A DNA stretch of 31,208 nt from a virus. The stretch spans positions 1-31,208 of the IMG/VR virus record IMGVR_UViG_3300001533_000415; one strand, 5' to 3'. The position numbers and the translations under genes are program-made. Positions 1 to 31,208 of the stretch are shown in pieces; the stretch's first letter is position 1, and every line of letters starts with the position of its first letter. The notes beneath the pieces are model-generated. The model did not search any database. It saw nothing but the letters and a program-made list of their open reading frames with translations, and was not told the origin of the DNA.

Positions 1-64
1 TTAGTCTCCTATGCTATTTGAGTATCTCTTTGATATGAGATACTCAAAGAGCATAGGAGACTAA
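1..64. repeat. 64-nt near-perfect inverted repeat at left edge
   Basis: Bases 1-28 pair with 37-64 at 27 of 28 positions, with the only mismatch at 16/49, around an 8-nt centre. The right arm contains AGGAGA at 55-60, the ribosome binding site of the TTG start at 68, so in RNA the hairpin would hide that site. No T-run follows, so it does not look like a terminator. It may be a translational switch, a protein-binding palindrome or a fold-back artefact of a contig end. The palindrome itself is certain; its role is not. Confidence 0.85.
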
Positions 65-67
65 TGC

Positions 68-682
68 TTGAAAGAATTAAAGAGTTTAACTGCGCCGATG
101 GAAACAGTTAGTACGCTTGAAGCACTAAAGATTTTTGGAGACGACGCATTGCCTGTTTTGCAGGAAAAACTTATTTCCCTTGAGAAAAAACTTGAGTTTG
201 AGAAATCATTGCTTGAAGCACATGGGGGGCTATACAAGGTGGAATTTAGATTAACCCTCAAATACGCAGACGTACCCTTTTCCCAAACGGAACTGATAGA
301 GCCTTTGTTTGCGATTTTACATGGTAGAAAAGTAGAAGAGCTGAAAAGGAAACTTGAAACTACTGAGAGGGAATACAAGCGAATCAGGTTTGCCCTTAAG
401 TCCGCTAACCAGTGGGTAGATACTGGAAAGATTCAGTCTTTGGATGTTGAAGGAGCAAAGCAGTACCCCGTTGAAAGATTAATAACGGGCGAGGTTAGAG
501 GTAGCGGTAAAATCAAACACGCTTTTTGCCCATTCCACGAAGAAACCAACCCCTCCTTTTGCATTTACACAGACACTAACAGCTATTATTGCTTCTCCTG
601 TAAAGAGGGAGGAGATGTAATTGATCTATGTATGAAGTTAAAAAAGATAGGGTTTAGAGAGGCGGTTGAGTTTTTGTCATGA
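68..682 (+). CDS. DNA primase-type CHC2 zinc finger protein
   Basis: This 204-residue protein ends in a zinc finger like the N-terminal domain of bacterial DnaG and phage primases. The ligands are C154, H157, C175 and C178, in CPFHEETNPSF and YYCFSCKEGGDVIDL. In primases this domain binds single-stranded DNA and helps choose priming sites. The first 110 residues are charged and probably helical or coiled coil, with no recognised domain. No TOPRIM catalytic domain follows, so it cannot prime alone; it may recruit a partner or load the ATPase two genes downstream. The TTG start at 68 is chosen because AGGAGA lies 7 nt upstream, inside the palindrome; the ATG at 64 is in another frame and soon meets a stop. 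The stop overlaps the next start by 4 nt. The fold is confident, the exact role inferred. Confidence 0.8.
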   Translation: MKELKSLTAPMETVSTLEALKIFGDDALPVLQEKLISLEKKLEFEKSLLEAHGGLYKVEFRLTLKYADVPFSQTELIEPLFAILHGRKVEELKRKLETTEREYKRIRFALKSANQWVDTGKIQSLDVEGAKQYPVERLITGEVRGSGKIKHAFCPFHEETNPSFCIYTDTNSYYCFSCKEGGDVIDLCMKLKKIGFREAVEFLS

Positions 683-1539
683 ACGGTAACGGGTTTATAA
701 AATTTAACAGAGATAACAACGATAACTTCCTGGATATGCTGCTCGAGCGTCATACCGCTTTTTGTTTGCTTACCCTTGTAGCCTATCGAGCCAAGCGGAC
801 TAACAGGCACAAAATTAAGACCTTGAAGATGAATCAATGCTACATAGGGGACTATGAATCATACGGGGTAACCAGACAAATCTACAGAACGGACAAGGAG
901 TTCCTCGAAAAGTGGGGTTTTATAACCACCGAAACAACCAACAAGGGAACCGTTGCAACGCTTGTAGATACAACAATATTTGATGTTAACGCCGAGGGAA
1001 CTCACCAACTAGCTAACCAACGACTAACCAACCAGCAACCAACAACTAACCAACCAGCAACCACCGAAACAACCAACAAGGGAACCGTCGCGACGCTTAC
1101 AGGTACAACAATATTTGACATTAATGCTGGGGCAACTAACCAACCAGCTAACCAACCACTAACCAACGAGCAACCACCGACTAACCAACCAGCAACCACT
1201 AACAAAGAATGTAAGAAGGAAAGAAAGAAAGAAATAATACAAGAGGCCGAATCTTTAATTGAAATATTCAATTATATATGGGGAACTAATTACAGATCCC
1301 ATCGTAGCTGGTTAAATAATTTCAAGAAGTGGAGGGAGGTTTATTCCCTAGAGGATATAAAGCAGGCCATAGAGAACGCAAAGGCGGATCCTTGGTGGAA
1401 GGACAAGTTGGATCTGGATAAACTGCTAAGGACGCACGAAGACCGTATCGGGCAGCTGCTTAACAGGAAGCTTAAGAAGAAGCCTTCGAGGGAAGAGGCT
1501 GAGCAAGAATTAATAAATTTAGTTGAAAGGGGTTTGTAA
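679..1539 (+). CDS. Phage replication initiator-like winged-helix protein
   Basis: This 286-residue protein probably recognises the phage origin. Residues 1 to about 85 resemble the winged-helix N-termini of phage replication proteins, ending in the typical EKWGFITTETTNKGTVATL. A low-complexity T/N/Q/P linker follows, made of two tandem 45-residue copies (about residues 85-174). The C-terminal part (residues 190-286), with IEIFNYIWGTNYRS and WLNNFKKWREVYSLEDIKQA, resembles the helical C-terminal domain of DnaD/O-type replication proteins. The linker DNA forms an iteron-like array (separate entry), as in lambda O, where the origin lies inside the initiator gene. It lies between the primase-type zinc finger gene (4-nt overlap) and the RecA-fold ATPase gene (1-nt overlap). 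Initiator function is inferred from domain pattern and position. Confidence 0.7.
   Translation: MNGNGFIKFNRDNNDNFLDMLLERHTAFCLLTLVAYRAKRTNRHKIKTLKMNQCYIGDYESYGVTRQIYRTDKEFLEKWGFITTETTNKGTVATLVDTTIFDVNAEGTHQLANQRLTNQQPTTNQPATTETTNKGTVATLTGTTIFDINAGATNQPANQPLTNEQPPTNQPATTNKECKKERKKEIIQEAESLIEIFNYIWGTNYRSHRSWLNNFKKWREVYSLEDIKQAIENAKADPWWKDKLDLDKLLRTHEDRIGQLLNRKLKKKPSREEAEQELINLVERGL
931..1200 (+). repeat. Two tandem 135-bp repeats inside the initiator gene
   Basis: Copy 1 is 931-1065 and copy 2 is 1066-1200. Each opens with GAAACAACCAACAAGGGAAC and ends in AACCAACCAGCAACCAC(C/T). The 135-bp unit is 45 codons, so the duplication keeps the reading frame. It repeats part of the winged-helix wing together with the T/N/Q/P linker. 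Confidence 0.85.
1013..1280 (+). other. Candidate replication origin: iteron-like array plus AT-rich segment
   Basis: CTAACCAAC(C/G) occurs at 1013, 1024, 1046, 1136, 1148, 1159 and 1181. Spacings within each cluster are 11, 22, 12, 11 and 22 bp, close to whole helical turns. Just downstream, about 1203-1280, lies a purine- and AT-rich stretch that could be an unwinding element. Regularly spaced repeats beside an AT-rich segment in an initiator gene match the lambda-type origin plan. The repeats are seen directly; origin function is inferred. Confidence 0.5.
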
Positions 1540-2432
1540 TGGGACTAAGATTTGAAGAGATCGCATTAATTGAGACGGGGGAGCCTTTGTTGGATCGTTG
1601 CCTTAACGGGGGATTAAGATCTAACGGGGCGTACATGATAGCCAGTGAACAGAAGGCGGGTAAGTCTTCTCTTGCCCGCAAGTTGTTATTTAATTTTCTC
1701 TCTCTTGGCAGAAAGGTTTTATACTTTGACACCGAGCAGGTATTTCTTGAGGTAGTTCGTTCTATGCTTGCCACGCAATTACGAAAGCCTTATGGGCAGG
1801 TAACCGAAGAAGATTTTGAAAGCATAGACCCAATACTTGAGAATTTAATTTGTCACGATTCCACGGAAATAGGAGAGATATTTGAGAAAGAGGGGAAGTT
1901 TGACTTTGCGGCTCTAGAGAGGGAGATTGAGAACAAGGTGGGGCACGGTGCGGAGATAATATTCTATGACAACGTAACCGGCCTTGGAGCAACAGGATCT
2001 ACTCAAGAACGCATGAAGTTGGTTGGAATGCTGCAACGAGTTTCTAAGAAAAACAATGTACTTGTGGTCCTGGTAGGACACACACCAAGCATAGAGGTAG
2101 ACACCCTAACTAGAGATGTTATTGATAAGGCGGTAGAAACAGGGCAGTTTGATGCAATTCTTAATTCAACAAGAAGGATAGTTAAGCGCCCCGCAAAACC
2201 TTTTGGTGGTAGTGTTAATACTCAGTTTGATGCAATATTTATGATTTGGAGATTGTTCCAGTACTGGGATGCTCCCAACCTTGCTTCTAAATCCTGGCTA
2301 ATTGTTGAGGAGACCAGGTACACAAAACCATTTACAATCGGGATGGAATTTGACGGGAGCTGCGGCCATTTCGAGTTTAAGCAGGTGATCGGGGATGACA
2401 TGGGAGCTTTGGGGGGGTGGAAGACAATCTAA
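1539..2432 (+). CDS. RecA-fold ATPase, probable replicative helicase or loader
   Basis: This 297-residue protein has the core of RecA/DnaB-type P-loop ATPases. The Walker A is ASEQKAGKSS (residues 35-44), a catalytic-glutamate strand YFDTEQ sits at 62-67, the Walker B is IIFYDNV (140-146), and VVLVGH (about 176-181) looks like the sensor strand before DNA-binding loops. It lacks a DnaB N-terminal domain, so it is a compact phage ATPase of the RepA/AAA_25 kind. Following the primase-type zinc finger and the initiator, it most likely unwinds DNA at the origin; a recombination role is the alternative. Its ATG overlaps the previous TAA by one base. The GTG of the next gene lies inside its 3' end. 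Confidence 0.75.
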   Translation: MGLRFEEIALIETGEPLLDRCLNGGLRSNGAYMIASEQKAGKSSLARKLLFNFLSLGRKVLYFDTEQVFLEVVRSMLATQLRKPYGQVTEEDFESIDPILENLICHDSTEIGEIFEKEGKFDFAALEREIENKVGHGAEIIFYDNVTGLGATGSTQERMKLVGMLQRVSKKNNVLVVLVGHTPSIEVDTLTRDVIDKAVETGQFDAILNSTRRIVKRPAKPFGGSVNTQFDAIFMIWRLFQYWDAPNLASKSWLIVEETRYTKPFTIGMEFDGSCGHFEFKQVIGDDMGALGGWKTI

Positions 2433-2674
2433 AACAAAAACTCCGAGACGCTCTGTCCTCAAACATTTACTCCGAGATGCAAAAGGAAAGCCTATTAAGC
2501 CAGTATAGAGAGCGTTACGACAGTACATTCGGGGATAAGGACTTTGATATTTACAAGTACGTAGGCTGGCGAGACTTTATGTTAGAATACGATTATGAAA
2601 ACACCCAGCGACCAGTTGGTAAAGATTTCAATGTCCAAGATTCCCGTAGACCAACCTTTGGAACTTGGAGATGA
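2417..2674 (+). CDS. Small hypothetical protein
   Basis: This is an 85-residue charged protein with a helical, Lys/Glu-rich first half and an aromatic segment (FDIYKYVGWRDFMLEYDYEN) in the middle. No family is recognised. It starts at a GTG just after a G-rich stretch inside the end of the ATPase gene, and the next small gene begins inside its 3' end. The position between replication and packaging genes suggests a small accessory protein. Confidence 0.55.
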   Translation: MEDNLKQKLRDALSSNIYSEMQKESLLSQYRERYDSTFGDKDFDIYKYVGWRDFMLEYDYENTQRPVGKDFNVQDSRRPTFGTWR

Positions 2675-2792
2675 CGTTAAACTTTTTATTCAGGGCAATA
2701 TTACGAAACTATCTCATGAGGATAACCAAGACGGGACTTACGATCAGGTTTACATAGTTAAAGGCGTATTGGCCGAGGTGTTAAAGGATTAG
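2631..2792 (+). CDS. Small hypothetical phage protein (about 53 aa)
   Basis: The protein reads MSKIPVDQPLELGDDVKLFI and continues through an IxGxITKLSHEDNQDGTYDQ segment to a short beta-rich end. This compact one-sheet style is common in small phage proteins of unknown function near terminase genes. I prefer the ATG at 2631, where the conserved-looking part begins; an in-frame ATG at 2595 would add 12 residues. It ends in TAG, and the small terminase gene resumes in the same frame two codons later (TAG CAG ATG). Confidence 0.5.
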   Translation: MSKIPVDQPLELGDDVKLFIQGNITKLSHEDNQDGTYDQVYIVKGVLAEVLKD

Positions 2793-2795
2793 CAG

Positions 2796-3227
2796 ATGAG
2801 TGGTGAGACTGACAAGGAGGTTTTGCCCACAGAGGCGGGTGAACAAAGGGTTAGCAGTGAGGAGGAGTTCCGCCCAACCCCGGCCATGATTTTATGGGCT
2901 GACACAAAAGCTCGAATGGTCGGAGAGCCTAATACAGTAATAGCGGAAGAGGCTAACATAGCGGAGCAAACCTTTTACCGATGGCGTAGAACCATACCTG
3001 GATTCATGGATTGGTATATACAGGAATATCGTAAGAGGCGTTACAGAATAATTCCTGAACTAGACGAGTTAACCATGAAGTATGCTAAAAGAGGCAGCTT
3101 TCAACACCTTGAGCTTATGACCAAAAAGGTTGGTGATTACCCGCAAGAAGCTCCAACACAAGCAACTCAGGTAGTCGTCAACAACGTAGTAGAAAAGCAG
3201 AAAGATAAATACAACCTGGATGAATAA
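2796..3227 (+). CDS. Terminase small subunit (helix-turn-helix)
   Basis: This 143-residue protein lies directly before the large terminase and has the expected size. Residues about 30-70 form a helix-turn-helix: WADTKARMVGEPNTVIAEEA, then NIAEQTFYRWRRTIPGF, like the phBC6A51-type small terminases. It would bind the packaging site on phage DNA and deliver it to the motor. The C-terminal part carries an Asp/Glu/Lys helix and a polar tail that may contact the large subunit. Its 3' end overlaps the large-subunit start by 8 nt, which suggests coupled translation. The call rests on position, size and the helix-turn-helix. Confidence 0.75.
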   Translation: MSGETDKEVLPTEAGEQRVSSEEEFRPTPAMILWADTKARMVGEPNTVIAEEANIAEQTFYRWRRTIPGFMDWYIQEYRKRRYRIIPELDELTMKYAKRGSFQHLELMTKKVGDYPQEAPTQATQVVVNNVVEKQKDKYNLDE

Positions 3228-4029
3228 GGGTTACAAAGATTTTATCGAGGAAAACCTAAAGATCGTAAACAAAGAAGGTGAGCTGGTTGACTTCGTTCTA
3301 AATGATGTCCAAAGGAAGTTTATCACTGAGGATATAACTGGTAGAGATATCGTACTCAAGGCAAGGCAACAAGGCTTCTCGTCAGTTATTCTAGGGCTCT
3401 ATACAGCGGACTTTCTTCTCAAGGAACATACCTTCAATGTTGTAGTAGCAGACGACACAGATAACGCCAAAGGACTTCTAAAGCGGGTTAAAGATTTTGT
3501 TAACTTCTGGTGTGAGGCAAACGGTCTTGAGGCCAAAAACATCCTCCGCTATAACTCCAAGTACGAGCTTTACTTTGAGGAGATGGACAGTACCTATGTT
3601 ATTGGTACAGCACAGAACACTAACTTTGGTAGGTCTAAAACAATTACAAATCTTCACTTATCGGAGGCGGCGTTCTACCCCCATTTTAGGGAGATAATCG
3701 CAGGAGCCATGCAGGCAGTAGTACCAACAGGAAGGGCAATTATTGAGACAACAGCCAACGGTTTTAATGAGTTCAAGACTTACTGGGATGAGACTAAGCG
3801 AGGTGAAACATCCTTCACAGGCCACTTCTACCCCGCACAAGACTTCTACTCAGCGGATTTTCTAACCCAAAAGGAAACAGAGCTGGGCAGGCTCTTTAAG
3901 CAGGAATACCCCAGATCCCCGCAAGATGCCTTCATAACATCGGGGGATAACTACTTCTCACAAGACGCTTTGGAGTACTACCTGAGGGCAGTTAAAGAGC
4001 CAATAAAAGAGGGAGTTATTTATGTTTAG
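3220..4029 (+). CDS. terL: Terminase large subunit, ATPase part
   Basis: This 269-residue product is the N-terminal motor domain of a large terminase, which drives DNA into the prohead through the portal. An adenine-binding-like motif LNDVQRKF lies at 27-34, a terminase-type Walker A KARQQGFSS at 47-55, a Walker B NLHLSE with catalytic E149 at 144-149, and a coupling motif ETTANGF at 176-182. It ends YV followed by two TAG codons (4027 and 4030); the nuclease domain continues in the same frame at 4039. Complete phage large terminases carry both domains in about 450-550 residues, so this is half of one. Natural split, recent nonsense mutation, suppression or a sequencing error are all possible. 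Confidence 0.88.
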   Translation: MNKGYKDFIEENLKIVNKEGELVDFVLNDVQRKFITEDITGRDIVLKARQQGFSSVILGLYTADFLLKEHTFNVVVADDTDNAKGLLKRVKDFVNFWCEANGLEAKNILRYNSKYELYFEEMDSTYVIGTAQNTNFGRSKTITNLHLSEAAFYPHFREIIAGAMQAVVPTGRAIIETTANGFNEFKTYWDETKRGETSFTGHFYPAQDFYSADFLTQKETELGRLFKQEYPRSPQDAFITSGDNYFSQDALEYYLRAVKEPIKEGVIYV

Positions 4030-4038
4030 TAGAGTGTC

Positions 4039-4695
4039 ATGAGCTTCAGACAATATCGCCCCATTGAGAGCGGGGAGTTTCTAGTAGCGGGTTTTGATAT
4101 GGCTATGGGAGGTCCCGACTATTCAGCGTGTGCGTTTATCTCAAAGACTAAAGTTGATATACCCCTTATCTACCACGCACATGCCATAGCAACAGAAGCC
4201 ACAAATGAGGTTGTCCCGGTGCTTGAGAAGATCTACCAGAAGACAGGAGTACCCCCTGTAATAGCCCCGGAGCGAAATAGCGGGGGAGTATTTGAGATTG
4301 ACAGGATGGTGGCTATGAACAGGACGGGTAACTTTAAAATATTCAAAGAGCCCACAGGAGTAGGCTCCACATCAAACCCAGAGGAGAGGCGTTACGGCTG
4401 GACTACTACTTCAACTACAAGACCCAAGATGCTTGAGGATTTGAAAAACGCCATAGACAATAGGCTTCTTGGTATTTATGACAGTGAGCTTGTAAACGAG
4501 ATGTTTGCATTTGTTGTTAACCAATCTACTACTGGCTGGAAAGCACAGGCAGAGTCCGGGGCGCATGACGACATAGTTATGGCCGCAGCAATTGCTTTTC
4601 AAGTCTATCAGAAGGAGGAACAACCAAGGGACCTAGACTCGTTGATGCAGGAGTTACCCGACGACAAGTTATTTACAGGAGGATTTTATGGATAA
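4039..4695 (+). CDS. terL: Terminase large subunit, RNase H-fold nuclease part
   Basis: This 218-residue product is the C-terminal nuclease domain that cuts the concatemer at the start and end of packaging. Acidic metal ligands are D20 in VAGFDMAMGG, E78 in APERN and D177/D178 in GAHDDIV, the usual pattern of terminase nucleases. It is in the same frame as the ATPase part, separated only by TAG TAG AGT GTC. No good ribosome binding site precedes the ATG at 4039, so translation may rely on coupling or read-through. Joined, the two parts span 3220-4695, about 491 residues, normal for an intact large terminase. Its 3' end overlaps the next gene by 8 nt. Confidence 0.88.
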   Translation: MSFRQYRPIESGEFLVAGFDMAMGGPDYSACAFISKTKVDIPLIYHAHAIATEATNEVVPVLEKIYQKTGVPPVIAPERNSGGVFEIDRMVAMNRTGNFKIFKEPTGVGSTSNPEERRYGWTTTSTTRPKMLEDLKNAIDNRLLGIYDSELVNEMFAFVVNQSTTGWKAQAESGAHDDIVMAAAIAFQVYQKEEQPRDLDSLMQELPDDKLFTGGFYG

Positions 4696-5020
4696 CTATG
4701 TTAAGAGAAACACCTCCGTTTTTACAGAGCTTGAGGCTTTAATTGAAAAGGTAGCCTATGGGAGCCTTGATATAAAGCTCGATGTGCATAACAGGCGAAT
4801 AACAAAGTTAACCGTCTACGGACAAAAAAGAAGTGTTTATAATTCCAACGTACCTAACAAGCTTGTTAAGGATATCGCCAGTCGCCTTAGAAGTGCCTTA
4901 GAATCTCACGAAGATACGAAGATGACATTTATTATTGAAACCAAGGACGGGGCTCCTAAAGAGGCTCTCTGGCTCTCAGAGCTCACAAGGAACTATGACC
5001 GTTTGGACAGTACAAGATAA
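4688..5020 (+). CDS. Small DUF2292-like protein
   Basis: This 110-residue protein contains LEALIEKVAYGSLDIKLDVH followed by NRRITKLTVYGQKR, which resembles the short DUF2292 pattern (aromatic-GS, a beta hairpin, then a basic end). The function of that family is unknown to me. The second half is helical and acidic. GGAGG lies just upstream and the start overlaps the nuclease gene by 8 nt. It is the last gene before a double hairpin and terminator, so it closes the packaging operon. The family call is tentative. Confidence 0.6.
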   Translation: MDNYVKRNTSVFTELEALIEKVAYGSLDIKLDVHNRRITKLTVYGQKRSVYNSNVPNKLVKDIASRLRSALESHEDTKMTFIIETKDGAPKEALWLSELTRNYDRLDSTR

Positions 5021-5054
5021 TTGTGATAGTCTTTAACTAACTAAATTTAGGGCT

Positions 5055-5105
5055 TAGCCTGCCTTTACAGGCTACGCGCCACCTTACAAAAGGGTGGCCT
5101 TTTTT
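5055..5105 (+). terminator. Tandem hairpins with intrinsic terminator before portal
   Basis: The first hairpin pairs 5055-5061 (TAGCCTG) with 5068-5074. The second pairs 5078-5085 (GCCACCTT) with 5091-5098 around ACAAA and is followed by six T at 5100-5105. The portal ATG starts at the next base. The right arm contains AGGGTGG, the only Shine-Dalgarno-like sequence for the portal, so the hairpin could also tune its translation. Confidence 0.8.
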
Positions 5106-6923
5106 ATGGCTAAAAACAAAACAAAAACCAAAGAGGACGTTTCTAAAATCATAGACCAGTACAAGCGAGCGTGGGATTACAATCAGCCTGTCAGAGATAT
5201 CGCACGAAAGGCTGAGAAGGTAGTCTACGGCTCTCTAAATGACAGCATTACGGACAACACCAGATCCCAAGTAAATGATCCTAGACTCCTAACAATCATG
5301 ATGGAGAGATCCTTTAGGGTTATGAGTCAGCTTGCGACGGGTAAGGTTAGAACTCTAACTAGAAAGGATAAGGGTAAGGGCCAGTTCATGGGCCTTGTTC
5401 TCCATAACTACGTGGAACCAAACGCTAAGTCTCAGTGGGATATCCTAACCAAGCTTAGAATGGTTAACTTCTACTCTAACGTTTACGGAACCATAGGAGT
5501 TCTTGTTGATTACGTTATAACTGATGACTACGTTGGTCCCGATTTCCAAATAATTCCTTTCAGGGATCTAGTACAACAGCCCGGTAAGATATCCGTTGAA
5601 GACTGCGACTATGTATTTATAAAAACTAAAGTTACCAGATCATATCTAAAAAGCTTAAGGGGCAGGGGTAGTTGGAATAGTGACGCAATAGACAAACTTC
5701 TTGGGGTAACCGAGGGAACCAAATCAAACATTGATGATGCGGATATCGAAGAACAAACATGGGGTGAGGAGAAGTACGGCGGGGACTTTACAGCCGAAGG
5801 AGACTATGCGGAGATTGACCTTGTTACAAAATACGAGAGAGACACTTGGACTACTGTTTCGTTAAGACATGCCGAATTACCTCCTCTAAGAACCATTGAT
5901 AACCCCCACAAGAACCATGAGATACCTGTTAAGATAAAAACCTCTTTCCCGTTACTTGATAGGTTTGCAGGGCTAGGCGAGGTAGAGCGCGGGCTTCCAT
6001 TGCAGAACGCCATTAACAGCCTGATTAACCTTTACTTAGATGGGGTAAAGTTTTCAATATTCCCGCCCACTAAGATTGATTTAACCAAGGTAGTTCCTTC
6101 TACAATCAAGATGCAACCTGGAGCTAAATGGGTAGTTAAAGACATGGGAGGCGTTCAGTCTCACGTTGTATCGCCTCAAGGGATAAACACGTTCCAAGAG
6201 ACCTACAAGTTCTTCATAGCAGCTCTTATGAACCAGTCAGGTACTACAAATACCTCCGTATCAGAGAGTACTGATGTGAGTATGGGTAAAACCCCCAGAG
6301 CACTGGCTATGCAGGAGAACAGACAGAACGCAAGAGATAGCTTTGATCGTTTCATGATGGAGAGGTTTGTGGAGCAGGTGTATGACACTTTCCTTGACCT
6401 GATAGTTACAAAGCAGGAGAAGCCGATAACAGTAACCCTATTCGAAGAAGAGCTCGAGACCATAGTTAACAACCACCCCGACGCTGTTGATCTGTTCGAC
6501 TCAGGTGAGGGTGGGGAGATTATAATAAAACCTGAAGATATCAAGGACTGCGATTACAAGTTCTACATAGATGCCGGATCTACCTACAAGAAGGATGAAT
6601 ACGCCGAAGGAGAAACACTTCAAAACCTAATGGCCATGCTTATGCAACTTCCCAATGCAGCTAATCAGATAATGCAGACAGGTAACATTCAAATTGGTGG
6701 GCGTGTGGTTGACTTTGGTGAAATGCTTAAACGCTTTATCATCTCAAGAGGTGTGCAGGATTGGGATAAAATAATCAAGGATAGTGCTGAGGTTGGTGGG
6801 GCTATCGGCTTTGATGATGAACAGTTGAACGCCATCTACCAAGAGTTACAAGGACAACAGCCCGGCACTCCCCCACAACAAGAAGTACCCACACAAGGAA
6901 TGCCTCCCGGAGGGATGATGTAA
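5106..6923 (+). CDS. Portal protein (P22-like)
   Basis: This protein of about 605 residues has the size, order and sequence character of podovirus portal proteins, the dodecameric ring through which DNA enters and leaves the head. It lies after the terminase and before the scaffold and capsid. The N-terminal segment (AWDYNQPVRDIARKAEKVVYG) and the central YVFIKTKVTRSYLKSLRGRG region look like portal wing and clip parts. A long helix region with QSGTTNTSVSESTDVSMG precedes the C-terminal half, and a Pro/Gln/Gly-rich tail follows. I choose the ATG at 5106; a GTG at 5094 would add four residues from inside the terminator stem. Identification is by order, size and general resemblance. Confidence 0.75.
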   Translation: MAKNKTKTKEDVSKIIDQYKRAWDYNQPVRDIARKAEKVVYGSLNDSITDNTRSQVNDPRLLTIMMERSFRVMSQLATGKVRTLTRKDKGKGQFMGLVLHNYVEPNAKSQWDILTKLRMVNFYSNVYGTIGVLVDYVITDDYVGPDFQIIPFRDLVQQPGKISVEDCDYVFIKTKVTRSYLKSLRGRGSWNSDAIDKLLGVTEGTKSNIDDADIEEQTWGEEKYGGDFTAEGDYAEIDLVTKYERDTWTTVSLRHAELPPLRTIDNPHKNHEIPVKIKTSFPLLDRFAGLGEVERGLPLQNAINSLINLYLDGVKFSIFPPTKIDLTKVVPSTIKMQPGAKWVVKDMGGVQSHVVSPQGINTFQETYKFFIAALMNQSGTTNTSVSESTDVSMGKTPRALAMQENRQNARDSFDRFMMERFVEQVYDTFLDLIVTKQEKPITVTLFEEELETIVNNHPDAVDLFDSGEGGEIIIKPEDIKDCDYKFYIDAGSTYKKDEYAEGETLQNLMAMLMQLPNAANQIMQTGNIQIGGRVVDFGEMLKRFIISRGVQDWDKIIKDSAEVGGAIGFDDEQLNAIYQELQGQQPGTPPQQEVPTQGMPPGGMM

Positions 6924-6924
6924 C

Positions 6925-7230
6925 ATGGATACCTCCCTTCCTATAAATGCTAGCCAGCTATACAGAAAGGTTCAGCCTCCTGAGATCGAGAAGAACCATC
7001 CAAGGGATGTGGCCTTCTACGAATTACATGACACTAGGGCTTGGAAATACCTAAAAGAACAAATAAACCAGTACATTGAGCATTTAGAAAACACGTTAAA
7101 TATTACAGAGCACGATAGCGTCACCGATGTTGGATATAAATATCTAGCCGCTTCCGTTGCTAAGCAGTATTTAATTGATCTTAGAAATTCAATTGAAACA
7201 AGCTACTCAGTCGTCAAAGAATCCGAATAA
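6925..7230 (+). CDS. Hypothetical protein downstream of portal
   Basis: This 101-residue helical, charged protein has no recognised family. A long amphipathic helix (RAWKYLKEQINQYIEHLENT) fills the centre. It begins one base after the portal stop, so the two are surely co-transcribed. Small helical proteins at this position are often minor head or neck factors, but nothing specific can be claimed. Confidence 0.6.
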   Translation: MDTSLPINASQLYRKVQPPEIEKNHPRDVAFYELHDTRAWKYLKEQINQYIEHLENTLNITEHDSVTDVGYKYLAASVAKQYLIDLRNSIETSYSVVKESE

Positions 7231-7261
7231 CCTACCAGAAGATATAAACATAGAGGAGATA

Positions 7262-7429
7262 ATGGAACGTGCTAAACAAACAGCACGGGGGGCCAAGCAT
7301 GCCTGGAAACAACGCGGGGTATGGCTTGTATGCACCGGTTGTCCGCAGGAACACGCTATATGGGTTGGGAATAGTCGAAGGATGGTTGGTGTAAATGATG
7401 ACGGAAGCCCCAGGTTTGCAGACAGATAG
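7262..7429 (+). CDS. Small putative zinc-binding protein (55 aa)
   Basis: The 55-residue product contains WLVCTGCPQEHAIWVG, a Cys-x2-Cys plus nearby His that could form part of a metal site, though only two cysteines and one or two histidines are present. The ATG at 7262 is chosen because AGAGGAG lies 3-5 nt upstream; an open frame from 7175 would overlap the previous gene by 56 nt. It ends with TAG before a strong terminator. Function unknown. Confidence 0.6.
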   Translation: MERAKQTARGAKHAWKQRGVWLVCTGCPQEHAIWVGNSRRMVGVNDDGSPRFADR

Positions 7430-7483
7430 CTTGTCTGCTAGTATAAGAATAACTTTTTAGCTGGGAATAACCTAGTTACAGGA

Positions 7484-7513
7484 AGCCTCACGCACCGAGC
7501 GTGGGGCTTTTTT
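7484..7513 (+). terminator. Intrinsic terminator
   Basis: A 10-bp stem (7484-7493 with 7499-7508) with loop ACCGA and one T-G pair is followed by a T-run to 7513. It ends the portal operon and separates it from the scaffold gene. Confidence 0.9.
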
Positions 7514-7584
7514 GTTTGAGGTTTGAAAGGGGTTTTAGATGATCCCTTTTAGCTCTTAAATGACGGTTTAAGGCTAACGTTGGG

Positions 7585-7616
7585 TCGACACTACGATAGT
7601 GGAAGTCGGTATAAAT
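7585..7616 (+). promoter_or_regulatory. Weak promoter candidate with 13-nt palindrome
   Basis: TCGACA at 7585-7590 and TATAAAT at 7610-7616 could be -35 and -10 boxes with a long 19-nt spacer. A perfect CACTA-CGA-TAGTG palindrome (7589-7601) overlaps the -35 and could be an operator. The gap after the terminator needs a promoter or read-through to express the scaffold gene. The spacer is longer than ideal. Confidence 0.25.
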
Positions 7617-7634
7617 TTTGAGAGGTAAATATTT

Positions 7635-8492
7635 ATGTCTGAAGAGACAATAACAACAGACGCAAACACAAACGTTGAGTCTACTCCGCAAACGGCGGAC
7701 AACGAAGGAGTAACGTCGGCTCCGGAAGCAGAAGTAGAAGAGACTTCTAACGTGGAAGAATCTTCTGAAGAAGCCGTAGACGACAAAGAAGAAAGCGTAG
7801 AAGGTTCCGAAGGTTCTCGTGACTCTGACTCCGGAGAAGAAGAGCGTAAACCAACAAGAGCCGAGAGACGCATACAGGAGCTCGTTGCTAAAACAAAGCA
7901 ACAGGAAGAGCTTCTTGAAAAATTATCTGAACCAAATCCGGGAGACTGGAAGGGCCAGCTAAAGGAGCCTTTAATTACCCCTGATGAATATCAGGAGGGG
8001 GTTGATCCTAAGGCTCTTGAACAGCGTATAGAGAAGAGAGTTGCACAGACCGTGCAAAGAACTCTTGCTATGAGCAGACAGCAGGAAGCTTACAAAGGTC
8101 AGCTAGAGGCCCACACGCAGGACCTACAGACAGTCGTGGATAAATATCCCGAACTGACAGAAGATCCCGCACTGGAGGAGGCCTTCTTGGATGCCTACAA
8201 CGATGCTAACTACATCAACGGAGGATTCGTTCCACGAAAGACACCCTCTGAAATAGCTGCCAAGATAATGAAAATTAGGGACTCTGTAGCCACTAAGTCC
8301 GCAGCACAAGTGAGTGGCAAAATGGCGAAACATGCGGCTGAACAAGCCGTATCGCCGAGAGCAAGTGAGGTCGAGGAGAAGGATTACGAAGCAGAAGAAT
8401 CTTACAAGAAGGCGCGCTCTTCTCGTGGGAATACAGAAGCTTGGGCTGATTACTTCAAAAAGACCGGCCTTGCAAGCGTATCAAAGAAATAA
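7635..8492 (+). CDS. Capsid scaffolding protein
   Basis: This 285-residue protein lies immediately before the capsid gene, where scaffold genes sit. Residues 1-75 are very acidic and disordered (runs of Glu, Asp, Ser). Residues about 75-165 are helical and coiled (ERRIQELVAKTKQQEELLEK, then EQRIEKRVAQTVQRTLAMSR). The C-terminus is basic (KKARSSRG, ending KKTGLASVSKK), as in scaffolds that grip capsid subunits through a positive helix. It would guide prohead assembly and then leave. GAGAGG lies about 10 nt before the ATG. No protease motif is seen. Confidence 0.78.
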   Translation: MSEETITTDANTNVESTPQTADNEGVTSAPEAEVEETSNVEESSEEAVDDKEESVEGSEGSRDSDSGEEERKPTRAERRIQELVAKTKQQEELLEKLSEPNPGDWKGQLKEPLITPDEYQEGVDPKALEQRIEKRVAQTVQRTLAMSRQQEAYKGQLEAHTQDLQTVVDKYPELTEDPALEEAFLDAYNDANYINGGFVPRKTPSEIAAKIMKIRDSVATKSAAQVSGKMAKHAAEQAVSPRASEVEEKDYEAEESYKKARSSRGNTEAWADYFKKTGLASVSKK

Positions 8493-8515
8493 AATAGAAG
8501 AGAGGTGAAAATTAT

Positions 8516-8557
8516 ATGGCACAAAGTACAGCAACATTATCGTACGATGCAGTAGGT
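8516..8557 (+). CDS. Major capsid protein, 5' exon
   Basis: The first 14 codons of the capsid gene read MAQSTATLSYDAVG, with GAGAGGTGA 7-10 nt before the ATG. Without splicing the frame runs into a TGA at 8564 after 16 residues. After removal of 8558-9529 the protein continues NREDLLDV, giving YDAVGNREDL, which matches the opening of DUF5309-type (SU10-like) capsid proteins. The exon ends in U, as group I introns require, and its last nine bases pair with the intron guide at 9299-9307. Confidence 0.85.
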
Positions 8558-9529
8558 CAATTATGATATACTTCATGTCATGAGTATCAGAAAATATGAC
8601 ACGCAATGGTTGAAAGACCAGTACATTAAAAACAAAAAATCGGCAGTACAAATCGCAAAAGAGTTAGGGGTTACAAGTGGGGCAATATACTCGGCTATGA
8701 GTACTCGTGGGATAAAGAGGCGGAGTAATAGTGACTCACACAGGATTGAGAGCAATTACCCACAACTTTGGGATGAGGAATATCTTAAAAGGCGTTATTT
8801 GGGGGACGGCATGACCACAGGGGAAATAGCTAGGGAGTTGGGTTGTCATGACGAGTCTGTTAGAAAGGCACTTATAAGACTGGGCATACCCCGCAGAAAG
8901 CTAGGCACTAGGGTTATAGTAGATGAGTTAAGAGACGGTGGCTGGCTATATAACCAATATGTGAGGTGTAATAAAACACAGGCACAAATAGCGGAGGAGC
9001 TAGATTGCGGAGAAACCGTAGTCAATAAGTGGGTAAAGTTACACAAGATATCCAAGCCCACTAGGTGGTCTGGTAATGACTTTAAGGAGTCCACAAGCCA
9101 GAGGAATTCCCTCAAGTATAGCTCTTGGAGAAAGTCTGTTATTGCGAGGGATGGGAGGTGTACGAGGTGCGGAGTCACAAAGAGACTTCAGGCACATCAC
9201 ATTGAATCTTTTGCACATAACAAGGATTTGCGATTTAACATAGATAACGGGGTTACTCTATGTCAAAACTGCCACAGAAAGGAGCACTCTTCACGGAGGC
9301 TTACTGCAAAAACAAAAACTGGGTGAAACGGGGAATACCTTTGAGAAAAGACAATCCCGTACCAAGGCATACAGGACTTAGGTTGTGTGCAAGGTCTAAC
9401 GACTAGATGGTGAGTTCCAACAATAACCCATCCACGAGCGCCCGGCACACTAAAAAAATGTGAAGATATAGTCTGACCTTATTAGTGATAATAAGAGGTG
9501 GTAATTAAAAAAGCCACGATAACAAATTG
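8558..9529 (+). ncRNA. Group I intron in the major capsid gene
   Basis: This 972-nt self-splicing intron ends in G and follows an exon ending in U. P1: exon GCAGTAGGT (8549-8557) pairs over 9 bp with GCTTACTGC (9299-9307), with U-G at the splice site. P10: CACGG (9292-9296) pairs with CCGTG (9532-9536) of the 3' exon. The core resembles the T4 td intron: ACGGGGAA with CAATCCCGT (9328-9359), P7 GACTA (9401-9405) with TAGTC (9469-9473), in contexts TAACGACTA and AGATATAGTCT. A following 7-bp hairpin (9478-9495) with a GTGA tetraloop fits P9. The endonuclease frame fills the P1 loop. Confidence 0.93.
8580..9326 (+). CDS. Intron-encoded HNH homing endonuclease with three helix-turn-helix repeats
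   Basis: The 248-residue protein would cut intron-less capsid genes so that the intron is copied in. Three helix-turn-helix units (residues about 8-48, 64-106, 121-160) share QIAKELG, EIARELG and QIAEELD cores and probably read the long target. The HNH nuclease at about 179-236 has CTRCG, AHHI, NIDNGVTLC and QNCHRKEH, giving two Cys-x2-Cys pairs and the catalytic HH, N and H. There is no clear ribosome binding site; the ATG follows a small hairpin (8563-8580). The 3' end also encodes the intron guide sequence (9299-9307), so P1 formation and translation of the gene's end exclude each other. Confidence 0.93.
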   Translation: MSIRKYDTQWLKDQYIKNKKSAVQIAKELGVTSGAIYSAMSTRGIKRRSNSDSHRIESNYPQLWDEEYLKRRYLGDGMTTGEIARELGCHDESVRKALIRLGIPRRKLGTRVIVDELRDGGWLYNQYVRCNKTQAQIAEELDCGETVVNKWVKLHKISKPTRWSGNDFKESTSQRNSLKYSSWRKSVIARDGRCTRCGVTKRLQAHHIESFAHNKDLRFNIDNGVTLCQNCHRKEHSSRRLTAKTKTG

Positions 9530-10381
9530 AACCGTGAAGACCTTCTCGATGTTATTACTAACATCTCACCAGAAGAGACTCCTTTCCTATCTCGTTTCGG
9601 CAAAGCCAAGGCTTCTAACCGTTACCACGAATGGCTAACGGATAGTTTGGCTTCAGCTACTGAGAACACGAACATTGAAGGAGGCGATTATACCTTCTCC
9701 AAGGCATCTAGCCGTACTAGGGTAGGTAACTACACTCAGATTTTTGTGAATCCCGTTGAAGTCTCCGACACACAGAGAGACATCGACACCGCAGGAATGG
9801 AGGATGAGTTCGCCTATCAAATGGCTAAGGCTATGAAAGAACACGCTAGAGACATCGAGTATGGACTAGTAAATGGAACCGGATATTCCGGGGAATCAGG
9901 GTCCGCTCGTGAGCTTAAAGGTGTTTTAGCTTGGTTAACAACTAACGTTGAGACCGGCACCGGTACAGGAGATGAGGATCTAACTGAAGATATGTTCAAC
10001 GATTTGCTACAAAGTATTTGGGATGAGGGTGGCTCGCCTACAACGGCATACGCCAACGGTTACCAGAAAAGGCAAATCTCCGACTTTACAGGAGGAGCAA
10101 CCAAGAACATTGACTCTGATGAGAAAGAGGTTGTAAGAGGTGTAGATGTTTACGATTCTGACTTCGGTCGAATCAAGATCGTTCCTCACCGATTCATGAC
10201 CACATCAGTAGTTTCAGTCCTTCAGGACGATCTATGGAAAGTAGCGACACTGCGTCCTACTAAAAAAGTTGACGTAGCTAAGGTTGGTTCTGCCACCAGA
10301 GCAGTCATCGAAACTGAACTTACACTAGAATCTCGTCAAGAGGCTGGTTCAGGACAGATTACAGGTCTTGCGACCTCCTAA
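9530..10381 (+). CDS. Major capsid protein, 3' exon
   Basis: This is the main exon of the capsid gene: 283 residues after splicing, about 297 in all. It opens NREDLLDVITNISPEETPFL, a typical start for DUF5309/SU10-like HK97-fold capsid proteins, and goes on with the acidic E-loop and peripheral regions (SDTQRDIDTAGMEDEFAYQM; MKEHARDIEYGLVNG). The C-terminal part (KIVPHRFM, VLQDDLWKVATLRPT) is beta-rich, as in that fold. It lies after the scaffold and before a terminator. Read alone the exon lacks a proper start; the TTG at 9527 is intron sequence. The product forms the head shell. Confidence 0.9.
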   Translation, partial: NREDLLDVITNISPEETPFLSRFGKAKASNRYHEWLTDSLASATENTNIEGGDYTFSKASSRTRVGNYTQIFVNPVEVSDTQRDIDTAGMEDEFAYQMAKAMKEHARDIEYGLVNGTGYSGESGSARELKGVLAWLTTNVETGTGTGDEDLTEDMFNDLLQSIWDEGGSPTTAYANGYQKRQISDFTGGATKNIDSDEKEVVRGVDVYDSDFGRIKIVPHRFMTTSVVSVLQDDLWKVATLRPTKKVDVAKVGSATRAVIETELTLESRQEAGSGQITGLATS

Positions 10382-10399
10382 TCGTTTAGTGTAACCATT

Positions 10400-10429
10400 G
10401 CGGGGTTAATACTAGTTAAGCCCCGCTTT
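10400..10429 (+). terminator. Intrinsic terminator after capsid gene
   Basis: GCGGGG TTAA pairs with TTAA (G bulge) CCCCGC over 10 bp with a 6-nt loop, followed by only three T. The strong stem and position after the capsid stop support a terminator, probably leaky. Confidence 0.7.
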
Positions 10430-10444
10430 GGTAGAATAATAAAA

Positions 10445-10870
10445 ATGGGAAAAATAGCACAACCAACACAACAAGAAGCAGAAGTAACCCGGGCCCCTAA
10501 AGAAGATCAGGGACTTAGGGCCACCAATAACGAGGTAATAGAGTTCTTGTCAGGTACTATAGAGCCTTCTGAGGATGGTGACTATAACCTAACCAACGAG
10601 GCTGTTCGTCTTATACAGCTTAAAAAAGAACTAAACTTAGACCCCACCGACACAGAACATGATAACGAGATAAAGAGCATACTTGACTGGGCCTCTAAGG
10701 TTGGTATCAAGAACCGTAATGAGCTGGTTTCAAAGATAAGAGAGATAGACTACAAGCTGGGAAAGCCCACAAACAAGTCTAAGCTTAAAAAGATCTATGA
10801 GTGGGTAGTTATAGACTCAAGCATTAAAAACTTAGTAGACAGACAGGAGACGTTAAGAAATGCCGATTAA
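10445..10870 (+). CDS. Hypothetical protein, likely head-associated
   Basis: This 141-residue protein has no recognised family. Residues 1-30 are polar and flexible; the rest is helical and charged (AVRLIQLKKELNLDPTDTEH, then ILDWASKVGIKNRNELVSKI). It is the first gene after the capsid terminator, with a short leader and no strong ribosome binding site, and overlaps the next start by 11 nt. The position suggests a head-completion or decoration role, which sequence alone cannot confirm. Confidence 0.6.
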   Translation: MGKIAQPTQQEAEVTRAPKEDQGLRATNNEVIEFLSGTIEPSEDGDYNLTNEAVRLIQLKKELNLDPTDTEHDNEIKSILDWASKVGIKNRNELVSKIREIDYKLGKPTNKSKLKKIYEWVVIDSSIKNLVDRQETLRNAD

Positions 10871-11177
10871 AGGAACAGATCAAGCCGCTACAAGAAGAGA
10901 GCACGTTTTAGAGAACGCCGCAAAAAGAGTCCAGATGGTAGATGCTTTTGGCGGGATTACCACAGCAGGTAACTATACGAAAGCTTTCTCAGAGGATGCC
11001 GAGGGGAATATGGAGTATATAGGAACGGCCCAAATAGGTACGTCTGAAAGTGAGGAAGGCTGGCAGATAAAAAAGCTTGTCAGGACGGGCGGATCCTTAA
11101 CAGCTATCCAGTGGGCAGATGCTACAGATGAATTCACTAAAGTTTGGGATGATAGAGAGACTTACTCCTACTCATGA
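10860..11177 (+). CDS. Hypothetical structural protein
   Basis: The 105-residue product reads like a small beta-rich virion component: polar N-terminus, then AFGGITTAGNYTKAF, EGNMEYIGTAQIGTS and GWQIKKLVRTGGSLTAIQWA. No family is recognised. It overlaps its neighbours by 11 nt (upstream) and 4 nt (ATGA, downstream). A neck, head-completion or fibre-anchoring role is possible from position alone. Confidence 0.6.
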   Translation: MPIKGTDQAATRREHVLENAAKRVQMVDAFGGITTAGNYTKAFSEDAEGNMEYIGTAQIGTSESEEGWQIKKLVRTGGSLTAIQWADATDEFTKVWDDRETYSYS

Positions 11178-11536
11178 ACTCTTCTGAAAAGATAGCCAAT
11201 GCCATAAATGCCCGCAGAAGAAAAGAAGTCTTAGACATTTACTCAAACTATGCGTGGTTTAAGCCAATACTTGAGGCTAGAAAAGACGAGAAATTCAAGA
11301 AGGGTGGTAAGGCTATGAGGAAGGTAGCTACAATTCCTTTTGAGGTAGATCACTTCTTTTGCAGAGTATACGGGGAGAATTACTATAAAGACCCCGATTT
11401 TTTTGTTAAACTGCATTCAGAGTGGTCAGTGAATAAGGTAGGCAGGGAAACAAACCCCTCTGATTCAGCCAAGTTGGTCAGGCAGGCATTTGAAAAACAA
11501 GTCTATGAAAAAGATATTAATTCTAGCAAAGCCTGA
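11174..11536 (+). CDS. Hypothetical protein before glycan cassette
   Basis: This 120-residue basic protein has no recognised family. It contains an Arg/Lys-rich helix (NAINARRRKEVLDIYSNYAW), a compact aromatic segment (FEVDHFFCRVYGENYYKDPD) and a polar tail. It joins the preceding gene by a 4-nt ATGA overlap, and the first glycosyltransferase starts inside its 3' end, so it sits at the junction of head genes and the sugar genes. Structural or cassette membership cannot be settled. Confidence 0.55.
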   Translation: MNSSEKIANAINARRRKEVLDIYSNYAWFKPILEARKDEKFKKGGKAMRKVATIPFEVDHFFCRVYGENYYKDPDFFVKLHSEWSVNKVGRETNPSDSAKLVRQAFEKQVYEKDINSSKA

Positions 11537-12599
11537 GTACGCGGGAGTTAGCTGGTACAGGCACCAACAATTTGCTAAAAAAGCCAAAGAACAAGCCTTG
11601 GCCGATGTTCAGTACATTAACTTTGACCTATCCCCAACTGACTACGACAGAGTAATAAACATGGCCGATGTAGTTTATACACGGCTAAACCCAAAACTTC
11701 CCGAGATGATGGAGCAATATAACGTTCCTTTTGTAATTGACCTTGATGACAGCCTAGATGATCATGACCCCTTGTCCGATACCTACCGTGCCATGGGAAC
11801 TTGTGAGGTACAGTTGCAAGACGGTACTTTTCTTTGGAAGGACGGAGAGCGTGGTTTTGACTTAGAAGCAAATGTCCAAAGAAATAAGAAGTTAAAAGAA
11901 GCCCTTACTAAAGTACATGGAGCCACAACTACAACCCTTACCCTAAGAAACTATATAGCAGAATATAACGAGAACGTGGCCATAATCCCCAATGCAATAG
12001 ATCCAGAACTCTTTGCAGATGTTACCGCTAACACAAGAGGCAAGGACGAAATACGTATGGTTTGGAGCGGGGGTAGTACCCATTTTAGCGATCTCATGGC
12101 AATAAAACCCCACGTTGGAAGTCTAATGGAAAAGTATAAGAGCTTACACTTCTATGTAGTAGGAACAGCCTTCAAGGGTTTTTTGAAAGAGCTACCAGAG
12201 GAGAGAGTGCACACCAGTCCCTGGCTAAGGGCCGACGGCCATGGATTTAGGTTGTCCTGTCTTGACGGTGACATAGGTATCTGCCCAATAAACGATACCC
12301 CCTTTAATCGAAATAAGTCCTCCGTGAAATACTATGAATACTCAATGGCTGGAATGGCAACCGTTGCCGCTGGAATACCCCCATATACAGACGATATAGC
12401 GGATGATATAAATGGGCTCCTGTATTCCGATTTAAGCGAGTTCGAGTCTAAAGTAGTAGAACTTATAGAAGACCCCCTAAAAAGAGCGGAGATAGCCTCT
12501 GAGGGGCTCAAGTACGTTAAAAAATGCAGGGATGTAAATGATATTGCCAAAGATTGGGTTGAGTATCTACTTGCAGTGGCAAAAGAGTATGAGGGTTGA
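11505..12599 (+). CDS. Glycosyltransferase (GT-B fold, GT4-like)
   Basis: The roughly 364-residue enzyme has a two-domain GT-B outline. The N-terminal half has MKKILILAKPEYAGVSWYRH, typical of an acceptor-side Rossmann start, and FVIDLDDSLDDHDP. The second half has AIIPNAIDPELF, IRMVWSGGSTHFSD, LHFYVVGTAF and DIGICPINDTPFNRNKSSVK, then YYEYSMAGMATVAAG, the sugar-nucleotide side. It would transfer a sugar to a phage or host glycan. Start at ATG 11505 is preferred on protein grounds; TTG 11490 has a better AGG-rich upstream sequence and would add five residues. It overlaps both neighbours. Confidence 0.82.
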   Translation: MKKILILAKPEYAGVSWYRHQQFAKKAKEQALADVQYINFDLSPTDYDRVINMADVVYTRLNPKLPEMMEQYNVPFVIDLDDSLDDHDPLSDTYRAMGTCEVQLQDGTFLWKDGERGFDLEANVQRNKKLKEALTKVHGATTTTLTLRNYIAEYNENVAIIPNAIDPELFADVTANTRGKDEIRMVWSGGSTHFSDLMAIKPHVGSLMEKYKSLHFYVVGTAFKGFLKELPEERVHTSPWLRADGHGFRLSCLDGDIGICPINDTPFNRNKSSVKYYEYSMAGMATVAAGIPPYTDDIADDINGLLYSDLSEFESKVVELIEDPLKRAEIASEGLKYVKKCRDVNDIAKDWVEYLLAVAKEYEG

Positions 12600-13273
12600 G
12601 ATTATTAGCCAACCCTAATAAAAGTACATTACTAATGATTGTTTATACGGCAATAACAGGTGGAAAAGACAGCCTAAAGGAGGATCAGGTTACCGGAGAT
12701 GCTAAGTTTGTAGCCTTCCTTGAAAATGAGGTTGATTCTGATACCTGGGAGGTTAGGGAGGCCACAATGGATAACCCCGACCCCAACAGGTGTGCCAAGA
12801 AGTACAAGGTAAAACCCCATGAGTATTTTCCCAATGAGGAATATTCTTTGTGGATTGACGGCACTATAACGCTGCTGGAGCCACCCGAGAGTCTAATTGA
12901 TAAATACCTAAAAGACCACGACATAGCACTTCATAAGCACTACATGCGAAAATGTGCCTATGAGGAGGCCGTAGCCTGCGGGTCTTTAAATCTCGATGAC
13001 CAAGAGACAATCTCAAAGCAGATGGCCAAGTATTACATAAGGGAGGGATACCCACGAAATAATGGACTTGCTGAGTGTACGATAATACTAAGAAGACATA
13101 CTCCAAAGATTGAGGAACTTAACAACCTCTGGTGGGAAGAGATATCAAATGGTAGTAGAAGAGACCAGCTATCCTTTAACTACTGCTGCTGGAAACTAGG
13201 CATTGAGTACAACAAGATGGAAGGAACTGTTTATAACTCCCCTCACTTTGGTTATACAAGACACTTAAAATGA
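12596..13273 (+). CDS. DUF616 (TOD1-like) putative glycosyltransferase
   Basis: The 225-residue protein matches the DUF616 pattern: IVYTAITGGKDSL near the start, YSLWIDGTITLLEP in the middle (a metal-binding-like D-x-D position taken by IDG), then HKHYMRKCAYEEAVAC, YYIREGYPRNNGLAECTIIL, and NGSRRDQLSFNYCCWKLG. Relatives include the plant TOD1/MUCI70 group, regarded as glycosyltransferases. It lies between two other glycosyltransferases in a tightly overlapping operon. The TTG at 12596 overlaps the previous stop as TTGA; an ATG at 12635 would place the conserved IVYTAITGG at the very N-terminus. Confidence 0.8.
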   Translation: MRLLANPNKSTLLMIVYTAITGGKDSLKEDQVTGDAKFVAFLENEVDSDTWEVREATMDNPDPNRCAKKYKVKPHEYFPNEEYSLWIDGTITLLEPPESLIDKYLKDHDIALHKHYMRKCAYEEAVACGSLNLDDQETISKQMAKYYIREGYPRNNGLAECTIILRRHTPKIEELNNLWWEEISNGSRRDQLSFNYCCWKLGIEYNKMEGTVYNSPHFGYTRHLK

Positions 13274-14043
13274 AGATACTGCTACTTTCAGACGGACAAA
13301 ACTGGATAGTAGATAGAATCTCAAACGAATTTATAAAGCGTATCCCTCACGATATAGAGCTTGACTATTACACCACAATTGATCCCCGGGACTTTATAAC
13401 AAAGGCCAGTAGTGTTGATTTAGTGCATTCTAATAACGCAAACATTGGAAGGCTTTATCCAACCTTTGAGCATATAAAAACACCAATCCTTGTTAGCGTA
13501 AGATCATTTAGATACCCCGCATCCTTTACAAAACAAAGCAGCTCTCTTGCGGGGGTACATGTAATACACCCCGATTTACTTGGGAGTTTTAACAATGCAA
13601 CCTACATACCCGACGGCATATTTGAAGGTTTTGAGGATGAGTTCGTGGTTGGTATGGCGTGTCAGGACGGTGAGTGGTCTAAGAAATATAAGGGCTACTA
13701 CCTGGTAGAGGAAGCTTGCAAGAGACTGGGGGTGGCCTTTAAGCCGGTACATAATCTAAAACCAGAGCAGATGCCTGAGTACTACAAGAGCCTTAATTTG
13801 TATGTGTGTGCTTCTGAAAATGAGGGATGTGGTACTCCCGTACTTGAGTGTATGTCACTTAATGTTCCCGTACTAACAACAGATGTAGGAATAGCAAAAT
13901 TCCTAGATATAGCCAAATGCGAAAGAAATGTGGAAAGTATAGAGGAGGGAATATTAAAATTTTATACTTTCCCACAAGTTAAGGACTACACCTGGGAAAA
14001 CTCCTGTAAGAAGTTAACTAAACTTTACGAATGCTTACAATAA
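13270..14043 (+). CDS. Glycosyltransferase family 4-like
   Basis: The 257-residue enzyme is a short GT-B glycosyltransferase. Its second half carries the hallmark acidic pair with seven residues between, E185 and E193, in ASENEGCGTPVLECMSL, followed by VPVLTTDVG; this loop binds the nucleotide sugar. The N-terminal half (MKILLLSDGQNW, VHSNNANIGRLYP, ILVSVRSFRYPAS) is shortened relative to the usual 350-400 residues. It starts by ATGA overlap and the sulfotransferase starts 13 nt before its stop. The donor sugar and acceptor cannot be told. Confidence 0.85.
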   Translation: MKILLLSDGQNWIVDRISNEFIKRIPHDIELDYYTTIDPRDFITKASSVDLVHSNNANIGRLYPTFEHIKTPILVSVRSFRYPASFTKQSSSLAGVHVIHPDLLGSFNNATYIPDGIFEGFEDEFVVGMACQDGEWSKKYKGYYLVEEACKRLGVAFKPVHNLKPEQMPEYYKSLNLYVCASENEGCGTPVLECMSLNVPVLTTDVGIAKFLDIAKCERNVESIEEGILKFYTFPQVKDYTWENSCKKLTKLYECLQ

Positions 14044-14660
14044 TACTTTCAAAGCAAAGATCAGGAAGTACCCTGCTTATAGATTTTCTAAACTCTCACC
14101 CCGATATAGAGGCTTTTGGGGAACAAATAGAGCATTCTAAGGACGATAAAGAGCGTCTTGGGATAATACAGGGGCTTGAGGAAAGGCCCGGAAACAATGT
14201 GTTTAAGATTATGTATAACCAACTGACCGTGGCTGTTGAGGATTACTTGTTACAAAGGGAGATTCCCATTATCCACCTAAAGAGGGAAAATCACACAGCG
14301 CGGCTTGTATCTGATTGGATAAACAGGCACAAGGATGTTGTAGGTAGAGAAAGTGCCGAGTCTTACGAGAAACTACCCCCCGTTAAAATAACAGTAGACC
14401 CCGCCTGGTTTAAATACCAATACAGCGAGGATTTAATGGATATGGCCCATCTTACCCAGATGTTTAAGAAAAACCCTTATATGGAGATAACCTATGAGGA
14501 AATGACTGGAAACGGGAATGTATCTGCTCTAGGTGATAATGTTTCAAAGAGGCTGACTGATTTTCTAGGTGTTAAAGAATGTAGTTTAACCACCAAACTT
14601 GTAAAGCAAAACCCCAAAGATCCTAAAGACTCAGTACTAAATTACGAGGAGCTTTTATGA
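14031..14660 (+). CDS. PAPS-dependent sulfotransferase (Stf0-like)
   Basis: The 209-residue protein starts LTIILSKQRSGSTLLIDFLN with SHPDIEAFGE after it. This is the 5'-phosphosulfate-binding loop of sulfotransferases (QRSGSTLL, residues 9-16) followed by the typical helix. A second segment, IIHLKRENHTARLVSDWI, fits the 3'-phosphate-binding strand and helix. Such enzymes move sulfate from PAPS to a sugar hydroxyl. It lies in the sugar operon, so a sulfated glycan on phage or host is likely. PAPS must come from the host. It overlaps the deacetylase by ATGA. Confidence 0.85.
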   Translation: MLTIILSKQRSGSTLLIDFLNSHPDIEAFGEQIEHSKDDKERLGIIQGLEERPGNNVFKIMYNQLTVAVEDYLLQREIPIIHLKRENHTARLVSDWINRHKDVVGRESAESYEKLPPVKITVDPAWFKYQYSEDLMDMAHLTQMFKKNPYMEITYEEMTGNGNVSALGDNVSKRLTDFLGVKECSLTTKLVKQNPKDPKDSVLNYEELL

Positions 14661-15199
14661 TAGTAAGAAACGATGATGTAAATTTGGATACCCAGTTTTC
14701 TGAGCTTCAAACATTTTGTAATATCTGTGATAGGCACGGCTTTAAGATAATGCAATGTATAACACCAAAGGGTATTGTAGAGCCAATAGACAGCAGAATG
14801 ACAAACGACAAGATACGGGAGGTTGTGGGGGATGAGTATTTTAGTGCTAACAAAGAGGTTTTAGATTACTTATTATCAAGAGATGACATTATAGCGGTAC
14901 ACGGTCTTTACCATGAACACTACCCCATAGAGGAGGATATTAGCAGGGGTAAACATCTTCTGCTAGGTTGGGGATTCGAGCCTACCTACTACGTTCCTCC
15001 GTTTAATGAGTATCGGGGAGATGACATAGTATTAGGACTAAAGGTCTCCGCTAAGACCCAAAGACTTGAGGACTATCACAAGGGGGGCATACCAACGGAT
15101 GAGATAGCTTACCTGCACCACTGGAGATATTTCAGAAAAAACTGGTACCCTGTAGAAGTGTTGGATTTAACTCTCAGTAGGATAGCAAATGGAGGATAA
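14657..15199 (+). CDS. Polysaccharide deacetylase-like protein
   Basis: The 180-residue protein has the metal site of NodB-type (polysaccharide) deacetylases: tandem Asp D6-D7 in MIVRNDDVN and H82-x3-H86 in VHGLYHEHYP, plus a YVPPFNEY segment near the active-site cleft. Members remove acetyl groups from N-acetyl sugars. It is short for the family, so it may be a minimal version. It starts by ATGA overlap and shares 11 nt with the methyltransferase. With the transferases it would trim or modify the glycan they build. Confidence 0.78.
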   Translation: MIVRNDDVNLDTQFSELQTFCNICDRHGFKIMQCITPKGIVEPIDSRMTNDKIREVVGDEYFSANKEVLDYLLSRDDIIAVHGLYHEHYPIEEDISRGKHLLLGWGFEPTYYVPPFNEYRGDDIVLGLKVSAKTQRLEDYHKGGIPTDEIAYLHHWRYFRKNWYPVEVLDLTLSRIANGG

Positions 15200-15692
15200 C
15201 AAATACCCCAACTTTATTGGTAGGGGGAGACACGCTGTAAATGACAAGATGTTTGATCTCCTAGCAGAGCATATAGAGGGTAAGTGGCTGGATGTGGGGT
15301 GCAACATAGGGGTTTTATTATCCGAAATACCCGACGGTACCGGGGTAGACCTGGCAGTAGAGATGGTGGAGAGAGCCAAAGAGTGGGGCCTAAACGCAAT
15401 CCATGCAGATGCCCGGAACCTTCCTTTTGAGGATGATAGCTTTGATACTGTAGTACTATCTTGTGTTCTAGAACAAATACCCATGTGGCAGGAGGCCCTT
15501 GATGAAGCTGTAAGAGTTTGTAGAGGGAAGGTTATCGGTATAAATCCAATACCAGACGAGAGCGCCTGGGGAAGGCTGGGGGGTACCGAGTGGGTTAAAA
15601 GTGTTATAGATCCCGAAGATCTAAAACCCTGGAAGGCCAAAATAACTTACCCAAATATTGAAGGTAAGTATTTTTTCGAGATTAAGGTGTAA
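15189..15692 (+). CDS. Class I SAM-dependent methyltransferase
   Basis: The 167-residue protein has a complete small Rossmann methyltransferase core: motif I KWLDVGCNIGVLL (residues 32-44), an acidic ribose ligand in GTGVDLAVEM (D54), HADARNLPFEDDSFDTVVLS (motifs II/III) and a following helix CVLEQIPMWQEALDEAVRVC. It ends with a short substrate-binding tail. It is the last gene of the glycan operon, so sugar O-methylation is the natural guess, though a small-molecule or protein target cannot be excluded. No nucleic-acid methylase motif (DPPY or PC) is seen. Confidence 0.85.
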   Translation: MEDNKYPNFIGRGRHAVNDKMFDLLAEHIEGKWLDVGCNIGVLLSEIPDGTGVDLAVEMVERAKEWGLNAIHADARNLPFEDDSFDTVVLSCVLEQIPMWQEALDEAVRVCRGKVIGINPIPDESAWGRLGGTEWVKSVIDPEDLKPWKAKITYPNIEGKYFFEIKV

Positions 15693-16086
15693 GGAACGAC
15701 GCCTTTTAAACAATTGATGAAACCACTATTGGTGGATATTTCCTAAAAAAGTTCTATAAATATAATTACTTGGCAACAAGTTCGGGAATCGTGAGGGCTG
15801 CTAACGTCCGTTGTTTTCCATTGGCGGGGGGAAAAACCCCCGTTCGAATTTTAACCGGGAATGGTTACGAAAGGGGGGAGATTTTTAAAGAGGGGGGTTG
15901 CGGGAAATATGCGGGAATATTACAGGTTATATTTGAACAAAACCCCAATCTATGCTACTTTAAATACAAATACAACCTTATTTGAGGGAGGTTTTTAAGT
16001 TGAAATGGCAGTAGGCTTAGAGCAATACCTCAACGGGTCAGCCAATATGGCTGGCCTATTTTTATTTGTAAAAGAAAGGAAATTTT
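15693..16086 (+). other. 394-nt gap without a clear gene; G-rich and structured
   Basis: This stretch between the methyltransferase and the internal virion genes holds no convincing gene. A G-run hairpin (15827-15831 with 15837-15841, loop AAAAA) is followed by TTCGAAT. G-runs occur at 15873-15878, 15892-15897, 15902-15904 and 15913-15915. A terminator lies at 16036-16063 (own entry). A 71-codon frame from TTG 15770 and a 37-codon frame from 16004 overlapping the next gene are unsupported. The rest shows no clear promoter. Confidence 0.6.
16036..16063 (+). terminator. Intrinsic terminator before internal virion genes
   Basis: GGTCAGCCA (16036-16044) pairs with TGGCTGGCC (16048-16056) over 9 bp with a 3-nt ATA loop, followed by TATTTTT. 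A good ribosome binding site (AAAGGAAA) then precedes the ATG at 16087. Confidence 0.85.
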
Positions 16087-17367
16087 ATGGCACTTACAAT
16101 AGGAGACAGACTCTTTGATACGTTTACTAAATTAACTAATGCGAAAGACCCCTACAAGGTAGCTACGGACCTACGAAACCTAGCATCCCCAAACCTTGTG
16201 ACGGCAAGTAGGGGAGCTTTAGGTACTGCGGGAACAGTGGTGAATGCTCCCGAGCTTGGTGTTTCAGAGGTATATGCGCAGGGAATAACCCCCACGGGAC
16301 CCACCTATACCCCACGCCCCTCAACCGTAGACGATGGCTCTGGAAGCAGTTCTGGATCAACAAGTTCCACAAGCTCTACAGGCGGTAGTTCTGGATCAAC
16401 GAGCTCCACAGGGAGCAGTTCCGGATCAACAGGGAGTAGCGGAGGCTCTTCATCTAGGGGCTCTTCCGGCCCCTCAGAGGCTGAAATTGCAGCAAGAAGG
16501 GCGGCAGAGGAGGCTGCAGCTAGAGAGGCGGCTGCAAGAGCAGCCTATGCCAATAGATACAACGCTGCAGTTGGTAACATAAGTGCTGAACAGGAGAAGA
16601 TTCCTGGAAGACTCCAAGAAGGGCAACAGTTTTTACAGAATAAATTTGGACAGTTCCAAGAAGGATTGCAGGGGGCCCGGCAGGCCGCTTACGATAAACT
16701 AGGAAATGCTAGATCAGGAGTTGCCGAGAAGAGAGCTTCAAGCATCGCAGATCTTGGTCAGAATCTAAACAGCATGATGAGAGCGTCTAATCTTCAGCTT
16801 GGTGCTATGGGAGCAGGAGATTCTTCTGCCTCAGAGGTTATGGCTCCCTATGCATTCTCTAAGCTAGGTACACAAGGAATGGCCGATGTTAATAGACAGG
16901 CTAATCAACAGTTTTTGGAGATAGACAGCCAAGAGGTAGAGGTTGCAAACACCTATCAACAGGAGCTTGGTGGACTGCAGATATGGCTTGGGGACCAAGA
17001 ACAATCTCTAAGAGAGTACTACAACGACATAGCAGACCGACTTGAAGCCGAGAAAAGAGGAGCAGATGACGCTAAGATGGCGGCTATCCAGTCTATGGAA
17101 GAGGGCTTATTAAACCAAGCAAATCAGAGACTTCAAACCCTTCAAGATGAAGCTAGAGCATATGCACAGAACCTAGACACTTGGGCAAGAGAAAGATTGG
17201 CTCAGTTGAATAACGCAAAACTACAGATGCAAAACAACGCTAACTTTGATCCTAGGGCTATAGTGCAGAGTGAGATACCCGGACTTCAGATGGGTCAGGT
17301 AAGCTCCGGAGGGGTAGGCTCTGCCATAGGTGGAATAAGAAGAAGAGAAGACGAGAATTACTACTAA
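16087..17367 (+). CDS. Internal virion protein, Ser/Gly-rich and coiled coil
   Basis: The 426-residue protein has three parts. Residues about 1-80 are a mixed N-terminal part. Residues 80-132 are an extreme low-complexity linker of Ser, Gly and Thr (GSSSGSTSSTSSTGGSSG and similar). Residues 132-400 are Ala/Glu/Gln-rich helical coiled coil (EAEIAARRAAEEAAAREAAA at its start). The C-terminus is Gly-rich and basic. It precedes the giant internal protein, and this pairing is typical of podovirus ejection proteins that leave the head with the DNA. The function is inferred from form and position. A strong AAGGAGG for the next gene follows the stop. Confidence 0.65.
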   Translation: MALTIGDRLFDTFTKLTNAKDPYKVATDLRNLASPNLVTASRGALGTAGTVVNAPELGVSEVYAQGITPTGPTYTPRPSTVDDGSGSSSGSTSSTSSTGGSSGSTSSTGSSSGSTGSSGGSSSRGSSGPSEAEIAARRAAEEAAAREAAARAAYANRYNAAVGNISAEQEKIPGRLQEGQQFLQNKFGQFQEGLQGARQAAYDKLGNARSGVAEKRASSIADLGQNLNSMMRASNLQLGAMGAGDSSASEVMAPYAFSKLGTQGMADVNRQANQQFLEIDSQEVEVANTYQQELGGLQIWLGDQEQSLREYYNDIADRLEAEKRGADDAKMAAIQSMEEGLLNQANQRLQTLQDEARAYAQNLDTWARERLAQLNNAKLQMQNNANFDPRAIVQSEIPGLQMGQVSSGGVGSAIGGIRRREDENYY

Positions 17368-17378
17368 AGGAGGTTTTC

Positions 17379-20300
17379 TTGAAAATAAATGACCTCTTCA
17401 CAAAACTAAAGAAGACAAAGGAGGATATTGAGAACCAGTTTTGGACTGGTAAGGGTGGGGATACGCTGGTAAAGGCCCAGGAGTGGATGGAGTCTCCTAC
17501 AAGCAGAGTTCCCTTCTTTGCTCCCACTAAGTATAAGGAGAGCGACTCGGATTTAATGAAACTTGGTAAAACTGCTGCCGAATACGGAAGGGGTACTGTA
17601 CAGTCGGTTTTGACCGAGCCCCTCAAAATAGCGACCGATTTCGGAAGGTCAATCCCGTCTGGGTTTGGGACTAAGCAGAGCTTTAAACCCGCTAGTTATT
17701 CTATGAGGCTTGGACAGAACTTAGAAGAATACCGGGGGGAAAAAAAACCCCTTGGAGGAGCTTCTTTTAAGCCAACGACCGGTAAGTGGGACATACCTCT
17801 AACCAATAAGAAATTACCCGACTTTGGATTGTTGGAAACCCCCGCAGCAAAAACGGCAGGCCTTGCTCTTGGTGCTTTTGAACCTGTATTTGCGGCTAAG
17901 GGGGCTACAATGCCTAAAGCTACCGCCGCAAGGTTCGGATTATCGGGGATTCTTGGAGGTGGTTCCGAGGCGGCGTTTGGGGATAGGGGCTTTAAGGAGG
18001 GGGCGTTGGAAACCATTTATAAACAGGCCCCAGACGCTGCCACAGCTACGGGGTTTTTAAACTCTACTAACCTTGTGGCCGATAAGTTACCTGGAAGCTA
18101 TTTAGCAAAGCTACCCCTTAGGTCAGCAGCAGAAGTCCTACAAGGTCTTGGCTATGACAAGATAACGGGTGCGGAGACTGACACTGTTAGTGTTTTAATA
18201 GACGCACTCTCCCCTGTTATTGGGGATATTTCTCAAGAGACCTTTAAAAAAGCTGTGGATGCGGCAAAGAATTTTGATTTTAAGAGGGTCAAAGCTATTT
18301 TAGACCCTTTCTCCGATAGGATAGTTGCAGAGAAGATGGGAAATTTAGAGGCGACCATAAGAAAGAATTCCGCTGGGCGAGCTTATGACACCTCTAGCGG
18401 GAGGTTTGCGGTTGATCCCGCCAAGCCCGAGAGATTTAAAGATATATCTTCCAGGATAGCGGTAAATCTGTTTGAGGGGTCTCCAATTGACCCAGGAGAT
18501 CTGGGGATATACGAGTCTAACCCGGAGATGCGTAAATCAGTTATTAACGAGCTTTCTAAATTGGAAGGTGGGCGGGGGTCTGTAGACTTTGGAGCTAAGA
18601 TAGGTGGGGATGTGGGGGGAGATAAGATACCCACAGATCAAGATGGCAAGATAAAGTTTAAGCAGTCCGCTGATAAAATTTTAGAGGACGCAAGAAAAGA
18701 AATAGGAGTGCCTGAAGAGGGTGCTACATCGCTAAAAGAATCCGCTAAAAACTTCTACAATAAATTCTACACTGACTGGGTAAATAGATTTCACCCCATC
18801 GAGAAGTTAACAACTGATGTGGAGAAGGCTACTAACTCGAAAATACTTCCTGAGAAATCCCCCGAATACGCTATAACAAGATTCTTGGGGGCTGGCGGTA
18901 CTGCTGAATTAAGACACAAGCAAGTACTAGAGCCAATAATGAACCGACTTGGAGACGTACCAAAGGCTGATTTTGATGTATTTTTAAAGGCACAAAGAGA
19001 CATAGAACTTTCTGGAAGGGATGTTTATGGCTCGGATGCCGCCAAAGCACGGAGCCAGTTAGAAGCCCTCGGCAGTAAGTACGATTTAAATAAACTAAAT
19101 AACATAGCCGAACAGCTTTATTCTTACCAACGCAATAACTTGGCTAAATTAAAGGAGGCAGGTTTTCTGTCAAATGAGGCAGTTAAAACAATATCAGATG
19201 CTAACCAGAAGTATGTTCCCTTTGAGCGTGTAATGGATGATATAGATACCTTCCTCGGTATTCCTTCTGCAACAGCGCAGCAGAGCAGTAGCCCGATAAA
19301 GGGGATCAAAGGAAGCAAGAGAAACATTTTATCTCCGCTTGAATCCATAGTCGCTAATACCTATAAAACGGAAGCGGCGGTGGCTAAGAACAGGGTTGCT
19401 AAATCCATTGTTGATTTACAAAAAGTAATGCCTGATTTAGGCATAGAAAAAGTAGGTAAGGCAGAAGACGCTATCTCTGTTTGGGAGAACGGGCAGAAGT
19501 CTTATTACAAAGTACCCCAAGATGTAATGGAAGCTGTTAAGGGGTTAAATGAGGAAAACACAAATCTTCTAGTGAAAATACTCTCAGCACCCGCAAGTAT
19601 GCTAAGACAGGGGGCAACGGGCAGGAACATAGACTTCATGCTCCCTAACGTGTTTAGGGATCAGTGGGATGCGGCAATAAACTCCAAGTATGGTTACAAG
19701 CCCTTTTTAGACTACATGGACGGATTAAGACATCTGGTGAATTACAAGCGCGCTGGAAGCGACGACCTGGTCGAGCAGTGGATGGATAGCGGGGGTAAGA
19801 TCTTTTTTGAAAACATGAGTGGTAGGAAGGATATAAGCTCCAAGGCTATTAGCGAGGAAGAAAGCGCAGGTCTTTTAAAGAAGCTTCACAAGTGGGCGAT
19901 TTCAGGTATAGGCGAGATTGGAGACCTATCAGAAGCCCCAACAAGGATTGGTCTTTACAAGAGGGGGCTTGAAGCAACTAGCAATCCTCTAATAGCGGCT
20001 AAAGAAGCCAGGGAGGGGACGCTGGATTTTGCAAGGATGGGGGCGAAGATGAAAACCGCTAACTCGATAATTCCTTTCTTAAATGTGGGTGTTCAAGGAT
20101 TTGACCAGACAGTAAGAACAGCAAAAGTAAACCCCGGGGCATTTGCTCTTAAAATGACTGCGTATGCCGGGATTCCCGCGCTTATGACTTCTGTATATAA
20201 TAATCTCTTTCATGGGGAGGATTATGGAAGGATTCCGGACTTTGTAAAGCAAAATAACTTTGTTTTTATAGTGGGTAATAAGGAGGACGGAACCCCTAAG

Positions 20301-21614
20301 TATATAACTATACCAAAGGGGCACGTGCAGCAGCTAGTTTCTAATCCAACAGATAACTTTGTAACCTGGATTGCGGGGAATAACCCCCAAACTTTTAGCC
20401 AGCTGGCTTTAAGTCTTTTTAGTGACACGGTTCCTATCTTGGGTCAGGGAGACTCTCTTGGTAGTATCGCAAGACAAACAGTGGGTCAGAATATCCCTAC
20501 TGCAATAAAGCCCGCTATTGAAAATATTGCAAACTATAATTTCTTTAGGGAAAGGGAGGTTGTTCCTTACTGGTTGGAAGACAGGCCTAAATATGCTCAA
20601 TATAAAGAAAGTACTCCAATGCCTTACAGGGCTGCCGGAGCGGTTCTTAACCAGTCTCCTCTTAAATTACAGAACTTAGCCGAAGGATATTTATCGGGGG
20701 GAGTTAAACAGCCCGTAAATGCCCTAGAGACTCTTTCCTCTATTGGAAGGGGTGAGGATGTAAATATCAACAAGGTTCCTGTAGCCAGGAGATTCGTGGG
20801 GGATTATGCAGACTGGGATAATGAGCGTCCCGAGAAGCAGGGGAAGGACTCTCTATCAGAGAGAATGTCCAGCCTGTTGCCCGGGGCGTCGGCTGACACG
20901 GGCATGTTTAGTAAATTTAAAGGCGAGAAAAAGACAGAGGAAAGTCTTCCCGACCTACCAAGTAGTACGGAGGAACTTAAGATTGTCTATGGAGACGCTA
21001 TCAAAGATATTGAGGGTTACGACAAGAAGAAAACACGCATTGAATATGGAGACTATGACTCTTGGGAGAAAAAGTCTAAATTAAAATCCCTAGAGGAAGA
21101 CTACAGCCGTGCTAAATCAATTGTAGAGGCTGCAAAAAGCCAAGCACCGGAGAAGGTATTTGAGGTAGAGCTTTCAACTTACGGCAGGGATCATCCAAGC
21201 GGGGTACTGGTTGAGGACAGGGGCAAGTGGGTAGTTGACCAGCTAAGGGGTGTTGAGGATGAGAAAAAGGCACAGGAGCTAGTAAATAAGATGTGGGAAG
21301 AAGGTGTATTAACAACGGGATCAAGAGGTACCGCCCAGTGGTTAAAGGATAATTACGATATAGACATAAACAAATACACAGGCAGTGACTCCAAGGTTAA
21401 AAGTAAGTTGGGCGGGGGTTCTTCTAAGCTTAAAATAGCCGCTCCTCCAAAGATAAAGTTTACACCTAGAAAGACCGAGGTAGTACCAATTGCAGGCGTT
21501 AGAAGTCAATCTAGTGCCCCACAGGCTACTTCCAGGGTGCCTATTAAATCCCCTAAGCTATCCCAAACTAGCAAGCTTAGTATGCGGGATTTATACAGTG
21601 CTTTTGACCGTTAG
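17379..21614 (+). CDS. Large internal virion (ejection) protein with LPD38-like region
   Basis: At 1411 residues this is the largest product. The centre (about residues 720-990), with TGRNIDFMLPNVFRDQWDAA and later NVGVQGFDQTVRTAKVNPGA, resembles the LPD38 polyvalent-protein region found in large phage internal proteins. Hydrophobic stretches near 990 (LKMTAYAGIPALMTSVYNNL before HGEDYG) could enter membranes. The N-terminus and the C-terminus (about 1240-1411) are helical and charged. It starts at TTG 17379 with AAGGAGG five nt upstream. It ends with TAG before a terminator. It probably forms part of the DNA ejection channel in the host envelope. No transglycosylase motif was found by eye. 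Confidence 0.72.
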   Translation: MKINDLFTKLKKTKEDIENQFWTGKGGDTLVKAQEWMESPTSRVPFFAPTKYKESDSDLMKLGKTAAEYGRGTVQSVLTEPLKIATDFGRSIPSGFGTKQSFKPASYSMRLGQNLEEYRGEKKPLGGASFKPTTGKWDIPLTNKKLPDFGLLETPAAKTAGLALGAFEPVFAAKGATMPKATAARFGLSGILGGGSEAAFGDRGFKEGALETIYKQAPDAATATGFLNSTNLVADKLPGSYLAKLPLRSAAEVLQGLGYDKITGAETDTVSVLIDALSPVIGDISQETFKKAVDAAKNFDFKRVKAILDPFSDRIVAEKMGNLEATIRKNSAGRAYDTSSGRFAVDPAKPERFKDISSRIAVNLFEGSPIDPGDLGIYESNPEMRKSVINELSKLEGGRGSVDFGAKIGGDVGGDKIPTDQDGKIKFKQSADKILEDARKEIGVPEEGATSLKESAKNFYNKFYTDWVNRFHPIEKLTTDVEKATNSKILPEKSPEYAITRFLGAGGTAELRHKQVLEPIMNRLGDVPKADFDVFLKAQRDIELSGRDVYGSDAAKARSQLEALGSKYDLNKLNNIAEQLYSYQRNNLAKLKEAGFLSNEAVKTISDANQKYVPFERVMDDIDTFLGIPSATAQQSSSPIKGIKGSKRNILSPLESIVANTYKTEAAVAKNRVAKSIVDLQKVMPDLGIEKVGKAEDAISVWENGQKSYYKVPQDVMEAVKGLNEENTNLLVKILSAPASMLRQGATGRNIDFMLPNVFRDQWDAAINSKYGYKPFLDYMDGLRHLVNYKRAGSDDLVEQWMDSGGKIFFENMSGRKDISSKAISEEESAGLLKKLHKWAISGIGEIGDLSEAPTRIGLYKRGLEATSNPLIAAKEAREGTLDFARMGAKMKTANSIIPFLNVGVQGFDQTVRTAKVNPGAFALKMTAYAGIPALMTSVYNNLFHGEDYGRIPDFVKQNNFVFIVGNKEDGTPKYITIPKGHVQQLVSNPTDNFVTWIAGNNPQTFSQLALSLFSDTVPILGQGDSLGSIARQTVGQNIPTAIKPAIENIANYNFFREREVVPYWLEDRPKYAQYKESTPMPYRAAGAVLNQSPLKLQNLAEGYLSGGVKQPVNALETLSSIGRGEDVNINKVPVARRFVGDYADWDNERPEKQGKDSLSERMSSLLPGASADTGMFSKFKGEKKTEESLPDLPSSTEELKIVYGDAIKDIEGYDKKKTRIEYGDYDSWEKKSKLKSLEEDYSRAKSIVEAAKSQAPEKVFEVELSTYGRDHPSGVLVEDRGKWVVDQLRGVEDEKKAQELVNKMWEEGVLTTGSRGTAQWLKDNYDIDINKYTGSDSKVKSKLGGGSSKLKIAAPPKIKFTPRKTEVVPIAGVRSQSSAPQATSRVPIKSPKLSQTSKLSMRDLYSAFDR

Positions 21615-21674
21615 GCTAAAAGAGGTTATTATTAAGTTAACAAAAAGGCGGCTTACATAAAGCTGATTTATGAT

Positions 21675-21706
21675 GCCTCGTACTTCAAGAGTACGGGGCT
21701 TTTTTT
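21675..21706 (+). terminator. Intrinsic terminator abutting the next ATG
   Basis: GCCTCGTACT (21675-21684) pairs with 21690-21699 over 10 bp with a 5-nt loop, then seven T. The ATG of the adaptor gene starts at the very next base (21707), with no separate Shine-Dalgarno. Confidence 0.9.
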
Positions 21707-22396
21707 ATGAAAACATTAACAGAACTACAACAGAAGATACATCGTACTTACGAGGGAGATACAGACTATCCAACCAGCGGAGATGAGGACTGGACACTTA
21801 GAACAGGCTTCATAAATGACAGTATAGATTTATGGGCATTTGAGGGGGCTAGAAACGGCATCAGGTGGAGAGAGCTATTTGTTGACCTGGACGATGCAGC
21901 AGACGGGGATACTACAACTGATGCAACAGGAGTTTATGATACGCCAAGTGATTTTAGAGAGATTTCCTCTCTTGTTAAGATTGGGGATGTCTACCACGAC
22001 TACATTTCGGCAGATAAGGTTTTAATCCAAACCAACAGGGACAGCTCTAAAAGATATTTTTATATCACAGGGAATGCCTCAACAGGGCATAAGTTGCATA
22101 TAAATCCTACAAGCTCTACTGGTGAAACTATCTCGTATTCTTACTATAAAACCCCCACAGCACTGTCCTCGGGTACTGATACCGTGGAGATTTCAAACCC
22201 TGAGTTCTTGGTAGCAAAAGTACTTGCAAGGCTTCAGGAGCTTGACTTTAGAAATGACCTTGTAACCTTTTACGAGGACAGGGCAACAGAGATAATGGAA
22301 GGAATGGTTATAGACAACGAGATACCCCCAAGCTTTAACGAGAATAATTTGGATGATTATGGCTGGTTAAGAAGTGGGGAGGCTTTTGGTAAATAA
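21707..22396 (+). CDS. Head-tail adaptor (P22 gp4-like)
   Basis: The 229-residue protein has the form of podovirus adaptor proteins that extend the portal: a helical N-terminus (MKTLTELQQKIHRTYEGDTD, then LRTGFINDSIDLWAFEGARN), a central beta part with YDTPSDFREISSLVKIGDVY, and a helical C-terminus (EFLVAKVLARLQELDFRNDL, then FYEDRATEIMEGMV). It is followed directly by the long beta-rich tail protein (one-base overlap), the usual gp4-gp10 order. The ATG touches the terminator T-run, so the start is unusual. Identification is by shape and gene order. Confidence 0.72.
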   Translation: MKTLTELQQKIHRTYEGDTDYPTSGDEDWTLRTGFINDSIDLWAFEGARNGIRWRELFVDLDDAADGDTTTDATGVYDTPSDFREISSLVKIGDVYHDYISADKVLIQTNRDSSKRYFYITGNASTGHKLHINPTSSTGETISYSYYKTPTALSSGTDTVEISNPEFLVAKVLARLQELDFRNDLVTFYEDRATEIMEGMVIDNEIPPSFNENNLDDYGWLRSGEAFGK

Positions 22397-24366
22397 TGGC
22401 CAGACTTCCTAAGAGTAAGACAAAGGAGTTCTTCCTGGAGCTGGATAAGTTTAGCGGTGGTACTAATACTTTGATATCCGAGAGAAGGCTTGATAAAAAG
22501 TACGCCGTTACATCCCAAAACCTTTGGCAGGTGGATGACGGCATCTGGGAGACAAGGCCCGGTACGGGTTACTACGGAGAGGCCATATCAGATGAGAGCG
22601 AGATCGATGGTGCCTTTGAGTTTGTGGATAGTGATGGGGATACGGAGCTTCTAGCCATTGCTGATGGTAGTTTGTACAAATCAACTGATGGAGGTTCGTG
22701 GTCCTTGGTATCGGAGGACGCTTTTACTGCCGGTATAAAACCTTTCTTTTTACAATCAGGTGGAAAGCTTTACATTACAAATGGTACGGATGATTTAGCC
22801 TACTATGATGGAACATCTCTTAGTACTTACAGCTCTATAGCCAACCCAGACGCCCCTGATAACGCTTCGAGAGCTGTCCTAACGTCAGGCGATTACAATA
22901 ACTATTACAGGGTTGTTTGGACTAACGATGTCGGCTTTACAGAGCCTTCAGATGCCCTAAACATAACAACCGATAAACACAGGGATACGTGGGCTTCTGA
23001 TGGTTCGGAATACGTTTCCTTTGACTTGCCTGAGGCCGCCGCGGGTGTGACAGGCGTTGAGGTTTATTGGGGCCAGTACACGGGCGAGGAGGTGCTTTTG
23101 GAGGTCTTACCCGCCACAGCTACATCTTACTCAGATGACGGGCAAACAGTGGCCAACATTTATGTAGAGGCCCCCGATGACAATACAACCGCATCTCCTA
23201 AGTTTAAGAGCCTCGAGATATCTGGAAACAGGCTTTGGGGTACTTATGATAGTGATAACAGGTACAGAGTTTATTTCTCAGGTACGGGGCAATATTTAGG
23301 TCACTACTCTCCCTTTTATGGTGGTGGGTATGTTGATATAGAAAAGGGTTCAAGAAACAATCCCGTTGCAGTAACTCACTATAGAACTGGTAAGGGGGAC
23401 CCTTCGGTTACCGTGCTTTGTTCCTCCCCTGATGGGTATGGGACTATATTTCAAATAGCACTAACTTCTGTAACTATTGGGGATACCTCCTTTACTGTAC
23501 CTGCTGCTAGTAAGATTGTAGGTTCAATTGGTGCTGTATCCCCCTGGGGAGTTGTAAAGGCAAAGGACGATGTTTTATTTCTAAATGCACTGGGTGTTTA
23601 CGCCCTAAGAAGTAGGGAGCAGATATTTAACGTACTTTCAACTGACGATTTGTCTTCCCCCATAAGAAATGAATTTGAAGATTTAAACAGCTCCCTTCTA
23701 AACGGGGCTATTATGCACTATAAACCCCCAAGGGTGTATATGTCCCTTCCTAAAGGGTCTGCTAATGATAGAACAGCTATATTTGATCTTGAGAGAGGAA
23801 ACTGGAACTGGGCGTGGGTAAAAGGTTTTGAGCAGTTTCTAACCTATACTGACACCTCGGGGGTTTCCTATTTTCTGGCGGTACCTAGTGGGGATAACAG
23901 GCTGCTTAGGATAAGCGAGAGTGTTTATGGAGACAATGGGGCAAGTTTCTATCAAAATTACATCTCCCCTCTTATGGCAGTATCTGAGGATGTAACTGAT
24001 ACAGCCAAAGTCAGGGAGGTTATCTTCCAACTTGGGGACTTTGCGGGAACTGCTACAGTAGTTGTTCTGGGTCTTGGCGATAACCAGAACGTTGAGACGT
24101 TAGCCAGCAAGCAGGCCACTTCTTCTAACACGGCAAACACGGGTGGCTGGGGTCAGGACAGGTTTTCAACAGTAACTTTTTCTGAAACATCAGGAACTCC
24201 GACAATAACAACTCAACCTGTTACACCAATAAAGGTTAGAGTGAATGAGAAAACAAGGGCTCTACAGTTTCAGGTTTATTCCAATAGTGTTAGCAGTAGG
24301 TGGAAACTTCTAAACATACAGGCCAAGGGGACAATCATCCCCGGTAGAGCTCCTAGCTCGTGGTAG
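22396..24366 (+). CDS. Tail accessory/stabilisation protein (P22 gp10-like)
   Basis: The 656-residue beta-rich protein opens LDKFSGGTNTLISERRLDKK, then ENGIWE-like DGIWETRPGTGYYGE, a start shared by many podovirus tail-plug or stabilisation proteins that cap the neck. Repeated blade-like segments (LLAIADGSLYKSTDGGSWSL, KLYITNGTDDLAYYDGTSLS, FLNALGVYALRSREQIFNVL) suggest a beta-propeller. A C-terminal domain (about 510-656) looks like a fibre-binding sandwich. It follows the adaptor with one-base overlap and ends with TAG before a terminator. Function by analogy with P22 gp10. Confidence 0.72.
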   Translation: MARLPKSKTKEFFLELDKFSGGTNTLISERRLDKKYAVTSQNLWQVDDGIWETRPGTGYYGEAISDESEIDGAFEFVDSDGDTELLAIADGSLYKSTDGGSWSLVSEDAFTAGIKPFFLQSGGKLYITNGTDDLAYYDGTSLSTYSSIANPDAPDNASRAVLTSGDYNNYYRVVWTNDVGFTEPSDALNITTDKHRDTWASDGSEYVSFDLPEAAAGVTGVEVYWGQYTGEEVLLEVLPATATSYSDDGQTVANIYVEAPDDNTTASPKFKSLEISGNRLWGTYDSDNRYRVYFSGTGQYLGHYSPFYGGGYVDIEKGSRNNPVAVTHYRTGKGDPSVTVLCSSPDGYGTIFQIALTSVTIGDTSFTVPAASKIVGSIGAVSPWGVVKAKDDVLFLNALGVYALRSREQIFNVLSTDDLSSPIRNEFEDLNSSLLNGAIMHYKPPRVYMSLPKGSANDRTAIFDLERGNWNWAWVKGFEQFLTYTDTSGVSYFLAVPSGDNRLLRISESVYGDNGASFYQNYISPLMAVSEDVTDTAKVREVIFQLGDFAGTATVVVLGLGDNQNVETLASKQATSSNTANTGGWGQDRFSTVTFSETSGTPTITTQPVTPIKVRVNEKTRALQFQVYSNSVSSRWKLLNIQAKGTIIPGRAPSSW

Positions 24367-24427
24367 CTTGATTTTAGGGGGGGTTAAAGGTAGTATTTAC
24401 TTAGGTTTACCTCGTTAAGAGGTGACG

Positions 24428-24458
24428 AGCCTTCTCTTTTGTTGAGGGGGCTTTTTTT
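24428..24458 (+). terminator. Intrinsic terminator before fibre genes
   Basis: AGCCTTCTC (24428-24436) pairs with GAGGGGGCT (24444-24452) over 9 bp with two T-G pairs and a 7-nt loop, followed by a T-run to 24458. AAAGGA and an ATG (24481) follow. Confidence 0.88.
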
Positions 24459-24480
24459 ATAACTTAGAAAGGATTAATAA

Positions 24481-25308
24481 ATGGCAGACACAGCAGACAA
24501 ACATATATACGCAGTAGCAGATTGGACTGGAACAATAGGGGCGGCAGGAGTATCAGACTCCTCCGTTACAACTATTCCCCTTGCCTCTGCAACAGGACTT
24601 ACAAACGGTAGAACCTATGTTCTGACAATAGACAGAGTAGATAGCGATGGAGCACCTACAGCTGCTAAAAAAGAGGCGGTAGTAGGAGTATTATCAGGAA
24701 CCGATCTAATAGACTGTATAAGAGGCTTTGAAGGAACAGCACAGGCACACGACGCGGGGGCGGTGGTAGAGCTGATAATGACGGCAGGTCAGTGGAACAG
24801 GCAAACGGAGGGAATACTTGAGGAACACAACGCAGACGGTACACACGGCGACATAAGCCTCGATGATTCAACAGACTTCACCACAGAACACAACGCAGAT
24901 GGTACACACGGCGATGTAAGTCTTGGAGACTCGACCGACTTTACAACAGAACACAACACAGACGGAACGCATGCAATAATAGATTACACAGCTATTAAGC
25001 AAAACCTTGTCACCTCTTCGGATGGAGCAACAGTAACTTTTGATTTGGACACTTCCAACTCTTTTACAGTAACTCTTGGAGGAAACAGGACACTCGCTTT
25101 ATCCAATGGAGATAACGGGCAATGCTTTGTTATCAGGTTAGTACAGGATGGAACGGGCTCAAGGACAGTAACTTGGTTTTCGACAATTAAATGGGCGGAT
25201 GGAGTAACCCCAACGCTTACTACAACAGGCGGAAAGGCGGATGTATTTGGCTTTATACAAACCTCTTCAGGTGCGTATGATGGATTTATAATCGGGCAAA
25301 ATCTATGA
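24481..25308 (+). CDS. Tail fibre-like protein with EHNADGTHGD repeats
   Basis: The 275-residue protein has an N-terminal beta domain (to about 110), a repeat region and a C-terminal beta domain. Residues about 115-163 hold two full and one partial copy of EHNADGTHGDxSLxDSTDFT, a stalk-like repeat. The C-terminal part (TSSDGATVTFDLDTSNSFTV, GGNRTLALSNGDNGQCFVIR, and IKWADGVTPTLTTTGGKADV) resembles the beta-rich tip domains of phage fibres. It lies after the tail protein and starts with a good AAAGGA site. It would form part of the host-binding apparatus. It joins the next gene by ATGA overlap. Confidence 0.72.
   Translation: MADTADKHIYAVADWTGTIGAAGVSDSSVTTIPLASATGLTNGRTYVLTIDRVDSDGAPTAAKKEAVVGVLSGTDLIDCIRGFEGTAQAHDAGAVVELIMTAGQWNRQTEGILEEHNADGTHGDISLDDSTDFTTEHNADGTHGDVSLGDSTDFTTEHNTDGTHAIIDYTAIKQNLVTSSDGATVTFDLDTSNSFTVTLGGNRTLALSNGDNGQCFVIRLVQDGTGSRTVTWFSTIKWADGVTPTLTTTGGKADVFGFIQTSSGAYDGFIIGQNL
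24823..24972 (+). repeat. Three 63-bp direct repeats in fibre gene
   Basis: Repeat units start at 24823, 24886 and 24949, each opening GAACACAAC(G/A)CAGA; the third is partial. The 63-bp period equals 21 codons, so copy number can change without breaking the frame, allowing fibre stalk length to vary. Confidence 0.8.
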
Positions 25309-25973
25309 GCGTATTAGTACAGGGAACAGCCACTAAATCAGCAACACAGGTAGACTCAACTACTTGGACCCATACAACAGTTGCAAAGACTAATTCAATG
25401 TTGGTGGTGGTTTTAAGTGCTAGAACAAGTGGGGATATTCTTCCCTCCGATGGTTTTGCGGTTACTTTTAACAGTGTGTCGATGACTAAACTTAGATTTG
25501 ATACTGGGTATAGATGTTGGTCGGCTATCTATTACTTGGTAAATCCAGCAGTGGGTGCTTACACAGTGTCAGCTTCTCCAGAGGTTGCGGGTGGGGGAAA
25601 TAATAGGAATTTAATGGGTGTTTCTTATCAACTTTACAATGTTAAGGGCATACAAGACAGCACAGGAACTACTGGAACAGCAACTAGTTCCTCTTTATCT
25701 AGAACAGCAACTAAGGCAGGTTCACTTATGATAGATGTTTCAAGACACGGAGGAAGCACTGTCGGGACTCTTGGTGCTTCTCAAACAGCAGTTTTTAATA
25801 CAACAATAACAGGTGGGGGTTCTACAAGTGTGCATCACAGCTCCTATAAGACAGTAGTTGCAGGTTCACAAAGCATGTCTTACTCTGGTAGAGATAGTGA
25901 TGTTTTTGTACATTCGGTTGCATTAATAGAACCAGAACCTACAGGAGGGGCTTTTTTGCTAAACATGATATGA
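25305..25973 (+). CDS. Beta-rich fibre or receptor-binding protein
   Basis: The 222-residue protein is nearly all beta strands with Ser, Thr and Gly (VDSTTWTHTTVAKTNSMLVV, then PSDGFAVTFNSVSM, VNPAVGAYTVSA), a jelly-roll-like pattern seen in phage fibre tips and surface-binding modules. It follows the first fibre gene by a 4-nt ATGA overlap, and the next tiny frame begins with another ATGA at its stop. No catalytic motif is visible. A receptor-binding or fibre-tip role is inferred from place and composition. Confidence 0.65.
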   Translation: MSVLVQGTATKSATQVDSTTWTHTTVAKTNSMLVVVLSARTSGDILPSDGFAVTFNSVSMTKLRFDTGYRCWSAIYYLVNPAVGAYTVSASPEVAGGGNNRNLMGVSYQLYNVKGIQDSTGTTGTATSSSLSRTATKAGSLMIDVSRHGGSTVGTLGASQTAVFNTTITGGGSTSVHHSSYKTVVAGSQSMSYSGRDSDVFVHSVALIEPEPTGGAFLLNMI

Positions 25974-26053
25974 ACGAGTATAAAATTACTAAATGTTGTC
26001 CTTGGTGGATCGTTTATTTTGAATATGGTCTAAAAAGATGGAACAAGAACTAG
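25970..26053 (+). CDS. Possible tiny gene (27 aa)
   Basis: The frame reads MNEYKITKCCPWWIVYFEYG, then seven more residues, and begins by ATGA overlap with the previous stop, as many real genes here do. It overlaps the next gene by 16 nt. Its Cys, Trp and Tyr content is unusual for chance sequence, but no ribosome binding site lies at proper distance. Weakly supported. Confidence 0.25.
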   Translation: MNEYKITKCCPWWIVYFEYGLKRWNKN

Positions 26054-26340
26054 TTAAAAACATCTCAACAATACTTGATCTGGGAACCTCCGCACTACTG
26101 CTTTATCTCCTTCTTGTGGTGTGGAAGGATAGAAAAGAAACCATAGAGGTTAAAGATGCGATTATATCCGAGAAAGACTCCTTAATGGAGGAGAACAGGA
26201 AAGAGGTTCTTGGCGTGGTAAGACATAACACTCTCACACAAGAGAGATTAACAAACATGATAGATAAAAGTATAAATGCAACAGAAACACTAACAGCGAG
26301 AATTTATCAAATTTTAGAAAGGAATAACAATGGGCATTAG
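26038..26340 (+). CDS. Membrane-anchored coiled-coil protein, lysis region
   Basis: This 100-residue protein has one membrane segment near the N-terminus (residues about 15-30, TSALLLYLLLVVW) followed by a charged helical cytoplasmic or periplasmic part (KDSLMEENRKEVLGVVRHNT and the following EIYQILER-like end). It lies just before a second membrane protein and the amidase, the usual place for holins and their regulators. One membrane segment suggests an antiholin or accessory rather than a classical holin. It ends with TAG, 11 nt into the next gene. Confidence 0.55.
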   Translation: MEQELVKNISTILDLGTSALLLYLLLVVWKDRKETIEVKDAIISEKDSLMEENRKEVLGVVRHNTLTQERLTNMIDKSINATETLTARIYQILERNNNGH

Positions 26341-26650
26341 AGAAATAGCGAAAATACTGACGGTCATATTCGCCCTAACATCCATACCCCCTTCCGTTCT
26401 CTTTGTGAAGATATTCGCACTTGAGAGGAAGGTACTACAAACCTCTAAAGAAAGGGATCTTAGCGGAAGGCTAGCATTCCTTTTTGTGGTGATCGCATTA
26501 ATGGCAATAATAAACGCTATAATGGGGCTGGCGGGGGTACTAGGATATGGAGCATTCGCGCACAACTTCTCACCGATAAGAAGCGCATTCACGGGGCTAG
26601 CGTTCACGCTGTCTACCTGGTCGCTGTACTTAATTCAGAGGAATTTGTAA
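26330..26650 (+). CDS. Putative holin (three membrane segments)
   Basis: The 106-residue protein has three hydrophobic stretches: residues about 8-27 (ILTVIFALTSIPPSVLFVKI), 48-73 (LAFLFVVIALMAIINAIMGL and beyond) and 84-101 (AFTGLAFTLSTWSLYLI). A small polytopic protein next to a peptidoglycan amidase gene is the usual form of a phage holin, which opens the membrane so that the enzyme reaches the wall. No known holin family is recognised from sequence alone. Confidence 0.6.
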   Translation: MGIREIAKILTVIFALTSIPPSVLFVKIFALERKVLQTSKERDLSGRLAFLFVVIALMAIINAIMGLAGVLGYGAFAHNFSPIRSAFTGLAFTLSTWSLYLIQRNL

Positions 26651-26824
26651 ATGAAGTTTATAGTCTTTGAAGACGAGAGCTACTCTCTTGTTGAGAGTGC
26701 TAAGGGAATTCCCCACGATATTAGAATTGCTACTACTCAGGTAGATGACAAGCTATACACCAAAAAGCAGCTAGAGGAGTTTAGAGATATTTTAATAAGG
26801 AGGCAACGTGGTTATAGAGGATAG
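26651..26824 (+). CDS. Small hypothetical protein (57 aa)
   Basis: The 57-residue frame starts directly after the previous TAA, with AGAGGAA about 8 nt upstream of its ATG, and ends with TAG 17 nt into the amidase gene. The product begins MKFIVFEDESYSLVESAKGI and ends in a charged helix (KKQLEEFRDILIRRQRGYRG). It fills the space exactly and carries the amidase ribosome binding site in its 3' end, so it is likely real and coupled to lysis expression. Function unknown. Confidence 0.65.
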   Translation: MKFIVFEDESYSLVESAKGIPHDIRIATTQVDDKLYTKKQLEEFRDILIRRQRGYRG

Positions 26825-27845
26825 AATAGGTAAGTACCTCCAAAAAGATAGAGCTTGGTATAACAGAGATGTTTCAAGAATTAAGTATCTAACCATACAC
26901 CATGACGCCATACCCCATGATGATAGAAGAACAGCAGATAGTATTTTAGATCTTATTATGTCTACCCATGTAAAGAACGGGTGGCCCGGGGCTTCGTATC
27001 ATTATTTTATCCACACAGACGGTACCATTTACCAGCTAAACAAACATTCCTGGGTAACATGGCACGATGGGCATAACTGGGATTCTTTAGGTATTCTTTT
27101 AACAGGATACTTTCACGACCCACATAATAATAAACCAACTGACGCACAGCTCAAATCCATGAGAGCTTTACTAAATAAATTACGCAGTCAGTATGATATC
27201 CCGATTAACAATGTTTTGGGGCATCGCCAGAGAATGGTAAATAGCTGCCCGGGAGATTTACTGTATCCCGAAGTTGAGAGATACCGTAAAAATCCGGAAG
27301 GAGAACAAATGGATTTTATAGATACCGATATTCCAACAGAGATCGAGGACGAGTTCAAGTTAAAAAAGATTGAACGCTACAACAAGTATTGGAGCTTTAG
27401 AGAAATTATAGCTGATTGGGTCATTTTGGTATCAGAATACGATAAACTCAAAGACTCCTCTAAAAAAGAGGCTCTAGAATTGACGAAGAGGGTATCGGAA
27501 TTGGACAAGGTACGTGTATCCCTACAAAAGGACATAAACTCCTTAGAAGCGAATCTAACGGCTCTGGAGGCACTGCGGGTAGAACAGGGGGAAGAAAGCC
27601 TCGAAAAACACCAAGAACTGCAAAAACAGTACGAAGAAGTAAGTTCGGCTCACGAAGACTTGCTAAAAGCATACACAAATCTGCAAGCAGATCTGGATGC
27701 AGGATACGCCGATCAGATTAAAAGACTCAAACAAACGATCAAAGATCAAGAGAGACGCATACTGCAACTTCAGAGACCAAAGCCCTCGGCCGGAGAAGCG
27801 TTCGAATTACTTATTGAGGCTCTGAGGGAGGCGATTATTAAATGA
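26808..27845 (+). CDS. N-acetylmuramoyl-L-alanine amidase (endolysin)
   Basis: The 345-residue protein begins with an Amidase_2/PGRP domain (residues about 20-160) that cuts the bond between muramic acid and the stem peptide. Zinc ligands are H31 (LTIHHDA), H139 (VLGHRQRM) and C147 (NSCPGDLL). A long coiled coil (about 205-335, with SVSELDKVRVSLQKD-like heptads) follows instead of a usual wall-binding domain; it may oligomerise the enzyme or bind the holin. AAGGAGG lies 4 nt before the GTG start. It shares 4 nt with the following small membrane gene. It may serve lysis or, if in the particle, entry. Confidence 0.88.
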   Translation: MVIEDRIGKYLQKDRAWYNRDVSRIKYLTIHHDAIPHDDRRTADSILDLIMSTHVKNGWPGASYHYFIHTDGTIYQLNKHSWVTWHDGHNWDSLGILLTGYFHDPHNNKPTDAQLKSMRALLNKLRSQYDIPINNVLGHRQRMVNSCPGDLLYPEVERYRKNPEGEQMDFIDTDIPTEIEDEFKLKKIERYNKYWSFREIIADWVILVSEYDKLKDSSKKEALELTKRVSELDKVRVSLQKDINSLEANLTALEALRVEQGEESLEKHQELQKQYEEVSSAHEDLLKAYTNLQADLDAGYADQIKRLKQTIKDQERRILQLQRPKPSAGEAFELLIEALREAIIK

Positions 27846-28054
27846 ATAAGATTATAGCTATTTACGAGAGCCTGCCTAAGACAGTTAAAGTGTTCGGTTA
27901 TTTGGCACTATCTACAATCCTTGCAGAGCTGCTCATCGAGCTGGGAGGACTAGAGCAGACCTTTCTTGTTAGAATAACAGCGCAGCTTATTAACTTAGGA
28001 CTTGTGTTTATAGAACAATCAGCAGGAGTGGTTAAGGAGAGATTTAGGAAATGA
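27842..28054 (+). CDS. Small membrane protein, possible holin
   Basis: This 70-residue protein has a hydrophobic segment at residues about 17-36 (VFGYLALSTILAELLIELGG) and a weaker second one at about 43-60 (VRITAQLINLGLVFIEQS), with a basic tail (VVKERFRK). It starts by ATGA overlap with the amidase and ends by ATGA overlap with the next fibre gene. Such a small protein right after an endolysin fits a second holin or antiholin, but no family is recognised. Confidence 0.6.
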   Translation: MNKIIAIYESLPKTVKVFGYLALSTILAELLIELGGLEQTFLVRITAQLINLGLVFIEQSAGVVKERFRK

Positions 28055-28992
28055 AACCCATCGGTTACGACCCACTCTTAGATAGTCCAATAGAGCACGG
28101 GCATGATTACGACGATGTTGCGGGTGTAACTGACGAATTGGATTTAAGGTATCTTAGACTTTCTGGAGATACGGTGGTAGGTTCCGTTTCACTTAAGCCC
28201 AACACAGACTCGGCATCATTGTTACGAATTTTTGAAGAAACCGCCAGTAATGTTGTTTTTAATGTAGATACTATAAACAGGTTGGTAGGTGTGGGTGGAA
28301 GTTTCATTGTGGGTTACAAAGTAAACATGGGGGAGTCCTCGGTATCTGGAAAAGCAAAATGCATAGATGGGATGGGATACTTAGATTTTGGTACTCCTTC
28401 TAATGTAACCGTAAATAGGGGGACGGGGGCAATGTCGGGATACGCCTTTTCGGATGACTTGGGCTGGGTAGCGTTTGGGGTAAGTGATGGCGGGGATGTG
28501 GTGGTAGATGTAACAACTGGGGAAATAACAGGAAAAGCCAAAATTCTTTCTACAGGTGAGTATCTTTATTTTTCCAGTTATAACGCCAACGCCGTGGTAG
28601 ATATAAATACTGGGATAATGTCGGGATACGCTTTTTCATTAGATTTTGGGTGGTTTGACTTTGAAGATACTGGAGTAACACTATCTGACTGGTCTCCAGC
28701 GGTAACTACTACAGAATATAGATTTCTAGTTAATGGGGTGGACGATGTCGTCCAAGCAGTGATAAAAGCCAGTTCAATTCAAACGGAAAATATATTGGAA
28801 GTACAAAGTAGTGTGGGAGGAGTGCTTTTTGGAATAGATAATGTGGGGAAAATTATTACGGACTCAAACGGGTTGGTTACCAACTTAAATGCGGATAGGC
28901 TGGATAATCTACATTATGCGGACATAATGGCCTCAATAGTAACCTTTGGGGATGAGGTAGTAAGTTATAATGGGGATGTGGTGTATAATTAA
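28051..28992 (+). CDS. Tail fibre protein with GYAFS-GW repeats
   Basis: The 313-residue protein starts with a short anchor (IEHGHDYDDVAGVTDELDLR), then a fibre part LLRIFEETASNVVFNVDTIN. Residues about 95-215 hold three related units built on SGKAK or SGYAFS, ending GWVAFG or GWFDFE. It closes with a fibre-type NADRLDNLHYAD segment. Units of the form SGYAWSENIGWI are, in my recollection, common in surface proteins of Patescibacteria, so the phage may have taken them from its host. It would be a receptor-binding fibre. It overlaps the lysis gene by 4 nt. Confidence 0.68.
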   Translation: MKPIGYDPLLDSPIEHGHDYDDVAGVTDELDLRYLRLSGDTVVGSVSLKPNTDSASLLRIFEETASNVVFNVDTINRLVGVGGSFIVGYKVNMGESSVSGKAKCIDGMGYLDFGTPSNVTVNRGTGAMSGYAFSDDLGWVAFGVSDGGDVVVDVTTGEITGKAKILSTGEYLYFSSYNANAVVDINTGIMSGYAFSLDFGWFDFEDTGVTLSDWSPAVTTTEYRFLVNGVDDVVQAVIKASSIQTENILEVQSSVGGVLFGIDNVGKIITDSNGLVTNLNADRLDNLHYADIMASIVTFGDEVVSYNGDVVYN

Positions 28993-28995
28993 AAT

Positions 28996-29382
28996 ATGAG
29001 ACTTGATACTTCTTCTATAACTAAGCTTTCTTCTACAGAGGTTGATGCTACAACAATAGCTACTACAACGCTTTACACAGTACCTACAGGATATACTTTT
29101 ATTCCCATGTTTGTAGTTATCAGGGTAACAGCTTATACGGCGGGTGCAAAAGACACCCAAGCCGTAGCCTCGTTTGGGGGAAATAGTGCAACTTATGACG
29201 ACTTTTTAAACTCAGTTACTTATACAGTAGCTAATGCAGATTATTTTCAAACAGACGGGCCTGCCGATTCAACGGAAGTGCCAGTACAGTCGGCGGGGGA
29301 TGTGTTTAAAGTATCTATAGAAACAGCCTCAAATGCGGATGTAGAAACATGGGCAGTGGATTTGTTTGGATATTTAATATGA
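28996..29382 (+). CDS. Small beta-rich structural protein
   Basis: The 128-residue protein is nearly all beta strand: TLYTVPTGYTFIPMFVVIRV, then FGGNSATYDDFLNSVTYTVA, and ADSTEVPVQSAGDVFKVSIE. This is the composition of small head-fibre or fibre-tip jelly-roll proteins in phages. It begins 3 nt after the previous stop and joins the next gene by a 4-nt overlap. No family is recognised with confidence; a fibre or decoration role is inferred. Confidence 0.6.
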   Translation: MRLDTSSITKLSSTEVDATTIATTTLYTVPTGYTFIPMFVVIRVTAYTAGAKDTQAVASFGGNSATYDDFLNSVTYTVANADYFQTDGPADSTEVPVQSAGDVFKVSIETASNADVETWAVDLFGYLI

Positions 29383-29663
29383 AAATAGAACCGATTACAT
29401 TAAAAACAGGAGTAACAGTGTCTTGGAAAGAGGTGATAGAAATAAATATAAACCTACTAAAAAAGCTCTCCCATATTACTACAGCTTATTGGAAGGATGA
29501 GATAGCTAGAAGTTCTGGAATGGAGCCTGTTTTTGTAGAAACAGATGATTTAAACGGGGATGAGTTTCCCTATCAAGAAGTCTTTGAAACGCTTTCTACC
29601 AAAGCGGAGGAGTTTATAAATAAAAGATTGGTAGAACCAATTATAGAATATGAAAAAAAATAA
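29379..29663 (+). CDS. Hypothetical protein (about 94 aa)
   Basis: I take the ATG at 29379, which overlaps the previous stop as ATGA; an upstream ATG at 29349 is in frame but lies in the previous gene. The product starts MKIEPITLKTGVTVSWKEVI and is then helical and charged (INLLKKLSHITTAYWKDEIA, EVFETLSTKAEEFINKRLVE). No family is recognised. The position after fibre genes suggests a fibre chaperone or accessory, which is a guess. The next gene begins 14 nt before its stop. Confidence 0.55.
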   Translation: MKIEPITLKTGVTVSWKEVIEININLLKKLSHITTAYWKDEIARSSGMEPVFVETDDLNGDEFPYQEVFETLSTKAEEFINKRLVEPIIEYEKK

Positions 29664-29940
29664 CATAAAAAACGCTATTTTGACAACGCTTATCGCCATT
29701 CTATCCGTGTTTGGTGTCTCACAGCAGGGAGAGGTGGCAGATTTAAGGGATCAAGTATCAACTTATGAGCGGGGAGAGGAAACCGCTATTTGTGTAGATA
29801 GGGCGTGGAATGCTTACTACGAGGGTTGGCGAAACGCCTGTTTAAATATAGACGAAGGGGCCGCCTGTGATTTGCCCTTGGAATTATCAGACCCCCTAGA
29901 TACAAAACTTTTGGAGGAATATGAACTCTGTAAAAAATAA
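29650..29940 (+). CDS. Exported cysteine-rich hypothetical protein
   Basis: The 96-residue protein starts MKKNNIKNAILTTLIAILSV, a basic start and hydrophobic segment like a signal peptide or membrane anchor. The remaining 70 residues carry four Cys (ICVDRAW, NACLNI, AACDLP, ELCKK), which could pair outside the membrane. It directly precedes and overlaps the DGR target-like gene by 20 nt. It may be a membrane partner of that protein, but no family is recognised. Confidence 0.6.
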   Translation: MKKNNIKNAILTTLIAILSVFGVSQQGEVADLRDQVSTYERGEETAICVDRAWNAYYEGWRNACLNIDEGAACDLPLELSDPLDTKLLEEYELCKK

Positions 29941-31208
29941 ATTAAAAATTCTGTTAGTAGCAGTCTTACTGTGTGCGGGTTCTAAAAATGCTTTTGCACT
30001 TCCCCCCTCTGCGGGTGTTTCGTCTCGGATTATCACAGTATATGACTATTTAGACGGAAAAGGTTTCGGGAATGATTCGGCGGGGTTTTGGGGGGATTAC
30101 GGGAAGTATTGGAATAGAGTTTATTCTGCTTCAAATGTTGCGTCTTTGATTACTACTACACCAGAATATTCTTCAGGTTCTCCTAATTCAACGGTAGCCT
30201 CAAAAATTATGGCACTTTATACCTCTTTAGTAGACGCTGATTTAGGAAGTGACGATGCTGGGTCGTGGGGGAACTGGGGGGTAGTGTGGAATAGAATTTA
30301 TTCTGCAACAAGATATAACTGTGCGGCTGGGTGGACTTTAGTCCCAGGAGATTCCCTGTACGGCACCGACGACTTCTGTGTTATGAAATACGAGGCTAAG
30401 TGCGACACAGATGGAGATGGAACAGGAGAAACAGCATCAGGCGCCCATGCCTCCTGTAATACTAATTATGATACCTGGGGCAATATTTTATCTGGCTGCC
30501 GGTGTATAGAAGATAAAGGCGGGCAGATTGTTTCTTCAGCTGCAGGAGCCCCAATAGCAAGAATAGCTCAAGATGCTGGTGGCAGTGGAGTTGACGCTAA
30601 AACCTACTGCCAGTCGCAAGGGTGGGAGTTAATAAGCAACGATCAATGGATGACCATAGCACGCAACGTGGAAAGTCAGGGAGCCAACTGGTGCGCCACT
30701 GATGGCACGGGATGTGGTAACAGCCCCGGCAGTCAATACCTAGTGTCGGGTCATAATGACAACGGCGGGGAAACAGGCACAGCAAAAGCCCTGCAAGCTT
30801 CAAGCGACGATACCCAAGGCTGCTATAACACCACTACAGATGGGTCTAATAATTGCGGAGGCACAGGCTCCCAACGTAGAACCCATTATCTTTCAAACGG
30901 ACAAGTAATCTGGGATCTGGCAGGAAACCTGTGGCAATGGACCGACGACACCATTATGGGGGCGGACAAGCCAGCCGGAGGTGCTTCTTGGGTAGAATGG
31001 ACTACCGTTTCAGACTACGGTTCATTAACATATGATGATTTAAAACCAAGTAACAATACCTGGAACAGTACTCAAAGAGTAGGTCAATATTATCAAGGTC
31101 CAGCCACCGGCGGCCCTTACGCTTTTCTGCGGGGCGCCCGTTGGAACAGTGGCACGATTGCCGGGGTGTCGACGCTCCTTTTGATCTATACGCCCGGGTA
31201 CTCGGGCA
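29921..31208 (+). CDS. Probable DGR target: exported FGE/C-type-lectin-fold protein, cut by window edge
   Basis: The frame runs 429 codons without a stop to the end of the window. Residues 1-26 are a signal peptide (KILLVAVLLCAG core, NAFA end). Two repeats follow (37-71 and 96-130), each ending WNR(V/I)YSA. From residue 134 comes a formylglycine-generating-enzyme-type C-lectin domain: CAAGWTLVPGDSLYGTDDFC, LISNDQWMTIARNVESQG, VIWDLAGNLWQWTDDT. The end, YAFLRGARWNSGTIAGVSTL, is where targets of diversity-generating retroelements carry their variable region. Expected family end is a GFRC-like strand, which is missing, so about 10-20 residues lie beyond. It may display a changing binding surface on host or phage. 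Confidence 0.8.
   Translation, partial: MNSVKNKLKILLVAVLLCAGSKNAFALPPSAGVSSRIITVYDYLDGKGFGNDSAGFWGDYGKYWNRVYSASNVASLITTTPEYSSGSPNSTVASKIMALYTSLVDADLGSDDAGSWGNWGVVWNRIYSATRYNCAAGWTLVPGDSLYGTDDFCVMKYEAKCDTDGDGTGETASGAHASCNTNYDTWGNILSGCRCIEDKGGQIVSSAAGAPIARIAQDAGGSGVDAKTYCQSQGWELISNDQWMTIARNVESQGANWCATDGTGCGNSPGSQYLVSGHNDNGGETGTAKALQASSDDTQGCYNTTTDGSNNCGGTGSQRRTHYLSNGQVIWDLAGNLWQWTDDTIMGADKPAGGASWVEWTTVSDYGSLTYDDLKPSNNTWNSTQRVGQYYQGPATGGPYAFLRGARWNSGTIAGVSTLLLIYTPGYSG
31124..31208 (+). other. Probable DGR variable region (left part)
   Basis: From FLRGARWNSG on, the residues align with the variable C-lectin surface of DGR targets, where relatives typically read RGGSWNNGANAGVFALNLNN. Here the positions usually held by Asn in the template are Ile, Ser, Leu, Ile and Tyr, while the framework G, A, G, V and L are kept. 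The DNA is clearly richer in G and C than the genes before it. No template copy or reverse transcriptase occurs in the window. Confidence 0.6.

Follow-up and report, generated by a model that had tools for sequence, protein, structure and literature searches.

How can a phage express its major capsid gene when the gene is interrupted, after codon 14, by an intron whose guide sequences are also the last codons of an endonuclease gene? This arrangement was found on a single metagenomic virus record, IMGVR_UViG_3300001533_000415, whose 31,208 bases are called here the window. The locus is composed of the following features:

8516 to 8557, + strand: capsid exon 1, 14 codons MAQSTATLSYDAVG, with the Shine-Dalgarno sequence GAGAGGTG upstream (anti-SD energy -9.2); homologues read MAQxxxxLTYDAVGNREDL.
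8558 to 9529, + strand: group I intron of 972 nt, of which the omega-G (9529) is the last base (RF00028; junction of the homologues; tail CGATAACA..G).
8580 to 9326, + strand: HNH homing-endonuclease-like gene, 248 aa, with several HTH repeats followed by the HNH domain (aa 194-237) (Pfam HNH and HTH families; PHROGs HNH families).
9530 to 10381, + strand: capsid exon 2, SU10_MCP (PF17236, 1e-94; phrog_1328, major head protein).

Joining 8557 to 9530 gives YDAVG/NREDL, exactly as in intronless capsid homologues. In viral contigs 18 relatives (32-75% identity) read across the intron site and most are uninterrupted, e.g. L001 (MAQASALLTYDAVGNREDLSDIITNISPEETP). The junction cannot be slid by one base: the first bases of intron and exon 2 differ (C and A), as do the last bases of exon 1 and intron (T and G). 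The tail CGATAACA..G is conserved across related introns. The covariance-model search that a preliminary description of this DNA had proposed gave a single Rfam match in the window, RF00028 at 9254-9495 (55.8 bits for a gathering threshold of 50, E 9e-12). That description had a group I intron splitting the capsid gene, with ends at 8557/9530 and the product YDAVGNREDL; the RF00028 match and the uninterrupted homologues confirm it. The element is a td-like group I intron (group IA-type), hosted by the SU10-family major capsid gene of a tailed, SU10-like phage.

Capsid-like genes of other viral contigs (L079, L074, L081, L059, L057 and L033) carry group I introns at other sites, some apparently in the SU10 family. 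In L016 (2172-3001) an intron-like insert apparently interrupts an SU10-family capsid gene at yet another position, ahead of HEWLEDEL; it contains a LAGLIDADG-like frame that ends just before a P7-like GATATAGTC, and Rfam has no match to the insert. Elsewhere in the window (3220-4695) two in-frame TAG codons in succession (4027-4032) divide the large terminase; its halves share a frame, and the second has its own ATG at 4039. Since other genes of the window use TAG as a normal stop, the terminase is a split gene, a case of readthrough or an error.

The core of the intron was located as follows:

9319 to 9495, + strand: catalytic core, P3 to P9, P7.1 present and P2 absent (RF00028; 10-core alignment).
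9319 to 9325, + strand: 5' strand of P3, which contains part of the HNH stop codon 9324-9326 (covariation).

Covariation was read from an alignment of 10 cores of viral contigs with similar P3-P4. Of the P3 cells 69 of 70 are paired, and two of its pairs show compensatory changes; for P7.1 the figures are 49 of 50 cells and four of five pairs. Such changes affect all seven pairs of P6a and several pairs each of P5, P6 and P8. P4 and P7 are invariant over the 10 cores and thus uninformative either way; P9 is poorly aligned in this set. A P7.1-type insertion between P7 and P3 is a mark used for subgroup IA. Judged by this insertion and by core covariation, the intron is of subgroup IA and td-like, which bears out the td-like core announced for this locus: P3-P9 with P4 and P7 elements, the RF00028 match and the P7.1-type insertion. 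The P4 motif ACGGGGAA...GACAATCCCGT is common to the window core and to T4 td. The guide is joined to P3 by a linker of ten nt, nearly all A (9309-9318). The first stem of RF00028 falls on 9258-9281, on the 5' side of the guide, and was not accepted as P2. A large share of the td-like cores of viral contigs is hosted by psbA-like (D1) genes, at at least two positions (L151, L153, L161, L171 and others).

Both splice sites are marked by guide helices:

8548 to 8557, + strand: 5' strand of P1, in the exon, its 3'-most base being the U at the 5' splice site (10-bp helix with 9299-9308).
9299 to 9308, + strand: internal guide sequence, i.e. 3' strand of P1, within the HNH frame (10-bp helix with 8548-8557; unconstrained folding).
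9288 to 9296, + strand: intron strand of P10, within the HNH frame (9 Watson-Crick pairs with 9532-9540).
9532 to 9540, + strand: 3' exon strand of P10 (9 Watson-Crick pairs with 9288-9296).

P1 pairs UGCAGUAGGU with GCUUACUGCA over 10 bp, U8557-G9299 being the splice-site U-G; P10 pairs UCUUCACGG with CCGUGAAGA over 9 bp, at a 2-nt gap from P1, and the omega-G is G9529. The two pairings and the U-G had been recognised in the preliminary description, but both helices are longer than it stated (9 bp for P1, 8549-8557 with 9299-9307; 9292-9296 with 9532-9536 for P10). A P1 of at least 9 bp at most 40 nt from P3 occurred in 1 of 1000 dinucleotide shuffles. Summed P1 and P10 stacking is -34.0 in the window and -27.4 in the next best of the other viral introns (automatic best-pair search, open joined frames), and between guide and ligated exons 19 of 21 positions are paired (-28.7 kcal/mol). 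Free thermodynamic folding of the precursor RNA, also suggested beforehand, recovers P1 unprompted at p ~0.9, across a 741-nt loop, when the 3' exon is left out; when it is included P10 appears instead, at p ~0.9. The two are never displayed together because P1/P10 is a pseudoknot, beyond the program. With 10 and 9 pairs respectively, P1 and P10 exceed the ~6-7 and 3-5 of short-loop introns in the same sample, for which the automatic calls are rough. Over a long upstream range the automatic splice-site search is noisy for other introns; solved cases are L148, L188, L216 and the window. The extra length of P1 and P10 here may compensate for the penalty of so large a loop.

The intron could in principle be a degenerate remnant, the capsid gene being broken or restarted at TTG 9527, a start that does open a frame. 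But the core, P1, P10, the omega-G and both open frames are intact, the residues of exon 1 agree with the homologues, and TTG 9527 is a mechanically listed start; we consider a remnant very improbable. Self-splicing through the two helices, which define both splice sites, is the most likely fate of this RNA.

The HNH catalytic domain and its DNA-binding modules lie inside the intron (Pfam, PHROGs), so the gene is an intron-encoded HNH. Its entire frame (8580-9326) is located between the 5' splice site and P3, i.e. in the P1 loop, as first described, and it overlaps P1 at the guide (9299-9308), an arrangement of the Synechocystis type. Codons 237-243 (SSRRLTA) are the guide, and the last codons hold the guide strands of both P1 and P10. 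That the guide falls within these codons was thus correct; the overlap nevertheless extends further, the stop TGA 9324-9326 lying in P3 (9319-9325). No close relative of the intron or of HNH was found by DNA search in phages, nor by searching viral contigs and genome contigs with protein patterns; the guide-plus-P3 pattern retrieved no near-identical intron, and no PDB relative of the HNH protein was found.

Such an overlap could be an accident. After inserting into a P1 loop that was still short, the gene may have lost the stop codon it came with, so that the frame ran into the guide and P3; the HNH tail would then be dispensable and the overlap tolerated, with no switch. This creeping into the core is a described process (PMC3073962), and both the Pfam HNH domain (aa 237) and the tblastn matches to phage HNH proteins (aa 232-239) end just 5' of the guide codons. 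Some PHROGs HNH profiles, however, align to aa 240-246, so the tail may not be free, and P1 and P10 are unusually long for the lineage, resembling an adjustment to the long loop. We had considered that HNH homology stops before the guide; given these PHROGs profiles this is only partly true.

Placement of the gene was compared in about 223 viral cores (102 + 121), chosen by sequence patterns and not at random. An endonuclease-like gene lies 5' of P3 in about 5 of these other cores (L148, L264, L257, L267 and L096), with weak support for L257 (DUF723 only, on a contig that stops inside the core) and for L096 (NUMOD1 only); L083, with no Pfam domain, and L201, with a free-standing HNH upstream of a gene-free intron, were excluded from the count. 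The P1-side placement is rare but recurrent, in line with the earlier statement that phage introns usually carry such genes elsewhere. In L201 (575-1254) the free-standing HNH is directly upstream of the capsid-like gene that hosts the intron, which is compatible with collaborative homing.

The exact P3-P4 pattern matches four viral contigs, L188, L216, L258 and L259, with exons that appear capsid-like (ITREAIELFVNSNAFIKNIDRQFDDEF; RRNMVPLDPDRFS...NQDAMIRLIGWAGN) when their translations are judged by eye. L216 was solved: it has the same core as the window, no P2, the IGS just 5' of P3, and a P1 of 7 bp (GAACGCU/GGCGUUC) that closes a gene-free 10-nt loop, with the junction NSNA/FIKN. It shows the P1 loop in its gene-free state. 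In L148 (IMGVR_UViG_3300005831_000060), also solved, the P1 loop is occupied by an unrelated GIY-YIG gene; P1 and P10 have 7 bp each, the junction is GYFQLN/YSTKR, and the P10 strand and the first guide base are the final bases of the gene. L148 resembles the window by a P1 loop filled by an endonuclease gene, the lack of P2 and a P10 strand in the last codons; it differs by its GIY-YIG enzyme, its rIIA-like host gene and a stop codon placed where the guide begins, so that P3 is not overlapped. The gene-free L216, and an L148 overlap that covers P10 and only one base of P1, also speak for creeping into the core, and we incline slightly towards such a non-functional origin of the overlap.

Two further features concern translation of the unspliced RNA:

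8564 to 8566, + strand: in-frame TGA that closes the unspliced capsid frame and overlaps the ATG at 8563.
8563 to 8583, + strand: six-codon frame MIYFMS, with a TGA overlapping the HNH ATG at 8580; a possible coupling step (anti-SD energy -4.1).

A strong Shine-Dalgarno precedes the capsid start. None precedes the HNH ATG, whose anti-SD energy (+0.6) is the weakest among the starts scored (median -5.5); two ATGA overlaps connect capsid exon 1 to that ATG. Together these sequence features suggest reinitiation on unspliced RNA, although ATGA overlaps are common by chance. Genes carried by introns are known for weak or hidden starts, and the stop codon usually comes just inside the intron (PMC3073962). 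A local hairpin was predicted here that would hide the HNH start together with the 5' splice site, but with z -1.3 it is within chance and was dropped. In L267 (4347-4374), ATATACAG-TGAGGAA-CTGTATAT precedes the start of the HNH/NUMOD gene of a viral intron; this perfect stem would hide the ribosome site, as reported for T4 intron genes.

The best joint explanation, to which we give a probability of about 0.85, is a self-splicing intron of the capsid gene with an HNH homing endonuclease in its P1 loop, in which translation and folding exclude each other and the endonuclease is probably reached by reinitiation. The HNH protein most likely spreads the intron, and is predicted to cleave the intronless allele. 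It would be made solely from unspliced RNA: ribosomes would begin at the capsid start codon, terminate at TGA 8564 and probably reinitiate through the overlapping ATGA sites. The exon strand of P1 would be masked by a ribosome halted at 8564, and the guide, the P10 strand and P3 by one that completes the HNH gene; given these footprints, translation and splicing would be mutually exclusive in space and time on each RNA. Since the guide and the P3 5' strand coincide with the last HNH codons, translation to the end of the gene and formation of P1, P10 and P3 would be incompatible at one moment. A lead ribosome would nevertheless clear the guide shortly after core transcription, so the conflict may be brief.

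A regulatory switch between HNH expression and splicing can reasonably be read from this layout. Its fuller form, in which translational coupling of HNH and capsid on unspliced RNA sets the endonuclease level and delays the capsid until late infection, we hold to be possible but doubtful. The overlap of gene and guide, the ATGA chain, the missing Shine-Dalgarno and the precedent of td (PMC3073962) speak for it; against it, no orthologous intron was found that would show the coupling to be conserved. Still more speculative, and in our opinion unlikely, is a recurrent, unrecognised class of phage introns with the endonuclease in the P1 loop and the guide in its last codons, where capsid translation, HNH synthesis and splicing form one switch through reinitiation from the capsid start codon. 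The interest of the locus is that some 20 nt encode protein and both splice-site guides, with part of the ribozyme core a few nt on, in an essential translated phage gene. Silent recoding can thus put the question of translation versus splicing to the test, with L216 (the sibling lacking the gene) and L148 (the parallel case) as natural comparisons.

Several known introns share parts of this organisation. In the tRNAfMet intron of Synechocystis PCC 6803 the endonuclease frame is also in P1 and overlaps P1/P2, by 61 nt (PMC3073962, Table 1), but the enzyme is a PD-(D/E)XK and the tRNA gene is untranslated, so no ribosome enters from exon 1. The Physarum LSU rDNA intron (PMC3073962) and the fungal cox3-i2 (PMC4964425) likewise have an endonuclease gene in the P1 loop; they differ by an rDNA or organelle setting and other enzyme families, and for Physarum no overlap is recorded. 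T4 td shares with the window an IA-type core and an endonuclease 3' end that overlaps core elements, and translation can block its splicing, a conflict that is established (PMC3073962). Its I-TevI is however a GIY-YIG in the P6 loop overlapping P6a/P6/P7 by 20 nt (PMC3073962), versus an HNH in the P1 loop that overlaps P10, P1 and P3 within a capsid gene. The mycobacteriophage LittleE also has an endonuclease-carrying group I-like intron in its major capsid gene, with splicing proved by RT-PCR and protein sequencing (PMC3706429); there the endonuclease gene is on the opposite strand, the capsid family is another one and the intron structure is not assigned. P1-overlapping frames and the td conflict being already described, the principle is therefore not new. 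What is new, with no claim of priority in phages, is that an HNH gene occupies the P1 loop inside an essential phage gene that is itself translated, and that its frame takes in strands of P10, P1 and P3 alike.
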